From positions 1 through 42,158 of IMG/VR virus record IMGVR_UViG_3300021378_000055: a stretch of 42,158 nucleotides of DNA; one strand, 5' to 3'. The notes under the pieces were generated by a model. That model was not told where the DNA came from. It ran no database searches and saw nothing but the letters and a program-made list of their open reading frames with translations. Of the stretch, positions 1 through 42,158 are shown piece after piece. The stretch is from a virus. Position 1 is the first letter of the stretch. Each line of letters begins with the position of its first letter. The position numbers and the translations under genes are program-made.

Positions 1-584
1 CAACGACCAGTATATCCCACTATCCTATTTTGATAATAAAATGGGATTATAATACGTTTATTCATTCTGGCAGGTTGCTTGCTAGTACTATACATAAACC
101 TACTGTCAGAAGCATCATATCCCCGACTGTGCAAATACTGAGCCGCCTCTATAAAGTTGGCATCAGGGTGAGTCTGTTCACTAAATGTCTGTGTTTCAGG
201 AGGAAGTTCCATGTCTGGCCAATCAATAACAACTGGTTCGTCTCGGCGCCGCTGTTTCATCAGAACTGCTGCCATTTCATCTTCTTGCATTAGCTCAAGC
301 TGTAAACGTTGCACATCGCTTTCGTCTGCGCCAAGTTGCATCATGAGTTTTTTAAGACGATGGCTTAGTCGCTTGCCAGGGCTCCAACCTGTGGCATATC
401 CACAGTTAAAGCAATTGTATTGGAATTTTTCAGCTTCAAATCTAAATCCACCCCTGCCTTTGGTATCAGGGCGGCTTTCACCATTAATAATACATACAGG
501 ACAGTTTCCTGACGTCCAACCGCTTGGATTGGGGCGCCAGTTACCTGGAATCAGAGTTCTAATATAGTCTGTAATTAAAGCCAT
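1..584 (-). CDS. 61: DNA primase, T4 gp61-like (partial, C-terminus beyond window)
   Basis: The reading frame starts at an ATG at 584 and runs off the left edge with no stop, giving about 194 residues. Seen: an N-terminal zinc-ribbon with a CPVC pair (about residues 28-31) and a CFNCGY pair (about 58-63), and near the edge a stretch reading IIIPFYYQNRIVGYTGR, which matches the motif before the TOPRIM core of gp61/DnaG primases (T4 gp61 has LVIPIYNANGKAESFQGR). Known for the family: gp61 makes RNA primers with the gp41 helicase. The TOPRIM catalytic acids would lie outside the window. The ribosome-binding site is weak. The gene follows the late structural gene at 594-1415 by 9 bases, so read-through from that unit is likely. 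Confidence 0.85.
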   Translation of the reverse strand, partial: MALITDYIRTLIPGNWRPNPSGWTSGNCPVCIINGESRPDTKGRGGFRFEAEKFQYNCFNCGYATGWSPGKRLSHRLKKLMMQLGADESDVQRLQLELMQEDEMAAVLMKQRRRDEPVVIDWPDMELPPETQTFSEQTHPDANFIEAAQYLHSRGYDASDSRFMYSTSKQPARMNKRIIIPFYYQNRIVGYTGR

Positions 585-593
585 ACACTTATA

Positions 594-1415
594 TTACAGT
601 CTAATTTGCAATTTGTCAACTGTTCCGTTGCCAGTCAGTTGCCATTTTCCTCTGAAGAACATAATGTTGGATTGGAAGTTAAATGCTTCTATTCCTGTTT
701 CACCATTAAACATGTGATAGAAGTTTTGGATACCTAGTTCAATGTCAAACCAGTCATCATCTTGTGGTTCTATAGCAGTTGTACCCTGTAAGAAAAATTT
801 ACCGCTATATCCAGAAACATAAACTGCCAGTGTGACAAGTCCATTTGATTTGCCGTAATAGGTGGGACCATACATAATACTACCATATGTATAATCTTGA
901 TCTGGTAACCAAGTTTCGTTTATTTGTGTTTTTAATGGTATCTGTTGTGCATCATGACTGATTTCAACTGCCAAGTTAGGACGCATATTTAAATCAGTAT
1001 ATAGTGGAAGAACTAATCCTCTGTCATTTGTATATGTTAGCACAAGGTCACAAACTTGTTTGTCTAATCCATTAATGTCGCTAGCTCGTAATACTAAACG
1101 ACAAAAACCAGCGACTGGATCCAAAATATCAAGTCTACGCCTAATAATTGCACCGCCAGTTTCTCTATTAATTAATGTGGCATTTAGTTCCATTCCAGAT
1201 AACATAATAGGCTTTCTGTCTTGGTTTTTTACATAGAATAATAATTCAGAATCAAGTCCACGAAAAATCTTAGCTTTTCTATAATTTACCGGCGCATTAA
1301 TAGTTGTACCTCTACTGCCACCATACTGTGACTGCCCAGTAGCAATACCGCTGTCTCCCAGTGCGTACAAATCGCCTGATTGATTAATGCTGTAGCTTGT
1401 TGAATAATTACTCAT
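594..1415 (-). CDS. Putative virion structural protein, beta-rich
   Basis: This 273-residue protein has no name I can defend. The N-terminal part (about residues 45-150) alternates short hydrophobic strands with polar turns and contains phrases such as FRGLDSELLFYVKNQDRKPI and LVLRASDINGLDKQVCDLVL. These resemble the beta-sandwich N-terminal domain of phage baseplate or upper-tail proteins (BppU-like). The rest is rich in Tyr, Gly and Asn, as in tail proteins. A T4-type late promoter lies at 1433-1442 and a good ribosome-binding site (AGAGGT) precedes the ATG, so late expression as a virion part is the best reading. A baseplate or fibre-attachment role is inference. Confidence 0.5.
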   Translation of the reverse strand: MSNYSTSYSINQSGDLYALGDSGIATGQSQYGGSRGTTINAPVNYRKAKIFRGLDSELLFYVKNQDRKPIMLSGMELNATLINRETGGAIIRRRLDILDPVAGFCRLVLRASDINGLDKQVCDLVLTYTNDRGLVLPLYTDLNMRPNLAVEISHDAQQIPLKTQINETWLPDQDYTYGSIMYGPTYYGKSNGLVTLAVYVSGYSGKFFLQGTTAIEPQDDDWFDIELGIQNFYHMFNGETGIEAFNFQSNIMFFRGKWQLTGNGTVDKLQIRL

Positions 1416-1432
1416 ATGTGATACCTCTGCAT

Positions 1433-1442
1433 GTATTTATGC
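1433..1442 (-). promoter_or_regulatory. T4-type late promoter (GCATAAATAC)
   Basis: Read on the minus strand the site is GCATAAATAC. The predicted start point is about 13 bases before the ATG at 1415, leaving room for the AGAGGT ribosome-binding site. The identical 10-mer recurs upstream of other late genes in the window (12889, 24487, 35430, 38651). Confidence 0.75.
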
Positions 1443-1464
1443 AAATCAGTTGAAATCGTGATTG

Positions 1465-1472
1465 TATAAATA
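1465..1472 (+). promoter_or_regulatory. T4-type late promoter (TATAAATA), plus strand
   Basis: This is a perfect match to the T4 late consensus TATAAATA, 8 bases before the ATG at 1481 and diverging from the minus-strand late promoter at 1433-1442. With T4 spacing the transcript would start about 3 bases before the ATG, leaving no room for a Shine-Dalgarno sequence. Confidence 0.65.
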
Positions 1473-1480
1473 AAAGTATA

Positions 1481-1849
1481 ATGATAGCGAAGTACCAAGA
1501 ATTATTAAATGAATATCCGTTTTTAACGGTGATAAACTATTCTGGCAAAGAATATTTGGGTATAATTCAAAATATTGATACCCAAATTGCCAGCATGTAT
1601 GTTTATGACAAAATTATAGAGATAGATCAAAAGCAAAAGTTTCTTGAACTCGGAGAAGAATGGTGGTGGGAAACAAATAGAAAATTACCTATCAATATTG
1701 CATTACTTAATAGATGGTATTTTCAATACTGCGTACAGAGTTTTAATGTTAAGCAAATGGAAATAGTATCCGGCCCTGGAGTAAAGTTAAGTGACAGTAT
1801 CACTAAACGTATCAAACGCAGAAGTATTAATCTAGTTAAAAAAAGTTAA
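1481..1849 (+). CDS. Hypothetical late protein, opposite orientation to neighbours
   Basis: This 122-residue protein is not recognised. It has a mixed alpha/beta composition, a Trp-rich stretch (EEWWWETNR) near the middle and a strongly basic C-terminus (KRIKRRSINLVKKS), which could bind nucleic acid or an acidic partner. It is the only plus-strand gene in the first 29 kb. It is driven by a perfect TATAAATA late promoter whose predicted start point almost coincides with the ATG. Its TAA stop overlaps the stop of the convergent DnaE-like gene through the shared bases TTAA. Confidence 0.6.
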   Translation: MIAKYQELLNEYPFLTVINYSGKEYLGIIQNIDTQIASMYVYDKIIEIDQKQKFLELGEEWWWETNRKLPINIALLNRWYFQYCVQSFNVKQMEIVSGPGVKLSDSITKRIKRRSINLVKKS

Positions 1850-2418
1850 TCTGGGTATGCTAACAGGTTCATTTGTAAGATAATTGCTTGTGCATATGCA
1901 TATGCGTGTGCCTTTTTGAAGAAATATTGATTGTCTGTTGGACGTTGCCAAACAGAAGTTTCAATTGTATTCCAATCTTTTCCAATTAGATGTCTTTTTG
2001 CTGGACGAATAATAGCCAAAACCATTGCCAATTGTGGTAATGACTTTGGTTGCATCTTCTTGACAATTTCAAAGTGATTGTGTATGTGAAACAATTGTGA
2101 AACAATGTCTTGATGTTCTAATAATTCCCACACTGGATCCTTTGACAATACCCTATCCATATGTTCTTGATTATCAATTTTATCGTAAATATTTACATTT
2201 AGGATATCAATTTTAAAGTAACCAATCTCTTCTGCTTGCTTATAGTCTAGTGTGCATAGTCCTGTTATTGGATTACTTGGGACTTCATGGAAATAGACGC
2301 CAGTATTGTGTTTTTTAAATTTGTCATCGTTTTTAATACTGGCAGGTGTATTTTTAATTAAACGCAATAACTTATCACGATTAGCAATGTCAATATCAAT
2401 ATCAGTATTAACGATCAT
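1846..2418 (-). CDS. Miniature DnaE-like protein (DNA polymerase III alpha motifs)
   Basis: The start is set at 2418, where the ATG overlaps the upstream stop as ATGA, giving 190 residues. Motifs appear in the same order as in bacterial DnaE. TDIDID (residues 5-10) matches the PDFDVDF catalytic-Asp motif. KHNTGV (37-41) matches KHAGGV. The GYFKIDIL segment (66-73, with K69 and D71) matches GLVKFDFL, which carries the third catalytic Asp. QPKSLPQLAMVLAIIRP (123-139) matches the QPDCFEDMIALVALFRP region. FFKKAHAYAYA (166-176) matches GFNKSHSAAYA. DnaE is about 1,100 residues, so the PHP, fingers, beta-binding and OB parts are missing or minimal. Whether it can polymerise is unknown. It is the last gene of the overlapping uvsW operon. 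Confidence 0.7.
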   Translation of the reverse strand: MIVNTDIDIDIANRDKLLRLIKNTPASIKNDDKFKKHNTGVYFHEVPSNPITGLCTLDYKQAEEIGYFKIDILNVNIYDKIDNQEHMDRVLSKDPVWELLEHQDIVSQLFHIHNHFEIVKKMQPKSLPQLAMVLAIIRPAKRHLIGKDWNTIETSVWQRPTDNQYFFKKAHAYAYAQAIILQMNLLAYPD

Positions 2419-3089
2419 AGCTGTGCCTCTTTCATTACACTTTCCACCCAAACAAAGTCTTCTACTTTGCGTTTGATCCTTATGCTCCAAAAATGTGGAT
2501 CAACATATTCGCTTATAATTCTAATCTGTTCATCATTCATTCTATTAAGCAACTCTTGCGCACCCTTGCTTGCATATAACACCCAAGGACTGATCTTTCC
2601 ACTACATATATGAACCACTGCAATATTTGTGTTTATCATAGTAAAATAATTATCATAGTTTGTATTGTTTTCGCTCGCCCACTCATTTAAGAATAGTACA
2701 GTTCTTTCCACTGCACGACTTACACTCTCGTTCTTTAGTCTATCTTTAATATAATTATTAAATACTGTGTCACTTGCCCACTTATCCAAACGTGTCTGAT
2801 TTCTAATCAACCATGTAGTATAGTTTTCTACATTATCAATTTTTAAATCTATACAGTATGTTGCAAATTTAATAAATGCAGTGTAGTAATGACTGTCAGC
2901 AAAATCTTCATATGTTTTTTCTTTTTTACTGTTTGTTCCAACTTTGTAAAATAATTGATATGTTCTAAATCCAAGCTGTGCATCTTTATTATCGCGAACC
3001 ATATGTCTGCGTTTCTTTTCACAGACATGCACTGCTAACGTGCTTTCCTTTTTAAAACTTTTTTTACAAAATCCACATTTAAAGGTCAT
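2415..3089 (-). CDS. Hypothetical protein with N-terminal C2H2-like zinc finger
   Basis: This 224-residue protein opens with a compact finger: C5 and C8 (CGFC), then a basic stretch, then H21 and downstream Cys/His residues (HVCEKKRRH). The remainder is predicted helical with many Lys, Asn and Tyr residues and no motif I recognise. The start at 3089 overlaps the upstream gene by 4 bases, and the stop overlaps the next gene as ATGA, so translation is coupled on both sides. The context (uvsW operon, DnaE-like neighbour) and the finger suggest nucleic-acid binding; this is inference. Confidence 0.65.
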   Translation of the reverse strand: MTFKCGFCKKSFKKESTLAVHVCEKKRRHMVRDNKDAQLGFRTYQLFYKVGTNSKKEKTYEDFADSHYYTAFIKFATYCIDLKIDNVENYTTWLIRNQTRLDKWASDTVFNNYIKDRLKNESVSRAVERTVLFLNEWASENNTNYDNYFTMINTNIAVVHICSGKISPWVLYASKGAQELLNRMNDEQIRIISEYVDPHFWSIRIKRKVEDFVWVESVMKEAQL

Positions 3090-3547
3090 TTAAGTAGCTT
3101 CTTAATTTCTTTTTTATCAATGCCGTGTTGTTCTAAGAGTTCAGTTAGTTCATCCTTGTCATGCATATTAATCATGATGTCTAATTCATCATCATTCAGA
3201 TGACGATAAATCTTTTGGAATGTTTGATGTAACTTATTACTTGTGCCTTTTTTTCCCGGTGCAATCCAAGGATGGTACATACTTATACCCAAGCCGATTG
3301 CCTGCATAAGCTGTATTTGTAATTGAGGATGATGGCTCAGTGAATTAAAGTGAGTGTTTACTAGCTCATTAGTCCACTCAAGATAGTGTTCTTCAAATTG
3401 CTTGTTGTTATTTTTGCAGGCACTAGTATATCGCATAAGGATCCACGGTCCTACCTTTTTGCGTTCTTCATCAGTCAATCGGTTCCACCATCCTCGATCT
3501 TTGGTGTCAATTGCTAACATTTCATTTTTAATACTAATGTTTGACAT
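3086..3547 (-). CDS. Hypothetical protein, possibly gp62-like clamp-loader subunit
   Basis: This 153-residue, mostly helical protein contains a GPWILMRYTSAC segment and, further on, an IAPGKKG segment followed by a helix-rich acidic/basic C-terminus. Size and motif order loosely resemble the small clamp-loader subunit gp62 of T4-like phages (a [FI]-x-NR-x-LS helix, a basic RGKR/KW segment, a helical tail). The similarity is too weak to assign. It overlaps the neighbours as TAATG upstream and by 4 bases downstream, inside the uvsW operon. Confidence 0.55.
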   Translation of the reverse strand: MSNISIKNEMLAIDTKDRGWWNRLTDEERKKVGPWILMRYTSACKNNNKQFEEHYLEWTNELVNTHFNSLSHHPQLQIQLMQAIGLGISMYHPWIAPGKKGTSNKLHQTFQKIYRHLNDDELDIMINMHDKDELTELLEQHGIDKKEIKKLLK

Positions 3548-4047
3548 TAAAATAATTCACTGATATCTAATACTTCTGGAATCTTGTTTGCTTCTTTAAT
3601 AAACAATGCACATACTGGGTTTTCTTTATCTTCTAGTGGTACTACCAAAATATGACCAAACTTGAGCTTGGGTGCATACCATTTAACATCAGTATATATG
3701 TTAGATATACTCAAGTCAAGATATGATGGCATAAATCCAGTAAGAGGGTTAAATGCAAACGCATGAAATCCGCGATCATTTAAACTCATCAAGCTCATTA
3801 CTTCTGGTTCGCCAACCATTGGATCACATACAACAACACTCCAGTCTAATGGAATATTAACTGTGTGGTTTCCTACCCTGAGCACCGCTGCTGGTGAATA
3901 AAAGCTCTCCATAAACACCAAAGGGTAAAAATAATAATCTACATTCTTTGGGTTACTATAATCTAATACACTATATCGTATATCTTCCACTGTGTCGGGT
4001 ATTTCGTCCAACTCATATGGCTTATTATCAACTGTTAATATTTTCAT
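3547..4047 (-). CDS. Hypothetical protein following uvsW
   Basis: This 166-residue protein is acidic, aromatic and probably beta-rich, with phrases such as DYYFYPLVFMESFYSP and PKLKFGHILVVPLEDKENP. It has no transmembrane segment or catalytic motif that I can name. Its ATG overlaps the uvsW stop (ATGA) and its stop overlaps the next start (TAATG), so it is translated with uvsW and probably acts in replication or late-transcription control. I have the impression that marine T4-like phages carry relatives, but I cannot confirm it here. Confidence 0.6.
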   Translation of the reverse strand: MKILTVDNKPYELDEIPDTVEDIRYSVLDYSNPKNVDYYFYPLVFMESFYSPAAVLRVGNHTVNIPLDWSVVVCDPMVGEPEVMSLMSLNDRGFHAFAFNPLTGFMPSYLDLSISNIYTDVKWYAPKLKFGHILVVPLEDKENPVCALFIKEANKIPEVLDISELF

Positions 4048-5495
4048 CTATAATCTGCCTTTTCTAAACTGAACGGATAATTCGCGTCCTTATAAAACTT
4101 TTTTCTTTCAGCCAAGTGCTTTTTGCTGTATTTGGCTGTGCTTGCAATGTCCCAAATCTCCACATGATCTTTGTCGCTTGCTTTACGAACACCACGACCA
4201 ATACTCTGTATAACCCTCACAAAGGATTTCCCAGGCTCCAATAGAACCATGTTAAAGATACGAGGAATGTTAATACCCACGGCAGCCACTCCATAGGTTG
4301 CCACAAGAATGTGATTAGTTCCTTCATTAATGTCATCATACTGGTCTTTTCTGTCATTGGTTTTCATTGCTCCATTAACAAATGACGAGCCTTCTATATT
4401 TTCAACTAATAGCTCACCTGCTTTAATTCTATCTACTAATACCAGAGTATTTCCTGTTTCGCTGATACGTTTAATTAACTCTGCAATATATTCCATACGA
4501 GTTTTATCTGTAGTCAAATAACTCAGCTCTGCTTGATAATTCGTATACTCTGATATTTCCTTTAACTGAACAATGTTAACATGGCAATTACTTAATACGC
4601 CCATGTCTTGTAGCTCGCTTGCTGCTAATTTATTAACAACTTCACCCAAGCATGCTTGAAGACTAATCTTCTCATGGTCTGCTTTTGGAATTGTGCCTGT
4701 TAGTCCCCAACGTAGTGGAATCTTTGCCATATCTTTTGTCAGCATTTCTTTGAGAACATCTGCCTTGGCTTGATGTACTTCATCTACAATAACACATACT
4801 ACATCTTCGATAAAATCCTGCAAACTAAACTCAGTCTTGCCGTCGCGGAATTGCTTCTTGATGCTATTTAAACTTTGCCATGTACAAATTGTGTGAGTTT
4901 TACCAATGTCTTTTTTATCACCATAGTATACTCCTACATCCAATCCTAGATTGATGTAATCAGCTTCTGTCTGTTTAACCAAATCTTTGTTGGGTACAAT
5001 TACAATACTACGTCCATATTGCTCTACACAATTGCTCAGTGCGGCTGTAATCAATGTCTTGCCTGCACCTGTTGCAATCTCTTGCAAACAATGTGGAGTT
5101 TCCAAGAACTTATTTACAATCTCAATTTGATAGTCACGCAACGTAACTGGTTGTCCTGCTACTGGATGTTTTTCAGGCCATACTTTATGCTGGAATGTGG
5201 TCTCGTCAACAGCCGACAGTGGCAGGCTGTGGTGTTCACGCATGTCCTCTATCTCTGGATCATAGCCTGCTTCCATAATAATTGGCAGCACCCTTTCCAG
5301 TAAATTGATGTACGTGACGCCGCCCACGGTAAAATAACTAATGCAACCATCCCACCTGCCCAACTTATATGCTGGGAGATGGTAGGCATGCGGAAGGAAA
5401 AACTTGAGTTCTTTTTCACACTTCTTTCGTGTGTCAAGATCAAGTCCTTCAATCTTACAGTTAACTTCGTCTTTTAGGATAATTTTGCATTTCAT
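4044..5495 (-). CDS. uvsW: UvsW RNA-DNA/DNA helicase and annealing protein
   Basis: This 483-residue SF2 helicase has a Walker A motif ATGAGKT at 141-147, a DEVH box at 238-241, a TGT motif III and a C-terminal motif VI reading QSIGRGVRK. The N-terminal domain has the UvsW signature around GRWDG (46-50), which aligns with T4 UvsW RYGNWDGR, so the ATG at 5495 is the right start. Known role: UvsW unwinds branched DNA and R-loops and switches T4 from origin- to recombination-dependent replication. A sigma70-like promoter (5502-5530) ends 6 bases before the ATG with no Shine-Dalgarno sequence, so the message is predicted leaderless. It heads an operon of five overlapping genes. Confidence 0.95.
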   Translation of the reverse strand: MKCKIILKDEVNCKIEGLDLDTRKKCEKELKFFLPHAYHLPAYKLGRWDGCISYFTVGGVTYINLLERVLPIIMEAGYDPEIEDMREHHSLPLSAVDETTFQHKVWPEKHPVAGQPVTLRDYQIEIVNKFLETPHCLQEIATGAGKTLITAALSNCVEQYGRSIVIVPNKDLVKQTEADYINLGLDVGVYYGDKKDIGKTHTICTWQSLNSIKKQFRDGKTEFSLQDFIEDVVCVIVDEVHQAKADVLKEMLTKDMAKIPLRWGLTGTIPKADHEKISLQACLGEVVNKLAASELQDMGVLSNCHVNIVQLKEISEYTNYQAELSYLTTDKTRMEYIAELIKRISETGNTLVLVDRIKAGELLVENIEGSSFVNGAMKTNDRKDQYDDINEGTNHILVATYGVAAVGINIPRIFNMVLLEPGKSFVRVIQSIGRGVRKASDKDHVEIWDIASTAKYSKKHLAERKKFYKDANYPFSLEKADYR

Positions 5496-5501
5496 AATAA
5501 T

Positions 5502-5530
5502 AATATACTACATATAAGGACAGGTGTCAA
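5502..5530 (-). promoter_or_regulatory. Sigma70-like promoter of uvsW, leaderless spacing
   Basis: On the minus strand the -35 is TTGACA (5525-5530), the spacer 17 bp and the -10 TATATT (5502-5507). Six bases (ATTATT) separate the -10 from the ATG at 5495, so +1 should be the A of the start codon. Confidence 0.7.
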
Positions 5531-5533
5531 GAT

Positions 5534-5869
5534 TTACTTCTTTATATAGAGTAACAGACAATACAGACATATCATTGTTACTGCTATTGATGTTGCAAGT
5601 GATGGCCAAAATGTATAATTGACAATCATATAAGAAAATATAGGAAAGAATACCAGGCTAACTAGAACAAAATAGACAGTTTCTTTTGCTAATTGGGCAA
5701 ATGTATTGGATTCAATTCCACCACCAAAATGCATAAAAACTAGACTAATAATAGTACCCAATGGTATTCCCAAAATAAGAGCGCCAATTGTGGGATTACC
5801 TTTTTGTGCCGCCGAGACGACACTGGCGACAATAATGCCGCCAATGATTGCTTTTATTAAAAATTCCAA
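5534..5869 (-). CDS. Small membrane protein, GlpM/DUF3147-like
   Basis: This 111-residue protein has four predicted membrane helices (about 3-20, 27-47, 64-84, 88-108). The segment KGNPTIGALILGIPLGTIISLVFMHF is shown here only by its key parts: NPTIGALILGIP followed by a His in a hydrophobic helix, which recalls small bacterial DUF3147/GlpM-type membrane proteins. The start is a TTG at 5869; no ATG lies nearby and the upstream AAA+ gene ends one base earlier, so coupling is likely. The function is unknown. A host-derived auxiliary membrane protein is a reasonable guess. Confidence 0.6.
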   Translation of the reverse strand: MEFLIKAIIGGIIVASVVSAAQKGNPTIGALILGIPLGTIISLVFMHFGGGIESNTFAQLAKETVYFVLVSLVFFPIFSYMIVNYTFWPSLATSIAVTMICLYCLLLYIKK

Positions 5870-5870
5870 A

Positions 5871-6731
5871 TTATGACCTACGCATGCATGTTACTTCGGC
5901 AGTTCGCATCCACTTGCTGCCCATGCTCTTTTTCAAGTCTGCAAGTTTAGTAACCATACGCAAGCTGATCTCACGCATTTTTTCTTTGTTCTCGATCATA
6001 AAGTCCATAAGAGCAGATTCCTCTTCCTTGGTAAAATCATACTCATTAAGCATGCCGTCATTTACAATTTGTTTACAACGCAAAACTTTTTCACGAGTGG
6101 TATCCATTGTAAGATCCAAGTAGTGACAGCGTGACATGATAGCGTCCAAGTGATCTTTAATCTTACCACGTACCTTGTCAAACTTGAGGTTAGTAATAAA
6201 AATAACACTGCCTTTGAACTCAAATGTGTCAGGGATACCTTCACGGCGCAGCAATGCACTGTCGGTGTTCCAGCTAATGTTACGCTTCTTGCTGCTGTCC
6301 AGTGCCGCTTTGAGAAGGTTAAGACTTGTTTCGTCATACAATACAGTATCACAGTCATCTAACACAAGTACGTTATTACGATCTGCATTTTGATATAGTA
6401 CTTTATACAAACCAATAGCAGAGCTGGCGCCTTTGATTACATCAAAGCGAAGTTTGTTGCCTGCTAGTTTATCAAACAAGCTGTTTTTTTCTAGTACAGC
6501 CTCAACGCCAAAGCTCTTGCCTACGCCTGGAGGTCCTGTTACAACCATGCCACGCACAACGCCGTCAATTGATGCCTGTGTCATATCATCTAAGATGCTA
6601 AAACGTTCACGCATACGCTCAACAATTTGCTCATCTGTTTCGTTTGGGTTGTCAACTGCGTCATTTACTACTTCTACAATTTTAGTAGCTTTTTTAACAC
6701 GAGTTTTTTTAAGTTGTATTGCAGTAGCCAT
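5871..6731 (-). CDS. AAA+ ATPase
   Basis: This 286-residue protein has Walker A GPPGVGKS (about residues 65-72), Walker B NVLVLDDCD (about 120-128), a sensor-1-like VIFITN and an ISxNTD/SALLRR segment before it. The lid has helices ending in EEESALMDFMIENKEK. These make it an AAA+ ATPase, but not clearly the gp44 clamp loader: no zinc site or gp44-specific motif is visible. The N-terminal 40 residues are basic then acidic. An early-type promoter lies at 6768-6796 and a strong ribosome-binding site (AGGAGG) precedes the ATG. The substrate is unknown. Confidence 0.85.
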   Translation of the reverse strand: MATAIQLKKTRVKKATKIVEVVNDAVDNPNETDEQIVERMRERFSILDDMTQASIDGVVRGMVVTGPPGVGKSFGVEAVLEKNSLFDKLAGNKLRFDVIKGASSAIGLYKVLYQNADRNNVLVLDDCDTVLYDETSLNLLKAALDSSKKRNISWNTDSALLRREGIPDTFEFKGSVIFITNLKFDKVRGKIKDHLDAIMSRCHYLDLTMDTTREKVLRCKQIVNDGMLNEYDFTKEEESALMDFMIENKEKMREISLRMVTKLADLKKSMGSKWMRTAEVTCMRRS

Positions 6732-6767
6732 ATTGTCCTCCTAGACATTTCTTTAACTTACCTATAC

Positions 6768-6796
6768 ACTCTACAGTAAGACACAATACTAGTCAA
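6768..6796 (-). promoter_or_regulatory. Early-type sigma70 promoter with GTCTTACTG spacer motif
   Basis: On the minus strand the -35 is TTGACT (6791-6796), the spacer 17 bp ending in GTCTTACTG, and the -10 TAGAGT (6768-6773). It drives the AAA+ ATPase at 6731 and lies directly behind a terminator hairpin. Confidence 0.7.
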
Positions 6797-6800
6797 GCGA

Positions 6801-6828
6801 AAAGCGAACAATAAAATCGTTCGCTTTC
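6801..6828 (-). terminator. Terminator hairpin (repeat copy 1)
   Basis: The arms AAAGCGAAC (6801-6809) and GTTCGCTTT (6819-6827) pair perfectly. The hairpin lies just after the stop of the gene at 6843-7058 (minus strand) and just before the -35 of the next promoter. The sequence 6801-6836 is identical to 8457-8492. Confidence 0.65.
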
Positions 6829-6836
6829 AATAGGTT
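6801..6836. repeat. 36-bp direct repeat, copy A (pairs with 8457-8492)
   Basis: All 36 bases are identical to 8457-8492. The repeat contains the terminator hairpin plus the flanking CAATAGGTT. A shorter relative is at 26807-26827. Confidence 0.9.
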
Positions 6837-6842
6837 AGTATT

Positions 6843-7058
6843 TTATTTGAAGACACCTTCAGATTTATCAAGAGCCAAAAGTAACTTCTTCCACATTTCA
6901 TGCGTCATTGCTACATAGTCATAGTCATCCATGTTTTCATTCCACTGGCGCAGAACAACATTATTGTCACTAATAACCAAATGCACATCATCTAAACTGC
7001 CACTATCATCTAAAACAGTAGTAACACTTGCTTCCGGAAAAAATTCATTAGTGAACAT
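6843..7058 (-). CDS. Small acidic hypothetical protein
   Basis: This 71-residue acidic protein (many Asp, a DDYDYVAMTHEMW segment) has no recognisable domain. Its ATG overlaps the stop of the upstream membrane gene as TAATG, and the terminator at 6801-6828 follows it, so it is the last gene of the early unit starting at 8388. Confidence 0.6.
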   Translation of the reverse strand: MFTNEFFPEASVTTVLDDSGSLDDVHLVISDNNVVLRQWNENMDDYDYVAMTHEMWKKLLLALDKSEGVFK

Positions 7059-7339
7059 TAAAACACCGTTAGGTTAAGAATTCCATAGATATTGATAAAT
7101 GTAAAGTATACACTCAGCAATGCAATCCAGGCAGCATTTCGTCTAATACCTGCGTATGCAGTAAACAAGCTACTGGCAAGATAAAAGGGATAGATCCAAA
7201 TTAGTGGGGGATTGTCAGCAGTAAAACTCAGCCACCCACTTGCAACAATCGCTGTTAGCGTACCCATCAGCTCTGCATAAAATGCCCTTGGGTCTGAAGT
7301 ATAACTACTTTTAAAAAACGTCTTGATATTATTAATCAC
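7058..7339 (-). CDS. Small membrane protein
   Basis: This 93-residue protein has about three predicted membrane helices (roughly 24-42, 47-63, 70-91), after a polar N-terminus. The start is a GTG at 7339 overlapping the upstream stop (GTGA), with GGGAG as ribosome-binding site. The DPRAFYAELMG and AGIRRNAAW segments vaguely recall small nicotinamide-transporter-like (PnuC) proteins, but the length is less than half and I do not assign it. It probably lies in the inner membrane. Confidence 0.6.
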   Translation of the reverse strand: MINNIKTFFKSSYTSDPRAFYAELMGTLTAIVASGWLSFTADNPPLIWIYPFYLASSLFTAYAGIRRNAAWIALLSVYFTFINIYGILNLTVF

Positions 7340-8037
7340 TCAACAACTCCCATAATTTTAACACGGTTCATCATAGTTTCCTTTGCATTGGAATATTTGC
7401 TATTCTCGTGCTTATTAACCGTGCCGCGGATTTTAATTTTTTTACCTTCGATCATATCGCTCAAATCAGGCTGATCTCGCCACCAAAACTTAATAATATC
7501 TTTACCTGCATATACACCAGTAATCATATAAACTGCACTGGTTTGAATAAATTTACAGTCAAGGATTTCAACGGCAATATCATACCTTTTTTTAATTTCA
7601 CCCATATACTGACTGCTATGCTTTAGTTGTGCCATACGATCGTTGACATGTTCACGCTTGCGATCAATCTCAATACTATGTGGGAGGCTAGCAATAATGC
7701 TAACACCAAAATTATTAGTGTCCTCCATATTAGATAATATCTTTACGATGTTACTGTCAAAATTAGACAGATTGCCTGTCATTTTTTTAATCATTAACTT
7801 GCCGTTCAAATCAGCAATTATCTTTTGGGCGGTGGCATAAGTTTCCAAAGTAAACGAATGCCCGTCTTCTAGTAGATTAACAATAGAAGTTTTGTTGTCA
7901 TTAACAACTACATTGTCATCATTTTCATCTGTTGCTGGTTGGATATATCCCATGCCGCTGCGGATAAATCCCTGTCGATTATAGACTTCAACAGAAGCTG
8001 CCATTACATCAAGTACTGGACGTTGAATACGTTTCAT
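7336..8037 (-). CDS. Conserved-looking hypothetical protein with possible OB-like C-terminal domain
   Basis: This 233-residue protein is not recognised. The central part reads as an ordered domain (MTGNLSNFDSNIVKILSNME, IIASLPHSIEIDRKREHV). The C-terminal 85 residues are beta-rich, with FWWRDQPDLSDMIEGKKIKI and RGTVNKHENSKYSNAKET, a pattern compatible with an OB-type nucleic-acid-binding fold. It sits in an early unit between a small hypothetical gene and a membrane protein, and overlaps the next gene by 4 bases. A role in nucleic-acid metabolism is inference. Confidence 0.6.
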   Translation of the reverse strand: MKRIQRPVLDVMAASVEVYNRQGFIRSGMGYIQPATDENDDNVVVNDNKTSIVNLLEDGHSFTLETYATAQKIIADLNGKLMIKKMTGNLSNFDSNIVKILSNMEDTNNFGVSIIASLPHSIEIDRKREHVNDRMAQLKHSSQYMGEIKKRYDIAVEILDCKFIQTSAVYMITGVYAGKDIIKFWWRDQPDLSDMIEGKKIKIRGTVNKHENSKYSNAKETMMNRVKIMGVVE

Positions 8038-8049
8038 GTTACTACTTCC

Positions 8050-8388
8050 TTATTTGAGGTACTGTGGACCAGTCCATTCTACGGTATAATGATCAGCGAG
8101 TATGTTTCCACGTGCTGCGTTGCGTGTTGGAGTGTTAAAGCCGGCTGCTTTCAATATATCTCCCTTATAGAACTTTTTATCATTTTCAGATTTAACAATA
8201 AAACCCCAAACTGAACTCTTAGTGATAATTTTAATATATTTAATGCCTTCTTTAACTTCGATTTGATCATTAAATTCATCAATCATTTTTTGGATATGCG
8301 CTTCAACTTTGCGAGTACCATTTCGTGTCATAAACTTAGCATAGTCTGCTTTAATTGTTTCAATCAACATATTGATTTCATTTTGCAT
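8050..8388 (-). CDS. Hypothetical early protein
   Basis: The open frame reaches an ATG at 8421, but that codon lies only two bases from the predicted -10 and would not be fully transcribed. The ATG at 8388, preceded by GGAGTAAACGAT, is a much better start and gives 112 residues. The protein has a helical N-terminus (MQNEINMLIETIKADYAKFM) and a mixed C-terminus; no family is recognised. It is the first gene of an early unit with the 233-residue and membrane genes. Confidence 0.6.
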   Translation of the reverse strand: MQNEINMLIETIKADYAKFMTRNGTRKVEAHIQKMIDEFNDQIEVKEGIKYIKIITKSSVWGFIVKSENDKKFYKGDILKAAGFNTPTRNAARGNILADHYTVEWTGPQYLK

Positions 8389-8423
8389 ATCGTTTACTCC
8401 AGCTTTGTTTAACTTACTCATAT

Positions 8424-8452
8424 AATATAGCAGTAAGACATCTTGATGTCAA
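8424..8452 (-). promoter_or_regulatory. Early-type sigma70 promoter with GTCTTACTG spacer motif
   Basis: On the minus strand the -35 is TTGACA (8447-8452), the spacer 17 bp containing GTCTTACTGC, and the -10 TATATT (8424-8429). It lies directly behind the terminator at 8456-8484 and fixes the downstream start at 8388. Confidence 0.75.
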
Positions 8453-8455
8453 GAA

Positions 8456-8484
8456 GAAAGCGAACAATAAAATCGTTCGCTTTC
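8456..8484 (-). terminator. Terminator hairpin after uvsY (repeat copy 2)
   Basis: Perfect 10-bp arms GAAAGCGAAC (8456-8465) and GTTCGCTTTC (8475-8484) are followed on the minus strand by TTCTT. It ends the gene 32-uvsX-uvsY unit just before the next promoter. Confidence 0.7.
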
Positions 8485-8492
8485 AATAGGTT
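8457..8492. repeat. 36-bp direct repeat, copy B (pairs with 6801-6836)
   Basis: Identical over 36 bases to 6801-6836, including hairpin and flank. The two copies bracket the unit 6843-8388, so recombination between them would delete it. Confidence 0.9.
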
Positions 8493-8512
8493 GTAATTTT
8501 TATTAAAAATAA

Positions 8513-8971
8513 TTACAAAGAAATATCTTCAAGTCCAGCCGCACGTAGTTTAACAATGTTATTAATTTGAAACTGTTTTGCCTCAAGTGCTTTAATCACA
8601 CCGATAAATCTATTTCGCACTAAGCTGAAATCGTTGATGAGGTATTGTAAGTTAACTACTTCCTCTTCCCCATCAACGAATTTTTCAGCATCTCGACTAG
8701 ACAGAGCCCTATTGTAGGATTCTAAAAACTTGCGAAAGATCTTACTGCGAGTCCTACGCATTTCTGTATTTAGAAATTCCAGTATCGCTTCGACTTCCTG
8801 AAGCTGATTGAAACGGTGCTCGACAATACCCGGCATGTCACGGCTCTGTTTTTCGAGATTACCTTTCATTCCACATTCATATCTAGCTGAGTCAATTTCA
8901 CGCTCAAAGTGAGAAATTGCACTAACAATCTCAGCCATATTTGCAGTAACTTTACGATACCAAATGCTCAT
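8513..8971 (-). CDS. uvsY: UvsY recombination mediator
   Basis: This 152-residue helical protein carries a C-terminal pattern (ALSSRDAEKFVDGEEEVV, then NLQYLINDFSLVRNRF, then IKALEAKQFQINNIVKLRAA) that matches T4 UvsY (LSADKDVLKVDTSLQYW, ALDAIKSRGFAIKHIQDMRA). Known role: UvsY loads UvsX onto gp32-covered single-stranded DNA. Position supports it: gene 32, uvsX, a small gene, uvsY, all in one direction. The ATG follows the upstream stop by 3 bases. Confidence 0.8.
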   Translation of the reverse strand: MSIWYRKVTANMAEIVSAISHFEREIDSARYECGMKGNLEKQSRDMPGIVEHRFNQLQEVEAILEFLNTEMRRTRSKIFRKFLESYNRALSSRDAEKFVDGEEEVVNLQYLINDFSLVRNRFIGVIKALEAKQFQINNIVKLRAAGLEDISL

Positions 8972-8974
8972 TTT

Positions 8975-9247
8975 TTACCAATCTAACTCTTCGTCATCTT
9001 CATTGGCGTCTTCAAAAACATCAATATCTTCTTCTTCCATTTCGAGATATGCATCAACTGCGTCACTTAAAAACTGGCAATGCTCTGCTAATTCTGCAAC
9101 ATTGTCTTTAATTTCAAATCCGTGGTCAACCAAATGGCCGACCACTTCTTCTGCGAAAGAATCTTTATCTTTGTTTGATGTGATTAACGAAATCGCACTA
9201 TCATACATTTGGAATACAAATTCCAGATCTGAATCACTCAATACCAT
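8975..9247 (-). CDS. Small very acidic protein between uvsX and uvsY
   Basis: The frame extends to 9310, but the ATG at 9247 has a strong ribosome-binding site (GAGGAGACAGCCG) inside the uvsX 3' end and gives 90 residues with a 14-base overlap. The protein is helical and ends in a run of Glu and Asp (EEEDIDVFEDANEDDEELDW). No domain is recognised. Such acidic tails are common in proteins that contact DNA-binding partners; given the site between uvsX and uvsY, a modulator of recombination is possible but unproven. Confidence 0.65.
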   Translation of the reverse strand: MVLSDSDLEFVFQMYDSAISLITSNKDKDSFAEEVVGHLVDHGFEIKDNVAELAEHCQFLSDAVDAYLEMEEEDIDVFEDANEDDEELDW

Positions 9248-10364
9248 CGGCTGTCTCCTCGATATAAGGAGTTTCCTCCGTTGTGATATCCAATGTATCT
9301 TCTTCTGCAATTACTTCAATAGCATCAACAACCTCATCGTCATATTCGGTCATAATGAGATCTAATGCACCATCCTTGTTAGCATTCCAAGGCTTACGGA
9401 ACATCTTGATTACTTCACCAGTTACATGGCTAGTATATTCCAAACTATTGCCGCTTTTCTTGAGAATATCTTTTGCTTCCAAAAACTCTACAAGACCACT
9501 ATATGGGCTCATACCTGTTTCATACGGAATTTCAACTTGTACACTTTCAAACGGTTTAGCATAACGTGTTTTCATTACCTTACACGCTGCTCTAATACCA
9601 TGTACTTGCGATGTTTTGTTACCATCTGCATCGGTTTTAAGTTTTAGTTTACGCATCGCAACAACAATGCTTGATGCATAGATGAAGCCTTGACCACCTG
9701 AAATCTTATCATCTGGGTCAAACATATCTTGTGATGCGTATGTGTGGTTAGTTGCCACTAAGCCTACATTGTATTCGCCAAACATATTAACTGTGTTGCG
9801 AACAAGTGATGTTAGTGCCTTGGGCTTACGACCCAGATCACCTTTCATATCACCAGCTTCAAACTGTTTAACATCTGTCGGCGTGAGCATCATACCCAGT
9901 GAGTCAACTACAAACAATACTTTAGGGCGCTCGTCCTTTTCCTTATCTGCAAACTCTTTCTTATAGTCTGTCATAAAATCACTAATAACTTTAGCAACAT
10001 CATCGATCATAGCCAAGTTGAGTTTTAGTAGTTTTTCTGGAGACGTGTCTACGTCTAGAGCATGTAGCCAGCTTTCATCAAGTGCATTTTCTGTATCAAT
10101 TAGTACAACAAAAATTCCTTGATCCTGTGCTTGTTTAACAATATTACCTGAAGCAATATATGATTTACCTGCGCCGGATTCTCCAGCTAGTACTGATACT
10201 TTACCAAGTGGAATACCTTTGTTGAAGTCTCCACTGATTAGTTTGTTTAGGGTATAATTACCCGTGCTGATCCATGTATCTGGATCATTAAACCCGACAC
10301 TAAGTCCAGGTACCGCCTTAGTAATACTCTTGCGGAATTTACTTACATCAAATGGTCGTGCCAT
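9234..10364 (-). CDS. uvsX: UvsX RecA-like recombinase
   Basis: This 376-residue RecA/UvsX-family protein has Walker A GESGAGKS at 61-68, Walker B VLFVVDSLG at about 149-157, and a KISGGQGFIYASS L2-like segment followed by the conserved basic region MKTRYAKPFE. The C-terminus is acidic (DIEVIAEEDTLDITTEE-like). Known role: strand exchange on gp32-coated DNA, driving recombination-dependent replication. ATG at 10364 with TAGGAG upstream. It lies downstream of gene 32 with a hairpin between them (10387-10409). Confidence 0.97.
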   Translation of the reverse strand: MARPFDVSKFRKSITKAVPGLSVGFNDPDTWISTGNYTLNKLISGDFNKGIPLGKVSVLAGESGAGKSYIASGNIVKQAQDQGIFVVLIDTENALDESWLHALDVDTSPEKLLKLNLAMIDDVAKVISDFMTDYKKEFADKEKDERPKVLFVVDSLGMMLTPTDVKQFEAGDMKGDLGRKPKALTSLVRNTVNMFGEYNVGLVATNHTYASQDMFDPDDKISGGQGFIYASSIVVAMRKLKLKTDADGNKTSQVHGIRAACKVMKTRYAKPFESVQVEIPYETGMSPYSGLVEFLEAKDILKKSGNSLEYTSHVTGEVIKMFRKPWNANKDGALDLIMTEYDDEVVDAIEVIAEEDTLDITTEETPYIEETADGIE

Positions 10365-10386
10365 ATGTATCTCCTAAATTAATATC

Positions 10387-10409
10387 GGAGGCGACTCATT
10401 GTCGCCTCC
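10387..10409 (-). terminator. Strong hairpin between gene 32 and uvsX
   Basis: Perfect 9-bp GC-rich arms GGAGGCGAC and GTCGCCTCC with a 5-base loop. On the minus strand no U-run follows (GATATTAATTT), so it may be a partial terminator or an mRNA-stabilising 3' structure that lowers uvsX relative to gp32. Confidence 0.55.
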
Positions 10410-10423
10410 ATAATGTGTTGGAT

Positions 10424-11440
10424 TTAGTCTTCTTTGCGTGACCGGATCATTGCAAGAATGTCTTGCGCACTTGCTTGTGGTGCTTCTGGCGCTGGAGCGG
10501 GTGCTGCTGTTGGTTCTGGCGCCGGGGCTGGAGCAGGCGCTGCTGGAGCAGTGTCTTTCCAACCTGTGTCATTTGTTGCTTCTGCTACTGGTGCCGCTGG
10601 CTGTGGTGCAGGTGCTGTTGGAGCATATGAGCGTGAGCCTGATGCTGGAGCATCTACGCCGTATGGACGATAGAACTCTGCAAAACGCTCAGGATCATAT
10701 AGTTGACCATCTACACTTGCTTCAAACATTTCCATGATTGCATTAAGTGCGTTTTGGTCTGGCTTCTTTGGAAGGAAGTCATTGAGATTATACAAGCCAT
10801 GTGTTGCAATTGCGTCACGTTCTGCTTGATCTAGACCACGTTCGCGGCGAGCCCAGTTAGATGTTCCGTAATCTGCATACTGACCTTTTTTACCTTTGGT
10901 AACTTTAAAGTCTGTGCCCAACTCATAGTCAGTTGGAAGTTCTTGGAACTCTGGATCCATAAGAGCCGAACTGATAATTTTATAAATTTGAGGAGAGATT
11001 ACAAAACGTCGAATTGGATTCTCAGGAGCATTGTCTTCTGTCATATCACTTTGTGTTACAAAGCCTTGGAAGATATATGAACGTTTTTTCCAATACTTTC
11101 GAGCCATATCTTCCATTGAAGGATCTTTAAACCATGGACGAATTTCTGCGTGTACTGGACAGCTCTGTCCTTCCCACATTTCTACACAGGGTACCTGTAC
11201 AGTTACTGGTTTATTCTCGTCGCCGCCTTTGACGCCGGAAAACTCCATGCGAATCATTTGACGCTCTTTCCAAAAGAACGTATTCATTTCATCTGCATCT
11301 GGGAGGAAACGCAATGTTGCGCTAGTGTTTTCTGGAATGTTCCAGTGTGCGAAAATAGCGTTGTCGCCACCGGATGATCGATTGTTATTTTGTGAATTAT
11401 CTTGTGCGAGCAATTTTGCTCTGATTTCTGCTAGTGACAT
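10424..11440 (-). CDS. 32: gp32 single-stranded DNA-binding protein
   Basis: This 338-residue protein begins with the basic/polar N-terminal segment used by gp32 for cooperativity, followed by a beta-rich core with the gp32 zinc-type Cys/His region (VQVPCVEMWEGQSCPVHAE). The core resembles marine T4-like gp32 (FWKERQMIRMEFSG, KYWKKRSYIFQGFV). The C-terminus is a long Ala/Pro linker (about residues 265-325) ending in an acidic tail, the usual protein-interaction handle. A sigma70-like promoter at 11540-11568 gives a leader of about 95 bases with two small hairpins. The neighbouring uvsX and uvsY confirm the call. Confidence 0.93.
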   Translation of the reverse strand: MSLAEIRAKLLAQDNSQNNNRSSGGDNAIFAHWNIPENTSATLRFLPDADEMNTFFWKERQMIRMEFSGVKGGDENKPVTVQVPCVEMWEGQSCPVHAEIRPWFKDPSMEDMARKYWKKRSYIFQGFVTQSDMTEDNAPENPIRRFVISPQIYKIISSALMDPEFQELPTDYELGTDFKVTKGKKGQYADYGTSNWARRERGLDQAERDAIATHGLYNLNDFLPKKPDQNALNAIMEMFEASVDGQLYDPERFAEFYRPYGVDAPASGSRSYAPTAPAPQPAAPVAEATNDTGWKDTAPAAPAPAPAPEPTAAPAPAPEAPQASAQDILAMIRSRKED

Positions 11441-11476
11441 ATTATATGTTTTCCTTTATTAGCCTATATTAGTAGC

Positions 11477-11519
11477 GAAGAACTATTCTTCACTTTGTGT
11501 GTTGTAGTCTATTGACTAC
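11477..11519 (-). promoter_or_regulatory. Two tandem hairpins in the gene 32 leader
   Basis: GAAGAACTATTCTTC (11477-11491) and GTAGTCTATTGACTAC (11504-11519) are perfect 6-bp-stem hairpins in the transcribed leader of gene 32. T4 gene 32 mRNA has a leader structure used for autogenous repression, so an analogous role is possible. Confidence 0.45.
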
Positions 11520-11539
11520 TTGCCTTTGTTTGCCTGTAC

Positions 11540-11568
11540 AGTATAGTACTTTGAGTGCTTACTGTCAA
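11540..11568 (-). promoter_or_regulatory. Sigma70-like promoter of gene 32
   Basis: On the minus strand the -35 is TTGACA (11563-11568), the spacer 17 bp and the -10 TATACT (11540-11545). It lies about 100 bases upstream of the gene 32 start and has no GTCTTACTG element in its spacer. Confidence 0.8.
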
Positions 11569-11586
11569 GCACTTTTTGCAAAATAA

Positions 11587-12867
11587 TTATCCAACCATTT
11601 TGCGTAGTGTAAGCATAACACCTTCATCAAGTGCAATGCTTTCAACTGGTTCTGAAACACGGTTGGCTGTTTTGTTTAAATACATAGCCATCTGTGCAAC
11701 TAAGTTTAATGTTTTTGGTGACATCTCTGTAACCAATTCACTTAGTCTTAGCAAGTGATTTGCACCTGCGTCATTTTTAGCATTTGTTCCTAGGAAAGTA
11801 AGCATGGAGGCCAACTTTGCTGACGAACCATGTTGTCCACCAAATTTATTTGGATCCTGATGATCAGGATGGTCTGGATCATTTGCATCAAACGAAATAC
11901 CAAAGTCTTGCTTGTCTTTAATCATATCGTATAGTGCAGAAATGGTTTCTTTCTCCATGCTATCTTTAAATGCTGCTTCGCCTACAATCTTATTGACACG
12001 AGTCATTGCTTTTTCCAAATCTTCAGTTGTAATAGTATTGTATAGGAATTTTTCTGAAATGTCAACACTTTTGTCTTCTTCTGTCACTTCTTGTGCTTGG
12101 AAGTTGTTATAACCTTTAAGTGTTGTGAGACTATTGATTGTTTCTTTTAGTCGGGCCATGTGACCACGTACTGTTTCTACAATCTCGGTATTATTCTCAT
12201 TTACCAATTTGTTTGATCTAACATGTCTTACAAACTTGTTTAAATCTGCGATCTCTTCACATAATGATAAAATACTTACACCTTTATCATCATAAGGAGT
12301 ACCGCCTTCGTTGACGTGCATCGCCATCGCTTTTGCTCCTGCCATGTATTTGTATGGGAAGCTAAATCTTTCACCTTGGGAGTTTTCAATGAATAAGCTG
12401 TGTATGTTACGGCTACGTGATCCACGTACTTCTTCGTTAACACCTTTTGTGTGCTTAATGATTAGTTTGGCTTTTTGCATTGGCATATAGCTCGTTTTTA
12501 CGCCGCCAAAGGCTTTGCCAAATGCTGCTGATTCTGTTACACTTTGATGTGCAAAATCTTTTGGGGTTATTGTTTTATCAAACTTTTTCACTGTAAATTC
12601 ACCTAGGTTCTTGTGGGCTATGTTTTTAATAATAGATATTAATTTTTTATTTGCTAAGACGTCGAAATCATGTCCCGCCTGAACTAAAACTTCTGCTTTT
12701 GTATCATTGAAACGTATACTTACCATTAAGTCAGCGTCTGACGAATAGAAGCGTGTAGCTTCTACTGGATCAGTTGTTTTACTTCCATCATTCTTATATA
12801 GCAATAGGCCGTAATTTGCGCCTTTTAATACATTGAATATTTCTGAACTTAAATCTTCGTTTTCCAC
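11587..12867 (-). CDS. Hypothetical protein, late-expressed, 426 residues
   Basis: I do not recognise this protein. The start is a GTG at 12867 with GAGGG upstream; an overlapping ATG at 12869 is in another frame. It is soluble in appearance, alpha/beta in the first 180 residues (KAEVLVQAGHDFDVL, KAKLIIKHTKGVNEEVRGS, SLFIENSQGERFSFPYKY) and largely helical afterwards, with an acidic DPDHPDHQDP loop near residue 340. The late promoter at 12889-12898 and the site next to terminase gp17 suggest a virion or packaging-related role; this is inference. Confidence 0.65.
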   Translation of the reverse strand: MENEDLSSEIFNVLKGANYGLLLYKNDGSKTTDPVEATRFYSSDADLMVSIRFNDTKAEVLVQAGHDFDVLANKKLISIIKNIAHKNLGEFTVKKFDKTITPKDFAHQSVTESAAFGKAFGGVKTSYMPMQKAKLIIKHTKGVNEEVRGSRSRNIHSLFIENSQGERFSFPYKYMAGAKAMAMHVNEGGTPYDDKGVSILSLCEEIADLNKFVRHVRSNKLVNENNTEIVETVRGHMARLKETINSLTTLKGYNNFQAQEVTEEDKSVDISEKFLYNTITTEDLEKAMTRVNKIVGEAAFKDSMEKETISALYDMIKDKQDFGISFDANDPDHPDHQDPNKFGGQHGSSAKLASMLTFLGTNAKNDAGANHLLRLSELVTEMSPKTLNLVAQMAMYLNKTANRVSEPVESIALDEGVMLTLRKMVG

Positions 12868-12888
12868 ATTGATGCCCTCTTGTTATAT

Positions 12889-12898
12889 GTATTTATGC
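12889..12898 (-). promoter_or_regulatory. T4-type late promoter (GCATAAATAC)
   Basis: The minus-strand GCATAAATAC has its last motif A about 23 bases before the GTG start at 12867. It is identical to the other strong late sites of the window. Confidence 0.75.
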
Positions 12899-12906
12899 AA
12901 ATAGGC

Positions 12907-14460
12907 TTATAAAAAGCTCATTGGCATTGGCTCGTCATAATCGTCATCATCATCTGTTCCTAGATATTCAAATGCTGCATCTTCATACCTAGTCACTTCC
13001 TGTGCCATGCGTACAATTAATACTAATGACATAACTAGATCATCAGTTTCACCTTCTTTAGCACTAAAACTATTGCCACGGGCAATAAATGTTTTTAATT
13101 CTCTTAATAGAGGTGCGCTGGCTATCTCAATTTTATCTGTCTCAACCCAATGCTTTAATTTAGCACATGATGCTAGCTTTGTTTTGTGTGTTGTAGTGAA
13201 CCCACGTCTGAGCTTTGTACTATTGCCACGTTTTTTTGGTTCAGTTAAAAATGTTCCTGGTATATTTTCTTCGCCAATACCTTCAACCGTGACAAGTGCC
13301 GCTTCGCCAAGGGTGTTGTTTTCTATACTATAGTATATTTCACTCTTTCCTTTACTTTCTGTTTCAATATATTTGCATAATGTCTGCAATATTTTAACCT
13401 GCTGTTGTATTGGGGTTTTGTTATGCATCCACTCTGCCACTTGTAGCATTCCAGGAAGTTCGTATACTTGTATAGCTGCATTATCGCCGCCTGTTCCCAA
13501 GCTAGGATCTAATGCCAACAAATACAGTGCGCCAGGTTTAACTGGCTTGTACCAACGTACCTGTCCTTGTTTAGCCCATGGATCTTTTGATTCCATCATG
13601 GTTAACTTTAAACTACTAATTAAAGTTTCATCAAAGGCAATAAATTCATTTAGGTGTTCGCGGCGGAAACGTTCTTCACCAATTTTAGCTTCTTCCTCAT
13701 CTGCCCATTCTTGATCTCTATCTGGATGTTCTTTCCAATCGGCATTATAACTCTTGAACCCATTCTTGCCTGTTTCTTTTTTGTTACCATACTCGTCAAT
13801 CGTATTGCATGCTTCACGCCAAATTTGTGCAAACTGATCATCGTCCTGGTTGGGTGTACTGGTAATAATACATTTACCGCCAGTACTTAGGGTAGGAGAT
13901 AGTGCTGTCCAGAATTCACGGGCAATGCTAGGACGCACAAATGCAAATTCGTCCAAGTATGCTAACGATATACTCAAACCACGTCCGGTGTTATCTGTTG
14001 TTGCCTGTGCGATGATTCGGCTACCATTGTCAAACTCTATACTACCTTTGTTGTAGCTAGTAACACCAGCTCGGATAAAGTTAGGTAATAATTCATAGCT
14101 GAAACGAATACGTGTCATAATCTCTTGTGCACCACTATATTTGTGAGCTGCAATAAGGATGGTTTGGTCAGGCATAAACATACTGTACCACAGTAAATAC
14201 GCACCAGCTGCTGTTGACTTGCCCATTTGACGACTAATCAATGCAATACTATACCTATAATCATGATATGATCGTATTAGCTCTTTTTGGTACCCAAAAA
14301 GTTTAAATTTCATACGTCCCTTTGTTGGATGTTGTATCCAGCAATATTCTTCAATAAAATACAAAGGGTCATCCATGCATTTAGCAAGTTCTAATATCTG
14401 CTCTTGGGTGTATGTTTCTTTTATATAAGGGGTTTTAGTTAATTTAGTATCTACACTCAT
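12907..14460 (-). CDS. 17: Terminase large subunit gp17
   Basis: This 517-residue protein has Walker A SRQMGKST (76-83), Walker B SLAYLDEFAF (about 165-174) with the catalytic Glu, and a motif III-type ITSTPN. The RNase H-fold nuclease domain starts near LLALDPSLGTGGDN (about 311), whose Asp is a metal ligand. Known role: ATP-driven DNA packaging and headful cleavage. An acidic C-terminal DDDDDYDEPMP stretch is present. The ATG is preceded by GGAAAGAG. The partner gp16 is encoded at 16906-17445, separated from gp17 by three other genes. Confidence 0.97.
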   Translation of the reverse strand: MSVDTKLTKTPYIKETYTQEQILELAKCMDDPLYFIEEYCWIQHPTKGRMKFKLFGYQKELIRSYHDYRYSIALISRQMGKSTAAGAYLLWYSMFMPDQTILIAAHKYSGAQEIMTRIRFSYELLPNFIRAGVTSYNKGSIEFDNGSRIIAQATTDNTGRGLSISLAYLDEFAFVRPSIAREFWTALSPTLSTGGKCIITSTPNQDDDQFAQIWREACNTIDEYGNKKETGKNGFKSYNADWKEHPDRDQEWADEEEAKIGEERFRREHLNEFIAFDETLISSLKLTMMESKDPWAKQGQVRWYKPVKPGALYLLALDPSLGTGGDNAAIQVYELPGMLQVAEWMHNKTPIQQQVKILQTLCKYIETESKGKSEIYYSIENNTLGEAALVTVEGIGEENIPGTFLTEPKKRGNSTKLRRGFTTTHKTKLASCAKLKHWVETDKIEIASAPLLRELKTFIARGNSFSAKEGETDDLVMSLVLIVRMAQEVTRYEDAAFEYLGTDDDDDYDEPMPMSFL

Positions 14461-14520
14461 CTTGCTCTTTCCAAATTAAAAATAATACCGTATCTAATAT
14501 ATGTTCTTTTTTAATCTCAA

Positions 14521-15207
14521 TCATCGACCAAATGCCCATTCACGTTCACGACACCACCAACATTCACCACAAGTTGTGGTCATCCAAACTGGACTGTCTC
14601 GATTGTGTCTGGCTTCCTGTTCACAACTTCTAGTGTAGGGAAATAATAACTTCATCATTCCCAATTGGTTGTACAGATGTGCTACCATTCTTTTATCAAC
14701 ATACATCAAAGGTAGATATCTCCAATTATTGATCCGGTCTTTTAATATAAATCTATCATGACCAGGATCACGTGCTGTATATCTGCCCTCAAGCAAATGT
14801 TTCTCTGATAGTGGAGGATTTTGCGTAGTCCCGTGAATAAAGAAGTTTGCAGTTCCTTTATTAGCCATCCCAGCTTCAACAATGTTTAAATCAGAACGTC
14901 TTTGGTCATCTGAAAAGTAAATATAGTGACTTTTAATTATATTCGTTCTAGTAAGTTGCAGCAATCTATCAACTACACTAGAACCATACTTGGCATTATA
15001 CCAGCCTTTGGGTTGGTTAGCACAAGTAATAAAATGTATTTCTGCATCTGGTACATGCTGTTCGCAATATTTTATTGTCATATAACCAAGAATGGCACTA
15101 TCAGCACCGCCGCTGAGGTTTACACATATTTTATTAATATCATCAGGTATATGAAAGGACATTTCCTGTCCGTGCGGATCAACATAATGGTTTACTGGAT
15201 TTTTCAT
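14521..15207 (-). CDS. QueC-like PP-loop enzyme (7-cyano-7-deazaguanine synthase family)
   Basis: The start is set at ATG 15207 (228 residues), not the TTG at 15231. The PP-loop SGGADS lies at 32-37. Near the C-terminus come PLMYVDKRMVAHLYNQLGM, then SC (194-195), then CGECWWCRER (213-222). This matches QueC, where PLMWIDKAETWAL precedes a four-Cys zinc site (TC...CGHCAAC). Family reaction: ATP-dependent conversion of carboxy-deazaguanine to preQ0, for queuosine or archaeosine in tRNA or deazaguanine in phage DNA. No other pathway gene is in the window. A late promoter (15211-15220) predicts a leaderless transcript. Other PP-loop activities are possible. Confidence 0.75.
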   Translation of the reverse strand: MKNPVNHYVDPHGQEMSFHIPDDINKICVNLSGGADSAILGYMTIKYCEQHVPDAEIHFITCANQPKGWYNAKYGSSVVDRLLQLTRTNIIKSHYIYFSDDQRRSDLNIVEAGMANKGTANFFIHGTTQNPPLSEKHLLEGRYTARDPGHDRFILKDRINNWRYLPLMYVDKRMVAHLYNQLGMMKLLFPYTRSCEQEARHNRDSPVWMTTTCGECWWCREREWAFGR

Positions 15208-15210
15208 AAA

Positions 15211-15220
15211 TGTATTTATA
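15211..15220 (-). promoter_or_regulatory. T4-type late promoter (TATAAATACA), leaderless spacing
   Basis: Minus-strand TATAAATA is followed by five bases and then the ATG at 15207. With T4 spacing +1 is the A of the ATG. There is no Shine-Dalgarno sequence. Confidence 0.7.
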
Positions 15221-15224
15221 ACAG

Positions 15225-15258
15225 AGAACAACGTAGTTAATTAAAACTACGTTGTTCT
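15225..15258 (-). terminator. 14-bp perfect inverted repeat, probable terminator or mRNA 3' hairpin
   Basis: Arms AGAACAACGTAGTT (15225-15238) and AACTACGTTGTTCT (15245-15258) are perfectly complementary around a 6-base loop. It lies between the stop of the acidic gene at 15289 and the late promoter at 15211-15220. No clear U-run follows. Confidence 0.65.
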
Positions 15259-15288
15259 GGGGGGCCGTTCTACTCAGTTAGTAGAGCG
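15259..15288 (+). other. tRNA-like 5' half fragment (acceptor plus D-arm), not a complete tRNA
   Basis: The plus strand reads GGGCCGTTCTACTCAGTT followed by AGTAGAGCG. This closely resembles the 5' half of a bacterial tRNA (GGGCCGTTAGCTCAGTTGGTAGAGC), including the CTCAGTT D-loop and GTAGAGC. No anticodon arm or 3' half follows; the sequence passes straight into the stop codon of the gene at 15289. It could be a relic of a captured tRNA or a coincidence within a hairpin (CTAC/GTAG). Confidence 0.4.
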
Positions 15289-16401
15289 TTACTTATTTTT
15301 CTTAGATTCGTATAGTGATTTCATATTTTCTACAGTGTGTTCTGATACTTGCACTTTCATATCCTGTGCGTCTAAATAACGCTTTAGACTTAGGTTTACG
15401 TTTTGCGCAAAGTCATATGCTTCGCCATGTGACGTTTGTTCAAGTTCACTTGCATCTGCTGGAGAATTAGCCCATTCATTTAATTTTGTTTGAATTGCTT
15501 CTTCTGATAGTCCTGCATTTTTCATCATGATTACCATCTGTGTTGTATCCATTGTAGGTGCTTCGTTTACTGACTCAGTTTTGCAACCACAATCACTTGC
15601 ACAATCACATGGATCATTTCCACAACAACCGCATGAAGATTCTTCTAGCTCTTCTGATTCAAACTGAATGTCATCATCTAGTTGGTGTGCTGTTGACTTG
15701 TCCATTTTTGTTTTATATTTTTTGCCGTTAAATTCAAATTCTGATTTACCTGCACGTGATGCCGCTGCCGCTGCTTGGTTAAATGCGTTTTCATCTAAAT
15801 CGTCTTCTTCTAATGATTCCCATGGTGCTTTTGATACTGATACTTTTTTGCGCTTCTCGCCACGCTCTGGTTCGTCTGCTGACTGCATTGCACGTTTCAT
15901 TGCTTTTTCTTTTTCTTCGTCAGACATTGAAGATTCATCCATGTCGCCTTCCATTTCTTTCTCATCATGGTAATAGTCAGTGCCACGTCTTATAAGATCA
16001 TTAAAATCTTCATTCTTTGCATCGCACCAGTGTAGTATATCAGCAATAATGTCACCTGGATGATCTGCATTCATACTGGTTAGAATACTATCTATATTTC
16101 TTACAGAGTCTGAATCGCCTACTGCTTCTTCTACTGATTCATCTGCCATGTCTGCTGCCACTTTAATGTCAGCCTCGCCATCGCCATCAATATCAACTTC
16201 AATCCAATGATCTCCATCTTTGTCGTATGCACTGTTTTCACAATCTGATGTTGGATGACCCATTTCGTCACCACAATCTTTACATACCATTTTTTTATTT
16301 TCTGGTGCAGCTTCTTTCATTTCTCTGTCAACTGCTGGGCTCTGAGCTACTTGTTGTGCTTCACGGCCTGCAAGTTTTAATAATCTGTCTAAATCACTCA
16401 T
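15289..16401 (-). CDS. Acidic protein with zinc-type Cys sites and a Cys cluster
   Basis: This 370-residue, very acidic protein has a C40-C43-H49-C54 pattern (VCKDCGDEMGHPTSDC) that could bind zinc. A second block near residues 256-272 has seven Cys in 17 positions (CGCCGNDPCDCASDCGC), like a metallothionein. Between them is a segment FNQAAAAASRAGKSEFEFNG followed by KKYKTK, a type seen in phage head-associated proteins. The ESKKNK end and the ESL/SLYES repeats resemble prohead-associated sequences. Overlap with the upstream gene is 8 bases. The function is unknown; an internal head or scaffold-like role is inference. Confidence 0.6.
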   Translation of the reverse strand: MSDLDRLLKLAGREAQQVAQSPAVDREMKEAAPENKKMVCKDCGDEMGHPTSDCENSAYDKDGDHWIEVDIDGDGEADIKVAADMADESVEEAVGDSDSVRNIDSILTSMNADHPGDIIADILHWCDAKNEDFNDLIRRGTDYYHDEKEMEGDMDESSMSDEEKEKAMKRAMQSADEPERGEKRKKVSVSKAPWESLEEDDLDENAFNQAAAAASRAGKSEFEFNGKKYKTKMDKSTAHQLDDDIQFESEELEESSCGCCGNDPCDCASDCGCKTESVNEAPTMDTTQMVIMMKNAGLSEEAIQTKLNEWANSPADASELEQTSHGEAYDFAQNVNLSLKRYLDAQDMKVQVSEHTVENMKSLYESKKNK

Positions 16402-16885
16402 TGCCTTTTTCCTTTTCTTTTTTAATTTTAGCTAATTCTTTGATGAAACTTTTGTTGTACTCGTCACCAAAAAAGTCATCGGAGTTAACCTTTTCAGCTT
16501 CGTTATATTCACCATCTTCTAATACACTTTTAACATCTGTTTGCTCGACTTCGTCGTCTGCATCAATTTCGTGTTCACCTTTTACTTTAAGTACACCATC
16601 TCTCAATCCAATCAAGTTTTGGATTTCTGTCTGTATTTGAAAGCCACTTACTGGTAAGTTGACTTCAAACTCATGTCTATAGACCTCATAACCTCTGTGG
16701 TTAGGAAAGTCTGTTGGTATACTCTGTAACATTGTTTTCTTGGCAGCACCGAGTCCGTTCGAGTCATATTTTAATAGGTGCTTCTCGATTCGATCACACT
16801 GATCGTCTGTTAATTCATGAATTGTCTTAATCTTAAATTTCCAAGATTTTTTAGATTCACTCAAGTATTGTGTATAGGATTTCAT
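16394..16885 (-). CDS. Hypothetical head/packaging-associated protein
   Basis: This 163-residue protein starts with MKSYTQYLSESKK, a type of amphipathic N-terminus common in T4-like prohead proteins and in internal proteins trimmed by the prohead protease. The middle is alpha/beta (FEVNLPVSGFQIQTEIQNL) and the C-terminus is acidic then basic (IKELAKIKKEKEKGNE). The start has GGAGAA upstream. It lies between gp16 and the acidic Cys-rich protein and overlaps the latter by 8 bases. No enzyme motif is seen. Confidence 0.55.
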   Translation of the reverse strand: MKSYTQYLSESKKSWKFKIKTIHELTDDQCDRIEKHLLKYDSNGLGAAKKTMLQSIPTDFPNHRGYEVYRHEFEVNLPVSGFQIQTEIQNLIGLRDGVLKVKGEHEIDADDEVEQTDVKSVLEDGEYNEAEKVNSDDFFGDEYNKSFIKELAKIKKEKEKGNE

Positions 16886-16905
16886 AGCTATATTCTCCGT
16901 TAATA

Positions 16906-17445
16906 CTATTTATCTTTTTGCTTCATTTGGCTCACGATTTCTGAAAGCATGCTTGCCCTGTCGTTAACAAATTTGCCTTCTATCTCCTCTGGGTCGTCTT
17001 CATCATCTTGCTTTAATTTAATCTGATGTTCCAGTTTTCTTTCATCCATGTCAAGTTTACGTTGTCTCATTTGTAACTCGAGCATTTTTAATTTCTTGTC
17101 CATCTTTGCTTGTTTTGCTTGAAGTGCTGCTGTTAACATTTTACTTGCACTATCAAATACTGGAGCAGCATTTCTATCTTCTACGTTTTTGCCCAAATCA
17201 ACTAACTCATCAAATGTCTGTATTGCTTTTGCAGCATATTCATCCATTTCTCTATCCAGTTCTTCCAATCCAGTTACCATAGGAAGTGCAGCATCAGTAC
17301 GTTGTGCCAAGTCCAATTGCCCTCGGTATTCAACAATATTATTTTCTGCTTCTTCTAGAGTAATTACTTCGTCTTCAACATCAAGTGGAATGTCAATATC
17401 TTCAATAGGAGGTAGGTTGAATTCTTCTTCAAGTTTTTTTGTCAT
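16906..17445 (-). CDS. 16: Terminase small subunit gp16
   Basis: This 179-residue protein is acidic at the N-terminus and forms a long helical core (ALPMVTGLEELDREMDEYA, then IQTFDELVDLGKNVEDRN and AAPVFDSASKMLTAALQAKQ) that corresponds to the central helices of T4 gp16 ([20 protein letters not shown]). A charged coiled-coil-like tail follows. Known role: ring-forming regulator of gp17 packaging. Its ATG overlaps the gp4 stop (ATGA), a typical head-gene arrangement. Confidence 0.75.
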   Translation of the reverse strand: MTKKLEEEFNLPPIEDIDIPLDVEDEVITLEEAENNIVEYRGQLDLAQRTDAALPMVTGLEELDREMDEYAAKAIQTFDELVDLGKNVEDRNAAPVFDSASKMLTAALQAKQAKMDKKLKMLELQMRQRKLDMDERKLEHQIKLKQDDEDDPEEIEGKFVNDRASMLSEIVSQMKQKDK

Positions 17446-17879
17446 TTTCTTCTCTTTTTAGGTTTATTAAAAATTTGATGTTCAGTAATAACTCTGAATC
17501 CCAGTCCCTGTGCTCTGCACCAAGCTCTGGCCGCTTCCCATTTTGCATGGTTTACGACAGCTGCTGCTTTTTCTGCCTGGCTTTTTGCTTCGCCCAGTGT
17601 TTGCCCTGCTGGTTTAATTTCTACTATCTCGGCATGATTTTGCCCATTTTTGTCTTTGTATACCATCAATAGATCTGGAACATAGGTACTATTCTTTCCA
17701 GTAAGTGGATTTTTATATGGTATCCTGTGTGTCTCACTACCCCAACCTACAACACTGGGATGACTATCACACATACGGAAAACTGTTAACTCCCAACCGC
17801 TACGGTATCTTGGGCGTCCTTTTCCTAAATATTTTTGTGGATTTTGTGGCTCATATTCACCTTGATGGAATTTTGCCAT
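17442..17879 (-). CDS. 4: Head completion protein gp4
   Basis: This 145-residue protein begins MAKFHQGEYEPQNPQKYLGK and carries RYRSGWELTVFRMCDSHP, a segment typical of marine T4-like gp4 head completion proteins. It is followed by VPDLLMVYKDKNG and AEIVEIKPA: a D and an E-x-K as in TnsA/PD-(D/E)XK nuclease folds. The C-terminus is basic. Known role: needed to finish DNA-filled heads before tail joining. It shares one base with the upstream tail gene and 4 bases with gp16. Confidence 0.9.
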   Translation of the reverse strand: MAKFHQGEYEPQNPQKYLGKGRPRYRSGWELTVFRMCDSHPSVVGWGSETHRIPYKNPLTGKNSTYVPDLLMVYKDKNGQNHAEIVEIKPAGQTLGEAKSQAEKAAAVVNHAKWEAARAWCRAQGLGFRVITEHQIFNKPKKRRK

Positions 17880-18496
17880 TATTCTGTCTCTATTTCATAA
17901 CCTTCATACAAAAAGTCAATTCTGTATTCTACTAATCCACTTTCACTATAGCTAAGAGTGTCTGCGCCAATATTTGTAATTATTGGGTTCCAAACAGTAA
18001 TAGTGTTGGTATCACTCTCGCCACTTTTTCTTGTAATTGTTATTTTAGAAATAAAGTATTTTTGATCTTGTAATTTATAGCCAGTACCTGTATTGCCGTC
18101 AAAGAAACCAACTGATGATATATCATCCATTGTTAACATACCTCCAGCAGTATCCATTACCCCGCCATAATAATATTTTGAATAACTCTTTAGGAATTTT
18201 TCAATCTGTGCATCACGAGTATCATACGCAATTAAAGAAATTGGCGTATATGTTATATTTTGTTGTACAATTCTTTTTTTGTTGAACTGATTCAATGTAG
18301 TTGATTGAACATCGTAGCTAGGCATATCAATACTTACGATACGATTCAAATCCAAGGTGGTAAACCCACCTGACTCAGTCAGGTGGGATAATTGTACGGA
18401 GAATTGAAATTTGTGTCTAGGCAATAGAGTCTGTTCAGTAACCCCACTTGAGGTCTGATTGTACGCTTTTGATGCTGCATCACCTAAAAATCCCAT
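17879..18496 (-). CDS. Tail-tube-fold protein, second copy (gp19/gp48/gp54-like)
   Basis: This 205-residue protein has the tail-tube pattern: HKFQFSVQLSHL, then a strand with IVSIDMPSYDVQSTTLNQFNK, then QNITYTPISLIAYD, and a C-terminal strand VEYRIDFLYEGYE. It is like gp19 next door but diverged, so it may be a tube-initiator, tube-terminator or baseplate-side tube protein. Ribosome-binding site AAGGAA. It is 22 bases downstream of gp19 and shares a base with gp4. Which T4 number it equals I cannot decide. Confidence 0.7.
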   Translation of the reverse strand: MGFLGDAASKAYNQTSSGVTEQTLLPRHKFQFSVQLSHLTESGGFTTLDLNRIVSIDMPSYDVQSTTLNQFNKKRIVQQNITYTPISLIAYDTRDAQIEKFLKSYSKYYYGGVMDTAGGMLTMDDISSVGFFDGNTGTGYKLQDQKYFISKITITRKSGESDTNTITVWNPIITNIGADTLSYSESGLVEYRIDFLYEGYEIETE

Positions 18497-18518
18497 AATC
18501 TATTCCTTTTGGTTTAGA

Positions 18519-19148
18519 TTAGTTAGTACCAGGTGCTGTTGAAACTGAACTATCGTTTGCTGAGTCTGCTCCATCAGTACCTAATAGCTCGCCACTCTTT
18601 TTATCATTGTGTGATGCATTGTCATAACGGATTGTTGCAGTGATTTGCACGGCTTCTGAAGTTGCGTAGTTTAAATCACCATATTGAATACTTGGAATAA
18701 AGCAACCTGCTAATGTCCATGTGTCCATTACATTGTCATCGCCAGCGCCATTAGAACCATCTAATGTTTCAATTTTCATTGAAAATTTATAACTTGCACC
18801 AGCTTTTGGTGATGATTGGTCATTGTGGTTTACTTGGCGACTTAGTTGTTTGCCTAGTTGTGAAATTACTTCGCCATCTACATCATCACGTAGTACTAGC
18901 GTAATATCTTGCCACATGTGCTTGCCTGCTAAACGGATCTTTGAGTTGTATGTATCAATAGTTACATCGTCATGATCTAATGAAGGTCTTGTTACACTAA
19001 CAACATTGCGTGTTACTAGTGGTCCACCTGAAACACCGCCTAGATTTGTAAATGTTACACGGAAACGGTATTGTAGTTTTGGCATTAAAGTTGCGCCGCT
19101 ATCGTCAGCCGCGTCCACTGGGACACCAAAGTTTGAAATTACAGCCAT
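18519..19148 (-). CDS. 19: Tail tube protein gp19
   Basis: This 209-residue protein has the gp19 layout: YRFRVTFTNLGG near the N-terminus, VVSVTRPSLDHDDVTIDTYN, then GKHMWQDITLVLRDDVDG, and SYKFSMKIETLDGSNGAGDD before the final strands (IQYGDLNYATSEAVQITATI). The C-terminal 30 residues are a flexible Ser/Asp/Ala tail. Known role: hexameric rings forming the inner tail tube. A strong ribosome-binding site (AAGGAG) and a late promoter at 19179-19188 precede it. Confidence 0.9.
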   Translation of the reverse strand: MAVISNFGVPVDAADDSGATLMPKLQYRFRVTFTNLGGVSGGPLVTRNVVSVTRPSLDHDDVTIDTYNSKIRLAGKHMWQDITLVLRDDVDGEVISQLGKQLSRQVNHNDQSSPKAGASYKFSMKIETLDGSNGAGDDNVMDTWTLAGCFIPSIQYGDLNYATSEAVQITATIRYDNASHNDKKSGELLGTDGADSANDSSVSTAPGTN

Positions 19149-19178
19149 TTTAATTCTCCTTAAAAATATTTGCTATTT

Positions 19179-19188
19179 GTATTTATCT
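19179..19188 (-). promoter_or_regulatory. T4-type late promoter (AGATAAATAC) for gp19
   Basis: Minus-strand AGATAAATAC has its predicted start point about 26 bases before the gp19 ATG, directly after the terminator at 19204-19230. Confidence 0.65.
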
Positions 19189-19203
19189 ATATTGCTCAGA
19201 AAA

Positions 19204-19230
19204 AAAGAGCAGGGTATTTTTCTGCTCTTT
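19204..19230 (-). terminator. Rho-independent terminator
   Basis: Arms AAAGAGCAG (19204-19212) and CTGCTCTTT (19222-19230) pair, with a T-run on the minus strand. It lies after the stop of the oxygenase-like gene at 19247 and before the gp19 late promoter. Confidence 0.8.
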
Positions 19231-19246
19231 TTATATCTTTTAACAA

Positions 19247-19933
19247 TTAGTTACGTGTGCAACTAACTCCTTTTGTGTCTTCTGGTGATTGTGCAAAAGG
19301 TAAAACTTTTAGTAACCAGTTAGTACTGATTTCTAAGTTTTCCTGACGTGGTCTGTTTAGTTCACCCATTGAATTTAGGTGAATGTCACAGCTAAAGTGC
19401 CACACATCATCCATGAAGGATACACCACTGTGGATTTTACGAGTGTTTACTATGTACCAACGACGTGGTTCAAATGTAACTACTTTCCCATCATGAATAA
19501 ATGTAAATTCATGTTGGTTATTACCATTTGCGAAGTTCATTAAACGTACACTGTCACCATAAATGTGTCCATCTGATTTCAATGATTTCCATTTATCGCG
19601 GTGAGGAAATAAGTAATCTCCGCAATCATACATCAAACAACCAAGAGTTGTTGTGTTGATTGGTAAATCCCATCCTTGAGGAACAAAATTGTATTCAAAC
19701 CCGCCTTTTGGGCCGTTTTCTGATCCTGCTTTTTGGTTATCTTTTGTAGGTCGTTGTCTTTTAATCAGCGCCGGGTTGTTATTAAATTCTTTCGCCTGTT
19801 GAATAACATCTTCTGGTAGCCATGCATCTAATTCGATGATGTCGCCTGCAGATTGAAATAGCCATTGTGAGCTCAGTGGCTGTACGTGCGAAGTTACCGT
19901 TGACTGAATGTGAAAGTTGTCTGATCCATCCAT
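19247..19933 (-). CDS. 2OG-Fe(II) oxygenase-like protein (Asp/Asn hydroxylase type)
   Basis: This 228-residue protein has HRD (H111, D113) in LFPHRDKWK and a later His (H168) in TRKIHSGVSF, giving the HxD...H facial triad. SVRLMNFANG and EPRRWYIVNTRKIH fit the jelly-roll order of aspartyl/asparaginyl beta-hydroxylases. The usual 2OG-binding Arg about ten residues after the distal His is not obvious (WHFSCD is there instead), so activity is uncertain. It stands alone between sheath and tube genes with its own late promoter and terminator, which hints at modifying or joining the virion. Confidence 0.65.
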   Translation of the reverse strand: MDGSDNFHIQSTVTSHVQPLSSQWLFQSAGDIIELDAWLPEDVIQQAKEFNNNPALIKRQRPTKDNQKAGSENGPKGGFEYNFVPQGWDLPINTTTLGCLMYDCGDYLFPHRDKWKSLKSDGHIYGDSVRLMNFANGNNQHEFTFIHDGKVVTFEPRRWYIVNTRKIHSGVSFMDDVWHFSCDIHLNSMGELNRPRQENLEISTNWLLKVLPFAQSPEDTKGVSCTRN

Positions 19934-19985
19934 TTTAAGTCTCCATTCTTATATACTAGTATAGAAGATTAATAGTCTTCTACCA

Positions 19986-19994
19986 GTATTTAGC
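19986..19994 (-). promoter_or_regulatory. T4-type late promoter (GCTAAATAC)
   Basis: Minus-strand GCTAAATAC lies about 52 bases before the ATG at 19933, directly behind the sheath-gene terminator. The same variant, with GCTAAATAC in place of GCATAAATAC, occurs at 22528 and in both halves of the palindrome at 29498. Confidence 0.6.
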
Positions 19995-20005
19995 TAAAAC
20001 CAACA

Positions 20006-20034
20006 AAAAAGGGGCACATAAAGCACCCCTTTTT
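20006..20034 (-). terminator. Rho-independent terminator of the tail sheath gene
   Basis: Arms AAAAAGGGG (20006-20014) and CCCCTTTTT (20026-20034), with T-rich sequence on either strand. It follows the sheath stop at 20056. Confidence 0.85.
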
Positions 20035-20055
20035 ATTATTTATTTTGATTACTTA

Positions 20056-22476
20056 TTAACCAAGTTCGCCTGTGTTTAGGATACGGATTGGAATGTAAAT
20101 AAACTCTGCTGCTTTAGTTGGCTCAATCGCCACGTCAATATAAAGTTCATTTGCATCAATACGTGCTGGTGTGTTGTTTGTTTCATCACACACAACTGCA
20201 AAGTCATAAACGCCACGCTGTGAAAGAATGTTTGACATAAATCCATCAAATGTTCCTTTAGCATTGTCACGTGTGTTTTTGTCATTTGGCTCAAACAAGT
20301 ATGGACGTCCAATAGTTGCAAAACGCTCTCTTAGGTAAGCTGTTAGACGTGCTACATTAACACGATCAAGTGCTGAAGCACCTGCATGTAATGTTTTCTG
20401 ACCATAAACAACAATACCGTCTGCTGCAAAGCGAGCAATTGGGTTTAGGCTGTTTAGATACATCGCATCACGTGTTCCTTGGTTAAGTGACACTGCTACA
20501 AATTCGCCTTCGCTGTTGATATAACCAACGTTTGCTGCGTTTTGTACTTGGCCACGTGTTAGTCCTGCTGGAGCAAACCATTGGAAACTTACGTTATCAC
20601 TGTATGCATATGTATAAAGTACACTGTGTGAAGCCGGTGCTACTACACTTAATCCACTTGATGGATCAGTTGTTAGTACACTTGGATAATATGCTGCTGC
20701 ATATGTATTGCGAGAAACTAGCCCTGCTTCACCATTTTCAATTGCATTAGTACCTTGTACCCATGCTACTGAATCGCTTGGTGCTAAACGCAATGGCGAG
20801 TCAACTACAACAAATGCTGTTTCATTACGATCACTGTTTAGTGTTACCATTTCATCCATCATTTCTGGATAGCCTGGTGCTGCAATTAAGCGGAATGTTA
20901 CTGTTTCTTCACGTAACTCTGTGCCTGATGCACTTGCTTGGAGTGCTGCAACTATTACTGCACGTTGTGCTAGACGACCAAATGAACCTGCGCCGGTTGC
21001 TTGATTTGGTGCATTGTTGCGCCATTTCCAAGCTGTTGTTAGGCTTGCATCATATTCGCGAACAGTGCTACTTGAGCGGCACATATTAACTGCTGATGTT
21101 CCAACTGGATAAAGCAATGGGTCTGGACCGCCTGGTAGTACATCACCAGATGCTACATAAGCGCCCGCTGCTGTGTCTAAATCAGTAATGTCACCAAATA
21201 CTACACCTGCTGATGTTGATTGGTCTGTGTTATCTTTTAGTACCCATGCCGTGCCGCTGTGGCGATACATTACTGGGTATCCGTCTGCATCAGTATCAAT
21301 CCAGTAATCGCCTGCTGATAGTGCGCCGCCTACTGAGTTTGTCAATGGTGCTGATGAACTGTATTGAACACTAGTTGCACGTACCCATTTTTGTACGCCA
21401 CCGTCTAGAGCTACTTCAAATACTGCTAAGTCATTTACTGCATTGTCAAACCATAATGTACCATCAACTGGATTACCAACTGGTTGTGTTGTTGCTACGT
21501 TTACTACATAACCACCAGTTGCAACTGTTGGATCTGTTGAAATATCGTCCCAACCACTTTGAATATCATCCCAACGTCTAATTGTAATATCGCTTGCACC
21601 TACTACTAACCAAATGTCACCATCAACTAGGTTACGTGCTACTGCTCCAGTACCATCTTGGAATGTGTCTCCAATAACACCTGTTGGTGCCAATGCTTGT
21701 GCATAATATGGCTTCTGTGTTACAAATGCGCCGTTATCTGCTGTGTATAATTGTACATCAATGTTAACACCGCCGCCTGGTGTTGTTGTTTTAATCCACA
21801 CATTACCAGTTACTGGTGATGCTGGTGCGCTATAGTGAGGTGCAAATGTAGCTGTTACTGCCACCCATGCTCCAGTATCGCCCACGTAGTACTCTACTTT
21901 TGTGTCTGAAACACCGTTTGCTACTGCTACTAGATAGTCGCCATCAACAACTGATGCTGTTGGTGCGCCACCTGAAGTAATTTCAACTGTTGGTGTTTTT
22001 GCTACCCAATCGTTGCCGTCAAACTCGAAGATGCCCCAGTTTGAAGTTGTTGGGTTAATCCAATATGTACCACTATCTACAGGACCTGTTGGTGCTGTTG
22101 ATAATGGACGTAGTGAAGTTAGGTCAATGTCGCCGCGAACAATGTATGCTGCTGAGCTTTGACCTAGGAAGCTGTATGCCGCTAGCAAACCATATTCGTT
22201 AGTTTCATCACCTTGCACTACACCACCACTAACTTGACGGAAGTCTACGTTACCGAAAAATTGTGTTAGTTCACGTTGTGATGTAACTAAGATTGGTTTA
22301 CCCGCATTGGCTTTTTTGGTATGTTTTGCAATACCGTCAGTCTCTGTACCAGTTGGGTCTACTTTGTTTTCGCCTGTTGCGATGAAAAGCATAGGCACTG
22401 TGCCTGTTCCTGCTGGACCATATACTGACTCGTCTGTTACTGAAACCTGTACGCCAGGTGAGACTAGATTTGCCAT
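20056..22476 (-). CDS. 18: Tail sheath protein gp18 with inserted repeat array
   Basis: This 806-residue protein has N-terminal SPGVQVSVTDESVYGPAGTG and C-terminal VAIEPTKAAEFIYIPIRILNTGE-type ends typical of gp18; T4 gp18 is 659 residues. The extra length is a region from about residue 125 to 430 made of six short repeats with a G-D/T-x-W/Y start and an aromatic-G-x-W end (GTYWINPTTSNWGIFEFDGN, GDYWIDTDADGYPVMYRHSG). These would form small beta domains on the outer sheath surface. Late promoter at 22528-22536, ribosome-binding site TAGGAG, strong terminator. Confidence 0.95.
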   Translation of the reverse strand: MANLVSPGVQVSVTDESVYGPAGTGTVPMLFIATGENKVDPTGTETDGIAKHTKKANAGKPILVTSQRELTQFFGNVDFRQVSGGVVQGDETNEYGLLAAYSFLGQSSAAYIVRGDIDLTSLRPLSTAPTGPVDSGTYWINPTTSNWGIFEFDGNDWVAKTPTVEITSGGAPTASVVDGDYLVAVANGVSDTKVEYYVGDTGAWVAVTATFAPHYSAPASPVTGNVWIKTTTPGGGVNIDVQLYTADNGAFVTQKPYYAQALAPTGVIGDTFQDGTGAVARNLVDGDIWLVVGASDITIRRWDDIQSGWDDISTDPTVATGGYVVNVATTQPVGNPVDGTLWFDNAVNDLAVFEVALDGGVQKWVRATSVQYSSSAPLTNSVGGALSAGDYWIDTDADGYPVMYRHSGTAWVLKDNTDQSTSAGVVFGDITDLDTAAGAYVASGDVLPGGPDPLLYPVGTSAVNMCRSSSTVREYDASLTTAWKWRNNAPNQATGAGSFGRLAQRAVIVAALQASASGTELREETVTFRLIAAPGYPEMMDEMVTLNSDRNETAFVVVDSPLRLAPSDSVAWVQGTNAIENGEAGLVSRNTYAAAYYPSVLTTDPSSGLSVVAPASHSVLYTYAYSDNVSFQWFAPAGLTRGQVQNAANVGYINSEGEFVAVSLNQGTRDAMYLNSLNPIARFAADGIVVYGQKTLHAGASALDRVNVARLTAYLRERFATIGRPYLFEPNDKNTRDNAKGTFDGFMSNILSQRGVYDFAVVCDETNNTPARIDANELYIDVAIEPTKAAEFIYIPIRILNTGELG

Positions 22477-22527
22477 TTTGGAATTCTCCTATATCATAAT
22501 TACGTAATTAGAATCTATGTTCTATAC

Positions 22528-22536
22528 GTATTTAGC
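22528..22536 (-). promoter_or_regulatory. T4-type late promoter (GCTAAATAC) for the sheath gene
   Basis: Minus-strand GCTAAATAC has its predicted start point about 47 bases before the gp18 ATG. Confidence 0.6.
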
Positions 22537-22578
22537 GGATTTTCAGGAAAAGGGGCTGAAACAGAGTTATATTAGTAG

Positions 22579-23076
22579 TTAACCTAAATGTTGCATTAAC
22601 ACACGAGTATTAAAAGCTAACTCAGATAGTCCACTGTTGTTGTCAATAGTATAATCTGCCATCCATTGTTCTAAACTCATCGAGTCTTTGGATTCAGATT
22701 CTAGATGCATACTTCTATCTACCCAGATGCAATAATCAAATACACCTGTATTTTTCATTGCAAAGAATTCACGCTTGTTGCGTAATCCACAATAGATATC
22801 ATATTTTTTAAACATTTCACGGCCCAATGTAGCCGCGTCACTAAGATTATAATCGCAGATTGCATCATACCATTCTTTGCGATGGTTATGTCTATCTGCA
22901 TAACATTCTTCTTCGCTAGTGTAGTTATACTTGTCTTTTAAATCATTATAGATAAAAAGTTTTGAACAAAATTGTGAACTACTTTCGAAACTGTATCCAT
23001 ATTCATCACGGAGTATTTCACACACTGTGTCTTTGCCATGACGTCCATGTCCAATTACTAGTAGTTTATGTTTCAT
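22579..23076 (-). CDS. Deoxynucleoside monophosphate kinase-like, T4 gp1 type
   Basis: This 165-residue P-loop kinase opens with LLVIGHGRHGKDTVCEIL, whose G9-T17 loop matches the GxxRxGKDT type of T4 gp1 (GVKRSGKDT). A DRxxHRKEWYDAICDYN segment follows, as expected for NMP binding, and IWVDR comes later. T4 gp1 is 241 residues, so this is a short form. Family role: phosphorylation of dNMPs to feed replication. A perfect sigma70-like promoter at 23101-23129 gives it early expression although it sits between late genes. Confidence 0.7.
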   Translation of the reverse strand: MKHKLLVIGHGRHGKDTVCEILRDEYGYSFESSSQFCSKLFIYNDLKDKYNYTSEEECYADRHNHRKEWYDAICDYNLSDAATLGREMFKKYDIYCGLRNKREFFAMKNTGVFDYCIWVDRSMHLESESKDSMSLEQWMADYTIDNNSGLSELAFNTRVLMQHLG

Positions 23077-23100
23077 TTGTTTTTCTCCTATTGTTTTTAT

Positions 23101-23129
23101 ATTATAATAGGATCTGGGCCGATAGTCAA
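23101..23129 (-). promoter_or_regulatory. Sigma70-like promoter of the dNMP kinase gene
   Basis: On the minus strand the -35 is TTGACT (23124-23129), the spacer 17 bp and the -10 TATAAT (23101-23106). The predicted leader is about 18 bases with AATAGGAG as ribosome-binding site. Confidence 0.8.
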
Positions 23130-23136
23130 TCTATTT

Positions 23137-23712
23137 TTATAGATCACGTACAATTGGCCAGTTATATTCATAATATTCATGAACAAAACCATGATTTTGA
23201 TCAACGTTATATTCAGTATTAGGCTTGCCGTGGCCTATACTTAGTATAAACTGAGGATAGACATAAGTCTCTTCAGGAAATAGACTAAATTTTGTTTGAA
23301 CCTCATGCCATCTGCTCTTGTCTGGGCCGCATCCACAGAACCCAGTAGCATATCCAAGACTATTTGCTAATTTGGATATAAGGCCTGCATGAAATCCTAG
23401 TTGATACTTGCACTTTAAATTATCTTCATGGGTTGGGCCCGGGTGCAGCGGGAACCAAACGTAAACCAAAGGAGCCAATACTTGAGATTGCGGCGAAAAT
23501 AGTCTATCGTGCAAATAAGATATTTTCTCCATGTCATTATGGATTCTCACAACAGTAAAGGTTTGTTGTCCTTGTTGTTGTGGAGGCTTTTCTACGTACT
23601 CATCGATTATTGCCAAATGCTCAGGTGTTACTTGATTGTCCCAATCCCAATTTCTTTGGCATCGAATTGTTTCATGTAATTGATCGTGTTTATATTCTGG
23701 TAGTGTTGTCAT
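23137..23712 (-). CDS. Nitroreductase-like flavoprotein
   Basis: This 191-residue protein has the nitroreductase order: IRCQRNWDWDNQVTPEHLAI near residue 16 (like RRSxRxFxxxPV), FTVVRIHNDMEKISYLHDRL, VLAPLVYVWFPL, then QLGFHAGLISKLANSLGYAT, where family members have a helix over FMN, and PQFILSIGHGKPN like the final IGYP. Several typical FMN-contact residues cannot be confirmed by eye. The substrate is unknown. It sits between gp13 and the dNMP kinase with no strong ribosome-binding site, so its insertion among neck and tail genes is odd. Confidence 0.6.
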   Translation of the reverse strand: MTTLPEYKHDQLHETIRCQRNWDWDNQVTPEHLAIIDEYVEKPPQQQGQQTFTVVRIHNDMEKISYLHDRLFSPQSQVLAPLVYVWFPLHPGPTHEDNLKCKYQLGFHAGLISKLANSLGYATGFCGCGPDKSRWHEVQTKFSLFPEETYVYPQFILSIGHGKPNTEYNVDQNHGFVHEYYEYNWPIVRDL

Positions 23713-23731
23713 TTTACTTATTATCTTATTT

Positions 23732-24469
23732 TTATCCTATAACAAAGCCTAGACCAGCTGATCCATCGTTATACAGTGTCAGTTCAACTTCTAACTTGTC
23801 TATATCTTGTTGTGCATCAGTGCGCAGTTGATCTGCATTCATTGTTGTGCCGCCCTGCGGCCCTGCAATCTGTGTGAACTTACCACGTGCTTCTGCTAGC
23901 ATTAATCTAACATGGGCAAATGCATAATCCTTAACCCACGGGCCCGCATGTGTATCTTCAAGAATATTATTATCTGGACGATAATTATACACATGAAGGA
24001 AACATGCATCATCGCCTTTGACTTTGCGGTGTAATACTAGTTTGTGATCACGCTCACGATAATTAAACATCATCTCCGCACCAAACAAACGTCCCATTGT
24101 TTCACGATGTTGGTGTACAAAATCAAACATTGCCAAGCCGCCCTGTCTATGATTGCCTAACATATAAGTGTTTAGGTATTGTGCTTGGAATGGCTCAAAG
24201 TCATTACCACTATTAGCGGTTACGCCGCTGGTTCTACGGTAAATATCTTTTACTTCAATTACTTCATTTGGGAGGGTGTATTCGCTTACATCTTCTTGCA
24301 GTTCAAGAAACAAAAAACTTTCTTCAACTGAGTTCTCTGCACGTTGGCGATATTTTGCTAATGACTTATCAATAGCAAGCTCATAATGTTCCGGGTCAAG
24401 TTCTACGTCAACCATTCCTCCGCCTAAGCGAAGTTCCATTTCTTTAATTAAATCATCTTTTGCACTCAT
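23732..24469 (-). CDS. 13: Neck protein gp13 (head completion)
   Basis: This 245-residue protein aligns with T4 gp13 at both ends: LIKEMELRLGGGMVDVELDP near the start (T4: LRRLGAPIINVELTPDQ), and near the end WVKDYAFAHVRLMLAEARGK, TMNADQLRTDAQQDIDKLEV and GLGFVIG (T4: [38 protein letters not shown], GILVG). Known role: with gp14 it closes the portal and joins head to tail. T4 gp13 is 309 residues. Late promoter at 24487-24496 and ribosome-binding site GGAG. Its partner gp14 is on the other strand 5 kb away. Confidence 0.85.
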   Translation of the reverse strand: MSAKDDLIKEMELRLGGGMVDVELDPEHYELAIDKSLAKYRQRAENSVEESFLFLELQEDVSEYTLPNEVIEVKDIYRRTSGVTANSGNDFEPFQAQYLNTYMLGNHRQGGLAMFDFVHQHRETMGRLFGAEMMFNYRERDHKLVLHRKVKGDDACFLHVYNYRPDNNILEDTHAGPWVKDYAFAHVRLMLAEARGKFTQIAGPQGGTTMNADQLRTDAQQDIDKLEVELTLYNDGSAGLGFVIG

Positions 24470-24486
24470 AGGTAATTCTCCTACAA

Positions 24487-24496
24487 GTATTTATGC
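24487..24496 (-). promoter_or_regulatory. T4-type late promoter (GCATAAATAC) for gp13
   Basis: Minus-strand GCATAAATAC immediately follows the hairpin at 24498-24522. The predicted leader is about 13 bases with GGAG. Confidence 0.75.
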
Positions 24497-24497
24497 A

Positions 24498-24522
24498 AAT
24501 GGGGACACTCAGTGTCCCCATT
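24498..24522 (-). terminator. Perfect 12-bp inverted repeat, terminator-like
   Basis: AATGGGGACACT (24498-24509) and AGTGTCCCCATT (24511-24522) pair around one central base. The hairpin follows the stop at 24528 and abuts the gp13 late promoter. On the minus strand it is followed only by TTTGC, so termination may be partial. Confidence 0.65.
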
Positions 24523-24527
24523 CACTA

Positions 24528-25823
24528 TTATTTTGCAAACACCGCCAGTAGTATTGTTTCTTTATTGAATCTACCATTTAGTTTTGTGTCTGTAGTAGTT
24601 AGTTCTTGGAATGTCTTTACAGTCTTTGCTCGAGTGGTTTTCTTAACAATACCAAGAGTTTCTTTTGGTTTGCGCAATGTCTTTTGTACACTTTTTTCCT
24701 CGTCGTATCCAGTGATAGTAGTTCCCTTCACTCCAAAACCACTTCCTTCTCGCATCAAGCCTTTTGGATCTACATTGCTTGCATAGTAAATGCCTAGTTT
24801 GCGGTTTTTAGTATTATATACTACTGCAATATTAGCACCGATAAGCGAGCTTGGAGGAACACTTGCGATACCATAATCAGTATCACTCATTTTATACTGT
24901 AACTTCTTAACCAGATCATCTGCGCTCTTAGCTTTTACTTTACGTGGTGCTCTCGACGTCTTTGCTTCAGCAGCAATAATATCACATGCATCTACAATTT
25001 TAGTATAAAGTTCCAGTAAGTTCTTTAGGCCCTGAGTGCTAATATGACTAAACCCTTCTTTAAGTTGTTCCCATTGATCTCTGTCATACTCTGACATCTT
25101 TTTAAGTTCAGCCGGCTTAGGGTAATTGGTTACCAAGTCACGCATTTCTTCAAATTCACCAACATAAAAGGTCTTAATATGCCGAGCGTGTCCTGCTTTG
25201 GCTTGTACTGATCGTAACATTTTAACTGGATCAAATTTCTTTACAGCATCTTTATCTTCGTACTCAAAGTCATCTACATATTGATCTATTTCCTCAGACA
25301 TTCGAACACATGCCTCATGCATTAGCTCACGAATACTTGGCTTATAAATATTTTCAGTTGCTTTCTTTTCAGCATCAGCTTTTTCTTTGGCTTCTTCCAT
25401 AAGAGGCTTGCCGTTTTCAATCGCTTCATTAATTCTAAGTAGAATTAACTCAGTAGTTGGATTTATTACTCCGCCAGTACCAGCTAAACTCTGCCAATAC
25501 TCGTCGTGTGGCTTGTAGTAGTCTGGCATGCCCATTGTTAACATACGACACAAGTAACCAACTTGCTGTGTAATCCTAAACTTATTATCAGATTTTGCGG
25601 CCCGGACATCTTCTTTAGTGAAGCCATTGGCAAGCATCCAATCATATGCCATATCAATCAAATCACCTGATTTATAATTTGCATAATAGTACTGACTAGC
25701 GGACCGGCGTGCATGGTGAAATTTCTCTCCGGACCATTTCTCCCAGCCATCCCAACGTGGATCAACTAATTGTCCTTTGCGAAGTTTTGGTGCTTGTACT
25801 TTTACTTTTTTTGCTTTAGCCAT
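24528..25823 (-). CDS. Large hypothetical protein, 431 residues
   Basis: I do not recognise this protein. It begins with a Lys-rich segment (MAKAKKVKVQAPKLRKGQ) and is mainly helical to about residue 300, with a KEKADAEKKATE charged helix. A C-terminal beta-rich part (ASVPPSSLIGANIAVVYNTK, LGIYYASN, GFGVKGTTITGYDEEKS) is followed by a basic linker. The size and basic character suggest a DNA- or RNA-associated protein. The ribosome-binding site is TAGGAG. Its promoter is unclear: a TTGACA at 25875-25880 lacks a convincing -10. Confidence 0.6.
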   Translation of the reverse strand: MAKAKKVKVQAPKLRKGQLVDPRWDGWEKWSGEKFHHARRSASQYYYANYKSGDLIDMAYDWMLANGFTKEDVRAAKSDNKFRITQQVGYLCRMLTMGMPDYYKPHDEYWQSLAGTGGVINPTTELILLRINEAIENGKPLMEEAKEKADAEKKATENIYKPSIRELMHEACVRMSEEIDQYVDDFEYEDKDAVKKFDPVKMLRSVQAKAGHARHIKTFYVGEFEEMRDLVTNYPKPAELKKMSEYDRDQWEQLKEGFSHISTQGLKNLLELYTKIVDACDIIAAEAKTSRAPRKVKAKSADDLVKKLQYKMSDTDYGIASVPPSSLIGANIAVVYNTKNRKLGIYYASNVDPKGLMREGSGFGVKGTTITGYDEEKSVQKTLRKPKETLGIVKKTTRAKTVKTFQELTTTDTKLNGRFNKETILLAVFAK

Positions 25824-25901
25824 TGTTTGCTCCTATAACAATTGTGTACTAACGATTGCATATTTTTTTGTCATTGTCAAGTATTTTTTTAATTACTAAA
25901 A

Positions 25902-26072
25902 TTATACTTTCCTCGCTGTGAGTTTTTCCTTTGGTAATTCGTATTTACTAGCAACACCTTTGCCATTAACCGAATTGTCAATAGCTGTAGACTCATCACT
26001 AGCATAAGCATAACCAAGAAATATATTGTCATCATTTGTATAAATCTCCCATGTGTAAATTAATGGTAGCAT
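25902..26072 (-). CDS. Small hypothetical protein, 56 residues
   Basis: This ATG at 26072 directly follows the stop of the upstream gene (TAAATG) and the frame ends at 25902. The protein reads MLPLIYTWEIYTNDDNIFLG at the start and ends in a basic KLTARKV. Tight coupling to the 117-residue gene and a normal amino-acid composition support it as real. No family is recognised. Confidence 0.55.
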   Translation of the reverse strand: MLPLIYTWEIYTNDDNIFLGYAYASDESTAIDNSVNGKGVASKYELPKEKLTARKV

Positions 26073-26426
26073 TTAAGCTTCTACCTTTTCAACTTGTTTA
26101 AATCCAGACATTGCAACTTTATACTCAACGCCGTCAATCTCAAAACGATCACCCATCATTGAACTACGCAAGCCCATTGTATTGCCTGTGCGCTTAGACA
26201 CTGGGAGATCCGCTAGTACAGTTACATTATCATTCGCATCACTGCCAATTTTCATTGACCAAGAACCATCAACATTGTTTGTATAACGCCAAGCATATTC
26301 GAGACAATCATTTGTGGTACCGAAAGCTGAAATCTCTTCAGGAACATTAATTTCTGCTACTGGAGTATAACCTAGTACTTCACCTGTGTAACGGTCAAAG
26401 TCTGCGTGATTAACTGTGATTTTCAT
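26073..26426 (-). CDS. Hypothetical early protein, 117 residues
   Basis: This protein has short beta strands at each end (MKITVNHADFDRYTGEVLGY, FEIDGVEYKVAMSGFKQVEK) and a Trp-containing centre. No catalytic motif is visible. An early-type promoter at 26458-26486 and a purine-rich ribosome-binding site (GAGAGAAAGAGAA) precede it. Small early genes of this kind in T4-like phages often act on host functions, but nothing specific is visible. Confidence 0.6.
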   Translation of the reverse strand: MKITVNHADFDRYTGEVLGYTPVAEINVPEEISAFGTTNDCLEYAWRYTNNVDGSWSMKIGSDANDNVTVLADLPVSKRTGNTMGLRSSMMGDRFEIDGVEYKVAMSGFKQVEKVEA

Positions 26427-26457
26427 AGTGATTCTCTTTCTCTCTTATTACTTAATT

Positions 26458-26486
26458 ACTATACAGTAAGACGTCTTGGTAGTCAA
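26458..26486 (-). promoter_or_regulatory. Early-type sigma70 promoter with GTCTTACTG spacer motif
   Basis: On the minus strand the -35 is TTGACT (26481-26486), the spacer 17 bp ending in GTCTTACTG, and the -10 TATAGT (26458-26463). A region of about 40 bases around it is repeated almost exactly at 26762-26802. Confidence 0.8.
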
Positions 26487-26494
26487 GCTATTTT

Positions 26495-26749
26495 TTATGC
26501 TACCTCATAGCCTATTACAGTTTCCAAATATCCATTGCCGTACTCATCAGCAATAGCCATTATGATTTGCTCACGTGGCTCCGTATCCATTCGATCGATT
26601 CTTGCTATAGCACCATCAATGTCATTAGAATCAATCATATACCGCACTGCCTGAAAATCAACCGCATCGGCCAGATATAGATCAGCAAGATCCATAGGTG
26701 CTTCTACGCTATAGCTGAATGTTTGATCAATGAGTTTCTGTATCGACAT
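26495..26749 (-). CDS. Hypothetical early protein, 84 residues
   Basis: This small acidic, helical protein (DLADLYLADAVDFQAVRYMI, then IDRMDTEPREQIIMAIADEY) is not recognised. It has a strong ribosome-binding site (AAAGGAGA) and its own early-type promoter at 26774-26802. A second promoter immediately downstream of it serves the next gene. Confidence 0.6.
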   Translation of the reverse strand: MSIQKLIDQTFSYSVEAPMDLADLYLADAVDFQAVRYMIDSNDIDGAIARIDRMDTEPREQIIMAIADEYGNGYLETVIGYEVA

Positions 26750-26773
26750 GATTATCTCCTTTATTACTTAATT

Positions 26774-26802
26774 ACTATACAGTAAGACGTCTTGGTAGTC
26801 AA
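26774..26802 (-). promoter_or_regulatory. Early-type sigma70 promoter with GTCTTACTG spacer motif
   Basis: On the minus strand the -35 is TTGACT (26797-26802), the spacer 17 bp ending in GTCTTACTG, and the -10 TATAGT (26774-26779). It lies directly behind the terminator at 26807-26827. Confidence 0.8.
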
Positions 26803-26806
26803 GAAA

Positions 26807-26827
26807 AAAGCGAACATTGTTCGCTTT
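26807..26827 (-). terminator. Terminator hairpin (third relative of the repeated cassette)
   Basis: Arms AAAGCGAACA (26807-26816) and TGTTCGCTTT (26818-26827) are perfect, followed on the minus strand by TTTTTTCTT as the U-run runs into the next promoter. It ends the SbmA/BacA-like gene. Confidence 0.8.
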
Positions 26828-26831
26828 CTTT

Positions 26832-27803
26832 TTAGTTATCTTGTATTTGTTTTTCAAACTCTCGCAAACGTTTATACACACTTGCTAGTTCAATAATAGT
26901 AGGCCATGCTTTAAGCAAGTATTGCATACTGCCTTCCACACGCCCAAATGCACGGATAATCTGTTGCATAACACCTAGTGTTACTGCACCTGCCACAATA
27001 GCTGGTGCTAAGAATACATATGCACTTAGTACGTTTGCTTGTAGATATGCAACTCTGCCAATATTGAAATACATATAACGCAAGTAACTGGTAAAGTGAA
27101 TACTGCGAACATCTTCAAATAATTCTTGTATTGACTTGGGACGAATTGTTTCATCATCTTCAGCAATAACCAAAATCTTACGATATGCCGCTTCTTTCTT
27201 TTGCAAGTCATATTCTACGCCAACAAGACGCAACAGCCAACCGAGCGCAACAAGAAATAATGTACCGCCAATACTCCACACAAGAGCACCAGTAACAAGA
27301 CCATATTGCCAGTCTCCAAAGAAGAAGATTGGAATACCCACACTTAGTCCCAATAGAATTGGAACAAACTGTACCAATACCATAATTGATTCAATAAAGC
27401 TGGTACCCAAGCCTTCCATAATACGTGTGAATTTAATTGTGTCTTCTTGTACACGTTGAGCGGCGCCTTCGATTGTCCGAGCTTTATCATATACACTATG
27501 ATACCACTCAACCATTGCAGAACGCCAACGGAACAAATAGTGTGCCGTGAAATAAGCTACTACGACTGCAATGCCCACATAAATTGCCGCTAGATAGATA
27601 AACGTACCCAAGCTAGCCCAATACTCTCCAATAGTAATTGCGTTAGGTTGGCCTAATGCTTTTTGGATCATATCGTAAAATTGTCCAAACCATTCGTTAA
27701 TCTTAACGTCGATTTGTACCTGTATCCATAGTGAACTTAGAATAGCCGTTGAACCCAGCCATGACCATAGCAACCATTCCCGGGTTGTAAAAAATCTAAA
27801 CAT
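26832..27803 (-). CDS. SbmA/BacA-family peptide/cobalamin transporter-like membrane protein
   Basis: This 323-residue protein aligns along its length with the second to last parts of E. coli SbmA: HYLFRWRSAMVEWYHS (SbmA HYVFRWRTAMNEYYMA), RTIEGAAQRVQEDTIKF (RHIEGAAQRVQEDTMRF), EAAYRKILVIAEDDETIRP (EAAYRKELVYGEDDATRAT), RYMYFNIGRVAYLQAN, IVAGAVTLGVMQQI and SVYKRLREFEKQI. Several membrane helices are evident. The first 80 or so residues of SbmA are absent. Family role: proton-driven inner-membrane import of peptides, bleomycin-like compounds and vitamin B12; no ABC nucleotide domain. A sigma70 promoter (27853-27880) and a terminator isolate it as one gene. Confidence 0.9.
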   Translation of the reverse strand: MFRFFTTREWLLWSWLGSTAILSSLWIQVQIDVKINEWFGQFYDMIQKALGQPNAITIGEYWASLGTFIYLAAIYVGIAVVVAYFTAHYLFRWRSAMVEWYHSVYDKARTIEGAAQRVQEDTIKFTRIMEGLGTSFIESIMVLVQFVPILLGLSVGIPIFFFGDWQYGLVTGALVWSIGGTLFLVALGWLLRLVGVEYDLQKKEAAYRKILVIAEDDETIRPKSIQELFEDVRSIHFTSYLRYMYFNIGRVAYLQANVLSAYVFLAPAIVAGAVTLGVMQQIIRAFGRVEGSMQYLLKAWPTIIELASVYKRLREFEKQIQDN

Positions 27804-27852
27804 ATTTTTTCCTTTTAATAATATATACTCAAATACAGAGTATATCTATTAT

Positions 27853-27880
27853 ATTATACACATGTTTGAATAATTGTCAA
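27853..27880 (-). promoter_or_regulatory. Sigma70-like promoter of the SbmA/BacA-like gene
   Basis: On the minus strand the -35 is TTGACA (27875-27880), the spacer 16 bp and the -10 TATAAT (27853-27858). It lacks the GTCTTACTG element. The predicted leader is about 45 bases and contains AAAAGGAAAAA as ribosome-binding site. Confidence 0.8.
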
Positions 27881-27894
27881 GTCAAAAATATTTT

Positions 27895-28383
27895 TTAGAA
27901 GCCGCCGACAGGTCTCGGCATTTCAGCAATTGGTTTTACTGGTTGTGGTATAGATTCCATTGGGACAAATAGCCAAGAGTCTTTTGTTCCTGAATTGCCT
28001 TTTTTAAATTTACCAACAACGCCTAGTCCTTGGTTTGCAGCAGCTTCTTCCTGTAGCTTTTTCATAGTCTTTTTGTTTTCATCGGTGTAATCGATTCTGT
28101 AAAATTTAGGATCACGATCTTCATCATCAGGATCCTCCGTTCTAGCAACAAAGAAAATATCAGGCTTTGACATCTCTACCCATAACACTTTCACGTCGTG
28201 ATTTGGTACTCCGTCAATAGGCGTACCTTGAAGTGCAAATATAGAATATGCAGTAAATACGCTACTCGATAGTATTAATGGCGTAAGAATAAAAAGAATT
28301 AAATAATTCTTTTTACTGACAATCAATGCATATATACTGACTGTTGCTAGTAAAAATAATAAAATAAATGCAATATTTAACAT
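27895..28383 (-). CDS. Membrane-anchored protein of the stator-like operon
   Basis: The start is set at ATG 28383, one base after the upstream stop and with GGAGAAC as ribosome-binding site, giving 162 residues. Two membrane helices (about 4-21 and 28-50) precede a soluble tail with acidic and Lys-rich parts (RTEDPDDEDRDPKFYRIDYT) and a proline-rich end. It is the third gene of the unit with the MotB/ExbD-like and MotA/ExbB-like genes. No family is recognised; a structural or regulatory subunit of the same complex is the natural reading. Confidence 0.65.
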   Translation of the reverse strand: MLNIAFILLFLLATVSIYALIVSKKNYLILFILTPLILSSSVFTAYSIFALQGTPIDGVPNHDVKVLWVEMSKPDIFFVARTEDPDDEDRDPKFYRIDYTDENKKTMKKLQEEAAANQGLGVVGKFKKGNSGTKDSWLFVPMESIPQPVKPIAEMPRPVGGF

Positions 28384-28384
28384 G

Positions 28385-29017
28385 TTATTGTTCTCCTGGT
28401 CTGGAAGCTCTAGGGACAATTTTTCCATTGTATTGAAACAATCCTGTAACAAAACCGTCATCGTTAATTGTAAACCCAGGCAAGTTAATAATGTGTCCTT
28501 GATTTTGGATATACACGGTCTTTTTGTAAATTATACGATATGGATTAACCTTTGTAACAACAACTGTTACTGGCATAGGTAACTCTACATTTCTTCGCAT
28601 TGGGTCATTGCGTACACCGTACCCATGCACTGCTACATGAACATCTCCAGTGTATTCTCCACGTATTGTAATTGTTTCTGTGTTAACTCTTATGAGCTTT
28701 CGAACACCATCAACTTCAATTATATCGTTTGAGGTTCCTAGGTCGTCACGATCTAAATGCAACGGAGCCTGTTGCTTGTTGCTAAATCCAACTGGATTGC
28801 TGTTACCTAGCTGCACCCATAAATCAATATCATCAGCTGACTCATCTGGCCAGTTGACAGTTATCAAATATTCTGCTTTAGACGGAATATCACCTTGTTT
28901 CGAAATAGGATTAATTAACAAAAATGCAATAATAAAAAGCATAACAAATCCAATAAGGACATTGAATAGCAAGTCATTAAATGCTAAATTGCTACTACCC
29001 CTGCGATTTGATTTCAT
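28385..29017 (-). CDS. MotB/TolR/ExbD-like single-pass protein with periplasmic beta domain
   Basis: This 210-residue protein has a basic N-terminus, Asp15 just before the only membrane helix (FNDLLFNVLIGFVMLFII, about 13-30), and a large predicted periplasmic domain. The Asp-before-helix layout equals MotB (YADFMTAMMAFFLVMWLI) and TolR/ExbD, where this Asp carries protons. The outer domain has DIDLWVQLGN and later GEYTGDVHVAVHGYG, like YfaP/DUF2135 beta-sandwiches, and not an OmpA peptidoglycan-binding domain. Its ATG shares a base with the upstream stop (TAATG), as expected for a two-subunit channel. Confidence 0.7.
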   Translation of the reverse strand: MKSNRRGSSNLAFNDLLFNVLIGFVMLFIIAFLLINPISKQGDIPSKAEYLITVNWPDESADDIDLWVQLGNSNPVGFSNKQQAPLHLDRDDLGTSNDIIEVDGVRKLIRVNTETITIRGEYTGDVHVAVHGYGVRNDPMRRNVELPMPVTVVVTKVNPYRIIYKKTVYIQNQGHIINLPGFTINDDGFVTGLFQYNGKIVPRASRPGEQ

Positions 29018-29451
29018 TAGAAACTCTCACTAACAATAATTTGTACCTTTAATGCTAAACTAACAATTAACCCAGCCAATGTAGTTAGAAGTGCGGTACT
29101 CATGCCGGCTGCCATATCAGATATAACTTTTCTCATACTATTGACATCACTAGGGTCGATATCAGCAAAGCTACTTCCTAACATCATCATAAATCCGATT
29201 ACAGTGCCTATCATACCAACTGTCATAGCGGACTCTGCAATAAACCATGTATAGTCAAAGTTGTTTTGTTTTTTATACGTAATGTATCCAATTAAAATTG
29301 AGCCTATAACCAAAAGTGACATGATTAAAAAACTTAAATATGTTACATCATTCTCAATAATAAAATTAATAGCGGAAAAACTCACCGCAATACCAACCAA
29401 GACTGTTTGTATTGTAACAACTAACCACCACATCATGAATCTTTTATCCAT
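29017..29451 (-). CDS. MotA/TolQ/ExbB-like proton-channel protein
   Basis: This 144-residue protein has four predicted helices (8-30, 38-59, 72-94, 114-138). Helix 3 reads AESAMTVGMIGTVIGFMMML and helix 4 ALLTTLAGLIVSLALK, matching the two channel helices of TolQ/ExbB (GLLGTVxG and ALxxTAxGLxxAI) with conserved Gly/Thr. It lacks the long cytoplasmic loop of TolQ/ExbB and is shorter (about 230-245 residues in those). It heads the operon with the MotB/ExbD-like gene. Ribosome-binding site TAGGAG; a late promoter within the palindrome 29498-29513. Confidence 0.75.
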   Translation of the reverse strand: MDKRFMMWWLVVTIQTVLVGIAVSFSAINFIIENDVTYLSFLIMSLLVIGSILIGYITYKKQNNFDYTWFIAESAMTVGMIGTVIGFMMMLGSSFADIDPSDVNSMRKVISDMAAGMSTALLTTLAGLIVSLALKVQIIVSESF

Positions 29452-29497
29452 AAGTAATTTCTCCTATTTTAGATAGAGCATCCCTACCTCATCATTA

Positions 29498-29513
29498 GTA
29501 TTTAGCTAAATAC
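29498..29513. promoter_or_regulatory. Palindromic bidirectional late promoter
   Basis: The 16-base sequence GTATTTAGCTAAATAC is a perfect palindrome. Each half is the late-promoter variant GCTAAATAC. It sits between the divergent ATGs at 29451 (minus, stator-like operon) and 29531 (plus, gp14-gp15 unit). Confidence 0.75.
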
Positions 29514-29530
29514 AATATAAGGAAATATTT

Positions 29531-30598
29531 ATGCCAAGACTAAGTTTATATAAACCCTACAAAGGAAATGATTTTAAATTCATGGACAGAAATATCCGTG
29601 AACAATTTGATATTGGTGGCGTGGGAGTGCATGTACACAAGTATCTAGGCCCAAAGCCAGTAAACGATAGTTCGGATCCAAGTGAGCCAAACTACGGAAG
29701 CGGGTATGAACAAGATCATTTATTTGGCGAAGAAACAAATCCAGATGGGAACATTGACGAGACCAAAATACAAGATTTACTGTTTATGGAAAATCGTGAT
29801 CGTAAATATGATCCAGACGTGTTTGATTTGCGTGGCGTGTACAATGTAAGTGACAATGATTTTGATTTAAGTCAATTTGGTTTATTTTTAACAAACGATA
29901 CATTGTTTATTACTTTCCATACAAATGACATGGTGGAGAAATTGGGACGTAAACTAATGCCGGGCGATGTTTTAGAGTTGCCACATTTGCGTGATGACCT
30001 ATTATTAAATCATGACAGAGATGCAGTCAACAAGTTTTATGTGGTACAAGATGCCAATCGTGGCAGTGAAGGTTTTAGTCAAACTTGGTATAGTCACATT
30101 TGGCGTGTTAAAGTGGCTCCCCTAACAGACACACAAGAATACGCAGACATCCTTGGAACTGCAAGTGATCCAGATAGCTTGAAGCAGAGTTTAAGTAGTT
30201 ATGCTACTGAAATTAATATTAGCGAGTCAATTATCAAAAGTGCTGAAATTGCTGATCCAAAGGGATTGCCCCTAATAGATCATCTGTTTGGTACAGACCA
30301 AGAAGATGATTCATATCAGCACGGCGAAACATTGAGTACTGGAGATCAATTTCCAGCAAATCCAAATGATGGAGATTACTTTGTACGTAGTGACTTCCAG
30401 CCTGAAAGATTATTTGTATTTCGTGGTAGTAGATGGCAACGTCTATATGACATGGAAAATAAAAATACTTGGAGCGATAGAACATATAATGCAAGTCAGT
30501 TCATAGAGAACAATAATACCACAGTTGTAGACAATCAAGAATTTCCTGAGCGCCAGGCGCTTAGTAAAGTTATCAAACCAAAGAGCGATTTTGAATAA
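29531..30598 (+). CDS. 14: Neck protein gp14
   Basis: This 355-residue protein has the gp14 hallmarks: FMDRNIREQFDIGGVGVHVH followed by KYLGPK, then RDRKYDPDVFDLRGVYNVSD, DFDLSQFGLFLTNDT, and LMPGDVLELPHLRDD. T4 gp14 is 256 residues. The surplus includes a segment near residue 280 (NPNDGDYFVRSDFQPERLFV, then FRGSRWQRLYD) of the same G-D-Y...G-x-x-W type as in the sheath insert. Known role: tail-side neck component. Ribosome-binding site AAGGAAA; it shares bases with gp15 (TAATG). Confidence 0.9.
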   Translation: MPRLSLYKPYKGNDFKFMDRNIREQFDIGGVGVHVHKYLGPKPVNDSSDPSEPNYGSGYEQDHLFGEETNPDGNIDETKIQDLLFMENRDRKYDPDVFDLRGVYNVSDNDFDLSQFGLFLTNDTLFITFHTNDMVEKLGRKLMPGDVLELPHLRDDLLLNHDRDAVNKFYVVQDANRGSEGFSQTWYSHIWRVKVAPLTDTQEYADILGTASDPDSLKQSLSSYATEINISESIIKSAEIADPKGLPLIDHLFGTDQEDDSYQHGETLSTGDQFPANPNDGDYFVRSDFQPERLFVFRGSRWQRLYDMENKNTWSDRTYNASQFIENNNTTVVDNQEFPERQALSKVIKPKSDFE

Positions 30599-31950
30599 TG
30601 GGACAATATTTTTACGACAAACAATTAAGAGGATATATCCAACAGTTTATTAGGCTGTTCGGTGGCTTTAATGTACAGATGGGACTTAATAATGACAGGC
30701 TTCCAATTTTTCAGAAGGTTCCTGTACGTTATGGCGACATTAACCGTATGGCCGCGCATATTACTCGTGAAAACAGTGAGAACATCGTAAACACTGTTCC
30801 TCTTATTAGCTGTTATGTTACAGATTTAAATATGGCGCCGGAAAGAAGAATACACCAAGAGCATGTTGACAAGGTACAAGTTTTTGAGAAAAAGAAAAAC
30901 GATGTCACTGGAAAATATGAGAATGATGTAGGTGCTAGATATGAAGTACAAAGATATATGCCAGTACCATACAACCTTATTATGAACTGTGACATATGGA
31001 CATCTAACACTGACCAAAAATTACAACTATTGGAACAAGTTATGGTACTTTTCAATCCAACACTTAACATCAGAACAAATGACAACGCTGTAGACTGGAG
31101 TAGTTTAAGTTATGTGGAAATGACAAATAGTATTTGGAGTAGTAGAAGTATTGGTAGCACAATTGATGACATCATAGATGTTTCTACATTAACATTTACT
31201 ATGCCAATATGGATCAACCCTCCTGCTAAAGTTAAACAGCAAAAACTTATTCATACCCTCATAAATGAATTATATAGCTTAGATGACCAGAATTTAGATT
31301 TGTTTAGAGAAGATAAACCATTTAATACAGAAACGTTGCAATACACAGTTGTTACATTTGACCAAATGAAATTGGAATACAATGATGGGTCAGCATCATT
31401 ACTTAATGAAAAAGGTTCAATACTCGATGAAAATGGCAATCCTTTAGAATGGAAGAATTATTTAACTCAGTTTGGAGAATTGCGTCCGGGTATCAGTCAA
31501 ATTAGACTACGCAAGAGTAATGACCCAAGTGACAAAGATAATGACATTATTGGGAAGCTGTCAGAGACTTCTAATCCAAATATTATCAGTGTTGATATTG
31601 ATACTGATACATTACCACTGAATACAGTGAATGCAGTTGACGCAGTTCTTGATCCAACCAGAAATTATCCTGGAGACGGAGTTGTTCCCCCAGCTAGCCA
31701 AGGTCAACGTTATTTGCTCACAGGTGATATTCCACAAGGACCAATTTGGCCAGGCTTAACTGCTGTGACAAATGATATTATCGAATTTAATGGAAGTGCA
31801 TGGACGATATCATTTGACTCTGCATCCAATACTAATCAACAATATATGCTCAACAATAGCACCGGAAATCAACTTGAATGGAGCGGTACTGAATGGTTTA
31901 ATAGTTTTGAAGGAATATATAAACCAGGTTTCTGGAGACTATATTTATAA
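30598..31950 (+). CDS. 15: Tail completion and sheath stabiliser gp15
   Basis: This 450-residue protein starts MGQYFYDKQLRGYIQQFIRL like gp15 (MFGYFYNSSFRRYATLMGDL), with PVRYGDINRMAAHI, RYMPVPYNLIMNCDIWTSNT and QLLEQVMVLFNPTLNIRTN. T4 gp15 is 272 residues. The additional C-terminal 180 residues hold beta-type repeats (GQRYLLTGDIPQGPIWPGL, then EFNGSAWTISF, WSGTEWFNSF) of the same kind as the sheath insert. Known role: caps the tail end and binds the neck. The stop is 3 bases before the next ATG region (TAAATG). Confidence 0.9.
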   Translation: MGQYFYDKQLRGYIQQFIRLFGGFNVQMGLNNDRLPIFQKVPVRYGDINRMAAHITRENSENIVNTVPLISCYVTDLNMAPERRIHQEHVDKVQVFEKKKNDVTGKYENDVGARYEVQRYMPVPYNLIMNCDIWTSNTDQKLQLLEQVMVLFNPTLNIRTNDNAVDWSSLSYVEMTNSIWSSRSIGSTIDDIIDVSTLTFTMPIWINPPAKVKQQKLIHTLINELYSLDDQNLDLFREDKPFNTETLQYTVVTFDQMKLEYNDGSASLLNEKGSILDENGNPLEWKNYLTQFGELRPGISQIRLRKSNDPSDKDNDIIGKLSETSNPNIISVDIDTDTLPLNTVNAVDAVLDPTRNYPGDGVVPPASQGQRYLLTGDIPQGPIWPGLTAVTNDIIEFNGSAWTISFDSASNTNQQYMLNNSTGNQLEWSGTEWFNSFEGIYKPGFWRLYL

Positions 31951-32475
31951 ATGCTGTTCGGAGGACATAGGTGCCATCATAAAAAACTATACACTGGTGA
32001 TAGTCTGACCAATGACGAGCTTGATCAGTTATATTCAAATACAGATACAATCGAATTTAAATTAGATATGTTGTCTTTTCCGCACTTGATTGATTTGCCA
32101 TATGTAACACGCCATTATCCCAATATTAAAAATGTTCGAATATATCATACAGATCAGTTTTTATTAAGAGTTGACTTTTGTACGCTTGATCAAAGAAACT
32201 GGTGTGAGGATGTCATCAGATGGGCAAAAAAAAGTTTAAATGTTTCATATGATGTTAAAATACAAGAAAAACCGTTCAGAGAACAAAACTATATACACAT
32301 GTTAGGTCGACTTAAAAAGTTGCATTACAGCGAAGGTTTTATTGACGATTTAGAAGAATTTATTGAAACAGGGTGGGGAATGGATCATAGCATAGTAAAT
32401 TATATAAATGTTATGCAACAGTGGAATATTAATTTCACTGGAAAAGAATATTTGGAGTTTATCAATGAACGCTAG
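31951..32475 (+). CDS. Hypothetical protein after gp15
   Basis: This 174-residue protein is not recognised. It has a His/Cys-rich start (LFGGHRCHHKK), helices and short strands (DLPYVTRHYPNIKNVRIYHT, QFLLRVDFCTLDQRNWCEDV) and an acidic C-terminal part. Ribosome-binding site GGAGAC lies in the gp15 end. The Nudix gene overlaps its end by 11 bases. It is transcribed with gp14 and gp15, but a structural role is not shown. Confidence 0.6.
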   Translation: MLFGGHRCHHKKLYTGDSLTNDELDQLYSNTDTIEFKLDMLSFPHLIDLPYVTRHYPNIKNVRIYHTDQFLLRVDFCTLDQRNWCEDVIRWAKKSLNVSYDVKIQEKPFREQNYIHMLGRLKKLHYSEGFIDDLEEFIETGWGMDHSIVNYINVMQQWNINFTGKEYLEFINER

Positions 32476-32884
32476 CGGCTGTGTAATACTTTCTTTAGAT
32501 ACCGGGAGAATTATGCTTCAGCAACGAGGCAGTGATACCAGTCATCCTCGCACCTGGGGATTTTTTGGTGGCAAATCTGAAAATCAGGAAAGACCTGTAG
32601 AAACTTTACTTAGAGAGTTGCAAGAAGAAATCGGAGGAATACCATCTTACGATAAAATAATTCCCCTTAATACATTTACTAGCTCAAATAAAAAATTTAT
32701 ATATTATACATTTGTAGTTTTAGTTAAGAGAGAATTCATACCAATACTAAACACTGAAAGTGACAGTTTTGCATGGGTTAATATCAATAGTTGGCCGAAA
32801 CCATTGCATCCGGGAGTAAAAGCACAACTGTACAATAAAAAGATTATACAAAAGTTAAAAACCATCTACGAAGAAAAATCATAG
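32465..32884 (+). CDS. Nudix hydrolase
   Basis: The start is set at ATG 32465, giving 139 residues; upstream ATGs in the same frame lie inside the preceding gene. The Nudix box is complete: G36 x5 E42 x7 R50 E51 L x E54 E55 x G57, in GGKSENQERPVETLL and RELQEEIGG. WGFFGG before it is typical of MutT-like pyrophosphohydrolases. T4 NudE is an unrelated-length comparator; the substrate (NTPs, ADP-ribose, RNA cap) cannot be read. It ends the plus-strand unit, with a terminator overlapping its stop. Confidence 0.9.
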   Translation: MNASGCVILSLDTGRIMLQQRGSDTSHPRTWGFFGGKSENQERPVETLLRELQEEIGGIPSYDKIIPLNTFTSSNKKFIYYTFVVLVKREFIPILNTESDSFAWVNINSWPKPLHPGVKAQLYNKKIIQKLKTIYEEKS

Positions 32885-32894
32885 ATGGTTTTTT
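32860..32894. terminator. Bidirectional rho-independent terminator
   Basis: Arms AACCATCTA (32860-32868) and TAGATGGTT (32882-32890) with T-run to 32894 on the plus strand and A-run upstream serving the minus strand. It separates the plus-strand gp14-Nudix unit from the convergent glycosyltransferase unit. Confidence 0.85.
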
Positions 32895-32916
32895 ATTGTT
32901 TTCAGTAATCTTTTAC

Positions 32917-34011
32917 TTATTCAGTAATTTTCTTTTTCATACTTTCTACAAACTGTTCACGTAGCCATTCAAAGTCATTAATTTTATTTAATGCTTCAAT
33001 GTCTCCTTGGTTAGCTGCTCCGTATGCTTTGCCTTCTAGAGCGCCTTTGATACAATAACGACCAAAACGTCCACCATTGTCTACAGTACACCATGTTTCC
33101 AAACGCTCGTCTGTTTCAGCTTGTTTCTGGTTGGGGTTAACTGATGACGCTAGTTTTACACATTCACGGAAAGCACTACGCCATGTACGGAATGGATCTT
33201 TGTTAAATCGTGTAATATTACTTACATCACTAACTGGTTGATAAAAACTTACACCTGTTGTAAAGTCTGGCAAAACGTGTCCCATTTCCAATAGTTGCTT
33301 GCGTGGGAATAGTTTTACACCGCCATATCCGTACTCAAGGTCGTTGATTGGGTTTCTCGCACTCCATACATAGGTAGTATTGTCTCTTTTGGACATTGGA
33401 GGGATATAATCAAAATTGAATCCTGGAAGTACATCTGCGTCAGCATCAACAATATATACCATTTCGGTAGATGCTTGCTCTGCTGCTTTTTTGTGTGCCG
33501 ATCCAATGCCTTCAACATTTTTTACGTGAATTGCATCTGGATAAATTTCCTTTAGCTTTTGGTAGTTACTATCTGCTTCTGCTTCGTGAAAGCTAATCAT
33601 AATAACATCGAAGTCAGTTTTGCTGTATGTTGCTGTAATTTTATTTTTTAATTTTCCATTTACTTGGCCGCCTGTTGGCACGAGTTTTACGTCTCCCCAG
33701 GCTACTGGAGTACCAGTTCGTTTAATTACTCTTGGGAATTCATGTATATAGTTTGCGTGAGAGCCATCAACTCTATAGTGCCAAGGAAAATCTTCTCTAA
33801 TATTTCCTACGCCTTCATCAACAACCCAAACCATAGGGGCTTCACCTGCATATTCTGACGCCAATTCCAATAGTGAATTTAAGGTTTTAATCTTTGGTGC
33901 AGTAATAACTGGATAGCTTTGGAAAATAAACTTTTTTAATCTGTCCCAAGGCGTAATTACATTTTGTCCTTCATATGATAATTTTAATCCGGATAAGTTT
34001 AAGTTGTTCAT
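32917..34011 (-). CDS. Glycosyltransferase-like protein (GT-A fold) 1
   Basis: The start is set at ATG 34011, whose ATGA overlaps the upstream stop, giving 364 residues; the TTG at 34017 is less likely. The core reads DFDVIMISFHEAEADSNYQK, then GIGSAHKKAAEQASTEMVYI, then VDADADVLPGF: a D-x-D metal motif with the preceding A-helix typical of GT2/GT-A enzymes. WHYRVDGSHANYIHEFPRV precedes it. Family role: sugar transfer from a nucleotide sugar. It forms a unit with a second GT-like gene and a hypothetical gene behind an early promoter. Target (phage DNA, protein or host surface) unknown. Confidence 0.75.
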   Translation of the reverse strand: MNNLNLSGLKLSYEGQNVITPWDRLKKFIFQSYPVITAPKIKTLNSLLELASEYAGEAPMVWVVDEGVGNIREDFPWHYRVDGSHANYIHEFPRVIKRTGTPVAWGDVKLVPTGGQVNGKLKNKITATYSKTDFDVIMISFHEAEADSNYQKLKEIYPDAIHVKNVEGIGSAHKKAAEQASTEMVYIVDADADVLPGFNFDYIPPMSKRDNTTYVWSARNPINDLEYGYGGVKLFPRKQLLEMGHVLPDFTTGVSFYQPVSDVSNITRFNKDPFRTWRSAFRECVKLASSVNPNQKQAETDERLETWCTVDNGGRFGRYCIKGALEGKAYGAANQGDIEALNKINDFEWLREQFVESMKKKITE

Positions 34012-34655
34012 TTGCAATCGCCTTTAATTGTATATGTTCTAGTACCCACATGAGAGATATATTCGCTCAGGTCATTGTCTAGCCATATTTTATATTTATA
34101 ACTTTTTGCTTTCTGGCAAAAGTATATATCCTCGCCTACTAAATTTGTATAGTTATCATTCCATTCTACACTAAAAAATGGCCGAGAAATGTTTTCATAA
34201 ACTTCACGTTTAACGAGCATACACCCTAGTCCGACTGCAAAAATTTCCTGTAGTCCGGTACCAGACATTACTCTATCGTCTAAATGATTTTGTGAAGTGA
34301 ATGCTACTGGTCTATGAGGAGGAACTCTCGTGCTGTAATTACATGCAACAATATCCTTTTCATGACCCAATAATGCTTCAATAGTAAACGTTGGAAATCC
34401 CATATCGCTATCTAACCACAAAATATGAGTACAATCAGTTGCTAGTATCTCATCAACTAATTGTTGCCTTTGCATTGCAACTTCACTACCCATAACCATA
34501 TGTAATGACACTTTTTGTCCAGTCTCGCCACACTTTTTCATAAGCATAGCGAGACTTTGAGTAAAGGTTGTCGTTACATGATCGCGCACAGGAACGGATA
34601 TTGCAATTTTTGTGTCTTGTACTTTTTTATGATAAAAGTTAGGAACACTTACCAT
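34008..34655 (-). CDS. Glycosyltransferase-like protein (GT-A fold) 2
   Basis: This 215-residue protein has IAISVPVRDHVTTTFTQSLA, then MQRQQLVDEILATDCTHILW followed by LDSDMGFP: a DSD metal site in the GT-A order. VACNYSTRVPPHRPVAF, AVGLGCMLVKREVYENI and FFSVEWND with GEDIYFCQKA complete the pattern of small phage GT-A enzymes. There is no clear ribosome-binding site; it is probably coupled to the gene at 34665. It overlaps the next GT-like gene by 4 bases. Confidence 0.8.
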   Translation of the reverse strand: MVSVPNFYHKKVQDTKIAISVPVRDHVTTTFTQSLAMLMKKCGETGQKVSLHMVMGSEVAMQRQQLVDEILATDCTHILWLDSDMGFPTFTIEALLGHEKDIVACNYSTRVPPHRPVAFTSQNHLDDRVMSGTGLQEIFAVGLGCMLVKREVYENISRPFFSVEWNDNYTNLVGEDIYFCQKAKSYKYKIWLDNDLSEYISHVGTRTYTIKGDCK

Positions 34656-34664
34656 TATAATAAA

Positions 34665-35084
34665 TTAGTCTACTAGATCGGCGCTAAGTTCGGCCTCGAT
34701 CTCACGTACTGATTCATTCAATGTTTTAGCTAGTGCTGTAGCACCCTTAACACATGCTGTAAAAGCATCATCATTTAGTGCTACCATGTATGCCATATGT
34801 TCTGGCTGTACTTTGCCAATTGTTAGGATATCAACTGCTGCTAGTTTTGAAAGACGTTGTACCCAATATTCCTCTTCTGTTGATTCCATGTCAGCAATTA
34901 GTGCTTCCAAGTCACCGTTTGCTTTTACAAATTCATCAGCAACTTCTTGTAATACTGTCGCATCTGGATGATTTTGTTCTTTTGCTTGAGTTAATTCTGC
35001 ATGTAATGCATGTGCTTTTCTAGCAATAGTTGGATGTGCGCCAAGCACAAATGTTTCGATTTCAAATCGTGTTCGAATACTCAT
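34665..35084 (-). CDS. Hypothetical early protein, helical
   Basis: This 139-residue acidic, helical protein (AHALHAELTQAKEQNHPD, EVADEFVKANGDLEALIADM) is not recognised. It has the best ribosome-binding site of its unit (AGGAG) and an early-type sigma70 promoter at 35129-35157, so it heads an early operon containing the two glycosyltransferase-like genes. Confidence 0.65.
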   Translation of the reverse strand: MSIRTRFEIETFVLGAHPTIARKAHALHAELTQAKEQNHPDATVLQEVADEFVKANGDLEALIADMESTEEEYWVQRLSKLAAVDILTIGKVQPEHMAYMVALNDDAFTACVKGATALAKTLNESVREIEAELSADLVD

Positions 35085-35128
35085 AGTTTTCTCCTGTGAT
35101 TTCTATTTGAGTTATAATACTTAAATGT

Positions 35129-35157
35129 ATTATAGTATAAATTAAAAGTACTGTCAA
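35129..35157 (-). promoter_or_regulatory. Sigma70-like promoter of the glycosyltransferase unit
   Basis: On the minus strand the -35 is TTGACA (35152-35157), the spacer 17 bp and the -10 TATAAT (35129-35134). No GTCTTACTG element is present. It lies about 45 bases upstream of the ATG at 35084. Confidence 0.85.
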
Positions 35158-35186
35158 GGTTTTTCTTAACAGTACTTTTAATTATG

Positions 35187-35372
35187 TTACGCTGATGCGC
35201 CTGTTGAATTAGGGTTCTGCCAGCCGCCAAATGTGGCTGATAATTTAATGTTGGTAGTTACATTTGGTGAAATGAATGTACCTAGTTGATACAATGATAC
35301 GGTACCACTTAGGCCAAAGTAGTTACGTACTGTACTCATCGAAATTGTTGAACCAGTTGCTGGTAATGCCAT
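35187..35372 (-). CDS. Small virion-type protein
   Basis: This 61-residue protein begins MALPATGSTISMSTVRNYFG, a form common to small phage tail or fibre proteins (MALPxSGxISMS...), and continues with Ser/Thr/Gly-rich strands ending in FGGWQNPNSTGASA. A strong ribosome-binding site (AAGGAG) precedes the ATG, and a late promoter at 35430-35439 supports late expression. Function within the tail is inferred from composition only. Confidence 0.55.
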   Translation of the reverse strand: MALPATGSTISMSTVRNYFGLSGTVSLYQLGTFISPNVTTNIKLSATFGGWQNPNSTGASA

Positions 35373-35429
35373 CTTATCGCTCCTTAATTTTTATTAACGT
35401 TAATAACAATCTATATAAGGTTGTTATAT

Positions 35430-35439
35430 GTATTTATGC
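35430..35439 (-). promoter_or_regulatory. T4-type late promoter (GCATAAATAC)
   Basis: Minus-strand GCATAAATAC, with a predicted leader of about 52 bases for the gene at 35372. Confidence 0.7.
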
Positions 35440-35466
35440 TATTGTAAATTTTATTTTATGATTATA

Positions 35467-35829
35467 TTACTCTAATGACTTGACCCATCTGAACTTTTCT
35501 GGCCCGTGCATATTATATGGTGTCAAAAGTTTATCTTTCCTAATTTCATTTAATTCGTCAGTGTAATGTACAATTAAATAATGGTTCATTTCTTGTATAG
35601 CAACGGCTGATTCCATAAAAATCTGAATTACGAATTTTCTCCCTAGTAATGTTACGTTATGAGTAAAAGGTATTCCTGTTTCATCTGTATAGCGCTGCAT
35701 CATCGCAATTGCTTTCTTGCACCATTCTGATTGTTCAAACTCAGCGATACTTTCAAATTTTAATGGTCCACCATAAATTAAAAATTTGTGTCCTCGTGAC
35801 CCATCTAAATCTAAATCATATTTTTCCAT
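35467..35829 (-). CDS. Hypothetical protein downstream of the large tail fibre
   Basis: This 120-residue alpha/beta protein (LDGSRGHKFLIYGGPLKFES, FTHNVTLLGRKFVIQIFMES) starts in the last codons of the tail fibre gene (14-base overlap), so it is translationally coupled to it. That location is where T4-like phages often encode fibre chaperones or adhesins, but no recognisable chaperone motif is seen. Name withheld. Confidence 0.6.
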   Translation of the reverse strand: MEKYDLDLDGSRGHKFLIYGGPLKFESIAEFEQSEWCKKAIAMMQRYTDETGIPFTHNVTLLGRKFVIQIFMESAVAIQEMNHYLIVHYTDELNEIRKDKLLTPYNMHGPEKFRWVKSLE

Positions 35830-38626
35830 TTAATTTATCAATCTCCTGCTTTAATTCTTCAATTTTCAAGTTTTGTTCTTTAATAGCTTCAATCAATACA
35901 CCAACAATGTTACCATATGCTACTGACTTCAGTCCTTCATCGTTAGTGTGTACTACTTCAGGAATAACATCTTCAACCTCTTGTGCAATTACTCCGATGC
36001 TCATTCTGTTGTCTTTTTCAAAACTTACGCCCCGTAATGCTTTTACTTTTTCCAAAGCGTTATCTATTTGTACTACATTATGCTTAAAACGTCTATCTGA
36101 AAATGCAGTGACGTCACCAGTGGCTACAATGTTACCAGTTACATTTAGTGTACCAGCTGTACCTGCAACTGTGCCGATTGTCAATGTTCCTGTCATTGTA
36201 TCGCCATCAGTATTAATAAATCTTGAATCTGATTCTGATTCAGTATAGTAACGTCCGTCATGGGTATGACTGTCATTTGTCACTTCGGCATTCAATGTTA
36301 CGTTTTGACTACCATCAACACTCACATTTCCTGATAAATCTCCACCAAGTGTAATAGTTCTAGCTGTATCCCATTTACTTGCACTTACTGCATTTGCAGT
36401 AGAACTTAGCTTCCCATCTAATGCGGTTTGTAAGCCAGTAATAAATGATATCGGGTGACTTGTTGGATGGGTATATACAGTATCAGTGAAAACTGCACCT
36501 GATGGTACATCTGTCAGTACTTGACTATCATCTACTTTAGCATCTAATGCGGTTTGTAGTCCGTCTACGTTGGCAATAGTATGATTGTGACTATCATCTA
36601 ATACTGTTACAGATAGTGTTACATTTTGTGATCCGTCAATACTTACATTACCAGAGGCGTCGCCACCAAGAGTAATAATCCTTGCCGTATCCCATTTACT
36701 TGCGCTTACTGCGTTTGCAGTGGCATTTAATTTCGTATCAATATTGGCTTGCAGTGTACTTTGTAATGATGCATTTGCTGCTGTTGCAGCTGCGGCTACA
36801 GCAGTATCAGCATTATCAACATATAATTTGGTAGTTGCATGACTATTATCTACCGGAGCCTGTGTTAAGTCTACTTCTCTGGCAATAAAACAATCTGCTT
36901 CCATTGCGCCCAAGACAAAACTTGCATCGCCAGTATTAATATCTCCGTTTGGTTCTGGTGCGTATTCACTGAACACTTTCCATCTAGTAGCACTAGCATC
37001 GTAAAATACACCAACGTGTGTGTAACCTGGTGCTGCCGTGCCGGTGTTGATGTTACTAAAAATGCCAGTATCAACAGCCAATGGTGCTGCTGTGCCACTC
37101 CATATGTCGCCCAGCGTGTGTCCAGTAGTTGAAGTCGCTTGGAATTTAATGTTGTTATCTAAATCTTGCTCGCCACCAGTAATTGCAATCCCAGTTGCTT
37201 CAGTAGTGGCGAAATTATCTTTTGACCATTCAAAAGTATCAGTAGCTCCAGTACCGTCAATTCTAACATAATATGTAGTTGTAGTAGTGCCTTCATAATA
37301 ACCTTCAAACGAAGCATCGTCTAATCCAGTACCAGTAAACACGGTATTGTCAGCACCAATAGCATCTCCTTGGTTTAAGTAGATAAAACTATCATCTACA
37401 CTTAGATTCGCTGCGCCAATACTAACTGTTGTACCTGTAACAAATAAGTCGCCGCCGACAGTTAAGTCGTTTGTTACACTTACATTTGCAGGCAAGCCTA
37501 CTGTAACTGATGCAGTTTCACTACCGCTTCCCGACACTTCGATTTCATTCAATGTTCCAGAAACACCAGCAACATAATTACCAGTAGTATCTGTACCAAG
37601 AGCTACACTATCAGTGTCTACACTTGATGCTTGAATTCCTAATGCATCAATTACTGTTTTTGTTACTTGTGTATCTGTATACGAATTAGCTGTTGCTATT
37701 GCATCAGACTCTGCTGTATCAGTGTATGTTTGATATGCAGATGTAATTGCTGTTTCACGTGTATCTGTGTATGCATTCGCTGTTGATATTGCATCAGACT
37801 CTGCTGTATCAGTGTATGTTTGATATGCAGATGTAATTGCTGTTTCACGTGTATCTGTGTATGCATTGGCTGATGTTTCTGCTGTATTTGCTTTTGATGT
37901 TGCGTCAGCCGAGGCTGTTGCTATTGCATCTGCTTCTGCTTGATCAACATACGCCTCTGTAGTATAATTATTATCTGTTAAGTATGTCTGTACTCTAAGA
38001 TCAGTATAATATAAATTAGATGCTTCAGGAATATCATTAGTTGTTAAACTTCCAGTCCCTGATGATACTGCGGCGTCTGTGTATGCATTGGCTGATATTA
38101 CTGCATCTGCTTCTGCTGTATCGGTGTATGTTTGATATGCAGTTGTGATTGCTGTTTCACGATCATCAGTGTATGCATTGGCTGATATTACTGCATCTGC
38201 TTCTGCTGTATCAGTGTATGTTTGATATGCAATCGTGATTGCTGTTTCACGATCATCAGTGTAAGTGTTAGCGGAAATTAGCGTGGCTGCATCTCTTGCG
38301 TCAATATAGTCTGTCAATGCACTTTCAGAATCTATAACGTCTGAAAGTAACGCAAATGTACCAGTAATACTGGGCAAAGTTAATACACTATCTTCAGTAA
38401 CACCAGTAGGTTCAGGTGCCTGTATTTTTATTTCTCTTGGGTCAGCAATTGGCCCTTCAAAAACTAATCTCGCACCATCTCTCAACCAAACTATTTTGTC
38501 ATCACCTGAGTTATCTGAGTCAGGATATAAACTAATACCGGCTGGAGATCTTAATTCTATATCACCAGTCAGTGAAGATGATGTTAGAATGTTCTCGTTT
38601 ATTTGTGATAAGTCTTTAAAAGCCAC
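35816..38626 (-). CDS. Large tail fibre with C-terminal S74-type domain
   Basis: This 936-residue protein starts with a GTG at 38626 behind GGAGAAATAAA. Residues about 110-320 are tandem 30-residue Tyr/Asp/Thr-rich repeats (AYTDTRETAITSAYQTYTDT type). Then come beta-rich adhesive modules with N-A-V-S-A-S-K-W-D-T-A-R units, and a C-terminal intramolecular-chaperone domain (SDRRFKHNVVQIDNALEKVK, GVIAQEVEDVIPEVV, YGNIVGVLIEAIKEQ) with a coiled-coil end. Known role of the S74 domain: it assists trimerisation and then cleaves itself with a Ser-Lys pair. It is a receptor-binding protein candidate. Late promoter 38651-38660. Confidence 0.9.
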   Translation of the reverse strand: MAFKDLSQINENILTSSSLTGDIELRSPAGISLYPDSDNSGDDKIVWLRDGARLVFEGPIADPREIKIQAPEPTGVTEDSVLTLPSITGTFALLSDVIDSESALTDYIDARDAATLISANTYTDDRETAITIAYQTYTDTAEADAVISANAYTDDRETAITTAYQTYTDTAEADAVISANAYTDAAVSSGTGSLTTNDIPEASNLYYTDLRVQTYLTDNNYTTEAYVDQAEADAIATASADATSKANTAETSANAYTDTRETAITSAYQTYTDTAESDAISTANAYTDTRETAITSAYQTYTDTAESDAIATANSYTDTQVTKTVIDALGIQASSVDTDSVALGTDTTGNYVAGVSGTLNEIEVSGSGSETASVTVGLPANVSVTNDLTVGGDLFVTGTTVSIGAANLSVDDSFIYLNQGDAIGADNTVFTGTGLDDASFEGYYEGTTTTTYYVRIDGTGATDTFEWSKDNFATTEATGIAITGGEQDLDNNIKFQATSTTGHTLGDIWSGTAAPLAVDTGIFSNINTGTAAPGYTHVGVFYDASATRWKVFSEYAPEPNGDINTGDASFVLGAMEADCFIAREVDLTQAPVDNSHATTKLYVDNADTAVAAAATAANASLQSTLQANIDTKLNATANAVSASKWDTARIITLGGDASGNVSIDGSQNVTLSVTVLDDSHNHTIANVDGLQTALDAKVDDSQVLTDVPSGAVFTDTVYTHPTSHPISFITGLQTALDGKLSSTANAVSASKWDTARTITLGGDLSGNVSVDGSQNVTLNAEVTNDSHTHDGRYYTESESDSRFINTDGDTMTGTLTIGTVAGTAGTLNVTGNIVATGDVTAFSDRRFKHNVVQIDNALEKVKALRGVSFEKDNRMSIGVIAQEVEDVIPEVVHTNDEGLKSVAYGNIVGVLIEAIKEQNLKIEELKQEIDKLNGKI
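37700..37870. repeat. Tandem 90-bp repeats in the fibre gene (block 1)
   Basis: Nearly two full copies of a 90-base unit encode 30-residue repeats (DTAESDAISTANAYT then DTRETAITSAYQTYT). Most third positions are also identical, which points to recent duplication. Confidence 0.85.
38080..38270. repeat. Tandem 90-bp repeats in the fibre gene (block 2)
   Basis: Two near-identical copies encode the related unit DDRETAITIAYQTYT then DTAEADAVISANAYT. The block is separated from block 1 by non-repeated sequence. Confidence 0.8.
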
Positions 38627-38650
38627 TTTATTTCTCCATATCTATATATT

Positions 38651-38660
38651 GTATTTATGC
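38651..38660 (-). promoter_or_regulatory. T4-type late promoter (GCATAAATAC) for the large fibre
   Basis: Minus-strand GCATAAATAC has its predicted start point about 20 bases before the GTG at 38626. Confidence 0.75.
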
Positions 38661-38663
38661 TTA

Positions 38664-39176
38664 TTATGGAGTTTCTTGATAAGTAGAAGGTACAAACTGT
38701 ATCCAAGCGGTGCCGTCATATCCTTCAAACATCTTTGTCTGTGTGTTAAAGAAAATCATACCTTCTGATGCTGGTGACGGCCTTTCTGATTCTATTCCCC
38801 TTGGAGATCTAAAAACAGTGGGATATAAAGCGCCTGAATTATCAATTACAGGTTGTCCTTGTGAATTAATAATGTTACCTTGTAAATTTCCTACAAAACT
38901 AGATGCTTCTATACTTTCCAGTACCAATGTTGACTTATCACTGGAAACTGGGCTAATATCATTATTGGATTCTGTGCTTGTATAGTTTTCTATCAAATAA
39001 TATTTTTGAGTTTCCACATCTCTAACCAAACCACTATAGGTGTCTGTACCGATCTTTCCCAAAAATCCAATATCAGTAGCTGTTGTGTTGTCTTTTCCTA
39101 CAACTACTACTGGGTCACTAAAACTGGTCTGTGTGCTTTGCAAGTTAGTGGTTTGTATTGTTCTAAATGCCATCAT
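38664..39176 (-). CDS. Small tail-fibre-like protein with C-terminal beta unit
   Basis: This 170-residue protein opens with MMAFRTIQTTNLQSTQTSFS and ends with GMIFFNTQTKMFEGYDGTAW followed by IQFVPS. That last unit is like those in gp14, gp15 and the sheath (small residue, aromatic, then G-x-x-W). GALYPTVFRSPRGIESERPS is typical of fibre-side modules. It lies between the two fibre genes with its own late promoter. Ribosome-binding site TAGGAGAAA; either of two adjacent ATGs can be used. Confidence 0.6.
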   Translation of the reverse strand: MMAFRTIQTTNLQSTQTSFSDPVVVVGKDNTTATDIGFLGKIGTDTYSGLVRDVETQKYYLIENYTSTESNNDISPVSSDKSTLVLESIEASSFVGNLQGNIINSQGQPVIDNSGALYPTVFRSPRGIESERPSPASEGMIFFNTQTKMFEGYDGTAWIQFVPSTYQETP

Positions 39177-39208
39177 TTTCTCCTAATCGGACTTAATATA
39201 TTATATAT

Positions 39209-39218
39209 GTATTTATTC
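39209..39218 (-). promoter_or_regulatory. T4-type late promoter (GAATAAATAC)
   Basis: Minus-strand GAATAAATAC lies within the last codons and stop of the gene at 39213, with a predicted leader of about 28 bases for the gene at 39176. Confidence 0.65.
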
Positions 39219-39479
39219 ATTCTGGTTATTTAATATTGATTCCATAATGGACTTGATATTTTCCATTTTATCATCTAAATGCTTTACTGCTTCAACTAAA
39301 ATTGCTAATACCAATCTATCATTTTCTGACAAAACTGTTTTTTCATTATTATGGATGAACATATTATTCAAGTCTTCTGCCCGTATACCAGAATTTTCTC
39401 CATCAGTTACACCCTGCAATTCTATGAGTTTGCTCAGGGCACCAGATATTATTTTTAAGTCATCCATTGGGCAATCCAT
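39213..39479 (-). CDS. Small coiled-coil protein, possibly a fibre chaperone remnant
   Basis: This 88-residue (or 84 if started at 39467) protein has a C-terminal helix (NDRLVLAILVEAVKHLDDKM, ENIKSIMESIL) that resembles the terminal helix of S74 fibre domains (IVGVLIEAIKEQNLKIEELK). GIRAEDLNNMFIHNNEKTVL precedes it. It overlaps the oxygenase gene end. No strong ribosome-binding site is present. A trimerisation helper is a guess. Confidence 0.5.
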   Translation of the reverse strand: MDCPMDDLKIISGALSKLIELQGVTDGENSGIRAEDLNNMFIHNNEKTVLSENDRLVLAILVEAVKHLDDKMENIKSIMESILNNQNE

Positions 39480-40176
39480 TTTTTATAATCTGTTCAGTTT
39501 TTTCATTTTTTAGCCCAGTGATTTGCATAGTTAGTCTATGAAATGATGATGCGTTTGCAGTGGCATGTGGGGTGTTTGGCCAATCAAAAATATGAACATC
39601 ACCTGCTTTCCAATTATCATATATTAAATTTCCATACATAAAAAACTGTCCTGGTTTCCAATCCTGTAACATAATAGTCAGTCGTACTACTCGGCTCGGG
39701 TCCTGGGGATGTATTTTCCATAATTCATCGTCAACGTGTATTCTATACATCCCTCCTGGGGGTTGTATCACAAGCCTCGTTGTATGAGCAATACCTTCTA
39801 TCGAGTGGTCTTCAATGGAAAACATTTTTTGTAGTTTTTTTAGTTCATAAAATGGTGTGGATGGATCAGTAAATGCCTTAGATGTTATGCTCTTTATTGT
39901 TCCTGATAATTTGTCATAGTTAGGCGCAGTAAATGCCAAATCTTCTGTATTCTCTTCATATTTAATAAATCGATCTGCCGCATTAGTAATGTCTTGAACT
40001 TCTTGACTGAACATGTCGCCCACATTTCCTAAAATTTTAAACCAATCACCCGGTTGGTCCTGTGTAGTTTCATCGAAATGATATTCACTGTTTGACATAT
40101 TACATTCCCATCTTCCCTGAAGAAACTTCTTATTCGGTAATATTATATTTTTGTTCCAATCTGTATTATGCCTCAT
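39460..40176 (-). CDS. 2OG-Fe(II) oxygenase
   Basis: This 238-residue protein has the full set: H147-x-D149 in RIHVDDELWK, R165 and strands (VVRLTIMLQDWKPGQFFMYG), GDVHIFDWPNTPHATANAS with H204, and R214 in SFHRLTMQITG, the likely 2OG-binding Arg. This is the double-stranded beta-helix core of prolyl- and similar hydroxylases. Known reaction: oxidation of a substrate with 2-oxoglutarate and O2. The start at 40176 uses AGGAAA inside the ParB-like gene (11-base overlap). Location between fibre genes suggests modification of virion proteins; this is inference. Confidence 0.8.
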   Translation of the reverse strand: MRHNTDWNKNIILPNKKFLQGRWECNMSNSEYHFDETTQDQPGDWFKILGNVGDMFSQEVQDITNAADRFIKYEENTEDLAFTAPNYDKLSGTIKSITSKAFTDPSTPFYELKKLQKMFSIEDHSIEGIAHTTRLVIQPPGGMYRIHVDDELWKIHPQDPSRVVRLTIMLQDWKPGQFFMYGNLIYDNWKAGDVHIFDWPNTPHATANASSFHRLTMQITGLKNEKTEQIIKNGLPNG

Positions 40177-40612
40177 AATCTAAATTTCCTACAAATTTTA
40201 ATACTTCATCAACTGTATTAGCCCCAGTGTCGTCCATAAACATTTTAATTAGATCAGCAATTTGACCTGGTGCAAATTGTTCAACCGACGGTATATCTTT
40301 AAAATACATACTATCACACGTATATACTCCACAATGTATTTTATCCATACCACTTATGTAAGAGGCGGTTGCACTGTGCTGTCCCTCCCACAAATAGTAC
40401 TTTCCATTAATTTTAGCTACACTACTAGCTCTCAGTAATGCTGGGTGAAAGTTTTCTAAAATATCCAGAACATGCTGAACGTTAAATGTGTCCCATTGAT
40501 TTTGCGTAACATACAATTCATCATATGGGATATCCAACCATTGCAACTTGTCGAATCTAATATCGTACGTTCTTTCAAAAGATAAAATTTCAGAGTGATC
40601 TATGTGTTTCAT
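40166..40612 (-). CDS. ParB/sulfiredoxin-fold-like protein
   Basis: This 148-residue protein has FHPALLRASSVAKINGKYYL followed by WEGQHSATASYISGMDKIHC and GVYTCD. It matches the ParB/Srx-type pattern (place-holder strand, then DGQHR, then helix, then G-x-x-x-V/I-x-C-x-V), with Ser80 in place of the usual Arg in GQHR. Family activities include CTP-dependent DNA clamping, nuclease and ATP-dependent transferase. It is the first gene of a late unit with the 2OG oxygenase and has a predicted leaderless start. Confidence 0.6.
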   Translation of the reverse strand: MKHIDHSEILSFERTYDIRFDKLQWLDIPYDELYVTQNQWDTFNVQHVLDILENFHPALLRASSVAKINGKYYLWEGQHSATASYISGMDKIHCGVYTCDSMYFKDIPSVEQFAPGQIADLIKMFMDDTGANTVDEVLKFVGNLDYEA

Positions 40613-40616
40613 AGTT

Positions 40617-40626
40617 CTATTTATTC
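40617..40626 (-). promoter_or_regulatory. T4-type late promoter (GAATAAATAG), leaderless spacing
   Basis: Minus-strand AATAAATA is followed by five bases and then ATG at 40612, exactly the spacing seen for the QueC-like gene at 15207. Confidence 0.65.
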
Positions 40627-40634
40627 ATAAAAAA

Positions 40635-40656
40635 GGAGCAGTGTTTCCACTGCTCC
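40635..40656 (-). terminator. Rho-independent terminator of the second fibre gene
   Basis: Arms GGAGCAGTG (40635-40643) and CACTGCTCC (40648-40656) with a T-run on the minus strand leading directly into the late promoter at 40617-40626. Confidence 0.85.
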
Positions 40657-40678
40657 AATAATATTAAGTAATTTTAAA

Positions 40679-42158
40679 TTACTTAGATGCTTTTAATTCT
40701 GCTACTTGAGCTGATAGTTCTTTAACAGCTTCAATTAGTAGACCAGTAATGTTACCATAAGCAACGTGACGAACACCATTTGCGTCTGTCTTAACTGCTT
40801 CTGGTAGAACTGCTTCAAGTTCTTGAGCGATAACACCAGTTGAAACTGAGCCATCTTCGATACGCTCGAATGTTACACCACGGATCGCTTCAACACGACC
40901 TAGCGCACCATCAATTACTTGAACGTTAGTTTTTAGGCTATCATCTGAATAAGCTGTGATATCACCAGATGCTGTGAAGTTACCAGTGAATGAACCGCTC
41001 ATTGCAACGCCATCTGCTGACACTGTGATACCGTTACCGCCACCAACGTGGAATGTACGGCTAGCACCTAAGCTACCGCCGCCTGTTAGACCGTTACCTG
41101 CTGTCATTACTGTACCAGTTGATGCTTTGCCGCCTAGTGCAGTTGTAATTGACGATGCGTAACTTGCATTATCACCAATAGCTGCCGCTAGTTCATTAAG
41201 TGTGTTTAGTGCCGCTGGAGCACCGGCAACTAGATTGTTGATTGCTGTTGTGATATCAGCTGGTGTTGCTTTAGTATCTACAAGGTCTTTAAGAACTTTA
41301 CCTTGTGCTGCTGATAGTGACTGGTCTGTAGCTGTTGATGTTAGACCATTAACAACTGCACGCCATGTGTTTGTGTTAGCATCTGAAATTGATACTGACT
41401 CTGATGTACCGTCACCCTTATGAATTGTGATTGTGTCGTTTGATACTGTTAGCGCATCTGTTGCTCTCATTACTTGTGCTGAATTAGTAGTTGCATAAGA
41501 ACCTGCTGTTTGATAACGACCATCTAGATCAACCGCTACTGAACCACTGTTACGTGTCAGTGTTAGAACACCGTTTGATGTGCTGAATGCTGCACCTGTT
41601 ACATATGTGTTGCTGTTAGCATCACTTGTTGTAACTGAGAACGTTGTGTTGTCACCACGTGTAAATGTAATTGTATCGTTTGATACTGTTGCACCTTTTA
41701 CATACGCACTTGAACCAATTGAAACTTTGTTTCCCAGTGCAGTTGTGACTGATGCTGCATATGATGCGTTATCACCAATTGCTGCTGCTAGTTCATTAAG
41801 TGTGTTTAGTGCCGCTGGAGCACCTGCTACCAATGAATTAATTTTTGTATCAATACGTGAATCAATTGTGCTTGCTGCTGATGAACCTAGTGATAGGGCA
41901 CCGTCAACTCTTAGTGTACCGTTAACATCTAGAGTATCGCCTGAGTCAATGCTAACATCGTCTGAGAAGCGTACTTCCTTCTTGAAACGTGTCTCGCTGT
42001 TAACTGTGTTTCCAAAGCTCTCATCGTCTGCGTCAGTTGCTTCACCGTCTGTAGTTGTTAGCTTTGTTGCTAGAATAGAGATGTTACGCTCAATGTCAGC
42101 CATACGACGTAGACTTGACTTTGAACCTGACATGACGATATCATCATCTGCAATTGTT
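40679..42158 (-). CDS. Tail fibre with C-terminal S74-type domain (5' end beyond window)
   Basis: The frame has no stop up to the right edge, and the ATG at 42133 lacks a ribosome-binding site, so the true start is probably outside the window. Visible: about 490 residues with a helical start (ADIERNISILATKLTTTDGE), two near-identical units (NNLVAGAPAALNTLNELAAA, then IGDNASYA), Asn/Thr-rich strands, and a C-terminal S74 domain (SDDSLKTNVQVIDGALGRVE, GVIAQELEAVLPEAVK, YGNITGLLIEAVKELSAQ). It parallels the larger fibre at 35816-38626 and ends in a terminator. Confidence 0.85.
   Translation of the reverse strand, partial: TIADDDIVMSGSKSSLRRMADIERNISILATKLTTTDGEATDADDESFGNTVNSETRFKKEVRFSDDVSIDSGDTLDVNGTLRVDGALSLGSSAASTIDSRIDTKINSLVAGAPAALNTLNELAAAIGDNASYAASVTTALGNKVSIGSSAYVKGATVSNDTITFTRGDNTTFSVTTSDANSNTYVTGAAFSTSNGVLTLTRNSGSVAVDLDGRYQTAGSYATTNSAQVMRATDALTVSNDTITIHKGDGTSESVSISDANTNTWRAVVNGLTSTATDQSLSAAQGKVLKDLVDTKATPADITTAINNLVAGAPAALNTLNELAAAIGDNASYASSITTALGGKASTGTVMTAGNGLTGGGSLGASRTFHVGGGNGITVSADGVAMSGSFTGNFTASGDITAYSDDSLKTNVQVIDGALGRVEAIRGVTFERIEDGSVSTGVIAQELEAVLPEAVKTDANGVRHVAYGNITGLLIEAVKELSAQVAELKASK

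Follow-up and report, generated by a model that had tools for sequence, protein, structure and literature searches.

The window, that is, the whole stretch of 42,158 nucleotides analysed here, carries a perfect 16-bp palindrome in a 79-bp gap, which has a MotA/ExbB-like gene on the minus strand at one side and, at the other, the plus-strand gene of a gp14-like virion protein. The features around this junction are as follows.

27895..28461, minus strand: stator-like operon gene 3, membrane protein, 188 aa (ORF; conserved third gene in relatives)
28385..29017, minus strand: MotB/ExbD-like partner, 210 aa (12-relative alignment and model)
29017..29451, minus strand: MotA/ExbB/TolQ-like membrane protein, 144 aa, stator-like operon gene 1 (Pfam PF01618, MotA_ExbB, 9.5e-10, above cut-off)
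29460..29465, minus strand: ribosome-binding sequence AGGAGA of the MotA/ExbB-like gene (from sequence)
29498..29513, no strand: 16-bp perfect palindrome GTATTTAGCTAAATAC, two putative late-promoter elements with the central GC common to both
29498..29506, minus strand: putative late promoter element GCTAAATAC of the stator-like operon (kept in lineages L135 and L136 and ahead of the operon at other loci; predicted start near 29493)
29505..29513, plus strand: putative late promoter element GCTAAATAC of the gp14-like/gp15 unit (TAAATA in 37 of 37 non-redundant gp14 loci; predicted start near 29518)
29519..29523, plus strand: ribosome-binding sequence AAGGA of the gp14-like gene (from sequence)
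29531..30598, plus strand: gp14-like virion structural protein, 355 aa (PHROG 11591, 4.6e-91)
30598..31950, plus strand: gp15-like tail sheath stabiliser, 450 aa (Pfam PF16724, 1.7e-26)

The names gp15 and stator, used in the preliminary description, were borne out by the Pfam matches (PF16724 and MotA_ExbB, respectively). The name gp14 is used here for a virion structural protein, as indicated by the PHROG match and the place before gp15, and equivalence to T4 gp14 is only putative. The gp14-like protein was nearest to those of jumbo phages such as PA5oct, 121Q and Atu_ph07, and its INPHARED relatives were distant (<60% identity); the stator gene had no INPHARED relatives.

The stator-like operon is composed of three genes (27895-29451, minus strand), and no convincing PHROG family was found for the second and the third. 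The gene of the 210-aa partner was present in 16 IMG/VR loci, 12 of which were distinct enough for alignment. According to this alignment and the model, the partner has a single N-terminal helix with an invariant Asp15, followed by a beta domain with DDIDLWV. Its fold weakly resembled that of a TerD-like protein (best E 5e-4, TM 0.4), and a PDB sequence search with its alignment gave no match. A homolog of the SbmA/BacA-like peptide transporter is encoded at 26832-27803 on the minus strand (Pfam 2.9e-138), and in relatives it often adjoins the stator operon or gp14.

The palindrome GTATTTAGCTAAATAC had zero mismatches against its own reverse complement and was found as a single copy in the window, which confirms the perfect 16-bp symmetry described before. 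The symmetry alone is unremarkable, because the AT-rich window yields about one 16-bp palindrome by chance (two perfect palindromes of at least 16 bp seen, 1.0 expected from dinucleotide shuffles). The composite TATTTA-N2-TAAATA is rare, with 1 seen and 0.02 expected in the same kind of shuffles of the window. The TAAATA hexamers of the two strands do not overlap and have a 2-bp spacer between them, while the 8-bp T4-style elements GCTAAATA, one per strand, have 2 bp in common, the central GC at 29505-29506. The earlier expression "overlapping centres" is therefore right for the 8-bp elements but not for the hexamers. A scan of IMG/VR for TATTTAGCTAAATACNNTATA gave 8 contigs, of which 6 carried it inside coding sequence of unrelated phages and the others represented two stator lineages. 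In spite of the non-significant symmetry, we rejected a chance origin of the palindrome because of its motif content, its location and its conservation. One more minus-strand TAAATA, at 29526-29531 across the gp14 start codon, was treated as chance since the motif is absent from L004 and L135, which read GATATATG there.

Late promoters of this phage have the core TAAATA. TAAATAC is found about 18-55 bp before the start codons of the tail sheath, tail tube, head-tail adaptor, tail fibre and other virion genes in the window, and the SbmA/BacA gene and several other window genes have sigma70-like promoters of the TTGACA/TATAAT type (TTGACA/T-17-TATA.T) instead. The bare counts of TAAATA and TAAATAC were not above chance in the window, and the motif is distinguished by its position 5' of late genes, not by its total number. 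Within 80 bp upstream, TAAATAC was found for 10 window genes vs 4 in the antisense control, and the same test in related phages gave 18 vs 2, 19 vs 5, 8 vs 3, 11 vs 1 and 9 vs 1. The T4-type late promoter TATAAATA occupies -13 to -6, and the late promoter of phage Aeh1 is CTAAATA (PMC1524935). The motif in our phage shares with both of them the TAAATA core at -11 to -6 (PMC1524935), but differs in that GC, CA or GA typically stands just 5' of the core and C usually follows it. A TATAAATA-like element lies upstream of late genes, placed for a start 6 nt downstream, and the sequence 5' of the gp14 late element is little conserved (6 bp compared, wider by eye), with no conserved -35. Judged by its letters and position, the window motif is the expected T4-type late element. 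With a scoring matrix built from 94 related promoters, the plus and minus halves of the palindrome scored 12.7 and 11.8, near the median of 13.1. Neither around the gp14/stator junction nor just upstream of the stator operon was a sigma70-like promoter detected.

For comparison of the gp14 side, 80 relatives were fetched, near-duplicates were removed and a third stator lineage was added, which gave 37 loci; gene starts in the relatives were taken from a simple ORF caller. TAAATA was present 11-31 bp before gp14 in every one of these non-redundant loci. The gene divergent from gp14 varied among them, being of phrog_11903 type, SbmA-like, a small gene or the stator operon. Most of the non-stator neighbours had a sigma70-like TTGACA on the minus strand close behind the gp14 late promoter, and some SbmA neighbours had a minus late motif 25-33 bp away from it. 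The minus TATTTA at 2-3 bp was found only with stator neighbours. In L063 a minus TATTTA lies 4 bp from the gp14 motif, and we took this pair as chance because the divergent gene carries a sigma70-like box. In the gp14 upstream regions of PA5oct, 121Q, Atu_ph07 and SCTP-2, no motifs abutted at a distance of 2-3 bp.

The search with the 210-aa operon gene (16 loci) included one new gp14/stator lineage, L136/L140, in which the junction reads CTATTTAGCATAAATAC; both motifs are kept, the spacer is 3 and the perfect symmetry is lost. All three gp14/stator lineages keep TATTTA-(2 or 3)-TAAATAC, with spacers of 2, 2 and 3. At four-fold degenerate sites of gp14 the window showed 53% and 51% identity to the other two stator lineages, while TATTTAGC and TAAATAC were unchanged. 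Lineages that carry the motif pair next to gp14 are few (n=3) and may owe the arrangement to common descent. TAAATA precedes the stator operon in 9 of 9 lineages with intergenic space (about 6% chance each); besides the gp14/stator lineages, it was found there in six lineages where the operon has other neighbours. In L142 it lies 4 bp from the operon start codon, which is weak evidence, and in L143, where the operon also has different neighbours, divergent motifs abut again with a spacer of 5.

The comparison supports the earlier proposal of two back-to-back late promoters: three diverged lineages retain both motifs, the plus motif is shared by all gp14 relatives, and the minus one also precedes the stator operon elsewhere. 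Conservation of the palindrome in related phages had been suggested as a check, and here the abutting motifs were found in all gp14/stator lineages, but not the symmetry, which L136 has lost. Because both motifs survive in this non-palindromic third lineage, two abutting promoters are conserved and not the symmetry, so that perfect symmetry is not the point of the site. We are fairly confident that the palindrome represents T4-type late promoters in a bidirectional pair, with one outward-facing -10-like element GCTAAATA(C) probably formed by each half.

An alternative would be a promoter in the plus half alone, with the minus TATTTA arising by chance or from the symmetry itself and the stator operon expressed from elsewhere. 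The plus motif is indeed universal in the gp14 relatives and the minus motif is missing with most other neighbours; the minus score is also lower, since the plus/minus scores in the three gp14/stator lineages were 12.7/11.8, 13.0/9.2 and 16.5/10.2. Also counting against a bidirectional pair, the minus half lacks the downstream TATA which is found after most gp14 promoters, and the last position of the minus motif is G instead of C in L135 and L136. However, all three stator lineages retain the minus motif although their neutral sites are near saturation, TAAATA stands before the operon in other contexts too, and just upstream of the operon a sigma70-like promoter was not found, so we consider a plus-only promoter unlikely. 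An operator, at which a dimeric regulator controls both genes, is much less probable still. The layout would be typical of an operator, with its perfect dyad flanked by two divergent genes, but the inserted base in L136 breaks the symmetry and leaves both late motifs intact, the half-sites are identical to the genome-wide late motif, and the 16-mer has no second copy in the window.

For the bidirectional pair, both start sites were placed with the T4 spacing rule of -13 to -6 (PMC1524935), and the predicted starts, about 29518 (+) and 29493 (-), are 25 bp apart. T4 complexes melt from -12 to +2 (PMC7892883), and the melted bubbles would lie side by side at 29492-29505 and 29506-29519, one per palindrome half. 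Late RNA polymerase with a phage gp55-like sigma would open the right half (about 29506-29519) and produce the gp14-gp15 mRNA from about 29518, or alternatively it would open the left half (about 29492-29505) and produce the stator-operon mRNA from about 29493. The predicted starts leave no room for two polymerases together, so the footprints should overlap and allow one initiation at a time. The sequence, the positions, the motif conservation and the gene context are observed, whereas we infer that both starts are used, which sigma acts there and that the two initiations exclude each other. The back-to-back layout most likely comes from the short intergenic space and the fact that both genes appear to be late, and the exact 16-bp symmetry would be incidental. 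An RNA hairpin or terminator has almost no likelihood: a 6-bp stem could form, but it is worth only -1.1 kcal/mol and has no T-tract, and the palindrome is 5' of both predicted starts and would thus be in neither mRNA.

No sigma was identified in the 42-kb window, which is a fragment, and the gp55 homologs come from relatives: three large ones, of 103-149 kb, have a gene for a gp55-like sigma about 300 aa long (5e-24 to 1.5e-22). By eye, the C-termini of these sigmas (L092-L094) have no evident T4-type clamp-binding segment. Models of gp45 were silent in the relatives and in the jumbo phages 121Q, PA5oct and Atu_ph07, with the T4 control positive, though absence from a profile search does not prove absence of a clamp. 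In T4 the loaded clamp activates one direction only, and the polarity is fixed by the loaded strand (PMC2988020). The two units had been proposed to compete for, or share, one sigma/clamp assembly. Competition is plausible from the predicted 25-bp spacing, but a single shared clamp is unlikely, because the T4 clamp activates one direction and no gp45-type clamp was detected in the relatives. The balanced output which was expected from this finds no support, since the plus half outscores the minus half in all three lineages, and steric exclusion should give anti-correlated output, not balance. The strict polarity of T4 clamp activation (PMC2988020), together with footprints that must be mutually exclusive, might suggest a switch under selection, whose direction is picked by how loaded clamps or factors, or passing replication forks, are oriented, so that neck and stator genes alternate. 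We regard such a switch as improbable, given the silent gp45 models, the gp55-like proteins without an evident T4-type C-terminal clamp epitope, and ordinary compaction, which accounts for the layout.

A 1989 study in Virology by Scarlato and colleagues reportedly deals with divergent transcription of T4 base plate genes from overlapping promoters. In T4 a 50-bp gap separates the divergent genes 26 and 51, with TATTTATAAATA in its middle, and overlapping late boxes in both directions are annotated in GenBank M77695 and MZ726795. The spacer at the 26/51 junction was 0 in 7 of 8 sampled records from five groups (two records being T4-like Tequatroviruses), and 8 in a Krischvirus. The palindromic core TATTTATAAATA was seen at this junction in T4, in the sampled Tequatro-, Mosig-, Kanagawa- and Jiaodavirus and in an Acinetobacter phage. 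Like 26/51, the window junction places a back-to-back pair of late -10 elements between late genes of opposite direction, and the pair is kept in relatives (three lineages here), but the genes are different, the phages are only distantly related, and the spacer is 2 or 3 with starts predicted 25 or 26 bp apart, compared with 0 and 23 bp in T4. In six related marine phages, abutting motifs (spacer 0-10) occurred 3 times in 35 divergent junctions (3.7 kb) vs 5 times in the remaining 561 kb or so. Since the abutting-pair design recurs both at T4 26/51 and at divergent junctions of relatives, it is an already known design, with a slightly wider spacer here. On sequence grounds, the palindrome is very probably a real bidirectional late-promoter unit, with two abutting late start signals, and largely ordinary.

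Bacterial bidirectional promoters have a symmetric -10 region and divergent starts close together, with 10, 18 or 23 bp favoured, and their polymerases exclude each other, which matters only if one direction is strong (Warman et al., NAR 2026, PMC12825309). The late pair may resemble them in its symmetric -10 region, its closely spaced predicted starts and the predicted polymerase exclusion. The differences are that those promoters use host sigma70 and this pair presumably a phage late sigma, that the hexamers here abut without shared bases, and that the predicted distance is 25 bp.

Compact back-to-back late promoters, known at T4 26/51, thus seem to exist also in an uncultured marine T4-related phage group, and the junction, as a minimal two-way late promoter, could be a natural test case for whether polymerases exclude each other. 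It also suggests that the stator-like operon is late and co-timed with virion assembly genes, which would narrow the possible roles of this unexplained operon. The operon may be a more interesting object than the adjacent promoter pair.

Other divergent junctions were also noted. A second divergent late pair in the window, at 1415-1481, has the form TATTTA-27-TAAATA, and an identical 27-bp spacer was present in G002 (L095) and G009 (L119). The relative G002 has at another divergent junction a perfect 20-bp palindrome TATTTATTCTAGAATAAATA (L101:10618-10637), in which the minus motif and the called start codon overlap. In many of the loci L005-L082, the gp14 late promoter has immediately behind it the sigma70-like -35 TTGACA that serves the divergent gene, which makes an early/late back-to-back pair.

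Follow-up and report, generated by a model that had tools for sequence, protein, structure and literature searches.

Why do three overlapping genes lie between two tail-fibre genes of an uncultured virus? The question is raised by a 42,158-base fragment of record IMGVR_UViG_3300021378_000055 (the window, meaning the whole stretch of DNA analysed), in which tail-sheath families are found and the terminase has its closest relatives among Pseudomonas PA5oct-type giant phages (54.5%). A first-pass annotation had described a late unit of a ParB-like protein, a 2OG oxygenase and a small coiled-coil protein between two S74 fibres, and had proposed that fibres are matured or diversified enzymatically, for example by hydroxylation, with the ParB-like protein assisting the oxygenase. 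We observe that the three open reading frames are present on the minus strand as claimed (Table 1), with overlaps of 11 nt (ParB-like gene and oxygenase) and 20 nt (oxygenase and small gene), and that both flanking fibres match S74, with a 170-aa gene without S74 also intervening between the small gene and the downstream fibre. The entire three-gene cassette recurs in 3300020175_000009 and 3300020185_000120 at 92-100% identity. Between the window and two close relatives, pN/pS is 0.17-0.19 for the oxygenase, indicating by this ratio that the gene is under purifying selection, and 0.12 for the small gene, a value that comes from only 3 differences; the ParB-like gene shows 2 synonymous and 0 amino-acid changes.

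Table 1. Features in and around the three-gene cassette, in window coordinates
Feature	Position	Strand	Evidence
ParB-like protein, 148 aa, fibre-linked 'GxHS' family	40166..40612	-	AF2 model, Foldseek, VIA, gene neighbourhood
2OG/Fe(II)-type oxygenase, 238 aa	39460..40176	-	H147 D149 H204 R214, pN/pS
Small gene, free-standing divergent S74 chaperone domain, 88 aa	39213..39479	-	blastp, hhalign
GQHS motif, ParB-like residues 77-80; Ser replaces P-motif Arg	40373..40384	-	
Upstream S74 fibre (PF13884 E 7.9e-12), runs off window	40679..42157	-	
170-aa fibre-associated protein	38664..39176	-	
Downstream S74 fibre, 936 aa (S74 E 1.7e-14)	35816..38626	-	
Late-promoter box AATAAATA, 5 nt 5' of ParB-like ATG	40618..40625	-	
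Intrinsic terminator, upstream fibre gene	40635..40656	-	
Late-promoter box of 170-aa gene, next transcription unit	39210..39217	-	
Glycosyltransferase-like protein (Anp1, below cut-off), same module	34008..34655	-	
Second glycosyltransferase-like protein (GT2, below cut-off)	32917..34017	-	

With respect to the ParB-like protein, a ParB/sulfiredoxin fold is predicted for residues about 14-112 from an AF2 model built on an 11-row alignment (pLDDT 72). The best Foldseek matches of this model include sulfiredoxin, ParB, PadC, Noc, SbnI and free serine kinase (best E 1.1e-3), with the best 50 rows being mostly ParB, Srx, SbnI, SerK, Noc or KorB, and VIA-align places it on sulfiredoxin 6ky4 with Z 8.2 over 86 residues (rmsd 2.8), a Z of about 8 being one that can also reflect a common arrangement. 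Single-sequence and profile searches of the PDB identified neither the ParB-like nor the oxygenase family; the PDB sequence profiles gave no ParB-fold signal for the ParB-like protein (ParB 6t1f at only E 1.1), and its match to DUF6551 (PF20188) did not reach the gathering cut-off (15.5 bits versus 26.8, E 0.013). Among 50,697 phage records, tblastn gave no match to the window protein at E<=1e-5, and looser limits with ParB-like proteins returned no match or unconvincing ones, and a scan of genome contigs for the family found no bacterial relative. Both the ParB-like protein and the oxygenase are outside every named family. The predicted fold is shared with ParB, Srx, SbnI, SerK and DUF6551; unlike those proteins, the family has Ser for the P-motif Arg and its gene is always behind a fibre gene, and unlike ParB it is too short for the HTH and dimer domains. 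The reading of GQHS instead of GQHR in the window is confirmed, and the P motif is G[QH]HS in 11 of 11 aligned rows and in three members found later (L053, L055 and L060), the NTP-binding P motif GxxR being absent from every member found. In the available text of PMC12704722, Arg to Ala in this motif abolished nucleotide binding, and we therefore expect the family to have lost the usual mode of NTP binding.

We surveyed the locus using the N-terminal end of the upstream fibre as query, which gave at least 27 loci; 3 end inside the fibre, leaving 24 readable ones (L048-L050 counted among them) in a sample where many contigs are near-duplicate pairs and all records are fragments. Among the 24 readable loci listed, the ParB-like gene is behind the fibre in 11, and the small S74 gene is present in 3; 2 loci have the oxygenase flanked by fibre genes, and 5 have it at any point downstream. 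The other 13 lack the ParB-like gene, indicating that it is dispensable, which counts against a role in fibre maturation. A scan with the ParB DNA signature, made independently of the fibre, returned 12 stretches, 9 in known contigs and 3 in new ones, the latter again with the gene directly behind a fibre gene. Altogether, 14 other contigs carry the ParB-like gene, and in all 14 its immediate upstream neighbour is a fibre gene (in L005, a second S74 fibre); in L005, L015 and L016 it lies between fibre genes with neither oxygenase nor small gene. Members with GQHS follow S74 fibres (8/8, window included), and members with GHHS follow fibres with another C-terminal domain (6/6 typed, the L049 fibre left out). 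These results suggest a fibre-linked gene family, and the association appears, from the contigs compared, to be a feature of uncultured marine giant phages; the linkage could also reflect common descent of the locus. A ParB-like protein beside fibres is not reported in the available text of the literature surveyed (e.g. PMC7289586, PMC9602691, PMC12704722). For the other fibre C-terminus (labelled GVVS) a Peptidase_G2-type domain was considered, an assignment that Pfam does not support. The L005 locus also encodes an S74 fibre that has collagen-like GXY repeats and lies immediately 5' of the ParB-like gene (L005:3462-5351) and an 869-aa fibre-like protein in which a papain-type cysteine protease-like segment is seen by eye (GSCVGNA, GHAM, NSWG; L005:6408-9017).

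Whole-record searches of 30 records, all fragments, found the ParB-like gene in 14, the oxygenase in 6 and both in only 2. The absence of a window-family oxygenase from 12 of the 14 other ParB-like-bearing records indicates that the ParB-like protein is not an obligate oxygenase partner, and 4 of the 30 records carry the oxygenase with no ParB-like gene. Pairing of the ParB-like protein with the fibre is thus supported and obligate pairing with the oxygenase is not; the proposed ParB-like/oxygenase pair does stand beside fibres in three cassette contigs.

The transcriptional layout is consistent with late expression of the ParB-like gene. The terminator of the upstream fibre gene is immediately followed by a late box and then by the ParB-like gene. 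The minus strand of the window carries 14 NATAAATA boxes, against 2 on the plus strand; by itself, the short motif GAATAAATA shows no enrichment in the window (2 found versus 1.07 expected). The description of an overlapping late unit beside fibres is supported, the box being of the T4 type. The distance from box to ATG is exactly 5 nt in 12 of 13 ParB-like representatives, with L053, which has a longer leader, as the exception; for L015, L016, L038, L048 and L050 this spacing puts the start at an ATG internal to the ORF first listed. An offset of 5 is also the commonest among 103 boxes in 22 loci, with 13 cases, 12 of which are the ParB-like gene. The T4 late box lies at -13 to -6 in the available text of PMC1524935, and at a 5-nt spacing the A of the ATG would therefore be +1, which predicts a leaderless late mRNA for the ParB-like gene in 12 of the 13 representatives. 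Since the spacers have diverged in sequence across the representatives, selection on the spacing itself is suggested. Elsewhere in the window, a gene with a QueC-like PHROG match (15207..14521, minus strand) has the same late box 5 nt from an in-frame ATG and may also be leaderless.

The small gene does not encode the coiled coil first suggested; blastp, tblastn and hhalign instead identify it as a divergent stand-alone S74 chaperone domain. It aligns to the S74 domain of the window's own fibres (blastp, 7e-4 and 9e-5), and hhalign against S74/ICA gives probability 87 and E 3.8e-6 over 76 columns, compared with a best probability of 0.5 in 40 column shuffles. The hmmsearch score against S74 is 17.5 bits (best of 1000 shuffles, 8.5), and a Pfam S74 match was not found at E<=1. 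At a loose tblastn limit the protein matches 25 phage records (E 0.8-9, 81-86% of the protein each), of which those informatively annotated are tail-fibre proteins and the remainder hypothetical or unannotated. Like the Peptidase S74 intramolecular chaperone, the 88-aa protein aligns to the ICA domain, but it is a separate gene and lacks the Ser-Lys cleavage dyad (S1264/K1269 in T5 pb1 in the available text of PMC4690869 and PMC3742443), the aligned part beginning past the dyad. A chance ORF or decay was rejected, as the frame is kept, the copies in two further contigs are 99% identical and a separate 65-aa example is found behind an S74 fibre with neither ParB-like gene nor oxygenase (L037:4665-4862); decay after duplication could nevertheless still apply. 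A stand-alone S74 gene is not reported in the available text of the literature surveyed (e.g. PMC4690869, PMC3742443).

We tentatively favour the view that the locus is a late-expressed unit for fibre maturation, put together from genes that move independently, since the gene linkage points to an unrecognised fibre-maturation module and not to a simple oxygenase pair. Its constant part would be the ParB/Srx-fold protein, with its gene occupying the position that gp38 has in T4 and Tfa in Mu, made late from a box at fixed spacing on a predicted leaderless mRNA; having presumably no NTP switch now, it would act as a fibre-binding factor, either an assembly chaperone or a tip protein. In the window phage this gene would have gained two passengers, both inserted ahead of the next fibre gene: the overlap-coupled oxygenase, which may act as a hydroxylase on the fibre, on a glycan of the virion or on some related substrate, and a free copy of the fibre's folding domain, a cleavage-dead S74 domain that may aid fibre trimer folding in trans. 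In the available text of PMC7289586, the chaperone genes of T4, Mu and V22 come immediately after the fibre genes, and this positional parallel to gp38, Tfa and gp27 makes a fibre-maturation role, by analogy as an intermolecular fibre chaperone, our best guess for the ParB-like protein. As in those systems, a small gene is directly 3' of the fibre gene; the differences are the ParB/Srx-type predicted fold and the fibres themselves, which here also carry S74 or another C-terminal domain. Counting against the maturation role, S74 fibres already have an intramolecular chaperone and the oxygenase family is also found away from fibres. The fuller claim, that an Arg-less ParB/Srx fold forms a novel type of maturation or tip protein for the tail fibres of marine giant phages, made from a leaderless mRNA and accompanied in one lineage by a trans-acting S74 domain and a fibre-modifying oxygenase, we regard as unlikely in its entirety. 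If true, it would mean that a nucleotide-switch fold has been reused in receptor-binding fibres, that trans-acting S74 offers a second route to fibre folding and that a leaderless late gene is added to T4-type transcription.

The alternative that survives best, although we do not think it probable, is that the three genes serve host takeover or counter-defence and are accessory cargo in an inter-fibre recombination hotspot, unrelated to the fibres. This would fit the variable inter-fibre content (nothing, the ParB-like gene by itself, the small S74 gene by itself or the full set) and the other contexts known for the oxygenase family; it accords poorly with a ParB-like gene that is never away from a fibre gene (14/14) and with a small gene that descends from a fibre domain.

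The oxygenase has the complete 2OG active site that was first read from it: H147, D149, H204 and R214 are at the stated residues and invariant in a 7-row homologue alignment, providing the HxD...H metal triad and the 2OG-binding Arg of the 2OG/Fe(II) superfamily. As to a double-stranded beta-helix fold, the AlphaFold model made from these 7 rows has pLDDT 35 and supports no fold assignment, and profile matches in the PDB to AtsK, MysH and TauD are weak (E 0.2-1.2). The window oxygenase has no match in Pfam or PHROG at E<=1 and no relevant one in NCBIfam, the L013 homologue matches PF05118 below the cut-off (E 0.016), no oxygenase match reached a curated profile cut-off, and a scan of genome contigs for the oxygenase core found no bacterial relative. 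The HxD..H..R motif is common to the cyanophage 2OG/Fe(II) oxygenases (S-SCSM2R; Asp_Arg_Hydrox PF05118), and the S-SCSM2R homologue is 35% identical over residues 140-228; compared with these enzymes, the window oxygenase forms its own subfamily with an N-terminal extension.

The family occurs in 10 contigs, in 3 of which, the fibre-cassette contigs, it lies between fibre genes, a fraction that partly bears out the absence of the ParB-like/oxygenase pair from fibre neighbourhoods in relatives and so counts in part against the original proposal of fibre hydroxylation. In L034-L036 it is downstream of two glycosyltransferase-like genes and adjoins a 192-aa protein, in S-SCSM2R, L013 and L014 it belongs to a cluster of glycosyltransferase, AHBA synthase, radical SAM maturase and amidinotransferase genes (S-SCSM2R annotation), and in L061 it is away from a fibre; such varied contexts indicate a portable accessory. 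The cluster and the L061 homologue would suit an enzyme of metabolism or glycan tailoring that rides in the late operon beside a separate ParB-like fibre factor, and a link to 2OG and nitrogen is proposed for cyanophage 2OG oxygenases in the available text of PMC3037559; we hold this to be improbable too, as 6 of the 10 contigs place the oxygenase inside a fibre/glycosyltransferase module.

Fibre hydroxylation by the oxygenase is possible, but the original proposal, in which the enzyme modifies fibre residues in partnership with the ParB-like protein, is very unlikely. In its favour are the intact active site, the juxtaposition and overlap of the late genes within the inter-fibre region of 3 contigs, and the nearby glycosyltransferase-like genes, a setting that resembles hydroxylate-then-glycosylate systems; these are set against the records in which either gene occurs without the other and against the collagen-like fibre record L005, which lacks such an oxygenase. 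Collagen-type hydroxylation was rejected, L005 holding the sole collagen-like fibre found. The reading as a fibre-maturation unit shifts attention from the oxygenase, the variable part of the locus, to the ParB-like gene, its constant part.

Further oxygenases and oxygenase-like proteins were observed in the surveyed contigs. The 192-aa protein beside the oxygenase homologue in L035 (L035:12481-13059) shows HRD and a later His by eye, with no Pfam match, and is possibly a second oxygenase. L048:9615-10310 is a PhyH-family 2OG oxygenase (PF05721, E 5.1e-13) within a few kb of the fibre and ParB-like genes, and look-alikes are seen by eye in the other GHHS loci. L007, L013 and L014 carry a cyanophage-type cluster with glycosyltransferases, an AHBA synthase-like protein, radical SAM, amidinotransferase and 2OG oxygenases.
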